Shown here piece by piece: positions 1 through 64,000 of a stretch of DNA of 64,000 bases. The notes under the pieces are model-generated. The model was not told the origin of the DNA. It saw only the letters and a program-made list of their open reading frames with translations, and did not search any database. This stretch comes from Cordylochernes scorpioides. Lineage: Eukaryota; Arthropoda; Arachnida; Pseudoscorpiones; Chernetidae. Numbering within the stretch: position 1 is the stretch's first letter; each line of letters opens with the position of its first letter. The stretch lies in NCBI GenBank assembly GCA_030710605.1, contig CP092871.1, positions 68,964,377 to 69,028,376 of the forward strand. The letters are read 5' to 3'. Made by a program: the position numbers and the translations under genes.

Positions 1-1730
1 TAAATGTTAACAGACGATTTCTACCCATATTTATTTTCAGAAGAAACTCGAGATAATCGTTACTATTTTTAAAATGAATTTAATATGTAAAATGATATTT
101 ATCTTAATTTTTCAGTTAATCAATATTTTAGAAAAAATATTGAGCGCTCTTTCAATAAAGAGTTACCTTCACTAAAAGTAATATTTCATAGAGTATCGTA
201 TGATTGTTTGTGTTGCAATACATTTATGCTATAATTTTTTAGATATCCCATATTTTAAGCTTAATTCGTTTATATCATAACATTATAATAGAAAATAGAA
301 TCGATAATATATATGTCGATGTAATAAAATATGAATGTAATATATAAAATGTAGAATATGACCTATTTTATATAAGCAAAATAGACAATATTTATTTTAC
401 TCAACTATTCTTGCTTAGCCACAATCCCTACACTAAAAAAATAAAGGGCTCTATCTAAAAAATAATTATTCAAAATAGAAAGCTGCCAATTAAGTAGTTC
501 CATTGTGCAAATTTCCACACGGACGATTAAAATACCCAGACCAACAGGTTTGACTAGATCGCAAGCTGATATTTAAAGGACGTTGAATTTTTTGTTGATT
601 CTAAACTATTTCAAAAAAGGGTCAATCGATATGAAAAGGGCTAAAATATCTACGAAAATACAAAAATATCTACCCAAATATTGGAGTTATTTCTTCAATA
701 TACAAAGATCAATTTTAAACAATCATAGTCACGAGGTATAAGCATTAACAAGGCGATTCTATTACATTTAATATTCAATATATGTAAATATAGTTCTAAA
801 CGTACTAGAAGCTTTTATGTGCATAGTTTCTTAAACACCCTTATCTTTTATCCCTTTATAGATGCAGACTATATAAAACTATTAACTTAATGTAATCACG
901 GATATGACATGATTTACGACGATATACGATTCTTATCATTGCTATATAAGGTCTGTAGAAATAGTAATTGTAAAAGATGTAACGTTATAAAAATTAGATT
1001 TAATTGTCAAGCCATGACCAATCTTTAGAATTATCCCCAATATCATAGATAATCAAATATGGACAATATGAGATGTTTTTAGGTGATATAATTGAAAATT
1101 TTCACTGATTTCCAAAATAAATAGCTCATTTCAGATTTATTTGTGCATTGACATCAGAATATAGCCGTATTTAACCCAGCTTTCCTTAGAAAGATAGGTC
1201 AAAAGTTAATCAAGTTTTAAAAAGAGAGTAGAAAATGCAGTTAACAAAAAAAAACTTTCTCAAATTTGTTTTTCATGTGTGTGTTTTCAACCCTTCAGTC
1301 ATAATCATTTTAAAAATGAATAAATTTTAAAGTATTTAAATCATATATAGAATGCAAGACGCCGTTTCTTTCTCTAATAACAGATAAACGGACTATTTTC
1401 GTATCTAAAGGCTACGCTTGATTGTTACAAAACGAAATTAAAGATAAAATATAGTTACGCTCTAGTAGTCTCGTTGATTTTTGCCTTTTGCTTTTTTACA
1501 ATCTTCTACACGGCTTATGGCACATTGATTTCAAAAACGATGGTGACCTTCATCATGAACAAAAGTAATTTGTCCGACTGCTTTCTTTTTCATGGCTTGA
1601 TGATTAAAAAGACAAAATCTTCTGATGCGAATCTAGAACGAGACTTTTGGTATGCCCTGTTGATTTCTTTTATGACCTATTTTCTTCTCAGGTCTACTAG
1701 GGCAATTAAATATGGAGTTTCACTTGCATT
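1..1730. other. AT-rich stretch without a recognisable gene
   Basis: This is very AT-rich sequence with stop codons in all frames. The longest open frame (about 1474-1797, plus) begins at TTG, has no recognisable domain and runs into the MITE at 1750, so I do not call it a gene. I see no RNA gene here. Confidence 0.6.
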
Positions 1731-1754
1731 AAATTACATAATTATTTATTTAAT

Positions 1755-1862
1755 TAAAAAGGCATATATTGTATCAAAATATTATTTATTTTATTAATAT
1801 TGGTATTAATGGTAATTAATTGGTATTATTGATTTTGATCCAATATATGCCTTTTTTAATTA
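1755..1862. mobile_element. MITE-like hairpin repeat, family 1
   Basis: Inverted ends are visible: TTAATTAAAAAGGCATATAT on the left and its near complement (ATATATGCCTTTTTTAATTAA-like) on the right, separated by AT-rich sequence. Related ends occur at 2705-2800, 54957-55050 and 61490-61605, several with the internal hairpin GGTTGGCGTTCAGCCAAC. No coding capacity, so a non-autonomous DNA element is the simplest reading. The autonomous partner is not in the window. Confidence 0.55.
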
Positions 1863-2191
1863 AAGATTTATTTATGGATTGCTCTATTTTCATTATAATT
1901 AGTTATTTTGTTGTATTAATTGTGGATAATTCGAAACATAAGAGAGTACATTAAAAACTTGAATAAATACTTTTTGAAAAATTTATTTAAATGAGATAAA
2001 GAAATTCTTTACCATTTTAAAGATTTGTGATTTTATAGATATTAATACAATGGACATTTATATTCTCAAATGTTGATTATTAATGTATATAAACTAAATA
2101 ATTTATATAAAAGCCTAGCAGAATAACCAAGACAAGTTTCAAATCAAGTGTATTTTACCTGAGAGTATATGTATAAAATATAATTCTTATA

Positions 2192-2370
2192 CAGTAAAAC
2201 CTCCCTGTAAAGGACAACACCTAATTGCAGAGCCAAAGTGTCTTTTAGGGAGTGGTGTCCTCTTACCAGAGAGTTTCTAAATAGTAAAAAATGGTAATTT
2301 TGCAAATGAAAACTGTATTTTGTAGAGAGGTGTCCTCTAGCGCGAGTGTCCTCTCATGGAGGTTCTACTG
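2192..2370. mobile_element. Tigger/pogo-like MITE, copy 1
   Basis: About 179 bp with terminal inverted repeats starting CAGTAAAACCTCC and ending GGAGGTTCTACTG, flanked on both sides by TA. The CAGT...ACCTC start and TA target duplication fit the pogo/Tigger branch of Tc1-mariner. Other copies lie at 14589-14766 (full) and 16383-16523 (truncated). Confidence 0.7.
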
Positions 2371-2704
2371 TATATATAAATTGGCTTCGACTGTGTTTTT
2401 CTGGAGTGAATATTCATTGAAAGAATCCCTTTTTCAGATCATCAAAAGATATGCAGCAATATAGTCATTATAATTTTCTGACTAAAATTATGTTTAGTAT
2501 GAAATTTTTATGGTTAAAATATGACAAATACTTCTTCTAGATTTAACTCTATATCCTGCTAAAATATATCAGACTGATTAGTTAAATATAGAACAAAACC
2601 AAATGAAGGGCGTTAATAAATATATATATACGTTGATACTCATATATATATTATATTTTAATATAAAATATTTTATATTTAATATACAAACATGTAATGG
2701 CTCG

Positions 2705-2800
2705 ATAAAGGTTGGCGTTCAGCCAACCGAAATATTGGCAATACATATTTTATTCAATCCAATATATGTCTTTTTATTATCTAATATATTATATATAAAA
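2705..2800. mobile_element. MITE-like repeat, family 1 fragment
   Basis: Contains the hairpin GGTTGGCGTTCAGCCAACC and an end resembling the right terminus of the repeat at 1755-1862. The overlapping 71-codon frame (2603-2818) is low-complexity and is not called as a gene. Confidence 0.4.
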
Positions 2801-3141
2801 GGGTTGTTGAGAAAATAACTTTTTTTGAGTTTAATATTATTTATATAGTGAATAATTTTTATAATTTATGGTGTTGGTATTATTATTATGTGTTGGTTAA
2901 TGTTTTGTGATAATATATAGTGTTTATAAAATCTATATTTGTAGCTGAATATTAACTTCATTGATTTCAAACATTAAAAATCTTTTTTTTTTAAACGATA
3001 ATAAGTATAATATGTGCAGAAATGTAATATATATTAAATAAACATCGATTATATAAATATCAAAATAAAATTTAAATAAAAAATATTTTGTGTGTTTTAT
3101 AAATAAATAAATATTAATTTAAATAGATAAATAAATCACAG

Positions 3142-3279
3142 ATGCGGCGAATGTCGTCTGCACCGATTTCTACGCCATGTATTGCAGTGGTGCCAGTTGT
3201 GAAACACAACAGGTTCCGCTACACTGACCTCCATGATTCCAGTTATAAAGAGTGGCCCGAGTCACTATGTGAATTTTAA
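3142..3279 (+). CDS. candidate terminal coding exon, unknown product
   Basis: A 138-nt island, far richer in GC than its flanks, starts right after an acceptor-like AAATCACAG and holds a frame of 45 codons that ends with TAA exactly where the sequence turns AT-rich again. The frame begins MRRMSSAPISTPC and ends WPESLCEF. The exact match of frame end and island end suggests coding. Against it: the acceptor lacks a strong pyrimidine tract, other frames are partly open too, and no partner exon was identified. Function unknown. Confidence 0.3.
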   Translation: MRRMSSAPISTPCIAVVPVVKHNRFRYTDLHDSSYKEWPESLCEF

Positions 3280-4010
3280 ACATCATTTTTTTATATGGAA
3301 AATCCACCATAAAATTTCGCGCTAGATATTTTAAAATAAATATTCACAGATTTCTATCTCTTTCATAACGATTTAAAAACGAATACGTTTTTCTTAACTT
3401 TTCTATATAATAAATAAAAATGAAAGTCAAAATGAAAGTGGAAATTTTCCCATAGCTGTTAAGGAATAAGGAATAAGAAAGAGTCAAATGCCTAAAAATT
3501 CAGAAATTAGAAGAAGCATGACAAATAATCCTGAAATTTTCATTTAACCACAAATTTCTATCAGAATACAGAAGAGAAAAATGCGATGGACAGTAAGAGA
3601 GAAGCATGTAAATATGTAATATATATTTCAATATGTATATATGATGAAGGGAGAGAGATTATCTGTAAATATAATAATATAGGTTGCTCTTTGTGAGTAG
3701 CGCTTTATCAAGTCAAAATGAAATAGAATTGTCTTATTATTAGAAACGCAATTTGTGATATTAATACTAAAATATCAAACAAACATAGCTATTTCTGGAA
3801 AAAGAATACTTTTTATGACTAAATATGCTCCAAAACTCAATCTAATGGATTCGGGTCGGTGCTAAGCTAAAACACTAACGTTGATAAATTCAGAACGTCT
3901 TATCTGAAAACCATGGTTTTTGGAGTATGATCCATAACAATTCAGTAAATCCAGGGCAATATGTGATCCCTAATTTCTACCCATTTCTATTCGTTTTTAT
4001 GTACTCCTGT
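3280..4010. other. intergenic, no gene seen
   Basis: AT-rich sequence with no long frame, RNA gene or clear repeat. Confidence 0.5.
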
Positions 4011-4900
4011 AGACAATTAAAATAATTTTATTGACATCTTGTCAAAACATGCAAAGTGCACAGTCTGTACTATTTAAAAAGATAATATGCATTATATACA
4101 CTATGTACAATGTACATGGCGCCTCTGCCATCACTGCAGAGTTTGAATAAAAATCTCCAGCAGGTCTCCAGCGACACCACGTATTTCACGATCTACGAAG
4201 AATACGCAGATCGCGTACTTCGCCGTTGAGGAGAAGGTGATGGCGTGGTCCTCGAGACCAACTTGAAGGCCAACTGTAGAAGGGCAGAAACACCCGAAAG
4301 CTTGAGATTTCGTTAATAAAAGGAAAAGAAACTAATCTCAAGAGACCTGTTACAATATTTAATTTGTATCTAAGAGTTTTAAATCAATTCACAGTTTCTA
4401 TCAGTCAAGCAATTCACCAATCTGGTAGATTAAAGAAAAGGTAGATATGAGCTAGTCTACATGATGTATTCAGTTAGCGTCAAGGTTATCACATGATCAA
4501 CCTTCATGAATCAAGATAAAGAAATGCTCGAGGTCGTAGATATTTTATTGGGAACAATTGATTCGGTCTCTTGCTTCAACGTCTCACATTGGATGTCGAC
4601 ATTTAGACGTGCTGTTCGATTGAATCCTAACATTTGGGAAATACAATACGAAAAAATAGGCAATTACTTTATAATAGGAAACATGTAGTTCCACGCTGAC
4701 GAGCGCCAACAGCGCTAATTGCATTCGTGGATGGCTTTTCTTGATTTATCAAGAAATTGGGTTGGACAAATATCAGGGAACAGGCTAAACCAATGTTTAG
4801 TTGATTCCTGTTTCACTAGATGGCGCTCTGCCATCTAAAAAGTACATATGCTCCTGGTCAGGATATGCCTTCTTTGTTTTTAATATCAACACCTGACCTT
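4011..4900 (+). pseudogene. degenerate Penelope-like element (PLE) fragment
   Basis: The block at 4015-4140 recurs at 10545-10690 next to recognisable PLE reverse transcriptase sequence, so it is probably PLE-derived. It contains a GC-rich piece (4150-4265), a GAAAGCTTGAGA tail motif also found near 25580, and a decayed hammerhead core at 4691-4730 followed by TTTTCTTGATTTATCAAG, the PLE tail motif of this window. A 60-codon frame (4506-4688) lies inside and has no recognisable domain. No functional protein is left. Confidence 0.45.
4691..4730 (+). ncRNA. decayed hammerhead ribozyme motif (PLE-type 1)
   Basis: CCACG, then CTGACGA, then a GCGC-CAACA-GCGC stem-loop II, with CGTGG downstream to pair as stem I. 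The GAAA box has changed to TAAT, so self-cleavage is not expected. It is the only type-1 copy on the plus strand. Confidence 0.45.
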
Positions 4901-5240
4901 TTTCTTTTTTCTATTATTTTTTAACACGTAGTTAATAAATTTATCTCTTATTACCCAAGTCTTATTTCTAAAGAAATATCAACATGAAAACCATAACTAA
5001 CTTGAATATAAAATTACTTGGATTCTGAGCTGCCTGGAATATAGGAGCTCCTCTATGCTTCCTTTCTTCCTGCGGTGATTCTGAATAAGACCGGTGGTCT
5101 TAATAAAGCTGTGTGTGTAAATAAAAGCGGCTAACAAAAAATCACTGATATTTTTAAATTTTCTATATTCTTTTATTTTAATATGCGATTATAGAGCGCC
5201 GTCTGTAGGAAGGATTCGAAACTAACGCGATTTTTAAAAA

Positions 5241-5438
5241 TTAAAACAATTTTTCGTCTTCTAGAACAGTCTGGTAGAATAAACAGGCGAAACCGCTATG
5301 TGGGTTTACCATAATGATCCAAGCCCCTCCCAATATTTTCCATCGATGTATGAAACAATAGGATGTTGCTTGGTTTGAAAAAAAAAAGGAAAGGAAAGAA
5401 AGGAAAGAATCGCGTTCATTCTTTGTGCTTATTTGCAT
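5241..5438 (-). pseudogene. fragment of a repeated element with conserved NPPSGFA-like frame
   Basis: The minus frame reads ...WKILGG...VNPHSGFACLFYQT. The same peptide pattern (G..SSV.NP.SGFA.LI..T) appears in the elements near 11340-11435, 15340-15430 and 53455-53535. At 52240 only the nucleotide similarity is retained. The repetition at nucleotide level makes this a transposable-element fragment, probably linked to the PLE at 10.5-12.2 kb. No complete gene. Confidence 0.35.
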
Positions 5439-5699
5439 ATTTCCAGCGACCTCTGCGACGTTCGGTCAGCCATGTCCAGCTGCTATTTGCATAACTATCC
5501 ATGAAGAAGATAGGCGTCGAAGTGCAGCAAATTAGCCAGAGTTATTTCTCTCAAAAGAAAGAGTTCCAAAAATAGGCTAGAGGGGGAAGAACAAATATCC
5601 GGGTTGGCACCTTGGGAAGGAAGAAATTCTTAAAGTTATCTTTTGTTCTTCTTGACTTTTTGAAAGCCAATTTTGAAATCAGCGCACATCTCACAATTT

Positions 5700-6003
5700 T
5701 TTCTATTATCCCTAGTACACGCAGTACTGGCCAAGATAATCATGGTGGGTAGAAGTTGGCGACTGCTTTTACTGTAAGTACACCACATGTCTACACATGT
5801 GTAAAACAGTTCGACTTTGACACTTACAAATGTGCCATAGCCCCGTTTAGTTACTTACACTTGCTGGTGGGGTTGGACTTTTTCAAGAATTGGGGGCCAT
5901 TGGAGCATTCTTTTTTAATTAGAAAAAAGTGTCCCATGCGGGATTCGATCCTGGGTCGTAGCGGTTGAAAACCAACGGGTTTGACCACCCTTCCACCGAC
6001 CCT
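5700..6003 (-). mobile_element. tRNA-derived SINE, family A, copy 1
   Basis: Read on the minus strand, the 5' end has a tRNA-like box (GGATCGAATCCCGCATGGG), followed by a unique body that recurs at 50424-50740, 54203-54503 and, interrupted, 54763-55340. The body includes an ACATGTGTAGACATGTGG palindrome and ends near CGTGTACTAGGGATAA. No coding capacity. Confidence 0.65.
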
Positions 6004-6009
6004 CTGTAT

Positions 6010-7230
6010 ATTACAATTTTTTTTTTTTTACTTATCCTTGTATATTACAATAAAAATGTTAATATAATTTATAATTTATATTGCTAATACCAAAGTCTAT
6101 AAATTCCTGGAATACAGATGTCCCACAAATACCATCAGCCGTTTCAAAATTCCATAGGAAGGCATTATCTTCACCAGGATTTGGTGTTCTAAAGAAGTCC
6201 TGTATTCCTGTAGTGTACGTTCGAACGTTTCCTCTAACTCTAACGGTCCATCGAATGTTTTCCCGCGGGAGAAGACAGCCTGAAACTTACCTATATAGGC
6301 CATTATGGTAAATATAATACTCTTGGTTTCTTTTTTTTTAGAACGGCACCTATTAAAGCTATTTTGAACTAGAACTGTTTTATAGAGAGAGAACATTGGA
6401 AAAATTGAAAAGAAATCCACATATTTCCTCAAATTTTATTAGTACGATATATAAAAAGAGATTTTTTAAAATAAAATAAATAAAGCTCAGGGCAAAGTTT
6501 CTTGTATAACTTTTATTTTCTCAAGTTGTCGAACTTGTCCTTCGACTTGAATCACATTAACTAAACTAAAAGATCGATATGAAGGATATATATTTACATA
6601 TACACACAAATTCTCATTATTATTTACATATTTTAAAACTATACATATGATTCTTAAAATTAAAGATACTTCGGCCAACGGATATAATAAAAAGATTTAC
6701 AAGCCGAAATATCTTTAATGTTAAGAATTATGAATGCCGACCAGATAGCCTCTATCTTTACGATATATATATGATATTAAGAGAAAGATCTATTACAAAA
6801 TTAAATGAGAATTTTTCAATACTAAAGAAAAATTCTCACAATTAACGACAACCTAAACGATACTTGGAATTTAATGATCCATTACCAGGATTTATATATC
6901 TGTCCAGATAAATGGCATTCCCAAGAATGTAATAAAAAAGTTAAGAAAATGTACTTTCATGAGAGAAGAGATAAAAAGCAACCATTTTCCGATATCCATC
7001 TGTAAAATAACCTTACGTAGGTATTCAATCAACAGAAGAAAGTAAATGTTTGTTAGATTAGATACAGACGATGTTTCTAAATGGCCATCTAAAGAAGAGC
7101 GGCCCTCCAAGAGATAAGAGAAAGAGCAGCGTCAGCAGGAGAGAGATGGGGGGATGGGAGAAGAATGCATTTGCCGATATGGCTGATAATCCCCCTGTGT
7201 GGCGGTCTTCAAAGTGAGCGCAAGTTAAGA
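6010..7230. other. intergenic, AT-rich, small repeat scraps
   Basis: No gene recognised. A scrap near 6660-6760 matches the PLE type-2 tail vocabulary (CTTCGGCCAA and CGACCAG...GCCTCTATCTTTACG). Overlapping 63-111 codon frames on both strands at 6081-7110 have no domain and no supporting signals. Confidence 0.4.
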
Positions 7231-7236
7231 AGAAAA

Positions 7237-7890
7237 CTTCACAAAACCTTCATTAAGCTCTTACTCGCTAAATATCTGTTGTAACAACCTTTCAAAAACT
7301 ATTCTTTAAGAATGCAAACTCAGAATTGAAAGACAATTTGCATTCTTTTTGCTAAATATCTATCTGCGTGTCGGCTTCTTTAGATAATATCAGCAGAAAC
7401 TTCACAAAACTCTTATTAAACTCTTTCTCCTTAAATATCTGTTGTAACAACCTTTCAACAACTACCCTTTAAGAATGGAAAACTTAGAATGGAAAGACAA
7501 TAAGCATTATTTGCTAAATATCCATCTACATGTCGGCTTCTTTAGATAATACAATATCAGCAGAAAACTTCACAAAACACTCGTTAAACTCTTTCTCGCT
7601 AAATATCAGTTGTAACAACCATTTGACAATTATCCTTTAAGAATTCAAACTCAGAATTGAAAGACAATTTTCATTCTTTGCTAAATATTTATCTGTGTGT
7701 CGGCTTCTTTAGATAATACAATATCAGCAGAAAACTTCACAAAACCCTCATTAAGCTATTTCTCCATAAATATCTGTTATAACAACCATTTGACAACTAT
7801 CCTTTAAGAATGCAAACTCAGAATTGAAAGACAATAATCATTCTTTGCTAAATATCTATCTACATGTCGGCTTCTTTAGATAATATCAGC
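7237..7890. repeat. tandem repeat, about 165 bp x 4
   Basis: Four diverged units, each beginning AACTTCACAAAA and containing TGTTGTAACAACC, AATTGAAAGACAA and TGTCGGCTTCTTTAGATAA. Unit starts are near 7237, 7400, 7568 and 7735, so the periods are 163-168 bp. No coding frame. Satellite-like. Confidence 0.8.
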
Positions 7891-8359
7891 AGAAAAGAAA
7901 CGTCCACAATACCGAAAGGAGATTTGAAAAATAATTTTTAAAATGATATCTAAATATAATTATTTTTCTAAAGGAAATGTGTTACTAAGCCATTATGCAT
8001 GAAGAAAAACAAAAAAGATAAAATACAACGAACTCCACTCAAAATTACAAAATACCCATCATCTGTATGAAGCTTCATTAGAAGAAAACACTTCTATATG
8101 AAATGCAACATTGAAAGATGCCACTTTGTTCACACACAAATGAATACCAAAAGATGACGGTGCATCATTAGCAGTTATATAAAAAGAAAGATTAAAAAAC
8201 GAACTAAATGATCCAATCATCATACTACAAAATGTATAGCGACTGTATAGCATGAGAGAACGTACTTTGGGGAAATAAAAACACTGCATTGATACCTTTA
8301 ATTAGCCATTATAAAAATAGTTTTTAAAAAATTGAACGAAAAACAAAAAAAGTTTGAAA

Positions 8360-8905
8360 TCTCTAAAAAGTGTATTGCAGCTCTCCAGCAGAACGCACGG
8401 TTAGTAAGATAAAAAAAAAAAAAAACAATTTGAAGAGATAACCGATACATTTCTATTTTAGCACAACATACTAGTAATAAACTAAACAGAAATCCCGCAA
8501 ACTAAAATTCTCCAAAAACCTTTCTAACAAGTGGAAAGCGGCCTTACAGGAAAACGCATAAAACTCAGAAAAGAGGAACATCGCGCAATACCGTTATGCT
8601 GCCTTTTAAAGCGGATAATCGGTACACTAAATGAGTAGGAAAACTAAATCAGAATCATATAAAGTAAAATGATATAAAATTTTCTCAGAAAAAGTAGAAA
8701 GCGGCCTTTCAAAAAAAAAAAAAAAAGAAAAAGAAAACGCATTATAATCAGAAAAGAGGAACACCGCATAAAACCGTTATATTGCCGTCCAAAAATGATA
8801 ATCAGCACACTACAAAAAGTAAGAAAACAAAAATCAGAAAACTATGCTAGAATCATACAGAGTAAAATACTTTAGTTAAAAAAAGTGTATTGCGGCCCCC
8901 CAAGA
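8360..8905. repeat. degenerate tandem repeat, about 170-200 bp
   Basis: Recurring phrases such as GTGTATTGC, GAAAGCGGCC, TCAGAAAAGAGGAAC and GAATCATA recur at roughly 170-200 bp, with poly(A) runs between them. It leads directly into the GC-rich island at 8920-9070. Confidence 0.5.
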
Positions 8906-8917
8906 GATAACACTTAC

Positions 8918-8987
8918 CGTTTGTCACTAAGAAGGCCGCACATAGCACCACCACGCCGACGGGCCACGCTGCCCCGGCACCGTACAT
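8918..8987 (-). CDS. candidate first coding exon with signal peptide
   Basis: Read on the minus strand, a GC-rich island holds an ATG (8987, with A at -3) followed by 23 codons, MYGAGAAWPV then a hydrophobic run GVVVLCAAFLVTN. It stops at a consensus splice donor G|GTAAGTG (intron starts at 8917), phase 1. The hydrophobic core and small residues look like a secretion signal. The island contrasts sharply with the AT-rich flanks, as expected of a host exon with GC-rich 5' UTR (to about 9080). No second exon was identified downstream. Alternative: chance ORF in a GC-rich repeat. Confidence 0.4.
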
Positions 8988-9479
8988 CCTCGCTGCACTC
9001 CGCTCCACTTGTGACGGCGGCCTTAGAGGTGGCGCTCCACTCGCTCCCTCACAATGTGCCACTTTTACCTCGCTCTGTGACAGCAAAACTTACAATATAC
9101 ATAGTTAGAGAGATAGTTAAACTATACACAAAACACATTATTCCAGAATATATAGATAATTAGAGTAAAAGAAAGAAACAAATGATACAAAGATGATTTT
9201 ATTGATAATTCATAAATAACAAAATTTTAGTTATTATGGTATCAATGTTTATCTCTTTTTACTCCATTTTAATATAAATTTACCGCTTTATAGAGTTATA
9301 TATCTTTTTTGTATATATAAATATATATAATCGTGATCCGCAACTTCCTATAATGAGATTTGCATATCTGTTTAGTACTCAGTATGTAAATATGATTGCA
9401 ATAAATAGTGCGTGTGTTTTTGGAACAAAATATTGGTCAAATTCAAATAATCTAGGTAAAGTTAATAACCCAAGAAAGG

Positions 9480-9970
9480 CGCCCCATTACAACTCCATTA
9501 TGAATTCTTCTCTTTATGAGACCTGAGGGAGGTTACGCTCGAAACCTTACTTTGCTGTATATTGAAAATTCAAACAATTTTATTGATTCTTCTAATTAAT
9601 TGTTACATAAAAAATAAGATCAAATAAAGGATAATATATAATAAAGAGTAAATAAAAGATAGATAAAATGTAGATAAATATTTACAGTTGTGTATGTGTA
9701 CAAATTTCTTCAGCAAGGAAGACTTCCCCAACTTGAGAGAGTCCCCCTCCAGACAAGGTATTCTTGAACACTCCTCAGTTCCACACCGAGGAAGAACCTA
9801 TAGATGTGTGACTTGGCAGACGCCAGGATGGCCAAGGCGTCAAGTGCTTTGCTGTAAAGAATTTCAGCAACAAGAAAATCTTATTTGCATAGTTTCGTCA
9901 CCAAGAATAAACTTCCTATACAGAGATTCTATAATTCGACAGTCTAATACAATACAAGCGACTTGGTAGG
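9480..9970 (+). repeat. dispersed repeat, copy 1 (partner at 55370)
   Basis: From about 9680 the sequence CAGTTGTGTATGTGTACAAA and the following ~160 bp match 55470-55640 closely, and the upstream parts (ATTGATTCTTCTAATTAATTG and GGATAGATAAAATG) match too. The matching frame (MCMCTNFFSKEDFPNLRE...) is open in both but ends differently, so it is a mobile repeat, not a gene. A CTGAGGG...CTCGAAACCTTAC block at 9530-9560 resembles the hammerhead tails elsewhere. Confidence 0.55.
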
Positions 9971-10149
9971 TTAAACTGGAGAAACCACTGAGAGGGCTTA
10001 AAAGAGAGACTTTTACTTATTTTTCACGTTCAGCGATTCAAAGAAAATTATCTTGTATATTCAAAAATTCAGGTCATTTTCGATTCAGGATCTACAGAAT
10101 TTGACATCAAATCGTATTTAAGGATTTTTTGATTAATCAAGAAAAGTTA

Positions 10150-10193
10150 ACCCTGTACGCATTTCGGGCTGATTGACCTCATCAGGTGAGGTG
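10150..10193 (-). ncRNA. hammerhead ribozyme motif (PLE-type 1), diverged
   Basis: On the minus strand: CTGATGA, a GG..CAATCA..CC-like stem II, CGAAA, then TGCGTA with A at the cleavage position. Stem I is weak. The PLE tail phrase follows (GTTAACTTTTCTTGATTAATC). Confidence 0.45.
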
Positions 10194-10543
10194 CAAGCTG
10201 TACTTTAACGATCAAAAATTGTCTTTTGGACATCCTGAAAAAGAATGTAACGGATATAAGGCCGCAAGGTTGAGAAAACACCAAATACGCGAAAAATAGT
10301 ACAAAAGTGAAATTATACTGGGATCAGGAGATTTTTCACGTTGTATGTTCTGTCTTGCAATAACTCAATTCCTATAATTTTACAAAATGGTTATCTTCAA
10401 TTGTATTCAGAAAGTCCTATCACATTTAGTACTACCTATATTCAGTAGAAGCCATAGAGAAACTCACAAAAAGAGTGCCTAGAATTGTTGTATTCCTATA
10501 AAGAGATGAAGCACTATAGCAATCCTATTCGATTTCTTAGACA

Positions 10544-12120
10544 ATGGCAATTAAACTAATTTTATTCACATCTTGTCAATACATGCAAAAGTGCACAGTC
10601 TATTTTAAAAACATAATTATATATATGCATGATACTATGTACAATGAATATGGCGCCTCTGCCACCACTGCAGAGTTTGGTAGAGAATCGCCATTCAATT
10701 TCTTAGAAAAGAACATCCTGACATTGGTCTTCTACCTATCTAAACAGATGCTGCTTTCTTACACTACTGGAACCCTACCTGGCACACAGCTACTTCCATC
10801 ACCTACTTCAATAACTTAGACTACAGGTAAGACTTCCCCCATGGACAGTCCATCAGTTCTAGCTAATATCTACAGAGATCATATTGGTAGTTAATCACAA
10901 AGCCATTTGACAAATTAATTTAGATAGGATACATCGACGACGTATTTTACATCGTTGACTCTTCTGATATGTTCAATTCCTCCTACAGTATATAAACAAA
11001 CACTTTTCAAAATTGATAGTTAAAAGCGAATATATTATCTTGCCATTTCTTCACATCAAACTGACACGTATTCCAATGTTCACCGAAAGTATACGCACAC
11101 AGATACTTTCCTTAATCTCAATTCCTTTGGCTCTATTCACCATCATCAACCGCAGACCTCTCACAAAAGGAATCCATTCTCATTGCTCTACAATACAAAA
11201 TAGGAAGAATGAAAAATCTAAATATTAATTATAAGGTGATAACATGCCATCTATATATAATAAATGGAAACATCAAAAACACGAATTTTTCTTTTTAAAC
11301 ATAAAACAAACTTTTACTGTCCTTACTGCGATGAAAAAATATTGAGAGGGCTTGACTCATGAGTGGTGAACCCTCCCAGCGGCTTCGCCAATTTAATCTA
11401 CCAGACCGCTTATTAGAGCTCTAATACTGTATTGGACGATTCTTTTTTTATATGCTGCACTGAAGGGTAGAATCTTAGAAATGGTATTCAAGCAACTATG
11501 GACATAAGCTTTTAAGACAGCTAAATTAAATATAAATATTTGCATCGAGCAATACTCTTCCGTAAACAATAAGTACAAAGCCAGTTAGGTATAATTAATT
11601 ATAAGACCATAATGTGCCATCTATGTATAAGAAATGGGAGCATTAAAGCATGGATGTTTCTTTTTAAACATAAAACAAACTTCTACTGTCCTTACTGCGA
11701 CGAAAAGAAATCGTACACAAGGATTGGAGATTAATAATAATTACCAAATATAATTCATCAAGAAACCGTCTAACAAATCAAACGCCACAAGAGAACATTC
11801 CAAGACAAGTAGTCAAGTACATAGTTGTATCCTGATACAGTATAGAGAGATTGACGGAATATTCTACATGGCGTATTGATACATTAAAGAATCACCACAC
11901 AATTGAAAACACAACTTCGCTATCCAATCATTAGACTTTATCTACAACCTGAAAGTGAAAACGAATCTGGTCTATAAAATTCCTTGCAGTTCCTACCCAG
12001 TCATCTATACACAGAGTGGGCTATCTAGACCGATGTCTGTAGACCAGTTTTACAGACGCTACTGGAAGATCCGTTTGAGAAAGAATGAGGCAGCACAAAA
12101 CAACATTACAAACTAATATG
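10544..12120 (+). pseudogene. Penelope-like retroelement remnant (RT and GIY-YIG endonuclease)
   Basis: Several PLE-specific pieces lie in order on the plus strand, broken by stops and frameshifts. At about 10830-10890 there is KTSPMDSPSVLANIYRDH, matching the PLE RT box with the SP.LANIY core. At 10927-10989 there is GYIDDVFYIVDSSDMF, the catalytic YxDD box. At about 11040-11070 LPFLHIKLTR matches the post-RT box. At 11967-12113 LVYKIPCSSYPVIYTQSG begins a GIY-YIG endonuclease remnant ending in NITN and a stop. A block of about 250 bp (11337-11590) interrupts it between direct repeats of about 110 bp (11227-11336 and 11596-11705), which suggests an internal insertion or terminal-repeat junction. 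Not functional. Confidence 0.65.
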
Positions 12121-12249
12121 GCACTAATGCTCAAACGTCCCATTACAAACAACCATCTCCCTAGATGGAACAATACCCCAAAATTATATACCACAACCTT
12201 CCTCTCAAACAACAAATATTATTCTAGGAAAGTTGATCATTCATAATTT

Positions 12250-12930
12250 GTGATAAAAACGGACAAATACATTCCTCAAGTCTATATGTAATCCAAAAGA
12301 TTCGGTTTCATAAGAACCCACCACCTCTTTTTTTGACAATCCTAAGGCAGAACGCGTTTTATTCTTGAATGCTTACTTGAAAAAGAGAGGCCTTCGGTAT
12401 TTCAAAATATCGCATTTATTTCACAGAATAAACATTTCAACGCATTCCCCAAAATATACATAATTATTGATTAATATGTATCTTAGTTTTATAAATCATA
12501 GGCGTACTTATTCCAAAGTTCAAACAAATCAAGTATAAAAGCAGACTAAAAGCTTTTCAATCATCCTCAACAAAACGGCATCCAAATTTCCATATGACAA
12601 AGTACCAAAAAGTGGCCATATATTTTGTCAAAGAACCCTTTTTAAAAATGAGTCATGGCACAGAATATGGTGATGATGATTAGACTATTAAAGTTTCGGA
12701 GAGAGTGAGTCCCTTGTGACTCAGGGAACTATCATTAATTATCATGGCAAAATACCACCCCCCTCCCTACCTTCCCCGGTCCACCATGTTCCCCAGACTT
12801 GGCGCCATGTTCTATGGCTTCTTAGAGCTAACATTCCTATTTACAAAATACACTAATATTCAGTTAAAGAAATAGACAATTATTTCATCATATTAAAATG
12901 AATACGCAATTTAAAAAAAGCGACAAATAA
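12250..12930. other. intergenic, no gene seen
   Basis: AT-rich apart from a small GC-richer patch at 12765-12830. On the minus strand this patch has ATG then 12 codons before a GTAGGG donor-like site, which is too little to call an exon. Confidence 0.4.
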
Positions 12931-12936
12931 ACATAT

Positions 12937-13396
12937 AAGGTTGTACCAAAAGTTTGTAAACATATTATGATTTATATTTTACAAGTGTTTACGAACTTTT
13001 GGGACAACCTTATAAAACATTCGACTTTTTAGCCAATTCTGGTGTCCAATTAATCACTCATTCACCATATTCACCAGAACTAGCACCTTGTGTCTTTTTT
13101 ATTTCCAAAAGTTATTGTTGAAAGGGATAAAATTTGGCACTGATGATGAAGCACTGTAAGCCTTTATCAATGCCGTAAATTCCATCCCCGAAGATGACTG
13201 GTGTAAGTGCTTCGATAATTGGTTTTCACGGATGGAATCTTGCATAGGTGCTAAGGGTGAATACTTTGAGACACTCTGAAAATTGTAAAGTTGAAGCTTT
13301 AATAAAAATAAGTGATTTCAAAAACATTTGGAGTGACCCTTGTATATCGTATAAATCATAACTATAATATGTTTACGAACTTTTGGGAGAACCTTG
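12937..13396. mobile_element. foldback MITE with a nested mariner 3' half
   Basis: The outer inverted repeats are AAGGTTGTACCAAAAGTTTG...ATTTAT on the left and ATAAATCAT...GTTTACGAACTTTTGGGAGAACCTT on the right. A second inner inverted end lies at 12985-13011. Between them sits a mariner fragment. The same ends bound the repeat at 57712-57898. Ends of the type AAGGTTGTCCCAAAAGTT fit mariner MITEs with TA targets. Confidence 0.6.
13035..13336 (+). pseudogene. mariner transposase, 3' half only
   Basis: The translation, with frame breaks, gives SPYSPELAPCVFF, the region of the third catalytic Asp in mariner (PDLAPCDFF-type; the last Asp is changed here). Then come KLLLKGIKFGTDDEA, W..R.ESCIGAKGEYFETL and a stop at about 13278, the usual mariner C-terminus. 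The end TGGAGTGACCCTTGT is the complement of the ACAAGGGTCACTCCAAA terminus at 36774, so both belong to one family. The N-terminal half is missing, so it is dead. Confidence 0.7.
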
Positions 13397-13676
13397 TAGG
13401 TAACTTCCTATAGGAAAGAACTAAAAAAAAAGATACAAAAATTGAATTTCTAAAACAAAATACGATTTTTCGATAAATGTGAAGATAGGGAAAATGAAAA
13501 TAATAATGGAGAATTTTGAAGATGGAGTGTAAAACAATGAGCTTTCACTTTTACCGTATTTTTCAGGATTAAATTTCATCCTTTGCTTCTTTCCTTGAGG
13601 GGAAGGTTATGGGTTAAATAATAGTCTCTTGAATAAACCTATTCCTTATATTTATTATATTGTAAAAGATTATTTA

Positions 13677-13825
13677 TTAAGAAAAAAGGCCTTTCCTGAT
13701 CGTGCAACTGAAAGTTACTGATGGCTTGCGTCATCTATCGGAATAAAGATCAGCTAATCGTTGATTTTTAATTATTCCAGAATTGGCAATTTCAGTTGCA
13801 CGATCAGGAAATGCCTTTTTTCTTA
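13677..13825. mobile_element. hairpin element built from PLE tail sequence
   Basis: Ends AAGAAAAAAGGCCTTTCCTG...TGCAACTGAAAG and CTTTCAGTTGCA...GCCTTTTTTCTT-like are inverted over about 35 bp. Between them is the sequence TGATTTTTAATTATTCCAG, common to the PLE type-1 tails at 19.5, 35.5 and 36.6 kb. A related hairpin-ended copy is at 63808-63985. It resembles a PLE 3' tail joined to an inverted copy of its own end. Confidence 0.55.
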
Positions 13826-13829
13826 ATTT

Positions 13830-14588
13830 ATCTACCTGATCCAAGTATAAATTCACTTTTGTTCTTTTTTTCAGATTATTTATTATTCTATGAAAAGATT
13901 TTTAATTTCGATATTTGTATTTTGATACACTGTAAAATTTTCTCATTGCTTCTCTGCTATTTTATTGGTTCTAAGTTGGTTTTACATTAAATAAATTGTC
14001 GTGTAATTCTGAGGTTTGTTTTTCCTCTGATTTTCTACGTTACAATATATTATTCTATTCTCTAACTGGTGGGGGGGGATATATGCAAATACAGTAATGA
14101 ATAAACATCTCCTGATTATGCAACTAAAAATTTATTGATGAATGAACGCCCTATATATCGGAATAAATATTGAACAGAATGTTGAATCTTTGTTTTTGTT
14201 ATTTTTCCAGTTTTAAAACCGTTTCTTAATAAATCAAGAAGATCCGCTGTATCCTAAAAGAATTTCCATAATGTTCTTAAGCTTAAGTTCGCATTTGGTT
14301 ATCAAGATGATTAGATATGGGACGAAACTAGTTTCCTCTCAAAGTAAAGTCGTTTTCTTCTAAACAATCGATTAATCATAATAACACATTTGATCTTATA
14401 ATTAGTCTTATTAACGTTTGTTTTTGTAGTTCATCATTTAGCCCTTGCAGTAAGCCTTGTATGGACTTTTAATTTGTTGATATAGATCTAGAAGGTTATG
14501 GCGGTTAACTGGTGTTTGAAAATTATTCCTTTGAAAAAAAAAATAATTTATTTATTTCCAGGAAGGTTTCTATAGAAATACAAACATA
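13830..14588. other. intergenic, no gene seen
   Basis: AT-rich with a G10 run at 14069-14078. No frame or repeat that I can assign. Confidence 0.5.
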
Positions 14589-14766
14589 CAGTAGAACCTC
14601 CCTGTAAAGGACACCTAATTACAGAGCCAAAGTGTCCTTTCCTAAAGGGAGAGGTGTACTCTTATCGGAGTTACTAAATAGTAAAAATGGTAATTTTGCA
14701 AATGAAAACTGTCCTTTACAGCAAGGTGTCCTCTAGCGCAAGTGTCCTTTCATGGAGGTTCTACTG
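14589..14766. mobile_element. Tigger/pogo-like MITE, copy 2
   Basis: Begins CAGTAGAACCTCC and ends GGAGGTTCTACTG, about 178 bp, very similar internally to 2192-2370. No coding capacity. Confidence 0.7.
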
Positions 14767-15199
14767 TCTATAATTAAGCGAAAACTTTTTTGCATTTTTA
14801 TAATCAACAAATACTATTCCGTTGATAAATTCTGCCTATAACCTCTGAAACTTGGTTAGCTTTTCTTGATTCTTGATAGCTTGTCCAATTCTGAAATTCA
14901 AACTATAGAGATGGCCTTCCGAATTTCATGGCTTAAAATGATCATTCTACTATTTTAGATATGGAAATTTTGGAGATTCCGAATTTTAACTAGATTTTGC
15001 TTCAAAAGAATTTCTCGATGTTAGAAAAAGAAGGCGCTACGGAATTTCTTGGCGGTATAGGTAAATATTTACTGATTATAAATATGCGAAAACAAAATAT
15101 TGCTCGGTTAAATAATTGTATAAAGCAATAACGCGCTATCTATGATATATATATATAGAAAATTAAAACATTAAGACGCGAATGTTTCTTGTCAAACAT

Positions 15200-15440
15200 A
15201 AACCTCTCGATTCAAATATTATATGTATTTATACTGTCCTAAAAGCTTATGTCCATAGTTTGCTTAAATACAATTTCTAAGATTCCAACCTTCAGTGTAG
15301 CATATATAAGCAGAATGATCCAATACAGTATTAGAGTTCTACAGAAGCGGTCTGGTAAATTAAATTGACGAAACCGCTGGGAGGGTTTACCACTGATGAG
15401 CCAAGCCCTCCAATATTTTTTTATTAAGGACAGAAGATGT
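15200..15440 (-). repeat. dispersed repeat with hammerhead-like core segments
   Basis: It shares CTTATGTCCATAG...AGCGGTCTGGTA...CGAAACCGCTGGGAGGG...ACTGATGAG with elements near 11340-11520 (opposite strand), 52110-52280, 5262-5330 and 53455-53535. The opposite strand carries a frame fragment with VNPPSGFA. See the finding on the permuted hammerhead core. Confidence 0.5.
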
Positions 15441-16382
15441 TTGTTTTATTTTTTAAATGAAACATTCGCATCATAATGTTTTAATTTGCTAAATAATTGT
15501 ATGTTTTTATATGTAAATAGATTCTGAAGAAATAATAAAACGCTTTTTGTGAAAAGGAAGCGATAGTTACCAAGAAATAATCGAATAAGCAAAAATTAGG
15601 GTAAAGCGTTTCTTTATTTTGAGATGTGGTAAGCTGCCGAGCAAAATCTGCTCTTCAACAGGTAAATCCAAAAACGAATGAAGAGAAATGTTAGAAGGCG
15701 TGGTAAGACTATATCACCTTATATTATAGTCGTATCCACACCCGATAATATCTTTCTTTATTCGTTTTTGGATTTGCCCGTTGAAGAGCAAATTTTGTTC
15801 AAAAGCTTTCAACACCTCAAAATAAAATATTTTTCCTAATTTTTACTTTTTAAAGTATTTTTTATCGTCTTCTATTTTATCTCAATGTCTTAACATTTAA
15901 GCAACTCTATTAAGATGAAGAGGATTTCATGAAGCTTAAATGTACATTCGCCGTTGATTAAAGAATCTGAATTATCTACTGTGGCAGTTGGATCAGGTAC
16001 CTCTTGATGTAAAGAACAGACAATTGTGCCGACAATCCTAGTATAGATTCGGGCGTTTATTGGAAGGGTTACTTTTAATGGCTGCACATCACTATCAGAG
16101 TATCGTCATTGAGGATTGTGTATCTTTGTTTGATTAACCGTGCCACAGGCTACCGCACTTTTGGCTGTTGTTAGTTCAGCTACAGGCTAGTCTACCGCAC
16201 TGTTGATGATGAGGGGCTTGGGTAAACTACGTGGCCTAGCGTTGACTGTTTAAACTGGAGATTAGAATAATTATCATCATCAGCCCATATTTAGACGGGT
16301 TAGACTTACATCGCCCGCTCAAGTCCTTCTGCGGACTTAATTTATTTATTTCCAGGAACGTTTTTATAGAAATACAAATACA
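15441..16382. other. intergenic with an inverted repeat
   Basis: An inverted repeat at about 15625-15830 (AAAATCTGCTCTTCAACAGG against CCCGTTGAAGAGCAAATTTTG, with AACGAATGAAGA against TCTTTATTCGTTTT) could be a short foldback element. GC-richer text at 16120-16330 is not assigned. No gene called. Confidence 0.4.
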
Positions 16383-16523
16383 CAGTAGAACCTCCCTGTA
16401 AAGAACACCTAATTACAGAGCCAAAGTGTCCTTTCCTTAAGGGAGAGGTGTACTCTTATCGGAGTTACTGAATAGTAAAAATGGTAATTTTGCAAATGAA
16501 AAGTGTCCTTTACAGCAAGGTGT
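16383..16523. mobile_element. Tigger/pogo-like MITE, copy 3, right end lost
   Basis: Starts CAGTAGAACCTCC like copies 1 and 2, matches to about CAGCAAGGTGT, then diverges into unrelated sequence, so the right inverted repeat is missing. Confidence 0.6.
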
Positions 16524-17030
16524 TTGGTGTTTGGGGAGAGGGTTCCTTCCTTGTTCTCCCCTGGAATGGTTTCAAGAACATTTTGATCTCAGCCAAAAGG
16601 ACCGAGAAGCGATATGGTTATAAGATAATGATAAAAAAGAAACCCTCCAAAAACTAGAGGATTGTATGTTTCTATTTAAAAAGGAAGGTTCTGAATTTTG
16701 GACTTTCTGTCCTGGGTGATCTTTTGATCCCAGGATCCTGATGCCTGTTAATCCAGCACTGTTTATTAGATATTCTCAACTGACCACCATATCTGATGGC
16801 ACTTCACCTTATCACCATTTGGAAACCTGTTTGGTAGGATTCACTGTAAGATATAATTTTGATAGAATAGTCCAATTAACATAAGAATAAAAAAGGCATA
16901 TACTGACCAGGAGCACATGTGCTTCTAAAATGGCAGAGCACCATCTAGTGGAACAGAAATCAGCTAAACATTGATTTAACCTGTTTCTGATATTTTGCCA
17001 ACCTATTTTATTGATAAATCAAGAAAAGCC

Positions 17031-17073
17031 ATTCACGAACGCGTTTTGCGCTGCTGGCGCTCGTCAGCGTTGA
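17031..17073 (-). ncRNA. decayed hammerhead ribozyme motif (PLE-type 1)
   Basis: Minus strand: CTGACGA, GCGC-CAGCA-GCGC stem-loop II, then AAAAC in place of GAAAC, then GCGTT. The PLE tail GGCTTTTCTTGATTTATC follows. The lost G of the GAAA box makes activity unlikely. Confidence 0.45.
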
Positions 17074-17323
17074 GCAGGCTTTACCTCTGCGACCAAAAAG
17101 ATTTATGGCCCCAGAGGCTTCTTGAGAAACCAAGAAATGGGCATTTAAGGAAAAACTTGCGTAAATACGCTTAATATAAGAATAAAAGCATCTCCTGATT
17201 TCTTGAAATTGAACGATGCCTACGGGTTGAGCCAATGGTCTACCGCTGCAGCTTGGATTGTCTGAATTGTGATAGGAGCTGTTAGTGCAGAGAGGGCCAA
17301 GTGCTCTCAGGAGATGATGAATA

Positions 17324-17632
17324 TACACTTATGGACAAAACTTAAGGAAGTTGTACCTTTTAGCATGTATATCGGGATTCAGACAATAACCCTGAAAGAT
17401 ATTACAGTGACCTTTATTGAAGACACACGAGATAACCGATATGCACTTATGGACAAAACTTGAGGAAGTTGTACCTATTAGCATGTATATCGGGATTCAG
17501 ACAATAACTCTGAAAGATATTACATTGACCTTTATTGAAGATACACGAGATAACTAATATACACTCATGGACAACACTTAAGGAAGTTGTGCCTTTTAGA
17601 ATGTATATCGGGATCATAACAATAACTGAGGA
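17324..17632 (+). repeat. 118-bp tandem repeat (MITE end), 2.6 copies
   Basis: Units start with ACACTYATGGACAAAACTTA near 17324, 17442 and 17560, a period of 118 bp. The unit is the same sequence that forms the terminus of the MITEs at 52918-53132 and 53567-54010. The frames at 17269-17761 are translations of this repeat. Confidence 0.8.
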
Positions 17633-17765
17633 TGAAGTGGCCAACTTATTAGCAAAGGAAGGAGCATCCGGACCTCTATGATACGATAGATTCTGGAATC
17701 TAACTTCCAGAAAGAGACTCCGAATCAACCAAATGAAACTATCAAAACAAAGTAGAGACAACTTC
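17625..17765 (+). pseudogene. LINE RNase H domain fragment
   Basis: The plus frame after the repeat reads EDEVANLLAKEGASGPL and stops, then continues with polar residues. EVA..LAKEGA is the standard end of the RNase H domain in several non-LTR retrotransposon clades. Only a fragment is present. Confidence 0.5.
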
Positions 17766-17904
17766 GTCTACTCATAGTATCAAATAGAAAGTCCAAAAAC
17801 AAGCAAATTCTCAAAGCAAATATAAAAGAATTCCTACAATAAACTAGATTGAAATCTGGTCATCTACGTACATTGATCTATCTATAAAGAAAGGGGAAAA
17901 ACCT

Positions 17905-18430
17905 TTTCAAATACATTAACTACAAAATTGAGGAATTCATTCCCCTTAAATGAATTGAAATAGTTAAAATCACTCTATATAGGGAATTGAAGAATGTATT
18001 CAACTGTCTGAAAGATCACATCTTCAGGATTAGGTCTGAATGAACAAAGGATACGAAAACAGATAATAAACAGTATTTTATCCCTCCTCGAAATATACCC
18101 TGAATAAAATACAGAATTCAGGAGTTCATTACCCTCAAATGTATTGGAATAGACAAAATCAACTCTATATAGGGAATTAAAGATTGTACTTAACTGTCTG
18201 AAAGATCCCATCTCCAGGATTTGGTCTGAATGAACAAAGGATACGAAAACAGATAATAAACAGTATTTTATCCCTCCTCCAGATATACCCTGAATAAAAT
18301 ACAGAATTGAAGAGTTCATTACCCTCAAATGTATTGGAATAGACAAAATCACTCTATATAGGGAATTGAAGATTGTACTTAACTCTTTCAATGATCACAT
18401 CTCTAGGATTTGGTCTTAAGGGATATGAAA
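17905..18430. repeat. 190-bp tandem repeat, about 2.7 copies
   Basis: TATATAGGGAATT recurs near 17977, 18167 and 18356, followed by AACTGTCTGAAAGATC, GGATACGAAAACAG and CCTGAATAAAATACAGAATT. The minus frame of 138 codons (17975-18391) is simply the repeat read through and shows the same peptide repeated. Confidence 0.8.
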
Positions 18431-19440
18431 ACTAATAATAAATTGCATTTCCAATCTATTCCGCTCCCTCGAGTATACCCACAGTTTCGCCTAACGACAA
18501 CACCGTCATCTGGGGGACGAATCCATTCCAAAAGACAATAAAAGCTGAGTAGCAATGACAGGTTAAAGGTCGATACACTGGACAAAGACGTAATCTTCTG
18601 TCACAGAAACATCCATCAATCAAGGACAAAGGACAGTTTTCCTCCCAGTACGTCGCCTCTTACACCCAGTCTTCTGGCAGAATTACCTTTTAGATTAAGA
18701 ATTGAGACGTCAAATGTCAGTTGGATTGTAATAGGTAACGATAATCCTCTCAAATGAATAGTTAAAAATGTAATTTATATTGGAAATATGTCACCAAATG
18801 TGTCTAACAGTTCTTTTTTCCTTATGTTTTCAGGATGTTGTCAAAATTGTCTTTTATCTGAAGAATATAGATGTCAGATGGTAGATAAGATTGGATCTTA
18901 TATAATATATATTGAATAATAATATGCTCGAATTAATATTTCAAAATGTCATTTATATTGAAATGTGTCACAAAATTTGTCTGAAATGTATAACCTTTTT
19001 GTACAGAGCACTGATCGAATACCTTTAAATGGAAAATGGCTACATCAAATATAAACTGCATTTTATATTGATGTGTTGTCTCTTGATTGAAATTTTCGAA
19101 ATAAGAATTTTTAAATACAAATTTGTCTTTTTTTTTTCTTATCCTTATATGATTTTTTTTTCAAATGAAAAAAGTGTTGATGTTTAAACTTTATTTATTT
19201 ATAATAGCTTTCATTTTTTAACACTTTAAAAGAAAAACCTTCGGGGTAATTTTATGTAGGACTCTCAAATATCTTTATAAAAGGTTTGTAGAGAGAGAGA
19301 TATATGACAATGAACAATGTAGAATTTAATAATTCCTTGTATTAATACAGTATACAGTCTTTCAGAATATTTACATATTTCAGGCTTTATTGGCATCTAT
19401 AAACTTTGACTACATACTCTCGAAACTTAGCTCAACTTTC
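18431..19440. other. intergenic, no gene seen
   Basis: AT-rich. Repeated phrases (TTTATATTGAAATGTGTCA and similar, 18770-19080) hint at an old degenerate tandem repeat. No gene. Confidence 0.4.
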
Positions 19441-19449
19441 TTTTTAAAA

Positions 19450-19720
19450 AAAGGCATCTCTTGATCGTACAACTAAAATTTGCTGATGGCTTACGCCATC
19501 TGTCTGAATAAATATCAACTAATAGTTGATTTTTAATTATTCCAGAGAATTGGCCAATTACCCTTTCTTGGTTAATCGAGAAAAGCTAACCACGTACGTG
19601 TTACGAGCTGTTGGCCCTCGTCAGCATGATGCAAGCTGTACCTCAACGACCAAAAAAGTTGGGGCATCTTGAAAAACTATAAAACAGGTTTTATCCACCT
19701 GATCCAAGTACCATTTCACT
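19450..19720 (-). mobile_element. PLE-type 1 tail, 3' fragment
   Basis: The minus strand carries the hammerhead core, the CTTTTCTC-GATTAAC phrase, then CTGGAATAATTAAAAATCAAC and GATGGCGTAAGCCATCAGCA, ending AGATGCCTTTTTT. The same order is seen at 35440-35700, 36580-36755 and 39040-39180. No coding part remains here. Confidence 0.6.
19588..19630 (-). ncRNA. hammerhead ribozyme motif (PLE-type 1), diverged
   Basis: Minus strand: CTGACGA, GGGCCAACAGCTC stem-loop II, GTAAC instead of GAAAC, cleavage triplet GTA. One core base is substituted, so activity is doubtful. Confidence 0.45.
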
Positions 19721-19941
19721 TTTGTGATATTTTTTCACTTTTCTTTGTCAGGACATACTCCTTTGTGATAGCAGTTTCTGGTCAGGAAGTTTGTCTTGCT
19801 CTCTTTGTAAAGAGAAGGTAGATAGAAACATTTAGAAATTGAGTAGCGAAATGCATGAACATTTACTTTTTTTTCCATTATTGTTTTTCTATTTGATTTT
19901 CCAAAATTAAATAGGTATATAGGAACTATTTTGACAAAATA

Positions 19942-20240
19942 AATAAGAAAGCTACGGTTTTGGTTTCTTTTTGCAATTCTTTTATTTCTCGAGCTTTCGG
20001 GTTAACATGTCCTTCAACAAGGAGACCCATAATTACTACTTCTCTACCTCAGAAGTAGAACTTCTCTACCTCAGAAGTACTACTTCTCTACCTCAGAAGT
20101 ACTACTTCTCTACCTCAGAAGTACTACTTCTCTACCTCAGAAGTAGTACTTCTAGGTCTCCGTGTTGAAGGACATGTTAGCCAGAAAACTCGAGAAATAA
20201 AAGAAATGTAAAAAGAAACCAAAACCCTAAATTTCTTATT
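19942..20240. repeat. 300-bp palindrome around a 22-bp tandem array
   Basis: The left arm (from AATAAGAAA, through GGTTTTGGTTTCTTTTT and TTATTTCTCGAG, to AACATGTCCTTCAACA..GGAGACC) is answered by its complement on the right, ending AATTTCTTATT. The centre (about 20030-20150) is a run of 22-bp units, TACTTCTCTACCTCAGAAG plus a few bases, each itself nearly palindromic. The 65-codon frame through it has no biological look. A foldback transposon is likely, but no target duplication was identified. Confidence 0.75.
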
Positions 20241-20779
20241 GATTAATTCAAAGTGTAAAACCAGGGATGAATCTTTAATATATGAACTATGTTAATTGAT
20301 ATTTAAAACACTATGTTTCTCCTTTCTGACACAAGAATTAATTTACATAAATCAATATTTACATATTCACATTCCGTTGTTGAATGAAATTTCGCAACGT
20401 GTGTTCGCAAATATCGGGATTATTATTCCAGTCTATTTAACATAGCAAACAGTGTGGTTATGATGTAAGACATCTTTAGGAAATGTTCTTGGCTTCTTTC
20501 TGTGTGTGTTTGACGATGTGGCATGGAGCTTAATAAAAAAAATGGTATGGTAGTTATGGGATATAATCCTGTAATTTGCTAGCAATTTTAAATAAAAGAT
20601 ATAATCATCGTTTAATAAAATATACTCATCCTTAGACACGTTTACTTTATTATCTATAATAGTAGTTATGGGTTTGGAAAAAGGTATTTTGTGGTTAATT
20701 CTGCGCTAGAGATAATCTGAGAATCTTGGAATCTTGAAAATAGAGGTTGCCTGGCCGGCATTCATATTTCTTTAATTGA

Positions 20780-21070
20780 CACTTCGGCCAATTGAAGTTT
20801 TATTTTCTTAACGTTTCAACAAACTCTTTTATCTTCATCAGGAGAAATAAGAACATAGAATTCGGCAAGGCGTTAAAATTGCTTTCTAACGCTTCCCAAA
20901 TGATTTATTTTTATTTATTTCTTCTTCTGAAGACAAAAGATTATTATGATACATTAGCGTGCCATCTTAATTTGTAAAAGAATCATATGCGTCTAAAATA
21001 GTTTCGAATTCACAAAATATTATTGTTGAAACGCTGAGAAAATAAAACTTTAACTGACCAAAGTGTCTAT
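20780..21070. mobile_element. PLE-type 2 tail pair in inverted orientation
   Basis: The left end (CACTTCGGCCAATTGAAGTTTTATTTTC) and right end (GAAAATAAAACTTTAACTGACCAAAGTG) are inverted copies of the type-2 tail. The left one includes a hammerhead core (20804-20846). The internal part is short. Confidence 0.6.
20804..20846 (-). ncRNA. hammerhead ribozyme motif (PLE-type 2)
   Basis: Minus strand: TTTCTC, CTGATGA, stem II made of AGATAAA..TTTGTT, GAAAC, GTT, then AAGAAA closing a weakened stem I. Stem III is only AC/GT. Confidence 0.5.
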
Positions 21071-21689
21071 TTTTAAAAGAAATAATCACCGAAATTATTT
21101 TAAATGTTATAATTTGCGAACCAATATTGGACTGAATAGTACAGCCAATAACCTCTATAGAATAAATGGGCTATAGAAGGGAAAAACGTTTATCTTCAAA
21201 GGGGGTGGATATCATTTTATGTATGACACTCAGACACAGTATTAGATCAAAAAAACTTCAAAGTTGACAATAATAAACTTGAAAAAAAGGAAAAGTATCC
21301 CAAAGATATCAATAGGTCCATTTATAGGGATGATAACACTTATAAAACAATCGTAACGCTCTAAAACAAACCTTGTTCAGCCAACTTGAAAGCAATGTCC
21401 CAAGCTACCAATAGGGTCATTTCTAAGAGATAATAATAGTTATAAAACAATCAACGATCTAGTTCAAACCTTGTTCATCGAAGTCGAAAATAAAATTTAC
21501 AAAAAAAGTGATAACTCCAGAGGGAAAAGGTTCTGAAGGAAATTTCGGCAGTGGCACATTCTGCCCCAGATTCTGGAGGCCAGATGATTATGTCTCCGGA
21601 TCTTCCCTGAATGGGGTTAGTTAGTCCTGGCAGCTAGGATTTAGGCTTAATGGATCCTGGGGATGCCTGGGTAGAGGGAAATATGGTAC

Positions 21690-22530
21690 CTTCTTTAGAC
21701 ATCTTCCTTAGGTATCCTGTGGAAAAGAGAAATTGATTTAAGATTTATGAACAGAAATTGAAACATTTTTCAACATTTTCCTTAGGAATCCTGTAAAAAA
21801 GAGAAATATATTGATTTAAGATTTAAAGTACAGAAATTGAAACATTCTTCAGGTACCCTGTGAAAAAGAGAAATAAAGATTTATGAACAGAAATTCAAAC
21901 ATTTTCTTCAACATCTTCCTTTGGTATCCTGTAAAAGAGAAAAAAATATTTAATATTTATGTACAGAAATTGAAACATTCTTCGACATCTCTTCCTTAGG
22001 TATCCTGTGAAAAAGGTGGAATTGATTTAAGATTTATGAACAGAAATAGAAATTATCTTTAACATCTTCCTTATAAATTCTGTGAAAAAGATAAATTGAT
22101 TTAAGAAATATGAACAGATTTTTTTTTCCAACATTTCCTTAGGTAAAACGACATTTAAAGATCATTCCGCATGAGTTTCTTTTCAACGAAAATTCAAAAT
22201 TTATTTTAAGGAGAAATATCGATTATTTCTAACCTTAAGGATGAGGTATGAAAGGAAGAATTGTGAAGAGTAATGATAAACGGAAAAATAAAAGTGTCCA
22301 GGGATGGATATTGTATTATAAATTTCCTTAGGTATTCTGTAAAAAATAGAAATTGATTTAGGATTTTTTAACAGAAATTGAAACATTTTTCAACATCTTC
22401 CTTAGGTATTCTGTGAAAGAGTGAAATTGATTTACGATATTTCTGAACAGAAATTCAAACATTTTCTTCAACATCTTCCTTAGATATCCTGTAAATTAGA
22501 GAAATTGATTTAAGATTTATGAACAGAAAT
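21690..22530. repeat. 75-bp tandem repeat, about 9 units, interrupted
   Basis: Units read roughly TTCAACATCTTCCTTAGGTATCCTGT, then GAAAAAGAGAAATTGATTTAAG and ATTTATGAACAGAAATTGAAAC, with unit length about 70-75 bp. A non-repeat segment (about 22140-22320) splits the array. Frames in it are repeat artefacts. Confidence 0.75.
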
Positions 22531-22657
22531 TGAATGTTGGTTCCAAATGGTTTGAAATTATTGATGATTATAGGATTTATGTTCGTTTTACTTTCCCTTT
22601 TTTGAAATAGGATATTTTGCTTCTCTCTCTCTCTCTGTCGGCCTCCATCCCAAGGCA

Positions 22658-22816
22658 ATGAAGCTAACCAGTATAGCGAAGGCTACCATCTACAAGGACC
22701 ATCTTGGTCTTGAGGTGGGTAACACCAGCCAACACCTAGACCTGCCCACTCTGTGGGAGAGAACTCTTGCAGTCCATCGGTGGCGGAATCTTTCCCGCGG
22801 TGGGCGCTACCAATGA
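22658..22816 (+). CDS. short hypothetical open frame in a GC-rich island
   Basis: An island flanked by a CT microsatellite (22625-22636) and AT-rich sequence holds a frame that is open from 22640. It has an ATG at 22658 and ends TGA at 22814-22816, 52 codons. The peptide begins MKLTSIAKATIYKDHLGLEV and ends RWRNLSRGGRYQ. Base composition and length of frame suggest coding origin, either a small exon or the C-terminus of a LINE protein. No family recognised. Confidence 0.3.
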   Translation: MKLTSIAKATIYKDHLGLEVGNTSQHLDLPTLWERTLAVHRWRNLSRGGRYQ

Positions 22817-22829
22817 AGACTGTATATAT

Positions 22830-23452
22830 TTTATAAATATTTATATTTCTCAATTATTTATAGCTATTTAATCATATATTTATCATTATATAATCATATT
22901 TATTCATATTTATATTTATTATGTATTTAACCTTATATAATTTTATATGGACATTGTAATAAATCAGTTCCAATCTCAATCTCTCTCTCTCTCTGAAAAG
23001 AGAATGTTTGAAAGAAATGATTCCTCTCTCTAGTTGTCTTAATCTGTTGCTAGCGCGGTCAACAAGATCTTCCTCTGTCATTAATATAGCGCTAGCACAT
23101 TATTGACCTTTCAATACCTCGATAAACACATTTTGATGAGGAATATTCAAATTATCAAAAGCGCAAAAAAATACGAAGGACTTTTACTTTACTTGTGTAA
23201 GGCTGTTACATTTGTACAGTTTTCTTTAATAACCAACTCTATTAGCAAACACAATGTATTCCTATTTTTCTAACAACGTATTCATGAGGAATCCATAGCC
23301 CGAAACCATGGTATACAGGTTATTGACCTTTGAAGGAATTTGTCTAAACTGGTGTTACTCGAGCACATGGTAATGCATCGTATTGTGTGTTTGCTGTTTG
23401 CATTGGTTTGATGAATTTTTGTAAACCAAATGGTCATTTTCGCTAATACAAA
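22830..23452. other. intergenic, no gene seen
   Basis: AT-rich, with a CT microsatellite at 22977-22994. No gene. Confidence 0.5.
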
Positions 23453-23453
23453 A

Positions 23454-23610
23454 AACAACAACAAAGCTTTATTAAGACCTTTGGGTCTTATACAGATTCT
23501 CCAAGCAAAAATCTAGGGTACATGCAGGAAAAAAGTAATATTATCTTAATGGTAATATGATATTTATATACAGGAAAAATTATATAAAGACAATCAAGCT
23601 AATAGATTAG
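23454..23610 (-). mobile_element. LINE 3' tail (TTG-tailed family), fragment
   Basis: Minus strand ends GGTCTTAATAAAGCTTTG followed by TTG repeats, preceded by the hairpin AAGACCCAAAGGTCTT and GGAGAATCTGTAT. The same tail occurs at 24264, 29701, 36062 and 50836. It is a 5'-truncated non-LTR retrotransposon end. Confidence 0.5.
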
Positions 23611-24263
23611 TCTGGGAAATTGAAGGAAAAGAAATTTATTATACATGGATTTACCACGGATTCTCTGCAAATGAAGGTAAAAAAGCAAAAGCTAATCACA
23701 ATCAATATTGAGATAATGAAATTTAAACATTATTATTATGACAATTGGGCTCATAAACATATTTGAAAGGATAAATCCGAGGAAAAGAAATAAGATACAA
23801 AATAATGGAAAAAAACACTGGAATTTGCATATGATACATGCACTAAGATTTTTCGTCTTAATAAAATAATTTCTCAGCTGCTGAATGAAGTTTATAAGAA
23901 TTTGAAGCGTAGCTTTTTTTTTTGTTCATTTTCGCTAATAGCCTGTATCTAAAATATACCTCAGAGAGGTTGTGTTTGTTCTTACTTCTCATTTTATAAA
24001 TATGTTTTTATCTCATTAGGTCTACTCAGGGAATTCATGCTTAAGGCCAATTGTCTTAATATAGTCTTTGTGTATACATCCCCATTAAACTATTAGGATG
24101 GGAAAATAAGCTATGAAAACCGATCAAGCATAACAGTATTCCTTCTTCTACATTAATTATTATTATTATTAATACCAGCTACTGACGAGGGAAATGGCTC
24201 AAACCGAAAAAAATACCCGTAAAAGTAGTGCCGATAGTCTTAAAATGGGATGGAATAGTAACC

Positions 24264-24660
24264 AACAACAACAACAACAACAATAGCCTTTATTGGGCAC
24301 ACGTGCCATACAGGATTCTCTCTGTAGGACAAAATAAATAAATAACAGATTAGCATCGTAGTTATATACAAGTATTGGGTATTGGCCTCGACCAATTATC
24401 GAGTTGGATCCGGTGTCTGTGCTAAATATTTTGATTGAGCTGATTTCCAGTATTTATAAAAAGCGAATGCAAAGGGTCTGGATTTTACGACTTTTGCCAT
24501 TAAAACATAAGGCGAATTGCTATTATAGCCGGTCTCTTGACGAAGAATTTCTCTTTCTTCTTCCATTGCCGTACAGTAGAACATGTAGTGTGGAAAATCG
24601 AGACTAAATTCACCGTTGCATAAGGTGCATTTTATGGTCTTAGTTTTCTATAGTGAAACA
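24264..24660 (-). pseudogene. 5'-truncated LINE, C-terminus of ORF2 and 3' UTR
   Basis: The minus frame contains CTLCNGEFSLDFPHYMFYCT, a CxxC...HxxxxC zinc-type motif found after the RT domain in many LINE ORF2 proteins. It is followed by ILRQETGYN and a stop after YLAQTPDPTR. The 3' end then has GAGAATCCTGTATGGCACG, AATAAAGGC and a (TTG)n tail (24264-24285). The 85-codon frame at 24648-24905 just upstream may be the preceding part of the same ORF, frame-shifted. Confidence 0.6.
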
Positions 24661-24954
24661 TGATTAATTCTCTGTACTACAAAAAGGCTTCTTACTTGTA
24701 CAATGATTCTCTTTAAGGTTAGGGGGATATTGTCATTCAGATAGCATTCCATTGTAGGTGATGAATGAAAGTATTTATAGTGAGAGTAGAGTACTGATTT
24801 TCTTATTCTTACATAATCCAGCTGCAAGGACTGATCGGTTGCCGTTCTAATAATTAGGGGGATGTATCTTTGTAGAATGGAATAGTAACCAAATATAATA
24901 AACAATATAGAAAGGAAATAAACATAAAAAAGGGACTTCGCATATATTCAATCC

Positions 24955-25321
24955 TTGGTACTAAAAAAGACTATGAAAATTATCTCAAAAGAAAAGAAGA
25001 ATGAACCTCACGATAAGTTACAGAGAAATAAAGAAATGGAAGCCATGGATAGATTTGTGGAACGATGTAGGGAGCTGGCGTGTGAAGACGAGGAAGGTGG
25101 AACACCGGACATGAGCACAGGGATACAACGACCATAGAAGAGATCCAGAAGAACGACCTAGAGCAGATGACAGGAGACCTGACAGACAAGAATGGATCAA
25201 GGACAGGGGACATTTTATCGAGGAACCACCAGGAGAGGCCATAGAAAGACTGCTGGAGAGCTACAGGACATCAGGGGACCATATCTGCGAGGGCCATAGC
25301 ACTGACCAGGAGTCAAGATAA
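24955..25321 (+). pseudogene. hypothetical polar protein fragment with one frame break
   Basis: A plus-strand frame (24955-25137, starting with a non-ATG codon) reads lysine- and glutamate-rich sequence ending ELACEDEEGGTP. After one frame change near 25113-25137 a second open frame continues to TAA at 25319-25321 with YNDHRRDPEERPRADD and FIEEPPGEAIERLLESY. The charged composition resembles retroelement ORF1/gag linkers, but no domain is recognisable. It could also be a host exon. Confidence 0.3.
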
Positions 25322-25864
25322 CAAATGTAAATATCTTTGCTTACTTTTACAGTTATTATTTATTGAAGTTGTAAATAAAATTATATAAATAGACTGACCA
25401 TTCGTTATAATTTTTAGAGAAAAACTTATGACCTTTTTGAAAAATAAAGTTATATTATTGTTATTACTTTGAAGATCATTTGTTGGTTGGAAGTTTGTTC
25501 GTAAAAATATATGGCTGTAATAGGCGGCGTTTTATTCTTTTATATTTGTTCTCCTGAAGAAGAGCAGAGATTCCTGAAAGCTTGAGACTGCTTTAATAAA
25601 ATAAAAAGAAACTCATCCCCAGAAACCTTTTAAATTATTTAATTAATGTCTAAGAGATTTAAATCAATTGATATAGTTACATTAACCAATTTGTTTATTT
25701 AACTCGCTGTAGGTTTCCTCAGGGGAATGATTACCTTGAATTTAGGAATAAAAAAATACTCATTCACCTAAGGAGAATGATAGCGAGTCACTGAAACATC
25801 GGAAAAGTAATAAAAAAGATGGTTGATATGTTTTTTTTTTTCCTTATCCTTTTATTAGTCTAAA

Positions 25865-26110
25865 TTAGAGAAGATCTTGGATGTCGTGCTCATAAAGAAG
25901 TTCAAGAACTCTTCTTGATTCTCTGTACAGGGATCCTTTGTCCTTTCCAATACAATTTAGTATATATTGGGGAGTGGCCTCTTCGGTTTTGCACCTAGTG
26001 CACATGGGGAAGCCTTTGGCTCCCTCTTTAAAGTCTAGAGGGCGCAGGTGACCAGATTTCCATCTGGCCAACTGTGTCGACTTCCTTCTGTTTATTTGGA
26101 AGGTCTGTTT
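25865..26110 (-). pseudogene. LINE ORF2 C-terminal zinc-motif fragment
   Basis: The minus frame reads WKSGHLRPLDFKEGAKGFPM, then CTRCKTEEATPQYILNC. GHL.PL plus CxxCKTEEATP.HIL.C is the classic post-RT segment of R1/Jockey-like ORF2 proteins. It ends in a stop after HDIQDLL at 25865. No other part of the element lies nearby. Confidence 0.6.
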
Positions 26111-26449
26111 AAGGTTGATGGTTGATATGTAATCTTAATTCTTATTCCACTTCCTTAAGTTTATTACATAAATGTATTATTATCCAAATTACGTTAGACA
26201 ATCTCTTATACTCATTCTCAATAGAGTCTATATTTATATATTTACTAGACGAATGGCCCGGGCAACGCCCGGGTTTTACCCGAGTGCGAATATATTTTAA
26301 AAACGTTTTAATTCAAATACTATTCGTTACAATTATAAATTGGCGCCATGGATGTCACTCTTGTGAAACGTCCCGTTCCAAACTGTGTGTTTTAAAAATG
26401 TTTTAACTATATATAATATAACGGTATAATAACGGTATAAAGAAATAAT

Positions 26450-26650
26450 GAGCCTATAGCCTAGTGGTCATGGCATCTGCCCGGTAAGCGGAAGGTCGTG
26501 GGTTCGATTCCCATCCCTTGACACTTTTTTTATTTTATCCATTCTGACCAAAATCTATCCGTGAACTTCACACAGACAATATAAGGCAATTATATAAGTA
26601 GACTGCCCGGTAAGCGGAAGGTCGTGGGTTCGATTCCCATCCCTTGACAC
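26450..26650 (+). repeat. tRNA-Thr-like sequence with tandem partial copy inside the Helitron
   Basis: 26450-26523 looks like a tRNA: box A TAGCCTAGTGGTCATGG, anticodon arm TCTGC-CCGGTAA-GCGGA (anticodon GGT, but C at position 33), box B GGTTCGATTCC. The acceptor ends do not pair well, so it is tRNA-derived and not a working tRNA. The segment from CTGCCCGG on is duplicated in tandem (from 26604). Confidence 0.55.
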
Positions 26651-26759
26651 TTTTTTTTTATTTTATCCATTCTGACCAAAATCTATCCGTGAATTTCACA
26701 CAGTGAACTTCACACAGACAGAATAAGGCAATTATATAAGTAGATCTTCATCTTGTCTA

Positions 26760-28180
26760 CACCTTGTATACATCTTGCTTCCTAGGGTTGCCTAGAGTGG
26801 CCGCTATAGACAGGGTGGTCTGTATAGACAGGTGGATGTATCACACAGCTGATAACAGGGTTGTCTAGAGTGGTCGCTATAGACAGGGTGGTCTGTATAG
26901 ACAGGTGTATGTATCACACTGCTGATAACAGGGTTGCCTAAAGTGACCGCTATAGACAGGGTGGTCTGTATAGACAGGTGTATGTATCACACAGCTGATA
27001 ACAGGGTTGTTTAGAGTGGCCGCTATAGACAGAGTGGTCTGTATAGACAGGTGGATGTAACACACTGCTGATAATAGGGGTGTCTAGAGTGGCCGCTATA
27101 GACAGGGTGGTCTGTATAGACAGGTGGATGTAACACACTGCTGATAACAGGGTTGTCTAGAATGGCCGCTATAGACAGGTGTATGTATCACACAGCTGAA
27201 AACAGGGTTGTCTAGAGTGGCCGCTATAGACAGGATGGTATGTATAGACAGGTGGATGTATCACTGCTGATAACAGGGTTGTCTAGAGTGGCCGCTATAG
27301 ACAGAGTGGTCTGTATAGACAGGTGGATGTAACACACTGCTGATAACAGGGGTGTCTAGAGTGGCCGCTATAGACAGGGTGACCTGTATAGACAGGTGGA
27401 TGTAACACACTGCTGATAACAGGGTTGTCTAGAATGGCCGCTATAGACAGGTGTATGTATCACACAGCTGATAACAGGGTTGTCTAGAGTGGACGCTGTA
27501 TACAGGGTGGCCTGTATAGACAGGTGGATGTATCACACAGCTGAAAACAGGGTTGTCTAGAGTGGCCGCTATAGACAGGATGGTATGTATAGACAGGTGG
27601 ATGTATCACTGCTGATAACAGGGTTGTCTAGAGTGGCCGCTATAGACAGAGTGGTCTGTATAGACAGGTGGATGTAACACACTGCTGATAACAGGGGTGT
27701 CTAGAGTGGCCGCTATAGACAGGGTGACCTGTATAGACAGGTGGATGTAACACACTGCTGATAACAGGGTTGTCTAGAATGGCCGCTATAGACAGGTGTA
27801 TGTATCACACAGCTGATAACAGGGTTGTCTAGAGTGGACGCTGTATACAGGGTGGCCTGTATAGACAGGTGGATGTATCACACAGCTGAAAACAGGGTTG
27901 TCTAGAGTGGCCGCTATAGACAGGATGGTATGTATAGACAGGTGGATGTATCACTGCTGATAACAGGGTTGCCTAAAGTGACCGCTATAGACAGGGTGGT
28001 CTGTATAGACAGGTGAATGTAACACACTGATGATAACAGGGTTGCCTAAAGTGACCGCTATAGACAGGGTGGTCTGTATAGACAGGTGGATGTAGCACAC
28101 TGCTGATAACAGGGTTGTCTAGAATGGCCGCTATAGACAGGTGTATGTATCACACAGCTGATAACAGGGTTGTCTAGAGG
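26760..28180. repeat. minisatellite, units of about 72 bp with 345-bp higher-order repeat
   Basis: Units contain GGTTGTCTAGAGTGGCCGC, TATAGACAGGGTGGTCTG, TATAGACAGGTGGATGTA and CACACTGCTGATAACAG. Some units lack the central GGGTGGTCTG segment. A multi-unit block starting ACAGGGGTGTCTAGAGTGG at 27346 recurs at 27691, a 345-bp higher-order period, followed by a third partial block. Frames of 62 codons on the minus strand are repeat artefacts. Confidence 0.85.
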
Positions 28181-28432
28181 GGGGCAGGGAGGTCACGTGT
28201 TCGCCGGCAGCCAATGGGCGCGCATTCTATCCGTGAACCTCAGACAGTGAACTTCAGACAGACAGAATAAGGCAATTATATAAGTAGATGGGAGGGTGAT
28301 ATTTATAACCGAAAACACTTCTTATTTTATAAATATATCAAAATAGTGTTTTTACTCAAATACATGTTGAGTGATAGGTGTCACAACGCCATTTTGGGAA
28401 ATGCTGACAAATAATCAAGGTAGATAGCGATT

Positions 28433-28610
28433 GTATTATACTGTAAGTATACCACATGTTGTCTACACATGTAGGAATCAGTTGAACGTATACACTTGCA
28501 AGATGTTAGAACCGCGGTTGTCTACATATACTCCCTGGTGATGATTGGGGAATTCTGTAAGTATCGGGGACCATGGAAAATGGACAGCCCACATCATTCC
28601 TCTGCCAAAA
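28433..28610 (+). mobile_element. diverged SINE family A fragment
   Basis: TACTGTAAGTATACCACATG, CTACACATGTAG and CCCTGGTGATGATTGGG match the body of the SINE at 5700-6003 with many changes. The tRNA-like part is not recognisable. Confidence 0.4.
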
Positions 28611-28654
28611 CTCTCGATGTTAAATATAGAGTGAACTTTCGAAAAGAGTTAAAA

Positions 28655-29175
28655 TGAAATATGTTGTGGATTAGCATATTTATCTCTTGTATATGCACAC
28701 TATTTGTGTAGTTATTAATTATGCTTTAGAAAATATAAATAGCATTGTGAGTTTTAGAGTGGCATCCGGGCAGTTGGCGTTCTTTTTTACGCTCCAGTAG
28801 CCTGGGTTAACCTTGTTTCTTTCTCTCTCTCTCTTAGACTGGCAGTAGAGCAGTACATTAAGTTAGTCTTGTATTTAGGAAATGCCCCCATGGACGCTAT
28901 CTTCCCTTGTAACCGATCAACTTCCCAGATAATCCCGAATTCGTCGCCGCTTTGTGGTGTCTTCGTCGTGTCTCTCCAATCACCAACACGACTGCATGGG
29001 CAAATATGGCTTTTATTGCCAACACAAGATAAGGTACAAGACTGACTTAACGTACTGCTGGACTGTCAATCTAAAACTGACAATGGTATTTAAATCTTCT
29101 AAAAGTATAATTAATAACTATGCAAAATAGTGTAGATACGCAAGATAAATATGCTAATACATAATAAAATACCTC
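28655..29175. mobile_element. two LTR-like sequences in inverted orientation
   Basis: The plus strand at 28660-28870 (TTAGCATATTTATCT, TAGTTATTAATTAT, GCAGTACATTAAGTTAGTCTT) is answered on the minus strand at 29030-29170 by diverged equivalents. The minus copy continues with AATAAAAGCC and GCGGCGACGAATTC, which looks like a poly(A) signal followed by a primer-binding-site-like sequence. No retroviral-type genes lie next to them, so solo or rearranged LTRs are likely. Confidence 0.4.
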
Positions 29176-29700
29176 AACGATACGTCACTGTTCGGAAGTA
29201 GAAAAAGGATAAGAAAGGGGGAATAGGGAAGTTATTGTAAAGATCGCTAAGTTACTTTAAGGGATTTAACATCTCTTAATTCCCACCAGCCCCTGGGGGA
29301 GAGGTGTGGGGGTCAGAATGAGGTCAGACCGCTGTCCTGCAGGAACGACATCTCCAGCCACCATACAGTATGATCGATAATTCAACCTCCCCACAAACTT
29401 CTGGAGAATCTTACGTAAAACCATTTTCTTCCTAATCGATTACTTTTTAGACACCTTTGTTATTAAAGATCTTGTAATTTTGTGAAAAAATGAAATATTA
29501 GGAAGGAATTTTGAAAGAATTTGATTCGGAAATTGGCATTTTTCTTATGATGTGTTACAAAATGAAGTGTAAAGATTTTTAGGAAGTCTGTGTCGTGTGT
29601 GTTTCGAATATAATGAATTTAGCTAGCGCATAAGCAGTGCTTATATAATTCACCCAAAATATTTTAAGAATTTTTATAAAGAAATAACACTAAAAATACA

Positions 29701-29800
29701 TAAAATACAACAAAAATCTTAATTAAGACATTTTGGTTTTATACAGATTCTCCTAGTAGAAGAGGGTATAAACAAGAATAACAGTAATAGTAAAGATAAT
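29701..29800 (-). mobile_element. LINE 3' tail (TTG-tailed family), fragment
   Basis: Minus strand: GGAGAATCTGTATAAAACC, then GTCTTAATTAAG, then TTTTGTTGT. Same tail order as 23454 and 36062. The body upstream (to about 30360) is AT-rich and not recognisable. Confidence 0.45.
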
Positions 29801-30379
29801 CAGCAATGTAATTTATAATGTATCAAATAGAGGAAAAGAAGAAAGAAAGGGCTTGGCATAAACTTATATACAAGCAAGCGAGAACAAGCTGTTCCTTTTC
29901 TTAAAGAACAATAATTAGTAGCATTGACAGAAATTTAGATTAGTACGAGTGAAAAAGGAATAAACAACAATGTATTATATATAATTATCAGACATCTATA
30001 CAGTTTCATACATGGATGGATCAAGGGTAGAGGGTTATCTAAAGTCGGAATATAAAGTCTTAGAGGGTTAATAAATGTGTTCATTCACCCAACAAAATTG
30101 GGGAACATGCATTATATATGCGACATAGATTGGAATTGGAATCATATTGAGATATTTCAAAGGAATATAGAATTATAAAATAAATATTATTTTTAGAGGG
30201 ATGGGTATCTAGAGAAATGGGGACAAGAACTATAAATATATTTGAAGATATTCCGCAACAATTAGCTTCATTTTTAAATTCAAAAAGTTGTTAAAAACTA
30301 GATATAAATTGTACATAATAGGTAGAAATTTATAAACTAACATTTAATCTTTGTGATTATTATCATTATATTACTTTAT

Positions 30380-30640
30380 TTATATTTTTGATAATAATTT
30401 TATTATTATATATTTGTTTCCAAGATCATAGTCTTTGACAAGTTTAATATTTGTTTTTGACTCGTGCTTTAGATGTTGTACTAAATTCGAAAAATCGCGT
30501 GAAAACACCCTTGCAACCTCAGAACAAATTTTTAACGCCTTGCCAAATGCTTTATTTGTATTTATTTCTCCTGACGAAGACAAAGTATTTTTGTTGAAAC
30601 GTTGAGAAAATAAAACTCTAACTGGCCGAAGTGTCGATTC
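30380..30640 (+). mobile_element. PLE-type 2 tail, right-facing
   Basis: The sequence TTTTTGACTCGTGCTTTAGA, GCGTGAAAACACCCTTGCAA and GCCTTGCCAAATGCTTTATT, then hammerhead core, then AAAATAAAACTCTAACTGGCCGAAGTGTC matches 40112-40303. The minus frame of 67 codons through it is the antisense of the repeat. Confidence 0.6.
30565..30609 (+). ncRNA. hammerhead ribozyme motif (PLE-type 2)
   Basis: TTTCTC, CTGACGA, stem II GACAAA...TTTGTT (one G-U), GAAAC, GTT, GAGAAA. Stem I pairs TTTCTC with GAGAAA, six base pairs. Stem III is only two pairs without a loop, a feature known for PLE hammerheads, which may need a dimer to cleave. Confidence 0.55.
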
Positions 30641-30844
30641 TTTACAGAAATATCACCCAGTTGTGTTCAATAGAAGCCACCATTTCATTAAGTTATTTCG
30701 AATATCATTCGCAACTACACTAAAATAGAAAGGTAAAATTTTATTTCTTATTTTTATCCAATTCTTAAACAAAGAAATTCATTCATTTATTCTCGTCCGC
30801 CATCTTGTAAGGTAATTTCATTTTACATAAAAATGCATCATTAT

Positions 30845-31061
30845 TGTTGTGGAGGTGCCTCTGCGTGGGTTAATCAATAGCAGGCAACTACGTTCTCTTA
30901 GAGTTTATTAGTACGCAAACTGCTACACTACGGACTGACTGACTGACTTGACTAACCAACTGCTGACAACTTGTAGCGCTTTTATACATTCAGTCAGAAT
31001 CGAGTATGCAAAGAGGATATTTGCATTTCTGCAAATATCCCAAGTATGTAAATACACAACA
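30845..31061 (-). repeat. 3' LTR of the Gypsy element
   Basis: 217 bp. It differs from the other LTR at TTAATC versus TTACTC and TAGAGT versus TAGAAT. The pol frame reads about 45 codons into it before stopping at 30923. Confidence 0.9.
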
Positions 31062-34000
31062 CCCTCCCCTCCTAATAATAATGGAGACGGTATGGTGGTC
31101 TCCTGGATCTCTGGGGTCTGGGGCTCCGGCTTGGGATTCTTTCTCCCAGAAGTAGCAGCCATAGGCTCCTGGTGTTCTCCAACTGATGTCAACTCCTGCC
31201 TGGTTGACTGCGGCTCCAATTCATTTGTGGTGACCTCTTCTTCCGGGATCTCCAGGCCACCGTGAGAGGGTTCTCTCTCGCAATGCGATTCTCTTCGCAG
31301 CTCTTGTCCGGATGTACTCGGCAGCACTAAGCTTGGCTCTTTCTCTACAGTTGCCTCTGGATTTCCTTTGACAGGTCGCAGCTGATTGATGTGCCTCTTT
31401 AGGGATTGGCCTTCATACCCTATTAGGTAATGGCGGCAACTAAGGAGTTTTAGGATGGTTCCAATTTTCCACTTTGGTCCGGCTGCATAATTTCTGAAAT
31501 AAATATCGGAACCAATTTTAAAATGCTCCTGTTTTCTCAGAGCATCAGGAAACCCCTCTCCCTTCATGTCCATTTTAGGCATTAAATTTGAAAATCTAGA
31601 CTTTAGACGTCTCTTCATCAATAATTCAGCTGGAGATTCCTTTAGGACTGACTGTGGAAAAGCTCTATGGGCAAACAAAAATCTTTGTAGGTTTGTTTCC
31701 AAGTCATCCTTTTCGTTGTTCTTTTTTAACGATGTTTTTAATTCGCGGACATACCGCTCAGCTAACCCATTGGTACTTGGATTATATGGACTGGTTTTTG
31801 TGTGCCGAATTCCATTCATTCTGGTGAATTCCTCCATTTCTCTCGAGACAAACTGTCTTCCATTGTCTGTCACTAGGAATTCCGGCAGTCCAAATCTGGC
31901 AAACACTTGCCTTAGACAATCCACAATGGTTTTACTGGTTATATCCCTGAGGATAAATATCTCCAACCATTTGGTATAAGCATCCACAATGACCAGAAAC
32001 ATTTTACCCATAAAAGGGCCTGCCAAATCCAGATGTAGGCGATGCCATGGTTTCTCTGGCCAAGTCCACTCCGTAATCATGGAAGGAGGCATGTCTGCAG
32101 ATTCTTGACAGATGGGGCACTGCCGAGCCATATCTTCTATGCTCCTATCAATTCCTGGCCACCAAAAATACCTCCTTGCTATTATCTTCATTTTTACCAT
32201 TCCAAAATGCATCTCATGTAGATCTATGAGAATTTGAGATCTTAATTTTGGAGGAATCACTATCCGCTCTTTCCACTGAAGGCATCCAAAGTCCACACTT
32301 AATTCATTCCTAACCTTGTAGTAAGGAAACAAAGGATTTTCTTTAGTGAATTTTGGTGATTGCCAAGTGTCCTCCCGGACATTTCTCAGAACAATTGCAA
32401 GAGTCTTGTCTCTTTTAGTCTCGAATGCCACATCCTGGAATGAAAAGGGAACCTCATTCATCTTTCTTAAGAGCAATATCTGATCATCATCATAAGATCC
32501 CCCCTCATTTGCTTTTAACGGCAAACGTGATAACGCATCGGCATTTCCGTGGTCCTCCGTCTTTCTAAACTCCACCGAGTAATGGAAAGCGCCCAGCTTT
32601 AATGACCATCTTTTTATCCTAGACGCTGCACATAACGGAATTGGTTTGTGTGGTGAAAACAGGTGCATGAGTGGTCTGTTATCAGTCACCAACACAAACG
32701 AGCGTCCCAAAAGGTATTGCCTGAACTTTTCACATCCGTAGACAATGCTCAGAGCCTCCTTCTCTAACTGGGAATAATGTTTCTCCGCCTCAGTTAGAGT
32801 TCGTGACGCAAAAGCTATTGGACTTTCCTGCTTCTTGTATCTGTGACTAAGTACCACGCCTAGTCCATAGCTCGAGGCATCGCAAGCCAAAACAAGTTCC
32901 TTAGCTGGGTCGTAATGCGCCAACACTGAATCATCGGTCAATAATGATTTACATTTCTTAAACAAAACCCGATGTTCATTTGTCCATTTCCAAGGGCAAT
33001 TTTTCTTCAGCAGTCTGTAAAACGGGGATAAAATAGACGATGTATCCTTGATAAATCTGGCATAATACATTAGCATGCCTATAAAAGAACGTAACTGGCC
33101 AATGTTCTTAGGCTCAGGAGCATTAGACACCGCTTGTATTTTATTCAACATTGGATGCAATCCGTTCTTATCGATACGAAAGCCTAAATATTCCACTGAA
33201 TCTACAGCGAATTTGCATTTTGCCTTGTTTAATTTTAGGCCTTTCTCCTCCAATCTTCTGAATACTAGCTCCAATTTGGACTTGTGGTCCCTTGCATCTT
33301 TACCAGATACTAATATATCATCTATATAACAAGCTACTCCTGGTATATCGGCAAATATATTATCCATCATCCTCTGGAATTTATTAGGTGCCACAGCCAC
33401 ACCATACGGAAGTCTCCGATAAGCAAATAACCCCTTGGTAGTATTGATATTTACTACTCTTTTTGCTTCATCTGTCAGTTCTACTTGCAGATAAGCCATT
33501 GAGAGGTCCCGAGTTGAGAAAATCGTGCTGCCAGATAACCTTGAAAATATTTCATCTATAGTAGGCAATGGATATTTATCTAAAATTATGGCCTTGTTTG
33601 CGGTACTTCTAAAATCTCCGCAAATCCTAATACTGCCATCTTTTTTTACCACTGGCACAATTGGCGCTGCCCAATTAGCGTGAACAATAGGTTCTAAAAT
33701 TCCTCTTTCAACCATACACTTCAGTTCATCCTCTACTTTCTTTTTCAAAGAATAAGGCAAACTCCGTGCTTTACAAAACACTGGCGCTTCCTCCTTTTTA
33801 ATATTTATGTCCAATTTGACATCTTTTAAGCAGCCCAGATCATTGTTGAACTGATTTGCATAATTTTCAATTAATGAGTCCATGAAAATTTCCGAAATTT
33901 TATTTACATTTAATAATTTACTGTAATTTATATTCAAAAATTTCAGCCATTCCCTTCCTAGTAAAATTTCTGGGATACTTTCATCCACCACTATCAATCT

Positions 34001-34741
34001 AAGTGACATATTGGCTTCCTTAACAAAAACTTTTCTTTCTCCTACAACCTTTATAGGATTATTGCAAAAGGATTTCAGATTTATTTCTGTTGGAATCAAT
34101 GGTTTCGCCCTCCATAACTTCTCAAAAATGCTCTTCGGCATCAAAGTTACAGGGCTTCCGGTATCCACTATGCCATTCAATATCTGGCCGTCCACTGTAA
34201 GGGCAATCTTAACTTCAGTTCCACTCTTAAGGGAAAAGATATTCTGCTGTTGCACATAGCCACTTTTCTGTGCCTTTCTTTTGGCCTTGCATACATTACT
34301 TAAGTGACCAATTTTTTTGCATTTGTAGCAAGTTTTAAACTTTTGCGGACATGCTGGCGCTAGGTGCGAATTTTTCATGCCACACCGGTAGCAAGTCCTT
34401 TCTTTGGTCGCAGATGTGAAGTTTTCCTTCGTAGGAGAGTACTTCGATTTTCTATTTCTCTCTATATGTGAGGTTACTCTCGCTACTTCTTTTTCATGCA
34501 GCTCTTTGGCATCTTTCTCTGCCAACTCGTATGAGACTGCCAGGGCAAATACCCTTTCCAATTTCACCTCGTCATCCTCTTGCAAGAGCCTCTTTTGAAG
34601 TGATTCTGATGTTAAGCCCGCTACAAATCTATCCCGTAGCATCATTTCTAACATCTCCCCAAAAGCACAGTTAGAGGCCAAGTGCTTCAATTCTCTCAGG
34701 TATTCGGAAACAGATTCGTTTTCCCTCTGTGTTCGTTTCAA
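30923..34741 (-). CDS. Gypsy Gag C-terminus fused to Pol polyprotein
   Basis: A 1272-codon frame on the minus strand. The nominal start at 34741 is a TTG inside gag. The true start lies upstream across two frameshifts. Domains in order: Gag tail with two CCHC zinc knuckles (residues 117-131 and 138-151); aspartic protease with DTGS (193-196); reverse transcriptase about 320-525 with YIDD (472-475); RNase H with D621, E662 and D687; integrase zinc motif H842/H845/C875/C878 and catalytic D905, D959, E995 (DD35E); then a GPKW..G segment near 1088. The fused Gag-Pol frame and paired knuckles fit the invertebrate K02A2.6/Mag-like Gypsy group. The last ~45 residues come from the LTR. All catalytic residues are present. 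Together with the 77-codon gag piece it would need two single-base changes to be read as one. Confidence 0.9.
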   Translation of the reverse strand: MKRTQRENESVSEYLRELKHLASNCAFGEMLEMMLRDRFVAGLTSESLQKRLLQEDDEVKLERVFALAVSYELAEKDAKELHEKEVARVTSHIERNRKSKYSPTKENFTSATKERTCYRCGMKNSHLAPACPQKFKTCYKCKKIGHLSNVCKAKRKAQKSGYVQQQNIFSLKSGTEVKIALTVDGQILNGIVDTGSPVTLMPKSIFEKLWRAKPLIPTEINLKSFCNNPIKVVGERKVFVKEANMSLRLIVVDESIPEILLGREWLKFLNINYSKLLNVNKISEIFMDSLIENYANQFNNDLGCLKDVKLDINIKKEEAPVFCKARSLPYSLKKKVEDELKCMVERGILEPIVHANWAAPIVPVVKKDGSIRICGDFRSTANKAIILDKYPLPTIDEIFSRLSGSTIFSTRDLSMAYLQVELTDEAKRVVNINTTKGLFAYRRLPYGVAVAPNKFQRMMDNIFADIPGVACYIDDILVSGKDARDHKSKLELVFRRLEEKGLKLNKAKCKFAVDSVEYLGFRIDKNGLHPMLNKIQAVSNAPEPKNIGQLRSFIGMLMYYARFIKDTSSILSPFYRLLKKNCPWKWTNEHRVLFKKCKSLLTDDSVLAHYDPAKELVLACDASSYGLGVVLSHRYKKQESPIAFASRTLTEAEKHYSQLEKEALSIVYGCEKFRQYLLGRSFVLVTDNRPLMHLFSPHKPIPLCAASRIKRWSLKLGAFHYSVEFRKTEDHGNADALSRLPLKANEGGSYDDDQILLLRKMNEVPFSFQDVAFETKRDKTLAIVLRNVREDTWQSPKFTKENPLFPYYKVRNELSVDFGCLQWKERIVIPPKLRSQILIDLHEMHFGMVKMKIIARRYFWWPGIDRSIEDMARQCPICQESADMPPSMITEWTWPEKPWHRLHLDLAGPFMGKMFLVIVDAYTKWLEIFILRDITSKTIVDCLRQVFARFGLPEFLVTDNGRQFVSREMEEFTRMNGIRHTKTSPYNPSTNGLAERYVRELKTSLKKNNEKDDLETNLQRFLFAHRAFPQSVLKESPAELLMKRRLKSRFSNLMPKMDMKGEGFPDALRKQEHFKIGSDIYFRNYAAGPKWKIGTILKLLSCRHYLIGYEGQSLKRHINQLRPVKGNPEATVEKEPSLVLPSTSGQELRRESHCEREPSHGGLEIPEEEVTTNELEPQSTRQELTSVGEHQEPMAATSGRKNPKPEPQTPEIQETTIPSPLLLGGEGVVYLHTWDICRNANILFAYSILTECIKALQVVSSWLVKSVSQSVV

Positions 34742-35016
34742 GAATTTGAGGTATTATCTTCTTTTTAGGCTTTAAATGCTGCCTAAATTTTTTTTACGAT
34801 TAGGTCATATGTCTGTGCTTCCATTTTTTTCTGGAAAAATAAGTCGTTACCTAGTTTCAGCAGTCCAGAGTCCAATAGAGATAGTAAAATCACAACTTTC
34901 TTGTGTTCATTAGTTTCATTTGCAGTGCACGCAGCATTGAATCTTTGTATAAAGATTTCGAAATCGTCTTCTTTTGGATCGTAGACTCTGAAAGGCACAG
35001 TTTGACTAATCGCCAT
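34742..35016 (-). pseudogene. Gypsy gag N-terminus, frameshifted
   Basis: ATG at 35016-35014 starts a 77-codon frame with DDFEIFIQRFNAACTAN and KVVILLSLLDSGLLKLGNDL, the typical start of Gypsy Gag. It stops right after a run of eight A on the coding strand (34789-34796 on plus as T). A second short piece (FRQHLKPKKK) continues in another frame. The third frame joins the large polyprotein at about 34755. Two frame changes in 50 bp, one at a homopolymer, suggest either decay or assembly error. Confidence 0.75.
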
Positions 35017-35181
35017 TCTTTTTCAAGCCACTAAGGCGGTTAATTGAATACCCCAAGATATGTCAGTCGATCGATGTCCGATGTCCGGAGCTTCCCCAGT
35101 TCTCTCAGCGATTCTCGTAGTCGATCCTGTAGAGTCCTGTAGTCGCTCCCGTAGTTCCTCCAATGATTCTCGTCGCCAACT

Positions 35182-35398
35182 TGTTGTGGAGGTGCCTCTG
35201 CGTGGGTTACTCAATAGCAGGCAACTACGTTCTCTTAGAATTTATTAGTACGCAAACTGCTACACTACGGACTGACTGACTGACTTGACTAACCAACTGC
35301 TGACAACTTGTAGCGCTTTTATACATTCAGTCAGAATCGAGTATGCAAAGAGGATATTTGCATTTCTGCAAATATCCCAAGTATGTAAATACACAACA
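35182..35398 (-). repeat. 5' LTR of the Gypsy element
   Basis: 217 bp, TGTTG...CAACA. The promoter for the element should lie here, reading toward lower coordinates. Confidence 0.9.
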
Positions 35399-35439
35399 AT
35401 TATAAAATTAAACAAATTTATTATTCAAATACAAAGAGA

Positions 35440-35705
35440 GAGAGAGAGAGGCATTTTCTTATCGTGCAACTGAAAGTTGCTGATGGCTTGCGCCATCTAT
35501 CGGAATAAATATCAACTATTCTCGTTGATTTTTAATTATTCCAGAATTGGCCAAATACCCATTCTTGATTAATCAAGAAAAAGCTAACCACAGACGCGTT
35601 TCGGGCTGTTGGCCCTCATCAGCGTGGTGCAAGCTGTACCTCGACGACCAAAAAATTGGTCATTAAGGCATCCTGAAAAATCATGAAACGGGTAGTTAAG
35701 GCCAT
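35440..35705 (-). mobile_element. PLE-type 1 tail with canonical hammerhead
   Basis: Minus strand order: AGGTACAGCTTGCACC, hammerhead core, GGTTAGC, CTTGATTAATCAAG palindrome, CCAATTCTGGAATAATTAAA, GATGGCGCAAGCCATC, GTTGCACGATAAG. GA microsatellites flank it (35431-35450, 35736-35761). Confidence 0.65.
35587..35628 (-). ncRNA. hammerhead ribozyme, best-preserved copy (PLE-type 1)
   Basis: Minus strand 5' to 3': ACCACG (stem I), CTGATGA, GGGC-CAACA-GCCC (stem-loop II), GAAAC, GC, GTC cleavage triplet, TGTGGT (stem I). Every conserved core base is present and stem I closes with six pairs including one G-U. Stem III is the two-pair AC/GT with GC loop that is reported for Penelope-like elements. 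A self-cleaving RNA is plausible if transcribed. Confidence 0.75.
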
Positions 35706-36061
35706 AAATATCACTTTTGTACTATGTTTTCACAAAGAGAGAGAGAGAGAGAGAGAGAGAGGTTAAACTAAATAAATAAAAATGCGAAAAGTTATTAGCT
35801 TTCATATTCTAAGTCACTACATCTTCTGTTTTGATATAAACAAATAGTTGGTTAAAAAAACATTGATTTCACAGATTATTTTAATTTGCTTTGTTTAGCA
35901 ATCTCAGCATGTCAAAGACAGTCTTCAATCAAATATAATAATTCAATATAATATATCTGTCTCTTTTATATAAAGTTCTCTGTATGAACCAAGGTTAGCA
36001 GCTGTTTTAATTGTTTGTATCTACCTGGTTCTTCCTAGTTTCATAATATATCACCAGAAAA

Positions 36062-36545
36062 TTACAACAAAAACCTTTATTAAGACATTATTGTCTTACA
36101 AGGGGATTCCCCATAAAGGTTATATATGTACATGAGCGAGGAGGAAAATCAATTTAGAGGGGAGGGGGAGCAATCAGCCGTTGTCTGTGGAGTTGAGCAC
36201 TTTTTCCCTCATTTTATCAATCGCCTTCAAAAATGTTAAATATTTACAAACAAAGGAGTATAGTAAGTAAAAATTTATATACACGTTGTTCATTATAGTG
36301 AGTTAGTCCCGAAATTTCGTGAATTTCCAGTCTCTTTTCCTGTATAAATGGGCAATGGAATATATAATGGGCCAAATTGTCTTGGATGCCAACATTGCAG
36401 AAGTAGCAATTTAAAGGGTCGGTGTTCCAAAATCCCGTGATATCCTCGGGGGAAAATAGCCATAGAATCCTTTGACGGGCTATAAATCGCTTAATTTCTA
36501 AAGGAAGGTTTGATAGTAAGTAGTCTTCCGCACAAGAAAATTGCG
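36062..36545 (-). pseudogene. 5'-truncated LINE, ORF2 C-terminus and 3' tail
   Basis: The minus frame reads EIKRFIARQRILWLF, then CYFCNVGIQDNLAHYIFHCP, the CxxC...H....C motif after the RT, and ends ILLCL with a stop near 36236. The 3' UTR ends ACTTATTGTCTTAATAAAGG-like followed by TTTTTGTTGT. Same family as 24264-24660. Confidence 0.6.
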
Positions 36546-36579
36546 ATAGTACGCTAAACTATATAAGTTTTTTATGAAA

Positions 36580-36755
36580 AAGGCATCTCCTTATCGTGCA
36601 ACTGAAAGTTGCTGATGACTTGCGCCATCTTTAGGAATAAATATCAACTATTCTCGTTGATTTTTAATTATTCCAGAATTGGCCAAATACCCATTCTTGA
36701 TTAATCAAGTAAAGCTAACCACGGACGCGTTTCGGGCTGTTGGCCCTCATATATA
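36580..36755 (-). mobile_element. PLE-type 1 tail, cut at the hammerhead
   Basis: Nearly identical to 35440-35640 on the minus strand but it starts abruptly in the middle of CTGATGA, next to ATATATATAT. Confidence 0.6.
36718..36750 (-). ncRNA. truncated hammerhead ribozyme (PLE-type 1)
   Basis: Has ATGAGGGCCAACAGCCC, GAAAC, GCGTC and CGTGGT, but the CTG of the core and the 5' strand of stem I are gone. Confidence 0.5.
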
Positions 36756-36773
36756 TATGTTTTATTATTTACA

Positions 36774-37329
36774 AGGGTCACTCCAAAAGTTTTTGAAATC
36801 AATATTATATAATTAAAAAATAAATTATACCATTAAAATCTACATGCTTTTTTTACCTAACATAAACATTTTCATAAAGTAGTAACAACAATGACTTATA
36901 GAGGGCGCGACTTTGTTTACAGCGGCAGTGGTAATTTCTAAACATTGCATCAGACACAATGGAGTTTACTAGAGAAAGTTTACGCGCCATGATATTTTAT
37001 GATTATAAAAGTGATTTAACCTTAAAGAATTCCGTGAAAGATTGATGAAAGCTTTAGGAGATAAAGCTCCTTCTATTAGAACAGTCTTTAAATGGTTTAA
37101 TGAATTTAAATTAGGAAAAACCAACCTTGAAGATGAACGTCGTTCAGGTCAACCACTAATAGAAGTGACCCAAGAAAAAATTGAGCTGTTAAGATTGTTA
37201 CTTAGAGACGTTCAAAGAATTACGTATCAGCAGTTAGAGAAAAGTGTGGGCATTGGATCGGCAGAAATGAACACCCCCATTAATGATAATTTAAAATCCA
37301 GAAAACTTTGGTCTTCAGACAAACTATGA
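36774..37329 (+). pseudogene. mariner 5' half: inverted repeat and transposase N-terminus
   Basis: The left end ACAAGGGTCACTCCAAAAG matches the mariner terminus at 13336. ATG at 36959 starts MEFTRESLRAMIFYDYKSDL. After one frameshift at about 37030 the frame continues RLMKALGDKAPSIRTVFKWF and LEDERRSGQP, the paired helix-turn-helix of mariner transposase, then breaks down near KLWSSDKL at 37329. The DDD catalytic part is absent. Confidence 0.75.
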
Positions 37330-37339
37330 GTTTGACTGA

Positions 37340-38184
37340 AGATCAAAACCTTGTACTACACACCTACTAGTCAAAGACTATTCGACGATCTTAAGTTTGT
37401 CTTCCCTAAACTACCCAACATCTTCACCAAAATGTCACATAGATGACGTAAGTGACCCCAACTTGAGGATGACACATCAATTAAGTCAAAAACAAACTAA
37501 AATATATAAAATATCAGAGAGGCAATGAGGCAAGTTTACAGAATAGGAAAATCGAAATATAAAAATTAACAATCTGTTCATAAAATAATAATATATTTTG
37601 CTACAACATATATTCTATCAACATCCAAACTGCAGACAATCTCTCTACTTTACAACATCACAAGAAAAATGGCCAATTTCCTGAATACACAATTCTTTCA
37701 AAATTCCTTTACCATTTTTCATCTTCACACACAATTAGCGGCTCTTTAATAACAATGGTGTTTGGAAATTAATTGAATTGAAGAAACTTCCTTTACCATT
37801 TTATTTGTACATGTATATAGAAACTATCTTAACTATATATTTATAAGAATTGAATTTATATATACACACACAGATTATATATATTCTTCAAACCTATTAT
37901 ACAATTTTATTTGCTTTGTTTAGAAAGATAATAAAAATCAATTTTAAAACTTTTGGGCGTTTTTCCGAATTTATTAAAAATCCATAAATACTTTAGCTTG
38001 AGAATATTTTCGTTTAGAAATATTTTATCAGGTATTTTTATTATTGTCGTTTGGGAATATTAAAAAGGAACCGATTTTAAATATATATCTCACAGAATAA
38101 TCAATCCCTGAGCGCTCTCTACTAAAGGAGATAGTACGATTTTTATATTGTATTGAAAATTTTAATCTATTTTATATAATTTTG

Positions 38185-38230
<46 letters not shown>

Positions 38231-38850
38231 AAATACAAATATTATTTTTTTTTTGAAACATATATTTTATTATTACTCATTGGCTGTTTTTTTTTTTACA
38301 ATAGTTTTAGGATATATACCAGTTTAAACATTGTTACTTATTTTTAAATTCACCAATATAAGATTAATTTTGTAAATTCTATATAACTGTGAAAATATTT
38401 GATTTTTCTTCAAGTAATTAAAAATGAAAACTACTTGATAGTAAATTTCATCTTTCCTATTTTTACGATTGCACCTTCAATTCTCTATCTTTTCAACAAC
38501 AAAACATTACATTCATAAAATATAAATAGTTTAATTTAGTTTCTAAAGATTGTATATATTTAATTGAAAAAGTAAAAAGTGTTAAACCAAATATATTTTG
38601 TTAGAGTGATTTTGAAATTTAAAAATAATAAGCAATTATCTTTCTGCATGACACACATATTTCTATTGATGAGTCAACCCCAAACAACATCAGATTTGAA
38701 ATATCATTTTTAAATCAGCGCCCTCTATCGATGAAAATTATTAAAAAAAAATTATAACGCTACTTTTATTCTTATATATATAATTGAAATTTATTTTTCT
38801 ATATATTTTTTAAATCTTGCAATGAATAAAAATTGAAAGAGGAAAGGAGA
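37340..38850. other. intergenic, very AT-rich
   Basis: Contains an (AT)n run at about 38192-38224 and poly(T) runs. The phrase CTCTGTTAATAAAATAATAAAT, also seen at 40495 and 40675, marks an old dispersed repeat with an ACTTGAGGATGA...GGTTTACAGA body (about 37430-37600). No gene. Confidence 0.5.
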
Positions 38851-38851
38851 G

Positions 38852-39020
38852 AAGTCGGTGGACGAGTGGTTAAAACCCTTGATTCCCGACAGTCATGTAC
38901 CAGGATCGAATCCCGTATTGTACACTTTGTTTTAATATGTGAATAACCTTCATTCATTGTTGTAAATATCATAAACTAGGTTGCCCTTTTTGAGGGGTAC
39001 CTAGTAAAGTTATTATGGAA
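38852..39020 (+). mobile_element. tRNA-derived SINE, family B, copy 1
   Basis: GTCGGTGGACGAGTGGTTAA (box A-like) and GGATCGAATCCCG (box B-like) head, then TTTAATATGTGAATAACC and AGGTTGCCCTTTTTGAGG..TACCTAGTAAAG. The second copy is 51847-52030. Confidence 0.6.
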
Positions 39021-39039
39021 CCGGAAAAAAGAAAAGTTA

Positions 39040-39180
39040 ACCAATAAATATCAACTAATCGCTGATTTTTGAATATTTCAAAATTGGCTGAAATACCTTT
39101 TCTTGATTGATCAGAAAAAGTTAACCACGTACAAGTTTCAGGCTGTTGGCCATCATCAGTGTTGTACAAACTTTATTTTT
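39040..39180 (-). mobile_element. PLE-type 1 tail, diverged
   Basis: Minus strand with hammerhead-like core (39124-39165), GTTAACTTTTTCTGATCAATC and AATATTCAAAAATCAGCG. The minus frame DDGQQPETCTWLTFSDQS is the antisense-free reading of the same tail, a phrase that recurs because the RNA motif is conserved. Confidence 0.55.
39124..39165 (-). ncRNA. hammerhead ribozyme motif (PLE-type 1), diverged
   Basis: Minus strand: CTGATGA, TGGCCAACAGCCT stem-loop II, GAAAC, then TTGTA instead of GCGTC, CGTGGT. Stem I lost most of its pairing. Confidence 0.45.
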
Positions 39181-39480
39181 TTATTTTATTAATACAGAAT
39201 CACGAAGTCTATCAGACTATTGCGCTATATTATAATTATTTACATATATATATCTTTAATTATTTACACGATGAATTAGTAGCTATTTATAAATCTGTGT
39301 GCAAATAGCTCTAACTTGCCAAAGTTTTCATAAGATTGAGTATATACAAAAAGATGATTTGGCATTATGTCAAAGTAAGCAAGTACAATTTGGTTAGTCA
39401 GAGGGCAAACCAACAAAAGATGCTCTGGTGTTTCAAGATCTAGACAGCATTCACATGTTGGAGGTACAAGCTGTGCCTTT
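39176..39480 (-). pseudogene. 5'-truncated LINE, ORF2 C-terminus
   Basis: The minus frame reads PPTCECCLDLETPEHLLLVC, another CxxC...H....C motif, then FVYTQSYENFGKLELF and a stop near 39285. The zinc motif and the short distance to the stop match the copies at 24.3 and 36.1 kb in style, but the sequence differs, so this may be a second family. Confidence 0.55.
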
Positions 39481-39659
39481 GAGTATCAGGTCTTTGAGGC
39501 TTCCTGGCAAATCATAGAATTGGGTAAGAAAGAAAAGAATATTGCCACGTGGAAAATTAGGGGAGACAAACTTCAGGATGCCTTAGCAATTTATTTAAGA
39601 CAAGAGAGAATATATTTATATGAAAATAGACACTTCGGCCAGTTGGAGTTTTTTTTATT

Positions 39660-39703
39660 TTCTCAACGTTTCGACCAAAATCTTTTGTCTTCGTCAGGAG
39701 AAG
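39660..39703 (-). ncRNA. hammerhead ribozyme motif (PLE-type 2)
   Basis: Minus strand: CTTCTC, CTGACGA, AGACAAAAGATTTTGGTC stem II, GAAAC, GTT, GAGAAA. Stem I TTCTC/GAGAA is intact. Confidence 0.55.
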
Positions 39704-40223
39704 TAAATAAAAATAAAGCATTTGGCAAGGCGTTAAAAAATGTTCTGAGGTTTGCAAGGGCGTTCTCACGTGATTTTTATAATTTAGTACAACATCTAAA
39801 GCGCGAGTCAAAAACAAATATTAAACTCGTCGAAGACTATGATCTTGGAAATAAAAATATACAATAATAAAATTATAATAAATTAAGTCAAAATAAATAA
39901 ATAAAGTAATATAATAATAATAATCATCACAAAGATTATCATATAGATTTCTAACTATTATGTCCAATTTTTATCTAGCTTATTAGCTAATTTTTAAATT
40001 AAAAAATAAAGCGTATTATTGCGGAATATCTTCAAAAGTATTTATAGTTCTTTTCCTAAATTCTCGTGATACCCATCCCTCTAAAAATAATCTTTCCTTA
40101 TCTTAATTTTTTTTTTTTTGACTCGCGCTTTAGATGTACTAAATTATAAAAATCACGTGAGAACGCCCTTGCAAACCTCAGAACAATTTTTAACGCCTTG
40201 CCAAATGCTTTATTTTTATTTAC

Positions 40224-40259
40224 TTCTCCTGACGAAGATTTTTGTCGAAACGTTGAGAA
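40224..40259 (+). ncRNA. hammerhead ribozyme motif (PLE-type 2), short stem II
   Basis: TTCTC, CTGACGA, AGATTTTTGTC, GAAAC, GTT, GAGAA. Compared with the copy at 39660 it lacks about 7 nt in stem II, which removes that stem. Confidence 0.5.
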
Positions 40260-40489
40260 AATAAAAAACTCCAACTGGCCGAAGTGTCTATTTTTTAATA
40301 TAAATATGAATGCCGGCCAGGCAGCATCTATCTTTACGATAAAGAGGAAATATAGTTTTACGGGCTACTAACCAAAATGTATGATTTCCAAGTCCAGACT
40401 TATTTAAGACAAAAACAAACTATTGATGATAAACAAAATATAAGCAATGAGGAAAGTTTACAGAGTAGCAAAATATAAACATAAAAAAA

Positions 40490-41170
40490 TGATACTCTGT
40501 TAATAAAATAATAAATACTTTTCTACAATATTGCCACGTGGAAAATTAGGAAAGACAAACTTTGGGATGGCACAGCAATTTATTTAGGGCAAGAACAAAC
40601 TATGAATGATAAAAAAGATAAACAATGAAAAAGGTTTACAGAGAGTAGTAAAATATAAACATAAAAATGATACTCTGTTAATAAAATAATAAATACTTTG
40701 CTACAATATAAATACATAAACTCCGTTCTTGAGTTATCTACTTCTCAACATTTCTTGGTGACTCAGTGTCACCTTCCTCGGGGTTCTTGAATTCACTAAC
40801 ATAATTATAAGTAAGATTTCAAGAATTCTTTCCCTTGAAGAAATTGCAAATGAGTCGCCGAAACATCGGGAAATAACTCGAAAATATGATTTTATATATG
40901 TATGATGTATGATTTTATATATATATGTATGATTATGTATATGTATTTTTATTCTTTCTGTGAAAAATAGACACTTCGGCAAGTTAGAGTTTTTTATTTT
41001 CACAACGTTTCGACAAAAATCTTTTGTCTTCGTCAGGAAAAATTATTTTGTTATGTACTCTTCTACCTAATATTCAATAATCTTAGGTAGTGTGGTTTCT
41101 ATTAAAAGAGATTGTATGCTTCTGAAAAATTATATATTTGCATAATATTTTATTATTACAGAATTATCAT
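40490..41170. other. scraps of dispersed repeats before the LINE
   Basis: The block TTGCCACGTGGAAAATTAGG...TAAACATAAAAATGATACTC occurs at 40395-40510 and 40530-40710 and (in part) at 39540. A type-2 PLE tail scrap lies at 40968-41045 with a weak hammerhead core at 41001-41042 (minus). At 40745-40890 hairpin-like CTTCTCAACATTTC and CCGAAACATCGGG pieces resemble further PLE tails. No gene. Confidence 0.45.
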
Positions 41171-41340
41171 AAGAACTAAAAACATTTTATTTATTTATTT
41201 CGTCTCAATTTACAGGTGTTACATTCGAGCACAGCTCGCGAGTCACCTTGTCCTGGCTATTTACACATGGCGAGTTGGTGGAGTAGAAGTGGTCCCCCTA
41301 GGCCTTGCAGGAGGGCAGCTGTTGGGCGATGAGCTCTTGA

Positions 41341-43977
41341 CTAAGTGTCAGGGCCGGGTCGTCGGAATCGGGGATTGATATCTCCTTTATTTTGTAGAAT
41401 ATCTTGTATGGTTGTATTATTTGAGTTTTGCATTTGAAGGTATAATTTCTTAACGGAAGTTTGGTACATATCTTCTAGATCGGGTTGGTTTAAGTCCTCC
41501 TTCAGTATCTTGTTTGATAGGTTGAATGGAGCTCCTATACTTGTCCGAAGGCAGATTCTCATGAATGCGTTTATCCTATTTTTGTCTGTGGCTGTAATAT
41601 ATTTGCACCAAACTGGGAGTGCGTATGTTACTATCGGGAGGATACAACTTCTGTATAGAGTAAACTTTTGTTTTGTAGTCAATTTGCTTCTATAGTTGAA
41701 CAGGCTTGATAATGTTATTTTGGCGATTTTTGCTTTCTTTATGATATTTTTGACATGCATGTTGAATTTCAACTTGGAGTCTAAGGTAACTCCAAGATAT
41801 TTAACGCTGTCAGTCCAGTTAATAGGGCTCTGGTTTACCTTCAGGATGGATTGTGGCTTGAATTTTTTATTGTCTAGTGGAGGAAAAATTATTGCCTGAG
41901 ACTTTTTTGGGTTGATGTCTAATTTCCAATCATTGCACCATTTGGTTATACTGTTTATGTAATTTTGGAGTTGTGTAGTTATTATTCCTATTGATTTGGA
42001 GTTTGATAAAATTGCTGCGTCATCTGCAAAAAGTTTTATTTGACATTTTGGATGTGGAGGGAAATCGTTGATGTAGATGTTGAATAGGTAGGGTCCAAGG
42101 ATAGATCCTTGAGGGACTCCAATCTGGGTTGGTTTTGCCGTGGTTATATAATTCCCTTGCTTAATTGAAAAGGTTCTGTCCTGGAGATAGTTTTTCAAGA
42201 ATTTGATGGAATCCCTTGGAAATTGATTTTTTGTTATTTTTGCTATCAAGCCATCATGCCATACTCTATCAAAGGCTTTGGTAAAGTCTAGAAAAACAGC
42301 ACCTACTGCCTCCTTGTGGGACTTTCTTATTTGGATGTAGTCTATTACTGTGATTAGCTGGTGGGTTGTGGAGTGTCCTTTTCTGAATCCAAATTGTTGA
42401 GGAATGATAAAGTTAATAGAATCCATGTATGACTGCAATCTGCGAAGAACGATTCTCTCGTATACCTTACCGATGGTAGAGAGAAGGTTGATTGGTCTGA
42501 GATCTTCAGGTGATTTGACAGGTGATTTTTTTGGAATGGTTATGATAATGGCATGTTTCCATGTCTTCGGGAAGTAGCACAAGTGTAATGCAGCATTGAA
42601 GATCCCAGCGAGGAAAACTATCCATTTGATGGGGAGGTTTTTAGTCATTTGCGGCGTAATATTGTCGTGGCCTGGAGCTTTGTGATTACCTAGGTTTTTA
42701 ATCACTTCCTTGACTTCATTTGGCGTTGTCATTGATAGTATATTCTCTTGGGGATGATGGCAAGTGTTATCTGTTAGGTACAACGGAGCCTCATCCTCCG
42801 CCTTGGAAAAGTGTTTGGAAAAATGCTCTGAAAGATCATTTCCAATTTCTTTGTCGGTCATCAAGGTTTTTCCATTTGCGTTTAAACTAGTGAGTTTGTC
42901 AGTTTTTTTCCTAATGGGTTTTGTTTTTTTCCAGAAGTCTGTTGGGCTCGATTCAAGTTTGCTTAAAAAACTATTCCAATTTTCAGATTTCTCTGCTTCA
43001 AGGGCTTGATTTACCTTTCCTTGAAGATTGAGGTAAGTAGCCCTATGAGCTGGATCCCAGGTTGATTGCCATCTTTTCCTAGCTTTATTTTTCTCCCTTA
43101 TTAAGGCTTTGGTTTTTGGGTTCTTTATTGATTTGGAAGATGAAACTATGGTGTTTTTCGAGTAGCTATTATTAATTTTTTCGTTTAAAATTCCAACTGC
43201 TGAATCAATGTCTACTTCAGTTTTCAAGGGGAGTCTGGGGGGCGTAGTGGAGATTAGATCTTGTTGAAAATGAACCCAATTAGTTACTCGGCTGAGCTGG
43301 GTTGTGAATTCATCCTTTGGGCAATTCAATTCAAAGATTACAGGGAGATGGTCAGATGATAAATCGTCGGTGGTTCTGGCCTTTGGGGTCCAGGGAATGT
43401 TTTTAAGTACAGCGAAGTCAAGGAAATCGGGATTGCCGAGTGGGCTGTAATGCGTGGGTGACGAAGGTGCGACAATGTCGAGGCTTTCTCTTTCAGAGAA
43501 ATTGTGCAGCACGATTCCACTGTTATTTGAAGTCCTTGATCCCCAAAGAGGGTGTTTGGAGTTCCAGTCTCCTGCAACGATTATTGAGTGGTTGTGTTTT
43601 ATCAGTTGGTTCAAATCTTCTTCCAATAATGGTGCATCAGGCTTCTTATAAATTGCTGTGATTTGCAAGAGGGTTTTTCCATCTGGTTTTATCAAAATTG
43701 AAGTATTTTCCAAGTTTAAAGTATGAATCAGCATATTTTTATATTTAAAAAAGGATTTTAAAATAATGGCTGTTCCCCCACCCTTTCCTGTAATTCGATC
43801 AGTTCTAATGGTTTGATAGTTCCTGAACTTTAGATCAATTGAGGGTTTAAGGTGAGTTTCACTGAGCAGAGCAATGTCAATTGAGTTATCTTCTAAAAAG
43901 TGCAATAATTCTTCTTTCTTTGGTCTGATTCCGTTACAATTCCAAGCAATAATTTTAAAAGGTAATTTGCAATTCAT
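41341..43977 (-). CDS. LINE ORF2: endonuclease and reverse transcriptase (Jockey clade)
   Basis: 878 codons, ATG at 43977, overlapping the ORF1 stop as ATGA, which suggests termination-reinitiation. The APE-type endonuclease occupies about residues 8-215: WNCNGIR (12-18), SETH (39-42), GDWNSKH (136-142), SSDHLPV (207-213). Reverse transcriptase runs from about 470 to 720: LRPINLLS (493-500), FLDFTKAFDRVWH (562-574), GVPQGSILGP (620-629) and catalytic FADD (650-653). There is no RNase H, as usual for Jockey. The length is normal for the clade. It would nick target DNA and prime cDNA from its own RNA in the nucleus. No internal stops or frameshifts. Confidence 0.93.
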   Translation of the reverse strand: MNCKLPFKIIAWNCNGIRPKKEELLHFLEDNSIDIALLSETHLKPSIDLKFRNYQTIRTDRITGKGGGTAIILKSFFKYKNMLIHTLNLENTSILIKPDGKTLLQITAIYKKPDAPLLEEDLNQLIKHNHSIIVAGDWNSKHPLWGSRTSNNSGIVLHNFSERESLDIVAPSSPTHYSPLGNPDFLDFAVLKNIPWTPKARTTDDLSSDHLPVIFELNCPKDEFTTQLSRVTNWVHFQQDLISTTPPRLPLKTEVDIDSAVGILNEKINNSYSKNTIVSSSKSIKNPKTKALIREKNKARKRWQSTWDPAHRATYLNLQGKVNQALEAEKSENWNSFLSKLESSPTDFWKKTKPIRKKTDKLTSLNANGKTLMTDKEIGNDLSEHFSKHFSKAEDEAPLYLTDNTCHHPQENILSMTTPNEVKEVIKNLGNHKAPGHDNITPQMTKNLPIKWIVFLAGIFNAALHLCYFPKTWKHAIIITIPKKSPVKSPEDLRPINLLSTIGKVYERIVLRRLQSYMDSINFIIPQQFGFRKGHSTTHQLITVIDYIQIRKSHKEAVGAVFLDFTKAFDRVWHDGLIAKITKNQFPRDSIKFLKNYLQDRTFSIKQGNYITTAKPTQIGVPQGSILGPYLFNIYINDFPPHPKCQIKLFADDAAILSNSKSIGIITTQLQNYINSITKWCNDWKLDINPKKSQAIIFPPLDNKKFKPQSILKVNQSPINWTDSVKYLGVTLDSKLKFNMHVKNIIKKAKIAKITLSSLFNYRSKLTTKQKFTLYRSCILPIVTYALPVWCKYITATDKNRINAFMRICLRTSIGAPFNLSNKILKEDLNQPDLEDMYQTSVKKLYLQMQNSNNTTIQDILQNKGDINPRFRRPGPDT

Positions 43978-45170
43978 TGTAGGTATGTTTTGATTACTTG
44001 CATCAATTTTTCACACAGGTCCTTAGTTTCAGAACGAGAAGTCTTTCTTGTCACAACCTCAGCATTGCTTTGGTTTTGTTGTTCTACAATTTTCGGCAGT
44101 GTTTCAGATCTTTTTGAAATCGGAAGTGGGTTGTTAGGTATGTACTGACCAGGGTATCTTGGCTGTTGCTGATGTACTCTTGGAAACTTAGGGCATCCGC
44201 GGTAATTGGCTGTGTGCGCTTCCTCGCAGTTTGCACACTTTGGGGGAAGTTGTCTTGACTTTCTTGGGCAGTCCTTCGAATGGTGCTCCTCGGCACACTT
44301 GACGCATTTTGGTTTCAGGAAGCAGTTTAGTTGACCGTGCCCGAAACCCTGGCAGTTGAAGCATTGAGTCACACGGTTTGTTGTTCTGAAAGATTCTACT
44401 GCAATTTTCTGATAGAGAAGTTCAGTTATTCCGTAAATTTTCTTGTTTTGTTCATTTTTCGGTAATTCTACCAGTACTAAATTCATTGGCCTTTTAGTTG
44501 ATTGTCTATGAAGTCTCTTCACAGAGGTCTCAGTAAAGCCCATTGTTGCAAGTTCTATTGCTATATCTTCAGTCTTGTAGGCTGTTGTCACGCCCTTTAA
44601 TACTACTTTGAGCGGTTTTTCTTCTTGGAGTCTATAAGAGTAGCCGCCATTGTTTTTTTGAACATATTCCCTGATTTTTTTGAAGTCTGAAATATTTTTG
44701 GCCTTGATAATGTGCTTATTTCCTGAGATCGTGCATTGGAATTTATCTGTGCACAGGTCTTTCAGCTCTTGGCAGAGCAACTTCCAGTCTGTTACATTTT
44801 CTGCTATCACAGGTGGTATTCTTGGCTTTTTTGCATGTGTGACTTTTGTCCAAGGACCATCTTCATCAATATCTTCTTCGTTAACCTGGGATGGGGTAGC
44901 TGCGGACGTTTCTTGAGGGACTTCAGTTACCTCGTTCATGGAGACATCGTTTTCATTATGCTGTGAGCCAACTTCCATTCTCGGTGTCTTATGGCTACGT
45001 GATGTTGAATCTGATAGAGATTCGTGAGTTCGTTTCTTTGTTGAAAGAGTTTCTTCTACTTTGTACTCGATGCCACATCTTTCAAGAATTTTTAAAAGTA
45101 TGTTGGTTTCGATTATACTGACCTTTTCGCCAGCTGGGCCGATCGTTGATTTGATTACAATAGGCTGCAT
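43974..45170 (-). CDS. LINE ORF1: gag-like RNA-binding protein
   Basis: 398 codons from ATG at 45170, 72 bp after the element's 5' end. The N-terminus is acidic and polar (residues 40-120). A predicted RRM/PRE_C2HC-type fold covers about 185-255 (KPLKVVLKGV to ...YQKIAVESF). Three zinc knuckles follow: CFNC..FGH....C (270-283), CVKC...H....C (289-301) and CANC...H.....GC (312-326). This arrangement is the standard Jockey ORF1. It should package the element RNA into a particle and escort it. The stop codon overlaps the ORF2 start. Confidence 0.9.
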   Translation of the reverse strand: MQPIVIKSTIGPAGEKVSIIETNILLKILERCGIEYKVEETLSTKKRTHESLSDSTSRSHKTPRMEVGSQHNENDVSMNEVTEVPQETSAATPSQVNEEDIDEDGPWTKVTHAKKPRIPPVIAENVTDWKLLCQELKDLCTDKFQCTISGNKHIIKAKNISDFKKIREYVQKNNGGYSYRLQEEKPLKVVLKGVTTAYKTEDIAIELATMGFTETSVKRLHRQSTKRPMNLVLVELPKNEQNKKIYGITELLYQKIAVESFRTTNRVTQCFNCQGFGHGQLNCFLKPKCVKCAEEHHSKDCPRKSRQLPPKCANCEEAHTANYRGCPKFPRVHQQQPRYPGQYIPNNPLPISKRSETLPKIVEQQNQSNAEVVTRKTSRSETKDLCEKLMQVIKTYLQ

Positions 45171-45343
45171 ATTTTTCCTGAAAAAATTAGCGCCTTCCTC
45201 AATTATTTATATTTACAAACTTATTTCCTATTATCCAACACTGAACTAAAAACATGAATATATCGTGCTATATATTGATGACATCATACAACAACAACCA
45301 AGTCCTTGGTCAAAACCATATATACATATTATATATTACAATT

Positions 45344-45388
45344 TTCTCAACGTTTCAACAAAAGTCTTTTGTCTTCGTCAGGAGAAAT
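45344..45388 (-). ncRNA. hammerhead ribozyme motif (PLE-type 2)
   Basis: Minus strand: TTTCTC, CTGACGA, AGACAAAAGACTTTTGTT stem II, GAAAC, GTT, GAGAAA. Stem I is intact. It belongs to a type-2 tail at about 45340-45620 on the minus strand, including GCATTTGACAAGGCG and GCACGAGTCAAAA. Confidence 0.55.
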
Positions 45389-45629
45389 AAATAAAAATAA
45401 AGCATTTGACAAGGCGTTAAAATTTGTTCTGAGGTTGCAAGGGTGTTCTCACGTGATTTTTCGAATTAAGTATAACGTCTAAAGCACGAGTCAAAAACAA
45501 ATATTAAACTCGTCAAAGACTATGAGATTGGAAATAAATAAATACATAATAATAAAATAATAATCCAAAAGTTGTCTATTTTTCACATAAATATGAATGC
45601 CGGCCAGGCAACCTCTTGCTGCGGATCCC

Positions 45630-46280
45630 AAATATTAACTTTTCATTTTAAGTTTTAATTTGTTCAATAACTATTCAATTCAAATATTAAATTAAAATAT
45701 TCATCTTATAAATATATAATGCCTCATAAAATATACTTTATCAAAATTATATAAATTAACATTAATAGCACATTATTGTTGTCATAATAATATATATAAT
45801 AAAAATAATTATATATCATTCTAAATATAAATCATATAATATATATCAAACACATATATCTAACATTTTATAATATAGAAATGATTTTTGACCACCAGAA
45901 AAGAAGAAAAAAGACCATCAACATGTAGTATAAAACAATTTAACCCCTTCTGATAATTTATATTAAATAATTGTAATTAAAAGTTGATTTTAAGATAAAT
46001 AATTTATTGTCTGACTCCGCTTAGAATTCCATGCCGCCCACACTCTATCTTCAGGATACTTTTCCTCTATTACTTGGATATATCTATCATATTCTATATC
46101 ACCTATTTGTTTCAGAAAGATGTGAAAACGGCAAAAGAGAGAGATCAGATGGGTACATAAAGAGCCATCTCGATATTACAACTTCTTCTTCTTCTTTCTT
46201 ATCTCCAACCATCATGACGGGGTTAAGTAGAATGTCTTTGTCATTAAGACTGGGAGCACTACTCAATGGCAGGCCGACTT
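45630..46280. other. AT-rich, no gene seen
   Basis: No recognisable gene. Next to it, at 46290-46410, the plus frame WQADLAAKEMAASN resembles the end of a LINE RNase H domain, but too little is present to call it. Confidence 0.4.
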
Positions 46281-46702
46281 AGCTGCAAAAGAAATGGCCG
46301 CCTCTAACATGAGGAACAGACGCCATATGCAGCCGCTCCTAACATGGAGTACAAACGCTGCTCATCCTGCATCCCTGGATTAGGAGCCCTTACATGGTAC
46401 TATCAGCTGGGCCAGCTGAACCCAGGTTTTTTTAGCAAGCTTGTTACTGCTCCCCCTCCTCCTTTTTCATCCGAGCTTGGGACCGGCAAAGGTGGAGTTT
46501 GATCTTACAACTAAATGCTGCCGATGTCATCGCTGTTTATCAAATTGATATATTAACAGAACGTTTGATTATTTCCATAAGTTGGTCAAACGACTTTTCT
46601 CAGAAAGAAAAGCAAACAACGTTTGCATTTGGATTGTTGGTTCTCTTCAATAGCGCAGAATATATCTCAATAAACCAGCAAGCTGGGAAGAAGCATGTTA
46701 CT

Positions 46703-46897
46703 TGTCGCATACCGCGAGATATTTGCATAGTATTGTTTTGTTTTATATATTTTTACATTATGTTTCTTATGAAAGGTTGTTATATTTGCATGTCCGCGAG
46801 AAGCGCGATGTATATATATAGCTAGGAAAAGTAATAAAGTCAGAGTTTTCTTTAGTATGAAATCGTCTCGTGTTAATTCTTGTCGTAGAACACGACA
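46703..46897 (+). repeat. 5' LTR of the kinase element
   Basis: 195 bp, TGTCG...CGACA. It contains TATATATATAGC then AATAAAG about 20 bp later. The ORF ATG at 46857 lies inside the LTR, and another in-frame ATG at 46899 overlaps the primer-binding site. Confidence 0.92.
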
Positions 46898-48638
46898 AAT
46901 GGCGCAGCCGACAGGATCCGCAAGACCTTCCCTGGAAAGCCTCTTAAGGGAGATGGCTGATCAACAAAGCTTAATGATGAGCATTCTTTGTGGAAATAGG
47001 AGAGAAGAATATCTCAGTGAAGAGGATTACTATGAGAGAAAGGAATATCTTAAATATTCAATTGTTGAAGATGAAGAAGAAGAGAAAGAAGAGGCAAATA
47101 TTGAGTCTCTAGAGATTCTTGAAAAGTCTGAAATCAGTACGATGGTGAAGCAGCAACGTTTGATCATGGACTTACTTTCCGAAGTTGAGAAAAAATCCGT
47201 TGAAGCAGATGAAAGTGAAAAGGCTGACGTTGAAAAAAAGTCTGTTGTTGAAGAAAATGAAAAAGCCGAAGTTGAGAAAAATTCAGTTGTAGAAACGGAA
47301 GAAAGTGAAAAAGCCGAAGTTGAGAAAAAATTCGTTGAAGCAGATGAAAGTGAAAGGGCTGAAGTTGAAAAAAATTATGTTGAAGTTGAAGAGGGTGAAA
47401 AAGCCGAAGTTGAGAAAAATTCAGTTATAGAAACTGAAAGTGCAGAGTCTCTTACGAAAGAGGATGTTATTGCTGATATTGATGCAGATAATGCAGGACT
47501 CTGTGATCTTGATGATGCCACTTTCACTCAAGTTGGGGAAAGTCAAAAGTCTCAAGTTGATAAAAAGTCAGTTATAGAAACTGAAAGTGCAGACGATACC
47601 TCTAAACCTTCAGACGATGCCTCTGAGCCTGCAGACGATACCTCTAAGCCTGCAGACGATAACTCTAAGCCTTCAGACGATAACTCTAAGCCTTCAGACG
47701 ATGCCTCTAAGCCTTCAGACGATGCCTCTAAGCCTGCAGACGATAACTCTAAGCCTTCAGACGATAACTCTAAGCCTTCAGACGATAACTCTAAGCCTTC
47801 AGACGAAAAGTCTGCAATTGACGATTCTCAACTTACTAAGGAGTCTGGTACTGGCAAAAAAGAACTTACTAAGGAGTCTGGTACTGGCGAAAAAGAACCT
47901 ACTAAGGAGTCTGGTACTGGCAAAAAAGAACCAAAGCCTGGTACCGGCGAAGAAGCTTTGAGAGAGCTACCTTGTTACGATACTCTATTGGAATCTCTCA
48001 AGAAAGGAATCTATTCGTTTCAAACAAGCGGTGAAAAAAGAAATATGAAATTAGGAATAGGTGATTTCAATAAAGGCAATCACGCAAGACGTCGTTTGTT
48101 AATATTAAAGAAGTTAACACGCTGCCAAAAAGTTTGGATTTATGCTAAAGAATTCAGCCAGATGCAAAAAAGCATGCTTGATAAATATGACATTGATGAT
48201 TTACGAAATGAATTGGCCATCTACAATTCCTTAAGAACCCTAAAAAATGGCCAGGTCAATTTATGTTATCCATATTCCTTTATGCTTGTTAAAGATACTG
48301 AAAAGACGTTTAGGCTTCTCATGAATATCTTTGAAAAAGGAAAACCATGGCCTTACTATTGTGAAGGAGAACGAAAAAATTATTTTGTTTTCCTAATGGA
48401 ATATGGAGGAATAACTCTCGAAACGGCTATCAAATCGAGACTTTCATATGAAAACTTATTAGTATTATTTCGCCAGATTTGTATAATTTTTGCAATTGGT
48501 GAAGAGGAAATTGAACTTTTACATGATGATCTTCATATTAACAATGTTCTAGTTGCAGAAACAGAAGAGAAACTAATCAAATATGAAGTAGCTTCAAAAA
48601 GATTAAAATCCCAACTCTTGGATATATTGCTAAAGTAA
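46857..48638 (+). CDS. Gag-like head, acidic repeats and haspin-like kinase N-part
   Basis: 593 codons. The better start may be the in-frame ATG at 46899 (MAQPTGSARPSLESLLREMA), which reads like the N-terminus of Mag/Gypsy-type Gag. Residues 100-240 are Glu/Lys/Val repeats (EKAEVEKKSV type). Residues 243-318 are DD(N/A/T)SKP(S/A) repeats, and 327-360 TKESGTGKKE repeats. A kinase domain begins about residue 370: Lys in WIYAKEF (431), Glu in NELAIY (452), hinge FLMEYGGITLE (512-522), catalytic loop HDDLHINNVL (556-565) with the catalytic Asp558 and Asn563. LMEYGG.TLE and the D-L-H-x-x-N loop match haspin-type kinases. The frame ends before the DFG motif, which continues in the next frame. Activity is plausible but depends on the frame break. 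Alternative: a viral-type kinase. Confidence 0.85.
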   Translation: MKSSRVNSCRRTRQMAQPTGSARPSLESLLREMADQQSLMMSILCGNRREEYLSEEDYYERKEYLKYSIVEDEEEEKEEANIESLEILEKSEISTMVKQQRLIMDLLSEVEKKSVEADESEKADVEKKSVVEENEKAEVEKNSVVETEESEKAEVEKKFVEADESERAEVEKNYVEVEEGEKAEVEKNSVIETESAESLTKEDVIADIDADNAGLCDLDDATFTQVGESQKSQVDKKSVIETESADDTSKPSDDASEPADDTSKPADDNSKPSDDNSKPSDDASKPSDDASKPADDNSKPSDDNSKPSDDNSKPSDEKSAIDDSQLTKESGTGKKELTKESGTGEKEPTKESGTGKKEPKPGTGEEALRELPCYDTLLESLKKGIYSFQTSGEKRNMKLGIGDFNKGNHARRRLLILKKLTRCQKVWIYAKEFSQMQKSMLDKYDIDDLRNELAIYNSLRTLKNGQVNLCYPYSFMLVKDTEKTFRLLMNIFEKGKPWPYYCEGERKNYFVFLMEYGGITLETAIKSRLSYENLLVLFRQICIIFAIGEEEIELLHDDLHINNVLVAETEEKLIKYEVASKRLKSQLLDILLK

Positions 48639-49654
48639 TCGATTTTGGGAATGCCAGGTGTATTAAGGATATAGATTATAGACAAAGGATGATTAGTGAA
48701 TATGGAAAGAGACCATGTCCAGCTGAGTATTCAGGAGGGAGTCTATTTATGCTGAGTGGACTCTATTTTGAAATGATAAATACGAGTTTGGAACTTCGTG
48801 CAGCACTACCTGAACTGCCAAGATTAACTACATCTCTACAACTGTATGAGGGTTTAATTCAAATCTTAAAAGATTTGGCAATTCTTGAATTCCTGAATGG
48901 TTTTCGTGAAAAGTTAGGTCTTCCTGAAGTTATTGGTCCATCTCAATTTGAATCCATGCTTAGAAATCAAATTCTTGAGGGGCCTTTAAGCAAACTTCTA
49001 ATATGCCTAGCAAAATTTATTGACAATACAGATAACAACTGTTATACTGCTTCTGAAATAATGCGAAGACATTTGGAGACAGTTAATACTACCATTAACG
49101 AAAAGTTAACATTGTTAAGTATCTTTGAATTTGATCTTAAAGATAAGATAATCATTTTTACAGCACTTATTGAAGTAATGATGCAGAAACATGATAGACT
49201 TTGTAAATATGTTAAGAAATCAAGAGATGAGAAAACTAAAGAAGATTTTAGGGTTTATAATCTGTTGAAAACGCCTATTATTCATACAGCTGGTTACTAT
49301 CGTTATCATCTTCCAGGTCTATTTGTTCGATGTGATGTGGAGAACGGAGAAAGTGCTGAATGGAAGTACTATCGACATGATCAAATCTATCCTGAATACT
49401 CGGCTCTTTATGCCAGAAAAGTTGGTAGGCCTAAAAAGATTATTGGGAAAAGAGAAAAGTTGGAAGACCTAGAAAGGTCATTGAACCACCAGGAGTCTCA
49501 TCACGGGAGTGATGAGAGGTCATGGGGGGGGAGTCTGTCGCATACCGCGAGATATTTGCATAGTATTGTTTTGTTTTATATATTTTTACATTATGTTTCT
49601 TATGAAAGGTTGTTATATTTGCATGTCCGCGAGAAGCGCGATGTATATATATAG
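48587..49654 (+). CDS. kinase C-part, second frame of the LTR element
   Basis: The second reading frame is open from 48587 and has its first ATG at 48689. It begins with the missing piece of the kinase: IPTLGYIAKVIDFGNAR, with the metal-binding DFG at 48641-48649. It then goes on for about 300 residues: YGKRPCPAEYSGGSLFMLSG, a mostly helical region, and ARKVGRPKKIIGK (about 49412-49446), an AT-hook-like K-GRPK motif. The last 40 codons lie in the 3' LTR. It overlaps the first frame by about 50 nt. A -1 shift at the run of five A (48596-48600) would link them. Either programmed frameshifting, a mutation, or an assembly error. Confidence 0.75.
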   Translation, partial: SSFKKIKIPTLGYIAKVIDFGNARCIKDIDYRQRMISEYGKRPCPAEYSGGSLFMLSGLYFEMINTSLELRAALPELPRLTTSLQLYEGLIQILKDLAILEFLNGFREKLGLPEVIGPSQFESMLRNQILEGPLSKLLICLAKFIDNTDNNCYTASEIMRRHLETVNTTINEKLTLLSIFEFDLKDKIIIFTALIEVMMQKHDRLCKYVKKSRDEKTKEDFRVYNLLKTPIIHTAGYYRYHLPGLFVRCDVENGESAEWKYYRHDQIYPEYSALYARKVGRPKKIIGKREKLEDLERSLNHQESHHGSDERSWGGSLSHTARYLHSIVLFYIFLHYVSYERLLYLHVREKRDVYI

Positions 49655-49730
49655 CTAGGAAAAGTAATAAAGTCAGAGTTTTCTTTAGTATGAAATCGTC
49701 TCGTGTTAATTCTTGTCGTAGAACACGACA
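49536..49730 (+). repeat. 3' LTR of the kinase element
   Basis: 195 bp, indistinguishable by eye from the 5' LTR. It follows the polypurine tract and a TC dinucleotide, and is followed by the TTACT duplication. Confidence 0.92.
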
Positions 49731-49739
49731 TTACTAAAT

Positions 49740-50420
49740 TATTTATTTGTAAATATCACTTTACAAAAACCTTGTTTTTCCTCATTATCGTGTCAAAAAA
49801 TGCCACTGCCATTTACGAATCAAAAACGATCTTTTTTTCTAATACTCAAAATCAACATACACGAAGAAAAAATCACTAAATTCTCACATATAAATAGTGA
49901 CAGTTTTCCCACATGGTAGTGGAAACAATTTACGAAGTTCTCAATCAAAATTACAATTAATAATTAACCAAGTAAACTTAATAATCAGCGACAAAGAGTT
50001 ACAGGTAACTGAACAAATTTTGGACAAAATTTTCTATCACAAAAACTGGAAAAACTAAACAGAAAAATCGTAATCCCAAGCAACTCACGATAATATATAA
50101 TCCAATTTTTCTTCACTTTCATCATATTTTACATTAGAAAACTATGTATAGAGTTTAAAGAGATCAAAAGTCATGTAAAGGTCAGCTCTGAGGTTCATTC
50201 AACAATTGCTATTGTTGCTATGGGTCGCTTTTTTTTCAATCCAAGTGTCGCCCTTTCTGTGCGGCGGCCATTCGATTGTCCGGGCAAAGTCAATCCATGG
50301 TTCTTAAGAGCATTCGCCCGCCGGAGAAAGCACCCATTGTCCTTTCTTCAGACAGAGTGGCTCAAAAGACAGCATACAGTCGAAATGACAATATTCAGTG
50401 ACAACACATCAAAAACAACA
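49740..50420. other. intergenic with a GC-richer patch
   Basis: 50220-50350 is GC-richer and has a 75-codon plus frame (MGRFFFNPSVALSV...) with no recognised domain. It could be repeat-derived. The rest is AT-rich. Confidence 0.4.
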
Positions 50421-50423
50421 AAA

Positions 50424-50740
50424 GGGGTCGGTGGAAAGATGGTCTAAACCTTTGTTTTTCGACCTCTACGACCCGGGTTCGATTCCCGTATTGGGCACTT
50501 TTTTTCTGATAAAAAAACAAAAAATGCTCCAATGGCTCCCGATTATTGCAAAATTCTAACCCCACCAGCGAGTGCAAGTAACCAAACGAGGCTCTGGCTC
50601 ACTTATAAGTACAAAAGTTGAACTGCTTTTCACATGTGTAGACATGTGGTGCACTTACAGTAAAAGCAGTCGCCTACTTCTACCCACCATATAATTATCA
50701 TGGCCTGTACCACGTGTACTAGAGATAATATATAAAAAAA
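50424..50740 (+). mobile_element. tRNA-derived SINE, family A, copy 2 (complete)
   Basis: Head: GGTCGGTGGAAAGATGGTCT (box A region) and GGGTTCGATTCCCGTATTGG (box B). Body: GCTCCAATGGCTCCCGATTA, CCCACCAGCGAGTGCAAGTA, CACATGTGTAGACATGTGGT. Tail: CCACGTGTACTAGAGATAAT then A-rich. Best preserved of the family in the window. Confidence 0.75.
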
Positions 50741-50835
50741 GCATTTAGAAATTTTAATGCCTCATCATGTTTATCTTAAATCTAAATATAATGCATTAGC
50801 GCACCATCTGTAATAACACACACACACACACACAC

Positions 50836-51190
50836 ACACAAAAGCCTTTATTAAGACACACAGGTCTTACAGAGGATTCTCCTTGGGGTTACAAAACGGA
50901 GAAAGTGGGAAATAAAAATGGTGAAAGAATATATACATATGGTAAATATATACAGATTATAAGAAAGAATAAAGAAATAAGAGAAGAATTTAAAAAAAAA
51001 ATAAATAAATAAATAAAATTTGGAAATATGGATGGGAGAAGTGGAGAGCGAAAAGAGGAAAGAAAATAGGTATTTACATATGGAACAAGTCAATTTAAGT
51101 TCTTCTGCTCACATAGCACAAGTGGACCATGGCTTTTTCAAGAAATCTTCAAGAGATTTTCCAGGAAAATCCGAGTGTTCAGGGTTGTAA
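50836..51190 (-). pseudogene. 5'-truncated LINE, end of ORF2 and 3' tail
   Basis: Minus frame PEHSDFPGKSLEDFLKKPW ends STCAM and a stop near 51108. Further on are GGAGAATCCTCTGTAAGACC, TGTGTGTCTTAATAAAGGC and an unusual (TG)n tail (50819-50839). Same tail order as at 23454, 29701 and 36062. Confidence 0.55.
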
Positions 51191-51846
51191 GGTAAACACC
51201 GTTTTATCAGTGTGGGGGTTAACTTATCGTATCTGCCTAAACAAATAATTGGATGTTGGTTCTGTCCTTCTCATCAAACAGAATTTTTTGGTATGTTTGG
51301 ATGTTCGGTTAAGTCTTTCTTTTTTTTCAGCATTTTTATGGAAGTTATATAGATTCAGAGCTACTGAACTATTGTCTATAAAGTTGGATAATAAACCCAT
51401 CTGTAATAACAAATGTTTCCTATTTTTGAAGCTTATGATTTTTGAAATAAAACAATTTTCTACTGCCTCTTTACTGCAATGATAATATACTGGGAAGATT
51501 CATCATTGATGAGCCAGGTATTTTCATTATTTTATCATTCCAGTAAATTGTTTTATTTTTAAAAGAATCACAAACACGCGCGTCAAAAATAGTTAAAATT
51601 TATTATTAAGTCTAAATGAAGCATACACAATACACAAGTTTCTTTAGTAAGTTGTCAAGCGTTTAAGTATTAGCTCATCATCAGACAAATTATTTCGTAA
51701 AAAACACCTACAATATATTTCAGATATATGGTGGGTATTTGCACACAATTGTTCTGATAATGAGCTAATACTTGAAAGCTTACCTATTTATCTAAATAAA
51801 GAAACTTATTGAAATTATTCTCTGATTGATATATTGTGTAAAAGAG

Positions 51847-52030
51847 AGTCGGTGGACGAGTGGGTAACACCCTCGATTCCCGATAGCCATGAACCGGGAT
51901 TGAATCCCGAGTTGACATTTTGTTTAATATGTGAATAACCTCCACATATACTGTATTACTATTGTTGTAAATAACATAAGCTAGGTTGCTCTTTTTAATC
52001 GGTACCTAATAAAGTGATTTTGGAACAAGG
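51847..52030 (+). mobile_element. tRNA-derived SINE, family B, copy 2
   Basis: GTCGGTGGACGAGTGGGTAA and GGGATTGAATCCCG head, TTTAATATGTGAATAACC, then AAGCTAGGTTGCTC and GGTACCTAATAAAG. Close to 38852-39020. Confidence 0.6.
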
Positions 52031-52917
52031 ATATATTGTGTATATAAACCTTTGTGTGCAATTATTTTAAATATCTTTAGTCTAAATGAATTATATTTGT
52101 TGTTTTCAGAAGAGCAGTGCTCGAAGCCTGTCATAAATTTATTTGTATTTCTACTGTTCTCAAAGTTTATGTCTATTGTTTTCTTAACATACCTTTTCAA
52201 GAGTTGATCTTCAGTATAAAAGATAAACACAATAATAGAGCGGTATGGTAGATTAAACTGGCGAAACCGCTGGGAGGGTTAAAAACTGAATAATATGTTT
52301 TAATGCTGTAAAAAGGAAATATAATGAGAATAAAAACTAATTAAAATTGATTTTAAAAATAGAGTAATCAGTTGTGCCTTACTCTGTAAATAAATCAGAT
52401 GACGTGACTTTAACTCTGCTACTGTAAATATGCCAAACCTTCCAATACCAGAGATCCCTGTTGACCATCCTCTTAGAGATCATCCAACCTAAGTACAGTA
52501 TCCCTAGAAAATCTCCCAAGAAAGAAATCTGCCTGCTGTTACCTCATGTTTTGGACTTTCACTGACATTGTAAATAAAACCAAGAAGACAGAAGGACAGC
52601 CTAGGTAGTTAGTGACTTGTGTAACCCAGGAACCTGGGCTAACTAACTAAATGATATAGTGATACTGTAAATATTGGGTTGTCTGTCTAGAGATAAGAAG
52701 GCGGAAGTTGTGTAAAAATAATAGTTACTGTAACGGCTTGATTGTTCAGAAAGTATTATTCTTTCTTATCCCCACTCAATCATATTAGGGTATCAAGCTT
52801 GTAGAGCTTGTTGATGGTGTCTGCTGGGGAAGAGTAGAGCTCATCAATGGATGAGTCAATACAGTCAATAATTTGTTTCCCGGTCATGATAGTTGTTCAG
52901 AAAGTGATGTATAGAAG

Positions 52918-53132
52918 TACACTCATGGACAAAACTTAAGGAAGTTATACCTTTCAGCATGTATATATCGGCACAATAACTCTGAAATATATTTGATACA
53001 TAGTGAACTTTATTGAAGAAACACGAGATAACCAAGTGTGAACAAAATTGCCTCTTTTTCTCTCTCTAAAAAAAAATAGACGACCAGCAATATCAAAAGA
53101 TGAAACTTCCTTAAGTTTTGTACATGAGTGTA
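52918..53132. mobile_element. Tc1/mariner-like MITE with 29-bp inverted repeats
   Basis: Starts TACACTCATGGACAAAACTT and ends AAGTTTTGTACATGAGTGTA, 215 bp, flanked by TA. Internal part includes TTCACACTTGGTTATCTCGTG on the minus strand. This is the single-copy form of the element amplified at 53567-54010. Confidence 0.75.
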
Positions 53133-53214
53133 TATCTATTTGTACAGTTTCCAAAGTTACGTCAAATGTTGGCTTAAATACCATAGAAAAGATTTCTCTA
53201 CAGTACCGTATAGT

Positions 53215-53254
53215 AACGCTTCACGATTTTGCGTGTCATCCTTGCGCAGGGGCC

Positions 53255-53294
<40 letters not shown>

Positions 53295-53310
53295 ACCGCC
53301 GAACAAGCGT
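53215..53310 (-). ncRNA. RNU6: U6 snRNA copy, left (minus)
   Basis: Reads CATATACTAAAATTGGAACG, ATACAGAGAAGATTAGCATG and CGCAAAATCGTGAAGCGTT, the conserved U6 body including the ACAGAGA and AGC boxes. It lacks the last few bases (CCA...). The TCGTGAAGCG end and absent T-run indicate a retrocopy. No U6 promoter (PSE/TATA) is seen upstream because the partner copy sits there. Confidence 0.85.
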
Positions 53311-53312
53311 AC

Positions 53313-53412
53313 ACGCTTGTTCGGCGGTACATATACTAAAATTGGAACAATACAGAGAAGATTAGCATGGCCCCTGCGCAAGGATGACACGCAAAATCGT
53401 GAAGCGTTCCAT
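53313..53412 (+). ncRNA. RNU6: U6 snRNA copy, right (plus)
   Basis: Same sequence as the left copy except GGAACAATAC for GGAACGATAC, and it extends three to four bases further (CCAT). It begins ACGCTTGTTCGGCGGTAC, matching the U6 5' stem. Pseudogene-like because it has no terminator T-run. Confidence 0.85.
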
Positions 53413-53566
53413 ACAGTACCGTATAGTTAGGCGAACGAGCCCAATACAATATTTGCACAGTAGGGAAGATTAAACTGGTAAACCCGCTGAGGGGGTTCGC
53501 CACTGATGAGCCAATCCCTCCCAATATTATTTTCTATTGCGCAGTAAGGACAGTAGAAAACTGCTA

Positions 53567-54010
53567 TACACCCATGAATAAAACCTAAGGAAGTTTAAAG
53601 TCTTTAATGTCGCTGGTCGTCTATTTTTTTAAGGAGACAGAAGTAATTTTGTTCACACTTGGTTATCTCGTGTGTTTTCAATAAAGGTCACTGTAATATC
53701 TTTCAGAGTTATTGTCTGAATACCGATATACATGCTAAAAGGTACAACTTCCTTAAGTTTTGTCCATGAGTGTATATTGGTTATCTCGTGTGTCTTCAAT
53801 AAAGGTCACTGTAATATCTTTCAGAGTTAATGTCTGAATACCGATATACATGCTAAAAGGTACAACTTCCTTAAGTTTTGTCCATGAGTGTATATTGGTT
53901 ATCTCGTGTGTCTTCAATAAAGGTCACTGTAATATATTTCAGAGTTATTGTCTGAATACCGATATACATGCTAAAAGGTACAACTTCCTTAAGTTTTGTC
54001 CATGAGTGTA
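53567..54010. mobile_element. MITE with one end tandemly amplified (118-bp units)
   Basis: Left end TACACCCATGAATAAAACCT, internal part as in 52918-53132, right end AAGTTTTGTCCATGAGTGTA. The right ~118 bp (TATTGGTTATCTCG...GAGTGTA) is repeated in tandem three times (unit ends near 53773, 53891, 54009). The same unit is amplified at 17324-17632. Confidence 0.8.
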
Positions 54011-54202
54011 AATATTAATATTTGATTCGAGCACACTTCTATCTTCCAAAACAATTCATAAAGACCTGTTAGGCATAATTAAAATCTGATGCATTACTAG
54101 GTGTCATCCCTATTAAAAATTCTAAACTATTCATCATTACAGTAATGGCAGTAGAAATTTGTTCAATTTCGAAAGAAACGTTCGCGCTATTTTTTATTAT
54201 TA

Positions 54203-54503
54203 TTTTTTTGCTTATCCCTAGTACACGTGGTACAGGCCAAGATAATCATGGTGGGTAGAAGTAGACGACTGCTTTTACTGTATGTGCACCACGTGTCTAC
54301 GCGTGTTTAAGAGCAGTTCGAATTTGCACTTACAAATATGCCAGAGCCCGGTTTGGTTACTTGCACTCGCTGGTGAGGTTGGACTTTTGCAATAATCGGG
54401 GGCCATTGGAGTATATATATATATATTATATATAAAAAAGCCCAATGCGGGAGCAGAACCTGAGTCGTAGCGATCGGTTTAGACCATCCTTCCACCTACC
54501 AAC
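54203..54503 (-). mobile_element. tRNA-derived SINE, family A, copy 3
   Basis: Minus strand, from the tRNA-like head (GGTAGGTGGAAGGATGGTCT) to CCACGTGTACTAGGGATAA. An (AT)n expansion occurs at 54415-54432. Box B is mutated. Confidence 0.65.
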
Positions 54504-54539
54504 GTTTGCGCTGTAAATAGTTTCTATATGTAAAGACAG

Positions 54540-54613
54540 ATGGCGCTCAGATTCATGTTTCTCTTGTGGCTGTCGATTATACAATCCCAGGATCTCTGGA
54601 CATGTCATCCGCC
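54540..54613 (+). CDS. candidate first exon with signal peptide, weak
   Basis: ATG at 54540 gives MALRFMFLLWLSIIQSQDLW TCHP, a hydrophobic leader, and runs to CC|GTGAGTA, a good splice donor (phase 2), in GC-richer sequence. Against: the start AGATGGCGCT also occurs in repeats of this window, and no further exon was found. Confidence 0.28.
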
Positions 54614-54762
54614 GTGAGTACGCTCGGCCTATTTCTACAGCTACTAGCTATCTTGTCTTCTACTGGAGCTCACCAGACATAGCCTGGACAACTTCGTGAC
54701 AACTCCACTGTCCCTCATAGACTGATGCTAGACTGACTGCTGTCACACTGACTCAATGGTAG

Positions 54763-55340
54763 GTGGGCAAATGGCATAAGCCGTCGATTTCCATCAGCTA
54801 CTATCCGTTATCGAATCCCGTTTTGGGCACTTTTCCCTGAAGATAATGTTGCTTCACTAGTCCCCGATTCTATCAAAGTTCTAACATCATTAGTAAGCAC
54901 AATCAACTAAAATGGGGCTTTGGCATAGTAGTATTGACACACATAAATATGTTATAATACCTTGATAAAGGTTGGCGTTCAGCCAACTGAAATATTGGCA
55001 AAAATAAATGATATTTTGATTCAATATATGCCTTTTTAATTAAATATTTATTTATGGATTTCTCTATTTTCAAAACTTGTAAGTATATTATGATGCATAA
55101 GCGCGCCATCTGCTATGAAAATTCGAAACTATTATAGACACGTATGATTCTTTTTATGGTAGTAGAAATTGTTTTATTTTTAAAAGAATCCTACGCGTCT
55201 ATAATAGTTTCGAATTTTCATACCACTTGTAAGTGTAAAAATATAACTGATTTCTATGTGTAGACATCTGGTACACAGTAGATGCAGGGGCTAACTACCC
55301 ACCATAGTGGCTTGTCCTACGTGTACCTCGGATAAACAAA
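54763..55340 (+). mobile_element. SINE family A, copy 4, split by an insertion
   Basis: The tRNA-derived head and first half (54763-54930, with TATCGAATCCCGTTTTGGGC) and the second half (55225-55340, with TGTGTAGACATCTGG and CCACCATAGTGGCTTGTCC) belong to one SINE. Between them (about 54931-55224) lie a family-1 MITE (54957-55050) and a hairpin (AAAATTCGAAACTATTATAG against CTATAATAGTTTCGAATTTT, 55118-55222). Confidence 0.55.
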
Positions 55341-55369
55341 AAGAACACTGCCTCAGTATAGAAGTGGTT

Positions 55370-55780
55370 ACGTTTTCGTAACAGACAACGAGGGAAGACA
55401 ATTTAAACAATTATATTGGTTCTTCTAATCAATCGTTACAAAGGTGGAAAAATAAAGGATAGATAAAATGTAGGGGAATATATGCAGTTGTGTATGTGTA
55501 CAAATTTCTTCAGCAAGGAAGGCTTCCCCACCTTGAGAGAGTTCTCCTCTAGACAAGGTCTTATTGAACACTCCTCAGTTCCACGCCGAGGAAGTACTTA
55601 TAGATGCGTGTCTTGGCAGACACCAGGATGGCCAGGGCTTCATCGTCTAGGCCATGCCCGAATTCCCCCGACAACGGGGAAAGAGAGAAGAGGGGTTATG
55701 AAATCATCTCAAACTGCCCAATTGAAGGTTTCTGAGGTTATCTCATCCAACTAACACCCGAAAAAGCCCCAAGGGTCGAA
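55370..55780 (+). repeat. dispersed repeat, copy 2 (partner at 9480)
   Basis: GTGTATGTGTACAAATTTCT, CAAGGAAGGCTTCCCCACCT and CCACGCCGAGGAAG match 9688-9830 with few changes. Beyond 55650 the two copies differ. The 90-codon frame is the repeat read through. Confidence 0.55.
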
Positions 55781-55789
55781 CTCTATCGG

Positions 55790-56370
55790 AAGCCAATCTT
55801 CACCCCTGATAACCATACTGTGACTTCTTTCTTATCAAATACATTGACCAATCTTTCACTCCCTATAATTTTGTTTCTACTAAATGGTCAGTCTGGTGTT
55901 GTTACATTGGTGGACTATTGTCGTCTCCAGGATTGACCTTAATTGTAATAGTAGCTGGTCTAGAGAGGGACAGAATTTCTTGGGATATGGCGAATGTACT
56001 TTGTGTCAGAGAGAGTCGGCATAGTCTTATGTAAATACTTTCGTTATTCATTCTAAAGTTTTAAACAAATTAATTTTGATATTATAATATTATCGAATAT
56101 GATACTTTTGTAAAATATAAATTGTTTCAATCCTGCCCAGAGGTCTAACCCCTCCTTTACGTGGCGGGCGGGAGAAGCAGCTCAATTAAGGGATTGCACT
56201 GTAGTACGGTGTCGTGAGCCCCGAGCCGCTACCGTAACCGTGAACAGGGAACTCTGAAATGTGGCTGACTAACGGGGCAATGGCACCCTACCTTTCCATG
56301 GAGCAACAAAATCAGATGGATAAGACGCCACCACCAAATTGTTTCAATCTCTGTTCACTATTTCTCTACT
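55790..56370. other. intergenic with a GC-rich patch
   Basis: 56150-56340 (TGGCGGGCGGGAGAAGC, GTGAGCCCCGAGCCGC) looks like the 5' UTR of a retroelement, but no frame follows. Not assigned. Confidence 0.35.
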
Positions 56371-56376
56371 TTACTT

Positions 56377-56560
56377 ATAAAGATACCTCAACCTGCGTAC
56401 AGCCCTGACTTGGCACCTTCAGGCATCTATATGTTTGGAATAGTAAAGAGTTATTTACGTGGTAAAGCATTTGAAAGTGATGCAATTCACTTCAAGCTGT
56501 TAGAGAGCGGCTTAGAGACGGCTATTCGACAAATATTTAATAAATCCCTATAGTTATTTT
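56377..56560 (+). pseudogene. mariner transposase fragment, second family
   Basis: Plus frame PQPAYSPDLAPSGIYMFGIV, KSYLRGKAFESDA.. and ETAIRQIFNKSL: the YSPDLAP box with the third catalytic Asp and the LRGK.F segment of mariner. The catalytic part further upstream and the inverted repeats are missing. Different sequence from the family at 13.0 and 36.8 kb. Confidence 0.6.
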
Positions 56561-57034
56561 GACTGCTCCCTGAAATTCGAAGTCCTTGTAAAAATTATCA
56601 CACACACAGAGCAATTTATTTATTAATAATAATAACTCTTATTATGTTAATTATACATAATTAACTATTTTAACTTTTACAATATTTGACTACTCACTGA
56701 CATTTTGAACATTGTAATTTACTAGAGGGACAAAGTCTGACTGTCATGTGGTGGATATCCAGCCAATGACAGCAGCTCCCCATCATGGAGACTTATGGAC
56801 AAAGAGACCTCACCAGACCACCTCTTGAAATGTATGGGAGCCTCAAGACAGGACCTGTATTTCAACCCTACCAAGATTGTGGATTTAATCAATGAATATA
56901 TTCCCCATGACCTTGTATAATTATACAATGGGATAATAATAAAAAAAACATTGTAATTTATAATGTACACATAGGGGCCGTTTAAAAAGGAAATAAGTAA
57001 AAGTTTCACGTAATCATTCCATCATCGCTAATTT

Positions 57035-57134
57035 NNNNNNNNNNNNNNNNNNNNNNNNNNNNNNNNNNNNNNNNNNNNNNNNNNNNNNNNNNNNNNNNNN
57101 NNNNNNNNNNNNNNNNNNNNNNNNNNNNNNNNNN
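57035..57134. other. assembly gap, 100 N
   Basis: Exactly 100 N, the conventional length for a gap of unknown size. Sequence order and distance across it are not certain. Confidence 0.98.
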
Positions 57135-57711
57135 TTTTCATCTTTCCGATTTTCTTTTGGGTAAATATTATCGCGTTGTAATATAGCTACCAGGAGAGCT
57201 AAGTAGAAATAAACTTTATTCACAACGAACGGTCTTCCTCTGAAATTGAAGATACATTTCTATAGCAATGAAAATTAAAACCAAACTATGCAAATTTAAT
57301 GAAAGCTAAAACTTAAAATGATGTAATTAACATAAATGAACCACGCTACAATATCATTATAAGTGTTAATAATTGCTTAGCACATATAAAACTTGTAATA
57401 AAAGGGCAACTCCAGTTTTTTTTAATCGCTATTTCTTTTATTCTATGATCTTAAGCTTTCGAGAAATATTCTCTTTTTCACAAATATATACGAAACGTCA
57501 AGATATTTCTCTATATGAAATGTTTATATAGTGAAAGAATTTGCTATTGAAGATTTTGAAATTATTTGATTTAACAAATAACATTATATTTTATTGGGCC
57601 GTGCCTTTTTTTATGGAAATGGTTTCTGATTTCCATATTGAGATATACTTGGTCCACCTTTCCTTCTGTGAATATTTCCAGTTCATCTCCGCGTTTATTT
57701 CTTCTATAAGG

Positions 57712-57898
57712 TTGTCCCAAAAGTTCGTATTTTTCTTAAAACGTTGTTTTTATTATTACTTGGCGAATAATATTATTACGGCGAATACATCATAATACAA
57801 TCACTTTATACATAATACAAAGATATTATACATAACGGCGAAAAATATTGGTATTTCAATTTTTTGCAAGTGTTTACGAACTTTTGGGACAACCTTGT
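57712..57898. mobile_element. mariner-type MITE
   Basis: Starts AAGGTTGTCCCAAAAGTTCG and ends GTTTACGAACTTTTGGGACAACCTT, about 187 bp with AT-rich centre. Same ends as 12937-13396. Confidence 0.65.
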
Positions 57899-57899
57899 A

Positions 57900-60230
57900 A
57901 TAGAATTTATAAAGTGTTCCAATTCTGTTATCCAATTCAACTAAGTAATGTACAAATTGTAACAGTCTGATTGATCACATTTTCCAAATTCCTTAAAGGA
58001 TTCATCATTTAAGAAAGCCGGTTATTTTAAGTTTTCAAGAGTTTTTTTTTTTTTTTTTTTTTTTTAATGACGCAAAAAATGTTTTCATCTTGCAAACCCA
58101 AATCTGATCATCTCAAAGATCCATAGCAAAGCCCAAATCTTTGTTGTTAGTGTCCATTAAACCAATTTAATAAAACAAAATAAACCAAAAGATGAGACAG
58201 TGGAACCTAATGGAGATCGTTTAAACGACTTAAGGAATAAGCAACAAGAAAAACAATTCGAAAATTTTGGTGACTAAATGTACAAATATTCTCAATTTTT
58301 TTTTTTATTATTTAGTGACCATCACTCCAGCTAATCTATTATTGCCTATATAATAACACGCTGGCTTGACAGTCACTGAGATGGTACATCGAGCTCAAGA
58401 CAGAGATGGCTGGTGTCGCATCGTGTTTGGGATGTAATACGTACAGTGGGCCACAACGTTATATCGCAAATAAAATGATTATAACAATAATAAACCGTTG
58501 TACAACAGTATAAAAAAAATGGGCTAAAAATGGTAATACTGATTTAAAATGTTTTCAAGAAGATTTTAGAAGGAATTACAAGCATTAATCAAGTGCAGTA
58601 CGTAATGTGAAGTTTAGGATGATCAAATACTTAAGGTGATGGGTTTCTTCTTGCGTCAATTCGAGTTAAAATCGGACAATCTGGATGGGGGGATTGCTCT
58701 CCCGGTGTAATTGTCCTTCCAGTGCGATGTCACAGACAAATTGGAGGGTCTTATCTGTCAATTACTGGGGCTGAATCACGGATGCTCTTTGTCATCCTTG
58801 TCTCTTTAGCAATGTCTCTTTGCTGACGTTTAGATATTCCATGTCTTTCTTGTCTCTTTACCCACGTTTGATTGCTTTTTTTGCAACGTTGAACTGAATT
58901 TTATTAACGTTTATCTTGTATCGTTATCCATGTCTCGTTGGTTGTTCGTTGCTAAGTTATTCTACGTTAACGTTTTTCTTGCCTCTTTACCCACGTTTGA
59001 TTGTTTTTTTTTTTTTTTTTTGCAACGTTGAAAATGTAATTTGGTTATTGCTTACCATGTAGCTTTATCCAGCTTTATTTGGTTACACTTTTTTTTTTAA
59101 CGTTTAATGGATTTTGGTTATGGTTTATGATGTAGATTTCTTTATCCAAGTTTATTTGGTTACACATTTTTTTAACGTTTAATGGATTTTGGTTATGGTT
59201 TATGATGTAGATTTCTTTATCCAAGTTTATTTGGTTGCACTTTTTTTAACGTTTAGATAATCGATGTCAAAGTTTTTCTTGTCTCTTTACCCATGTTTGA
59301 TTGCTCTTTTGAAACATTGTTTTCTACAAGGTTTATCTATCTAACGTTTATTGCCCTTAGGTTTAGCTATTCTATGTCAACGTTTACTTTCTTTCGGTGA
59401 AGGTTTAACTGCTCTTTTATAATGTTAATTTGATATTTACCAAGACCAATATCGTAGTTTTACCCATGCTTATTTGCCCTTTGCTATCGCGTTTAGCCGT
59501 TCCTTATAAATCCTTCTTGAATATTGGCAAATTTTTAATTACTATTTACCACGTCAAGATGCACCTTTTGAAGTTTAGAGTTGTTATTTTTAACATTCAA
59601 CTATAATTTAGCTGATTAAACGTGAAGATACCTTCATATTTCATCGAGTTTTGTAAGAAAATGTCTATTTAAACTAGTCACAGAGCCAATATTGGGAATA
59701 GTCTACTGTTAGGTAAAAGATTGTGTGTACCGTGATAAAAGGTAAGTTAGGTAAATGGTACTCAGCAGATGTCCTGATGACTCACATCCGGTTATGGCTT
59801 GCTGACTTCCTGTAACGATCGATTTACCGATGTGGATGACTGGACGACCCCCCATTTAACGATAGTCCCGCAGCTGCCCACTCCCCCAAAATTGCTAGCC
59901 CCCCTACTGTGGCTAGCTTGTCCATCACGGCAGTGACCTCAGTTTCACTCCCAAACCCCAGTCTAACAATGGATTGAACCCCTATGGATACTACTATAGC
60001 CAATGTTATGTTAAAACCTCAGGAGAATGGCAAATATTGTCAGTCTCAAATAACTTTCAACCCAAAAATCAAAGATTTATAACCTTTTCTCTGATTCATT
60101 GGCCGTTGAGAGCTTTGGCAATTTTTACTATCAGTTATATAATTTAGAAGGAAAGTTGATAATATCGTTATAGAAAATGAAGAATAATATAATCAAAATA
60201 TAAGCTGCTAGGACAAGTTTTAAGAAGGAA
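57900..60230. other. intergenic, no gene called
   Basis: 58780-59560 holds diverged repeats (GTTTAATGGATTTTGGTTATGG twice near 59102 and 59178, ACCCACGTTTGATTG twice). At 58390-58430 EMVHRAQDRDGWCRIVF resembles the end of a LINE ORF2, but only about 17 residues. 59750-59960 is GC-richer without a convincing frame. Confidence 0.4.
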
Positions 60231-60237
60231 CTACAAG

Positions 60238-60573
60238 ATGTTTGAGAAGGTGTGGTACCCGGAAGAAGAAGAAAGAGGAAGAAGGAAAATCTACCTTATT
60301 GACATGATCACGAATGGTCGTCCAATATTGCCAAACTGGCCGATAGCTGAACAGAATGACAATAGTGCTAACCTTGTGCATATTGTCACAAACTGGTCAC
60401 CCTTTCTAGAATGTCAACATCCTCTAGAGGCTGACATGAAGGGCTGGTGGCTCTTTAGGAAAGAGCTGGATGACAACGCCCACTTCATCCACTCGTCAGC
60501 TCAAGACATCCATTTACACATTTTCCTGAGTCTTGAGTTGAGGGGAATTCAGGAAAATCTCCTGATTATATAA
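60238..60573 (+). CDS. hypothetical 111-codon frame
   Basis: ATG at 60238, TAA at 60571. The peptide (MFEKVWYPEEEERGRRKIYL...LRGIQENLLII) has no domain I recognise, no signal peptide and no membrane segment. Base composition is more balanced than the flanks, which favours a real exon or a repeat-derived frame. Uncertain. Confidence 0.25.
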   Translation: MFEKVWYPEEEERGRRKIYLIDMITNGRPILPNWPIAEQNDNSANLVHIVTNWSPFLECQHPLEADMKGWWLFRKELDDNAHFIHSSAQDIHLHIFLSLELRGIQENLLII

Positions 60574-60765
60574 ATCAGGACTTTTCGTCATTGGGGGAGT
60601 TTCCTGGACTGTACAAAATTGTACATAGTCTCTTTTAGACTTTAGACTCCCTTTAGACTCCCTTACAATCTATAGATTAGTGTACGTTTACTATTAAGGG
60701 GTTTGGATAAAATTGTTGAAATACAGAATTACAGAGAAGAGGATTACCAATTACCAAGCTTCTCT

Positions 60766-61115
60766 CATGGTTAAGATAATCAATGAAAAGACGCTACAAG
60801 ATTATAAACCCTACATTTGACTTTTGAGATGATATATTTGGCTATGAAAATAAAGTGGGCATCTTAGAAAGGTTTGACCGAGTACCGAGTCATTGGAGGC
60901 AAAGACCGTAATAACGGATATTTTCTCTTAAAAAGGTTAAACATGGTTAAGATAATCAATGAAAAGACGCTACAAGATTATAAACCCTACATTTGTCTTT
61001 GAGATGATATGTTTGGTTATGAAATAAAGTGGACATCTTAGAAAGATTTGACCGAGTACCAAGTCATTGAGGCAAAGACCGTAATAACGAATATTTTTCT
61101 CTAAAAAAGGTAGAG
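60766..61115. repeat. tandem duplication, 176-bp unit x 2
   Basis: CATGGTTAAGATAATCAATG starts units at 60766 and 60942. Both contain GACGCTACAAGATTATAAAC and TTGACCGAGTACC. About 95 percent similar by eye. Confidence 0.75.
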
Positions 61116-61489
61116 CTCACACCACGTAGGCGTTGACAGAAGAAGTCAAGAGTTAGCCGCCAACACAGCACCTGACCTTGTTTCCCTACCAGTTCTGAAG
61201 GTGGACGTGTGGACGTATTTAACAATCAGGTTCTGGACATTGGAATGTCCCTGCTGCTACAGAGGACTTTAACGCCCTTTAATTGGAAGGATGATGCTAG
61301 TGTGTCAAGGACTCACCTGTCATCCCATTACGTCCTGAGCAGAAGATCGCAACTTTGATTAAACTGAAGAACAAAGAACCTACAATTTGGTGAAGGTGAA
61401 TCTGGACGATTACGATGAAAAAGAGATTGAGAGCTTCTTTCAAGTTATCTTCTGCCTCTTATAACCATTTTTGTACACACAAATATATC

Positions 61490-61605
61490 TTTAAGAAGGC
61501 ATATATTGAATCAAAAAAGAATGTATTTGCCAATATTTCAGAGCCAACTGAAATATTGGTAGATAAATTATCTTTTGATTCAATATATGTCTTTTAATTT
61601 AAAAT
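61490..61605. mobile_element. MITE-like hairpin repeat, family 1
   Basis: AAGAAGGCATATATTGAATC on the left and GATTCAATATATGTCTTTTA on the right are inverted. Inside, CCAATATTTCAG..CAACTGAAATATTGG forms a second hairpin. Confidence 0.6.
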
Positions 61606-61609
61606 ATAT

Positions 61610-63240
61610 ATTTATGAATTACTCTATTTTGCAAACACAAATATATATTATAATGTAATAAAATATATAAATAAATATGAACAAATTTATTTATTAAAAT
61701 AATAATATATTTTTGTAAAAATATTATAGCTTTTTTTATATACTAGTTTAAAATTTGAGTGAAAGGTCTTTTTTTTTTTAAATAGAATTTTATAAATTAT
61801 TCTTCCTGGAAATGTTTGTTTTTATTTGTACATGGAAGATTTTAGAAGTAACATATCATATTTATTCTTTTTATTTCTTAAATTGTGATTAAAGAGAGTA
61901 AATATATTTTGACTTTTTCAAATCTCACAGAAAATATATAGACATAAAAGTTGTTATATCACGCAGATATGTGTTATGCATTTATTATTTTAAAATAATA
62001 TTAAAATTTTTATTTATCACAGTTTTTTGTTTATATTTTAAATCAATTTTGTATCAATATATACCTTTAAAAAAGAATTCTAAAAATATTGAGAATATAG
62101 CAAAATTGCAGTTACTTGTGGTTAAATTGAGCCTAGACAAGTCCAAGCCAGAAAAAGGGGAAATTTTATTGTTTTATGCTTGAAATGGTGGCCCACAATA
62201 CGTGCCCCATTGTGTCGGCGTGGGCGGAAGCGAGCCTTCCAATTCTATGGGACGCAGACGAAAGTAAAAGGCCTTCTCTCGACTCGTAGAAATAATTTGA
62301 ATGGAACGTTGAATATGGTGCTTTCTTTGTGACCTAAAGATAAATTAATTTAAAATGTGAAATATTCATTTATGTTTATAACTACATTTTAATATAATTA
62401 ATTTAAAATGTGAAATATTCAGCTATGTTTATAACCTTTTAAATGAATTATTCATTTTAACTAATATATTTTTAAAAATAAGTATTTTCATTTTATAGTT
62501 GTTTATTCACTGATATAGACATTTGGTTTATCAAAAGTTATTTTAAAAAATATATTTTAAAAATAATAGACACAATTCGTCCTGGTTTAATAACCCTTTT
62601 AAATTAATATATTTTATTTATATTAAAATGATATATCAATATTATCATGCAAGAACGCATATAATTTAAATTCTATTTGAAAATAAATTTGTATCTATTT
62701 TTTTATATTTTTGTAGTTGCTGCATTTTCTAATGTCTTTATAAATTGTCGAGAGTAGGATATAATTTGCCAGCCCCCTAAATCGACTAACACAAATTCCA
62801 TAAAAAGGCAATTTAGAAGCAGCGCCACTGGCGATATTAAAATGTGTGCAGACCACTTTAAAATCTAATTTAAATAAAAAGCGCAAATCGTTTTAGAAGT
62901 GCTGCCAATTTAAGAACATTTGAACATATTATTTTAATTGCGGTACAAAATGTGAAATTAACATAAAATCTTAACTTTCACTTGTTAATTTGATGCCCTA
63001 AATATACATTTTGTTAGATATTAAACTCAATGAGTTTATTAAAAATTTCGTCTGTTATATTCACACACACACACAAATAATATTCAGTATTAATTTTAAG
63101 ATATAAGATATTTTTTTGAAGTAAAATAAATATTTTTAAAATATGAAATTGGCTATTTTTATATTTTGTAAAGGCTTATACATATCGAATTAATATATAT
63201 ATTTTTAAAAATACATCGAACATTCATCTTTTTAAAAAAT
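61610..63240. other. AT-rich stretch with one GC-richer island
   Basis: 62174-62290 is GC-rich and holds a plus frame from ATG (62185) MVAHNTCPIVSAWAEASLPI to TAG (about 62288), 34 codons, ending as the island ends. No splice acceptor is obvious. The rest is AT-rich and without a gene. Confidence 0.35.
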
Positions 63241-63247
63241 TAACGAT

Positions 63248-63478
63248 ATATAGGTTTTAACTTTTAATTAAACAATTTAAATTTATATTTAGACATTTTT
63301 CATTTTATATTATTAGACACATCGAATTTTTATTTAAAAGTCGATGTGTCTAAATTAAAATGAAAAATGTCTAAATTAAAATTGAAAATGTCTAAATAAA
63401 AATGAAAGTGTCTAAATTAAAATGAAAAATGTCTAAATATAAATTAAAATTGTCTAATTAAAAGTTAAAAACCTATAT
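63248..63478. repeat. palindromic element with repeated right arm
   Basis: Left end TATAGGTTTTAACTTTTAAT and right end ATTAAAAGTTAAAAACCTATA are inverted. The central hairpin is AGACACATCGA...TCGATGTGTCT (63313-63350). The right arm repeats a 20-bp unit (AAATTAAAATGAAAAATGTC) about four times. It looks like a MITE that has expanded one arm. Confidence 0.65.
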
Positions 63479-63807
63479 AAGAGAAACAATAATGTGTATT
63501 TTGAAAAATATCTTCTTTAAAAATAAAGTAACAAAAAATATGTGTACACTTACTTTTATTTAAATATAGCTAGTAAAATGATTTCCAATTCGAAACGCCA
63601 TATTATAATCTTTCTTCATTTGATATTTCTCCAATTACATGTCTTGAATTTGAAATCCTTTACATCCATGACCTATAAATGTGGTCAGATTAGTTTAATT
63701 ACACCTAATCAATGTGACACACAGTTTGATTAACAATTCGTGTCTAAAATTCTTCCGTATGAAATATCCCTCATCTATATATATATCCTTAACATTATTA
63801 ATATTAA

Positions 63808-63985
63808 GAGAAAAAAAAACATCTCCTTGTCGTGTAACTGAAATTTTCTGATAATATCGTAATAAATATCAATTATTTGTTGATTTTTAATTATTCCAGA
63901 ATTGGCCAAATACCTATTCTTGATTAATCAAGAAAAGCTAACCATGTACACGTTGCACGATAAAGAGATGCCTTTTTTTCTTAAT
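63808..63985. mobile_element. PLE-tail hairpin element, second copy
   Basis: Inverted ends (AAAAAAACATCTCCTTGTCGTG and CACGATAAAGAGATGCC-like) bracket TGATTTTTAATTATTCCAG and CTTGATTAATCAAGAAAAGC. The hammerhead core is absent, replaced by a junction after CCATGTACACG. Compare 13677-13825. Confidence 0.55.
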
Positions 63986-64000
63986 TTATGTACCTTATCC

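Follow-up and report, generated by a model that had tools for sequence, protein, structure and literature searches.

An LTR retrotransposon of the pseudoscorpion Cordylochernes scorpioides with a probable cargo of captured and shuffled cellular gene pieces

Within a 64,000-nt stretch of the Cordylochernes scorpioides genome (assembly GCA_030710605.1, contig CP092871.1, forward-strand positions 68,964,377 to 69,028,376; hereafter the window), two long terminal repeats (LTRs) enclose an interior that, like the LTRs, is read on the plus strand. The 5' LTR (46703..46897) and the 3' LTR (49536..49730) agree at 195/195 bases and have TG...CA-type ends (TGTCG...CGACA); the 5' copy contains TATATATATA at 46811 and AATAAA at 46833. 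Direct reading finds TTACT on both outer flanks (46698..46702 and 49731..49735), a target-site duplication. Just inside the 5' LTR lies a primer-binding-site-like stretch, TGGCGCAGCCGACAGGATCC (46900..46919), overlapped by the ATG of the cargo at 46899; among the 12 occurrences of TGGCGC on the plus strand of the whole window, TGGCGCAG is found only here. The G-rich, polypurine-tract-like GGGGGGGGAG (49524..49533) stands directly 5' of the 3' LTR. A preliminary description of this locus had reported the identical LTRs, the duplication and the polypurine tract, all of which we recovered. It had also called the primer site tRNA-Ser-type; its sequence and position hold, and the primer itself is presumably tRNA-Ser.

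At E up to 1, neither long reading frame matched a Pfam family of reverse transcriptase, protease, RNase H or integrase, in agreement with an interior earlier said to lack reverse transcriptase, protease and integrase. The element is an LTR retrotransposon in which no pol domain of its own was found. Elsewhere in the window, the next best match to the LTR is 45 bases. Kinship with the window's gypsy-like element was considered and dropped, since the LTRs are dissimilar and the sequence 3' of its LTR is different.

Two long open frames fill the interior. The first (46857-48638) is uninterrupted and takes in the head, half of an SRR1 domain and a haspin-like kinase, in that order, and thus holds two unrelated pieces in a single frame inside an LTR element. 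For the second (48587-49654), none of 2000 single-base shuffles of the 948 nt from 48587 to 49534 remained open. The reading frame of this copy is broken twice, with the first slip where the two frames overlap, before the DFG motif. Both slips lie at or near short single-base runs. Such runs are places where sequencing errors are common. A homology search with residues 1-312 of the second frame retained 0/1663 candidates at E 0.001, under length limits (about 195-621 aa) that excluded long relatives.

The cargo begins with a head, MAQPTGSARPSLESLLREM, followed by an acidic repetitive linker (46899..47954), an open reading frame containing arrays of about 45, 21 and 33 nt. This head had been described as Gag-like, a reading that finds no support: neither long frame matches a Gag family in Pfam at E up to 1. 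The next piece (47955..48194) is identical at 72/93 positions to P0003, one of four annotated relatives discussed below, with gaps of 9, 3 and 1 residues. P0003 carries an SRR1 domain (PF07985; 46.5 and 49.8 bits against a cut-off of 24; Pfam E 5e-12), unbroken over profile positions 15-129 of 172, and the window keeps the first half only. We assign this half to SRR1 through its identity to P0003 and not by a Pfam score of its own, as it gives no Pfam match by itself at E up to 10; against the PDB, the best hits of the SRR1 piece are ribosomal proteins (E 0.51). In P0002, the first SRR1 half is likewise without a Pfam match and the second scores 12.3 bits, below the cut-off of 24. An MBD-like domain considered after the P0002 kinase was rejected, as comparison with P0003 identifies that stretch as the second SRR1 half. 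Whereas the kinase directly follows the first half in the window, the gene models of P0001 and P0002 place the second half after the kinase.

Kinase similarity starts at helix C (LRNELAIYN) and continues through the hinge and catalytic loop in the first frame (48195..48638), then through IDFG and the start of the C-lobe in the second (48587..48892), as Pfam and PDB comparisons indicate for the former and 90% identity to P0001 (48596-48892 vs residues 583-681) for the latter. The positions given earlier for Lys431, Glu452, MEYGG (aa 514) and HDDLHINN (aa 556) all hold, and the DFG motif is indeed read in the next frame. However, Lys431, previously taken as the catalytic lysine, sits in the SRR1-homologous stretch and not in a kinase beta-3 strand. 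The Gly-loop and the ATP-binding lysine are absent, and the window kinase is probably inactive for this reason.

As far as profile searches go, they do place the region in a kinase family: window pieces reach 25.3 and 26.9 bits against Haspin_kinase (PF12330; cut-off 25), in a match that begins at profile position 179 of 364. The whole first frame scores 22.6 bits, below the cut-off, as do the relatives (P0001, 15.5; P0002, 15.6 and 18.4; P0003, 16.1), and the whole of P0001 has no haspin match in Pfam. Against the PDB, the window kinase finds haspin chains at E 0.001. A profile of the relatives' kinase pieces (A4) finds haspin in its 8 best distinct sequences (9.3e-10 to 5.2e-9), with TTK as the first non-haspin hit (2.5e-3); the PDB alignments cover the haspin stretch from the catalytic loop to DYT. 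The element shares with haspin (GSG2) the hinge, the HxDLHxxN motif of the catalytic loop and the residues leading up to the activation segment. It differs in having DFG for DYT (IDFG is found in the window, P0001 and P0002, whereas solved haspin has DYT), nothing before helix C and a marginal Pfam score. Judged by these matches, the kinase piece is haspin-like and far diverged.

A third block (48881..49447), 91% identical to residues 951-1144 of P0002, is weakly assigned as DDT-like. All Pfam DDT matches are sub-threshold (E 0.0038 for the P0002 piece, 0.026 and 0.059 for window pieces), and the best DDT score anywhere is 17.7 bits against a cut-off of 22. The same piece finds only two chance-level CRISPR proteins in the PDB (best E 0.16). 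AlphaFold models are poor (mean pLDDT 44.7 for the DDT-like block and 29.9), and a Foldseek search with the former is unusable (best E 0.24). A likeness of this last block to BAZ2-type DDT proteins was considered and is not claimed; the block is a possible third domain of the cargo. Three-frame translation also shows a repeated RKVGRPKK, a motif that we take to be AT-hook-like, of which one copy (49415..49438) is in the second frame. The other (49453-49476) lies in a different frame, whose stop is just before the purine tract.

Word-filtered searches of 5.8 billion proteins returned four annotated relatives at the cut-offs used (P0001-P0004), all from C. scorpioides and on four separate contigs (104.7, 173.5, 96.2 and 129.4 Mb, respectively). 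P0001 and P0002 have the same kinase as the window. The kinase of P0003 is diverged (about 30% identity); in Pfam it matches PK_Tyr_Ser-Thr best (E 1.3e-4) and haspin next (0.006), and in the PDB haspin (4e-5) is narrowly ahead of MKK6 (7.1e-4). P0004 has no kinase. The dispersed kinase family anticipated by the preliminary description is partly supported: there are four relatives on four contigs, but only two of them share this kinase.

The MAQP head is common to the window, P0001 and P0002 and absent from the start of P0003 and P0004. This head begins within the primer site, and in P0002 it is preceded by TRQ, three residues that are encoded in the window by the end of the LTR together with one further base. 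At the other end, P0001 and P0003 have HHRSDER, corresponding to HHGSDER beside the purine tract in the window; P0002 and P0004 are without this tail. From head and tail alone, we infer that LTRs surround P0001-P0004. Foreign neighbours occur in these database proteins, namely a Mec-17 acetyltransferase and a mariner-type transposase in P0002, DUF1759 and an aspartic protease in P0003, and DDE_1 in P0004. The four look like element copies merged with their neighbours by gene prediction, and their internal order may therefore be an artefact of predicted introns. Between the kinase and the DDT-like block, P0002 has about 170 residues, including the second SRR1 half, that are missing from the window; where they are absent, both sides join at a shared ILEF.

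Taken together, these comparisons indicate a mosaic cargo that combines two or more unrelated domains, and not simply a kinase. We consider it probable (roughly three in four) that the locus holds a young, non-autonomous pseudoscorpion LTR retroelement, mobilised in trans, whose cargo consists of several captured and shuffled cellular gene pieces. Transcription would start at the 5' LTR, and copying and integration would depend on enzymes supplied in trans by an autonomous element. The interior would have been built by capture of cellular coding pieces from SRR1, a haspin-like kinase and perhaps a DDT-type chromatin protein, shuffled through template switching or through deletions at short stretches of homology. 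The window copy would derive from a longer form by loss of the ~170 residues. Its kinase would be carried along as a passenger and would not work as an enzyme, because the ATP-binding part of the N-lobe is missing and the frame is broken. No cellular donor gene was seen among the matches of the word-filtered protein searches, which were all from C. scorpioides. The earlier proposal of a non-autonomous element that transduced a haspin-like kinase gene holds for the missing pol and for the kinase piece from helix C on; it does not hold for a complete kinase as the cargo.

Perhaps the mosaic instead pre-existed, as a host gene or through read-through between neighbours, and its spliced mRNA was taken up once, with deletions following later. 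Where present, the parts occur in one order among the relatives, and in P0003 the diverged kinase, which may have its own N-lobe, comes immediately after SRR1, as might be seen in a natural multidomain gene. However, a kinase that comes after an SRR1 half (window), or between the halves (models of P0001 and P0002), is difficult to square with a working host gene, and the two kinases are only about 30% identical. We regard such a single capture as unlikely, if still worth serious consideration. Far less credence is due to the Gag-headed element with a complete and possibly active haspin-like kinase that was originally proposed. Although a Glu in helix C, the Asp and Asn of the catalytic loop, and DFG do follow in the correct order, the stretch bearing the lysine is SRR1, there is no Gly-loop, the haspin profile is joined only at position 179 of 364, the frame is broken 5' of DFG, and the head matches no Gag family.

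Much the same low standing, by a hair the better of the two, goes to a large DNA virus, or another arthropod mobile element with SRR1 and kinase genes, as the source of the cargo. The cargo is far from known proteins, as might be expected of such a source, with only C. scorpioides passing the cut-offs among the 5.8 billion searched. Yet the SRR1 and haspin families are cellular, and the kinase clusters with haspin of cellular origin. When IMG/VR viral contigs were scanned with the alignment of the kinase, 0 of 115 pattern matches were confirmed, in a scan that may skip near records. Hardly credible at all is a chance or assembly artefact, in which two LTR-like repeats happen to flank unrelated coding DNA: frame slips beside single-base runs would suit it, but the LTRs are exact and, with the duplication, the primer site and the purine tract, fit a single insertion, and the relatives have the same head or tail adjoining LTRs.

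Less damaged copies might also encode a selected chimeric chromatin protein, used for targeting or marking insertions or domesticated by the host, which we think rather improbable. If true, an animal LTR element would be making its own targeting factor from captured chromatin genes. The parts of this putative protein are the haspin-like fold, the DDT-like block and the AT hooks.

Oncogene-capturing retroviruses carry a cellular kinase that is moved in trans. The C. scorpioides element resembles them in its kinase cargo, presumably also moved in trans; in contrast, no gag, pol or env was found here, several pieces are fused and the kinase is truncated. Maize Bs1, for its part, is not known to carry a full pol, a point of comparison with the C. 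scorpioides element. In the matched passages of two papers, Bs1 is an LTR element with pieces of three host genes (ATPase, xylan endohydrolase and glucanase) forming a chimeric gene (PMC13317346, PMC7264820). As far as those passages describe it, Bs1 is alike in that unrelated gene pieces are fused between LTRs, but it is a plant element, while ours is from an arachnid and contains SRR1, a haspin-like kinase and possibly DDT. LTR elements of animals, too, are already known to capture genes. Work on a mosquito retrotransposon that carries a viral glycoprotein (PMC10084718) and on crocodilian endogenous retroviruses (PMC4299795) appears to concern other genes; multi-gene capture, in the passages matched, is that of maize Bs1. 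In full-text searches of open-licence literature, none of the matches listed reports a retroelement that carries haspin or SRR1. With several annotated relatives in a single genome, an animal case would make capture, domain shuffling and spread traceable copy by copy. It is also a warning for annotators: the relatives carry names like GSG2 (haspin), TIGD7 or hypothetical protein, and their UniRef names begin Histone acetyltransferas and Peptidase A2, all on apparent element copies fused with their neighbours.

The 5' LTR (46703-46897, plus strand) starts with TGTCG, ends with CGACA and is identical to the 3' LTR (49536-49730, plus strand) at 195 of 195 bases. TTACT, read from the sequence as a target-site duplication, lies on both outer flanks of the pair, bearing out the preliminary description of this retrotransposon-like element. 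The complete lack of differences between the LTRs points to a young insertion. The primer site and polypurine tract described earlier were likewise present at the expected ends: the primer-site-like sequence TGGCGCAGCCGACAGGATCC follows the 5' LTR on the plus strand, and the polypurine-tract-like GGGGGGGGAG ends two bases upstream of the 3' LTR. In a plus-strand scan of the window, TGGCGCAG was unique, accounting for only one of 12 occurrences of TGGCGC (the one behind the 5' LTR). The 5' LTR also contains the motifs TATATATATA (46811) and AATAAA (46833). Within the window, there was no second copy of the LTR or the element interior, the next best LTR match being 45 bases. A gypsy-like element on the minus strand (30844-35398; 218-bp LTRs, 99.1% identical) has a 1276-aa frame that, by reading only, resembles gag-pol; it was rejected as kin of the kinase element, as both its LTR and the sequence after the LTR differ.

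Two long open frames, both on the plus strand (46857-48638 and 48587-49654), overlap at the point where the kinase homology switches frame, and the coding sequence is therefore frame-broken there. The in-frame ATG of the first (46899, plus strand) overlaps the primer site. The frame is also broken in the tail, where one AT-hook-like copy is followed by another that is read in a further frame, closed by a stop codon immediately upstream of the purine tract. The frame pieces were searched separately, using no joined sequence.

A search with the first-frame kinase region recovered one protein (E 0.001, 1251 candidates), a longer region of which matched four, including itself (E 0.01, 3554 candidates). 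These four annotated proteins (P0001, P0002, P0003 and P0004) all come from the pseudoscorpion Cordylochernes scorpioides, and each is on its own contig (104.7, 173.5, 96.2 and 129.4 Mb, respectively). P0001 and P0002 share the kinase of the window (89-95% identity), P0003 carries SRR1 together with a kinase that has diverged further (about 30% identity), and P0004 has only the linker and the start of SRR1. These relatives make C. scorpioides or a close species the probable source of the window. The second frame alone matched no protein in a search whose length limits left out these long relatives.

P0003 contains an SRR1 domain (PF07985; E 4.8e-12 for the whole protein, 4.6e-13 for the piece). 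Window positions 47955-48194 are identical to its first half at 72 of 93 residues, with gaps of 9, 3 and 1 residues, and had no Pfam match when searched alone. Lys431, previously read as the kinase lysine, falls at WIYAKEF within this SRR1-homologous stretch. Where SRR1 runs on unbroken in P0003, the window switches to kinase at exactly the same point and in the same frame. In the P0001 and P0002 models, a second SRR1 half, recognised by similarity to P0003, lies downstream of the kinase (in P0002 its Pfam score is only 12.3 bits). Together with the position of the window kinase at the SRR1 mid-point, this is why the kinase appears to have been inserted inside an SRR1 domain in this family, the window representing the first of the two junctions.

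The proposal of a haspin-like kinase was supported in part. The window piece scored 26.9 bits against Pfam Haspin_kinase (cut-off 25), and its ten PDB matches with E up to 1 were eight haspins and two polymerase subunits, making haspin the sole kinase among them. The P0002 piece matched eight haspins (1.3e-5) and three polymerase subunits, and in a profile of the P0001, P0003 and P0002 pieces the best eight distinct PDB sequences were haspin (9.3e-10 to 5.2e-9), with the next kinase at 2.5e-3. The match spans the catalytic loop to the haspin DYT, although the window kinase has DFG instead. Support in Pfam was lower for the whole first frame (22.6 bits) and for the relatives' pieces (15.5 to 18.4 bits, under the cut-off), and the whole of P0001 had no haspin match. 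Upstream of helix C nothing is recognisably kinase, and the Gly-loop and ATP-binding Lys are absent. An active kinase from the window copy is unlikely. The kinase of P0003 (residues 470-720) directly follows the uninterrupted SRR1 domain, with a candidate N-lobe of its own and HNE and DFE in the catalytic positions. Its matches speak against the haspin assignment: Pfam places it nearer PK_Tyr_Ser-Thr (1.3e-4) than haspin (0.006), and PDB only somewhat nearer haspin (4e-5) than MKK6 (7.1e-4). It looks inactive, possibly a pseudokinase, and is perhaps nearer the original capture.

The block after the kinase is also found in P0002 (177/194 identical), where about 170 residues, including the second SRR1 half, separate it from the kinase end. 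In the window, the two sides are joined at a common ILEF, the pattern expected if a short repeat had mediated a deletion or a template jump. DDT is matched weakly by the block, under the cut-off in every case (E 0.0038 for the P0002 piece, 0.032 for whole P0002, 0.026 and 0.059 for the window pieces), and the structure model of the block was too poor in quality to help the assignment. The tail contains RKVGRPKK, which we take to be AT-hook-like. With a weak match, a poor model and a hook recognised by resemblance, a link to chromatin is a lead, not a result.

The four relatives fit copies of the element annotated as genes and merged with their neighbours, judging from sequence likeness. P0001 and P0002 share a MAQP head that begins inside the primer site, preceded in P0002 by TRQ, which the LTR end of the window plus one base encodes; P0003 and P0004 begin further in. 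By the purine tract, P0001 and P0003 have the tail HHRSDER (HHGSDER in the window), which is missing from P0002 and P0004. The fused neighbours are an acetyltransferase and a mariner-type transposase in P0002, DUF1759 and a protease in P0003, and DDE_1 in P0004. LQTIPL runs in P0004 (residues 300-380) match the 21-nt repeat array of the window in another frame, and its VMRGHGGGG resembles the purine-tract region in yet another, a sign that this gene model may read through an element copy. A fragment at 13023-13270 resembles part of the P0002 transposase (residues 1716-1800).

Given this anatomy, transcription would be driven by the LTR, a tRNA would prime reverse synthesis, and integration would use the enzymes of another element. 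The mosaic suggests that gene pieces were repeatedly captured and shuffled, because SRR1 is whole in one relative, the kinase follows or splits it in others, and a short repeat marks the point where sequence was lost. A single capture, of a transcript in which the pieces were fused beforehand, could have produced these features too, but we consider this improbable. Repeated capture and shuffling would have a parallel in the maize LTR retroelement Bs1, described in passages of PMC13317346 and PMC7264820 as having acquired parts of three host genes and given rise to a chimeric gene. The review PMC13317346 also gives 1343 captured sequences for sorghum LTR elements, and gene capture by animal LTR elements is reported as well (PMC10084718, PMC4299795). 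Among the matches listed in open-licence full texts, there was no report of a retroelement with haspin or SRR1, and no study of pseudoscorpion retroelements.

Elsewhere in the window, a minus-strand LINE-like frame pair (41341-45206), named by reading, comprises an endonuclease-RT-like frame of 889 aa and one of 410 aa with CCHC-type cysteines. A tRNA-family match at 26457-26514 (39.9 bits, model ends missing), part of which recurs nearby, was not called as a tRNA by ARAGORN and may represent a tRNA pseudogene or the head of a SINE. Two U6 snRNA matches (102.2 and 100.4 bits) lie head to head at 53205-53418 in a near-perfect palindrome (96-nt arms, 99% complementary, 2 nt apart), with no room for separate upstream promoters. 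At 53659-54012, a 118-bp unit occurs three times in tandem; relative to the first copy, the other two show 98% and 97% identity.
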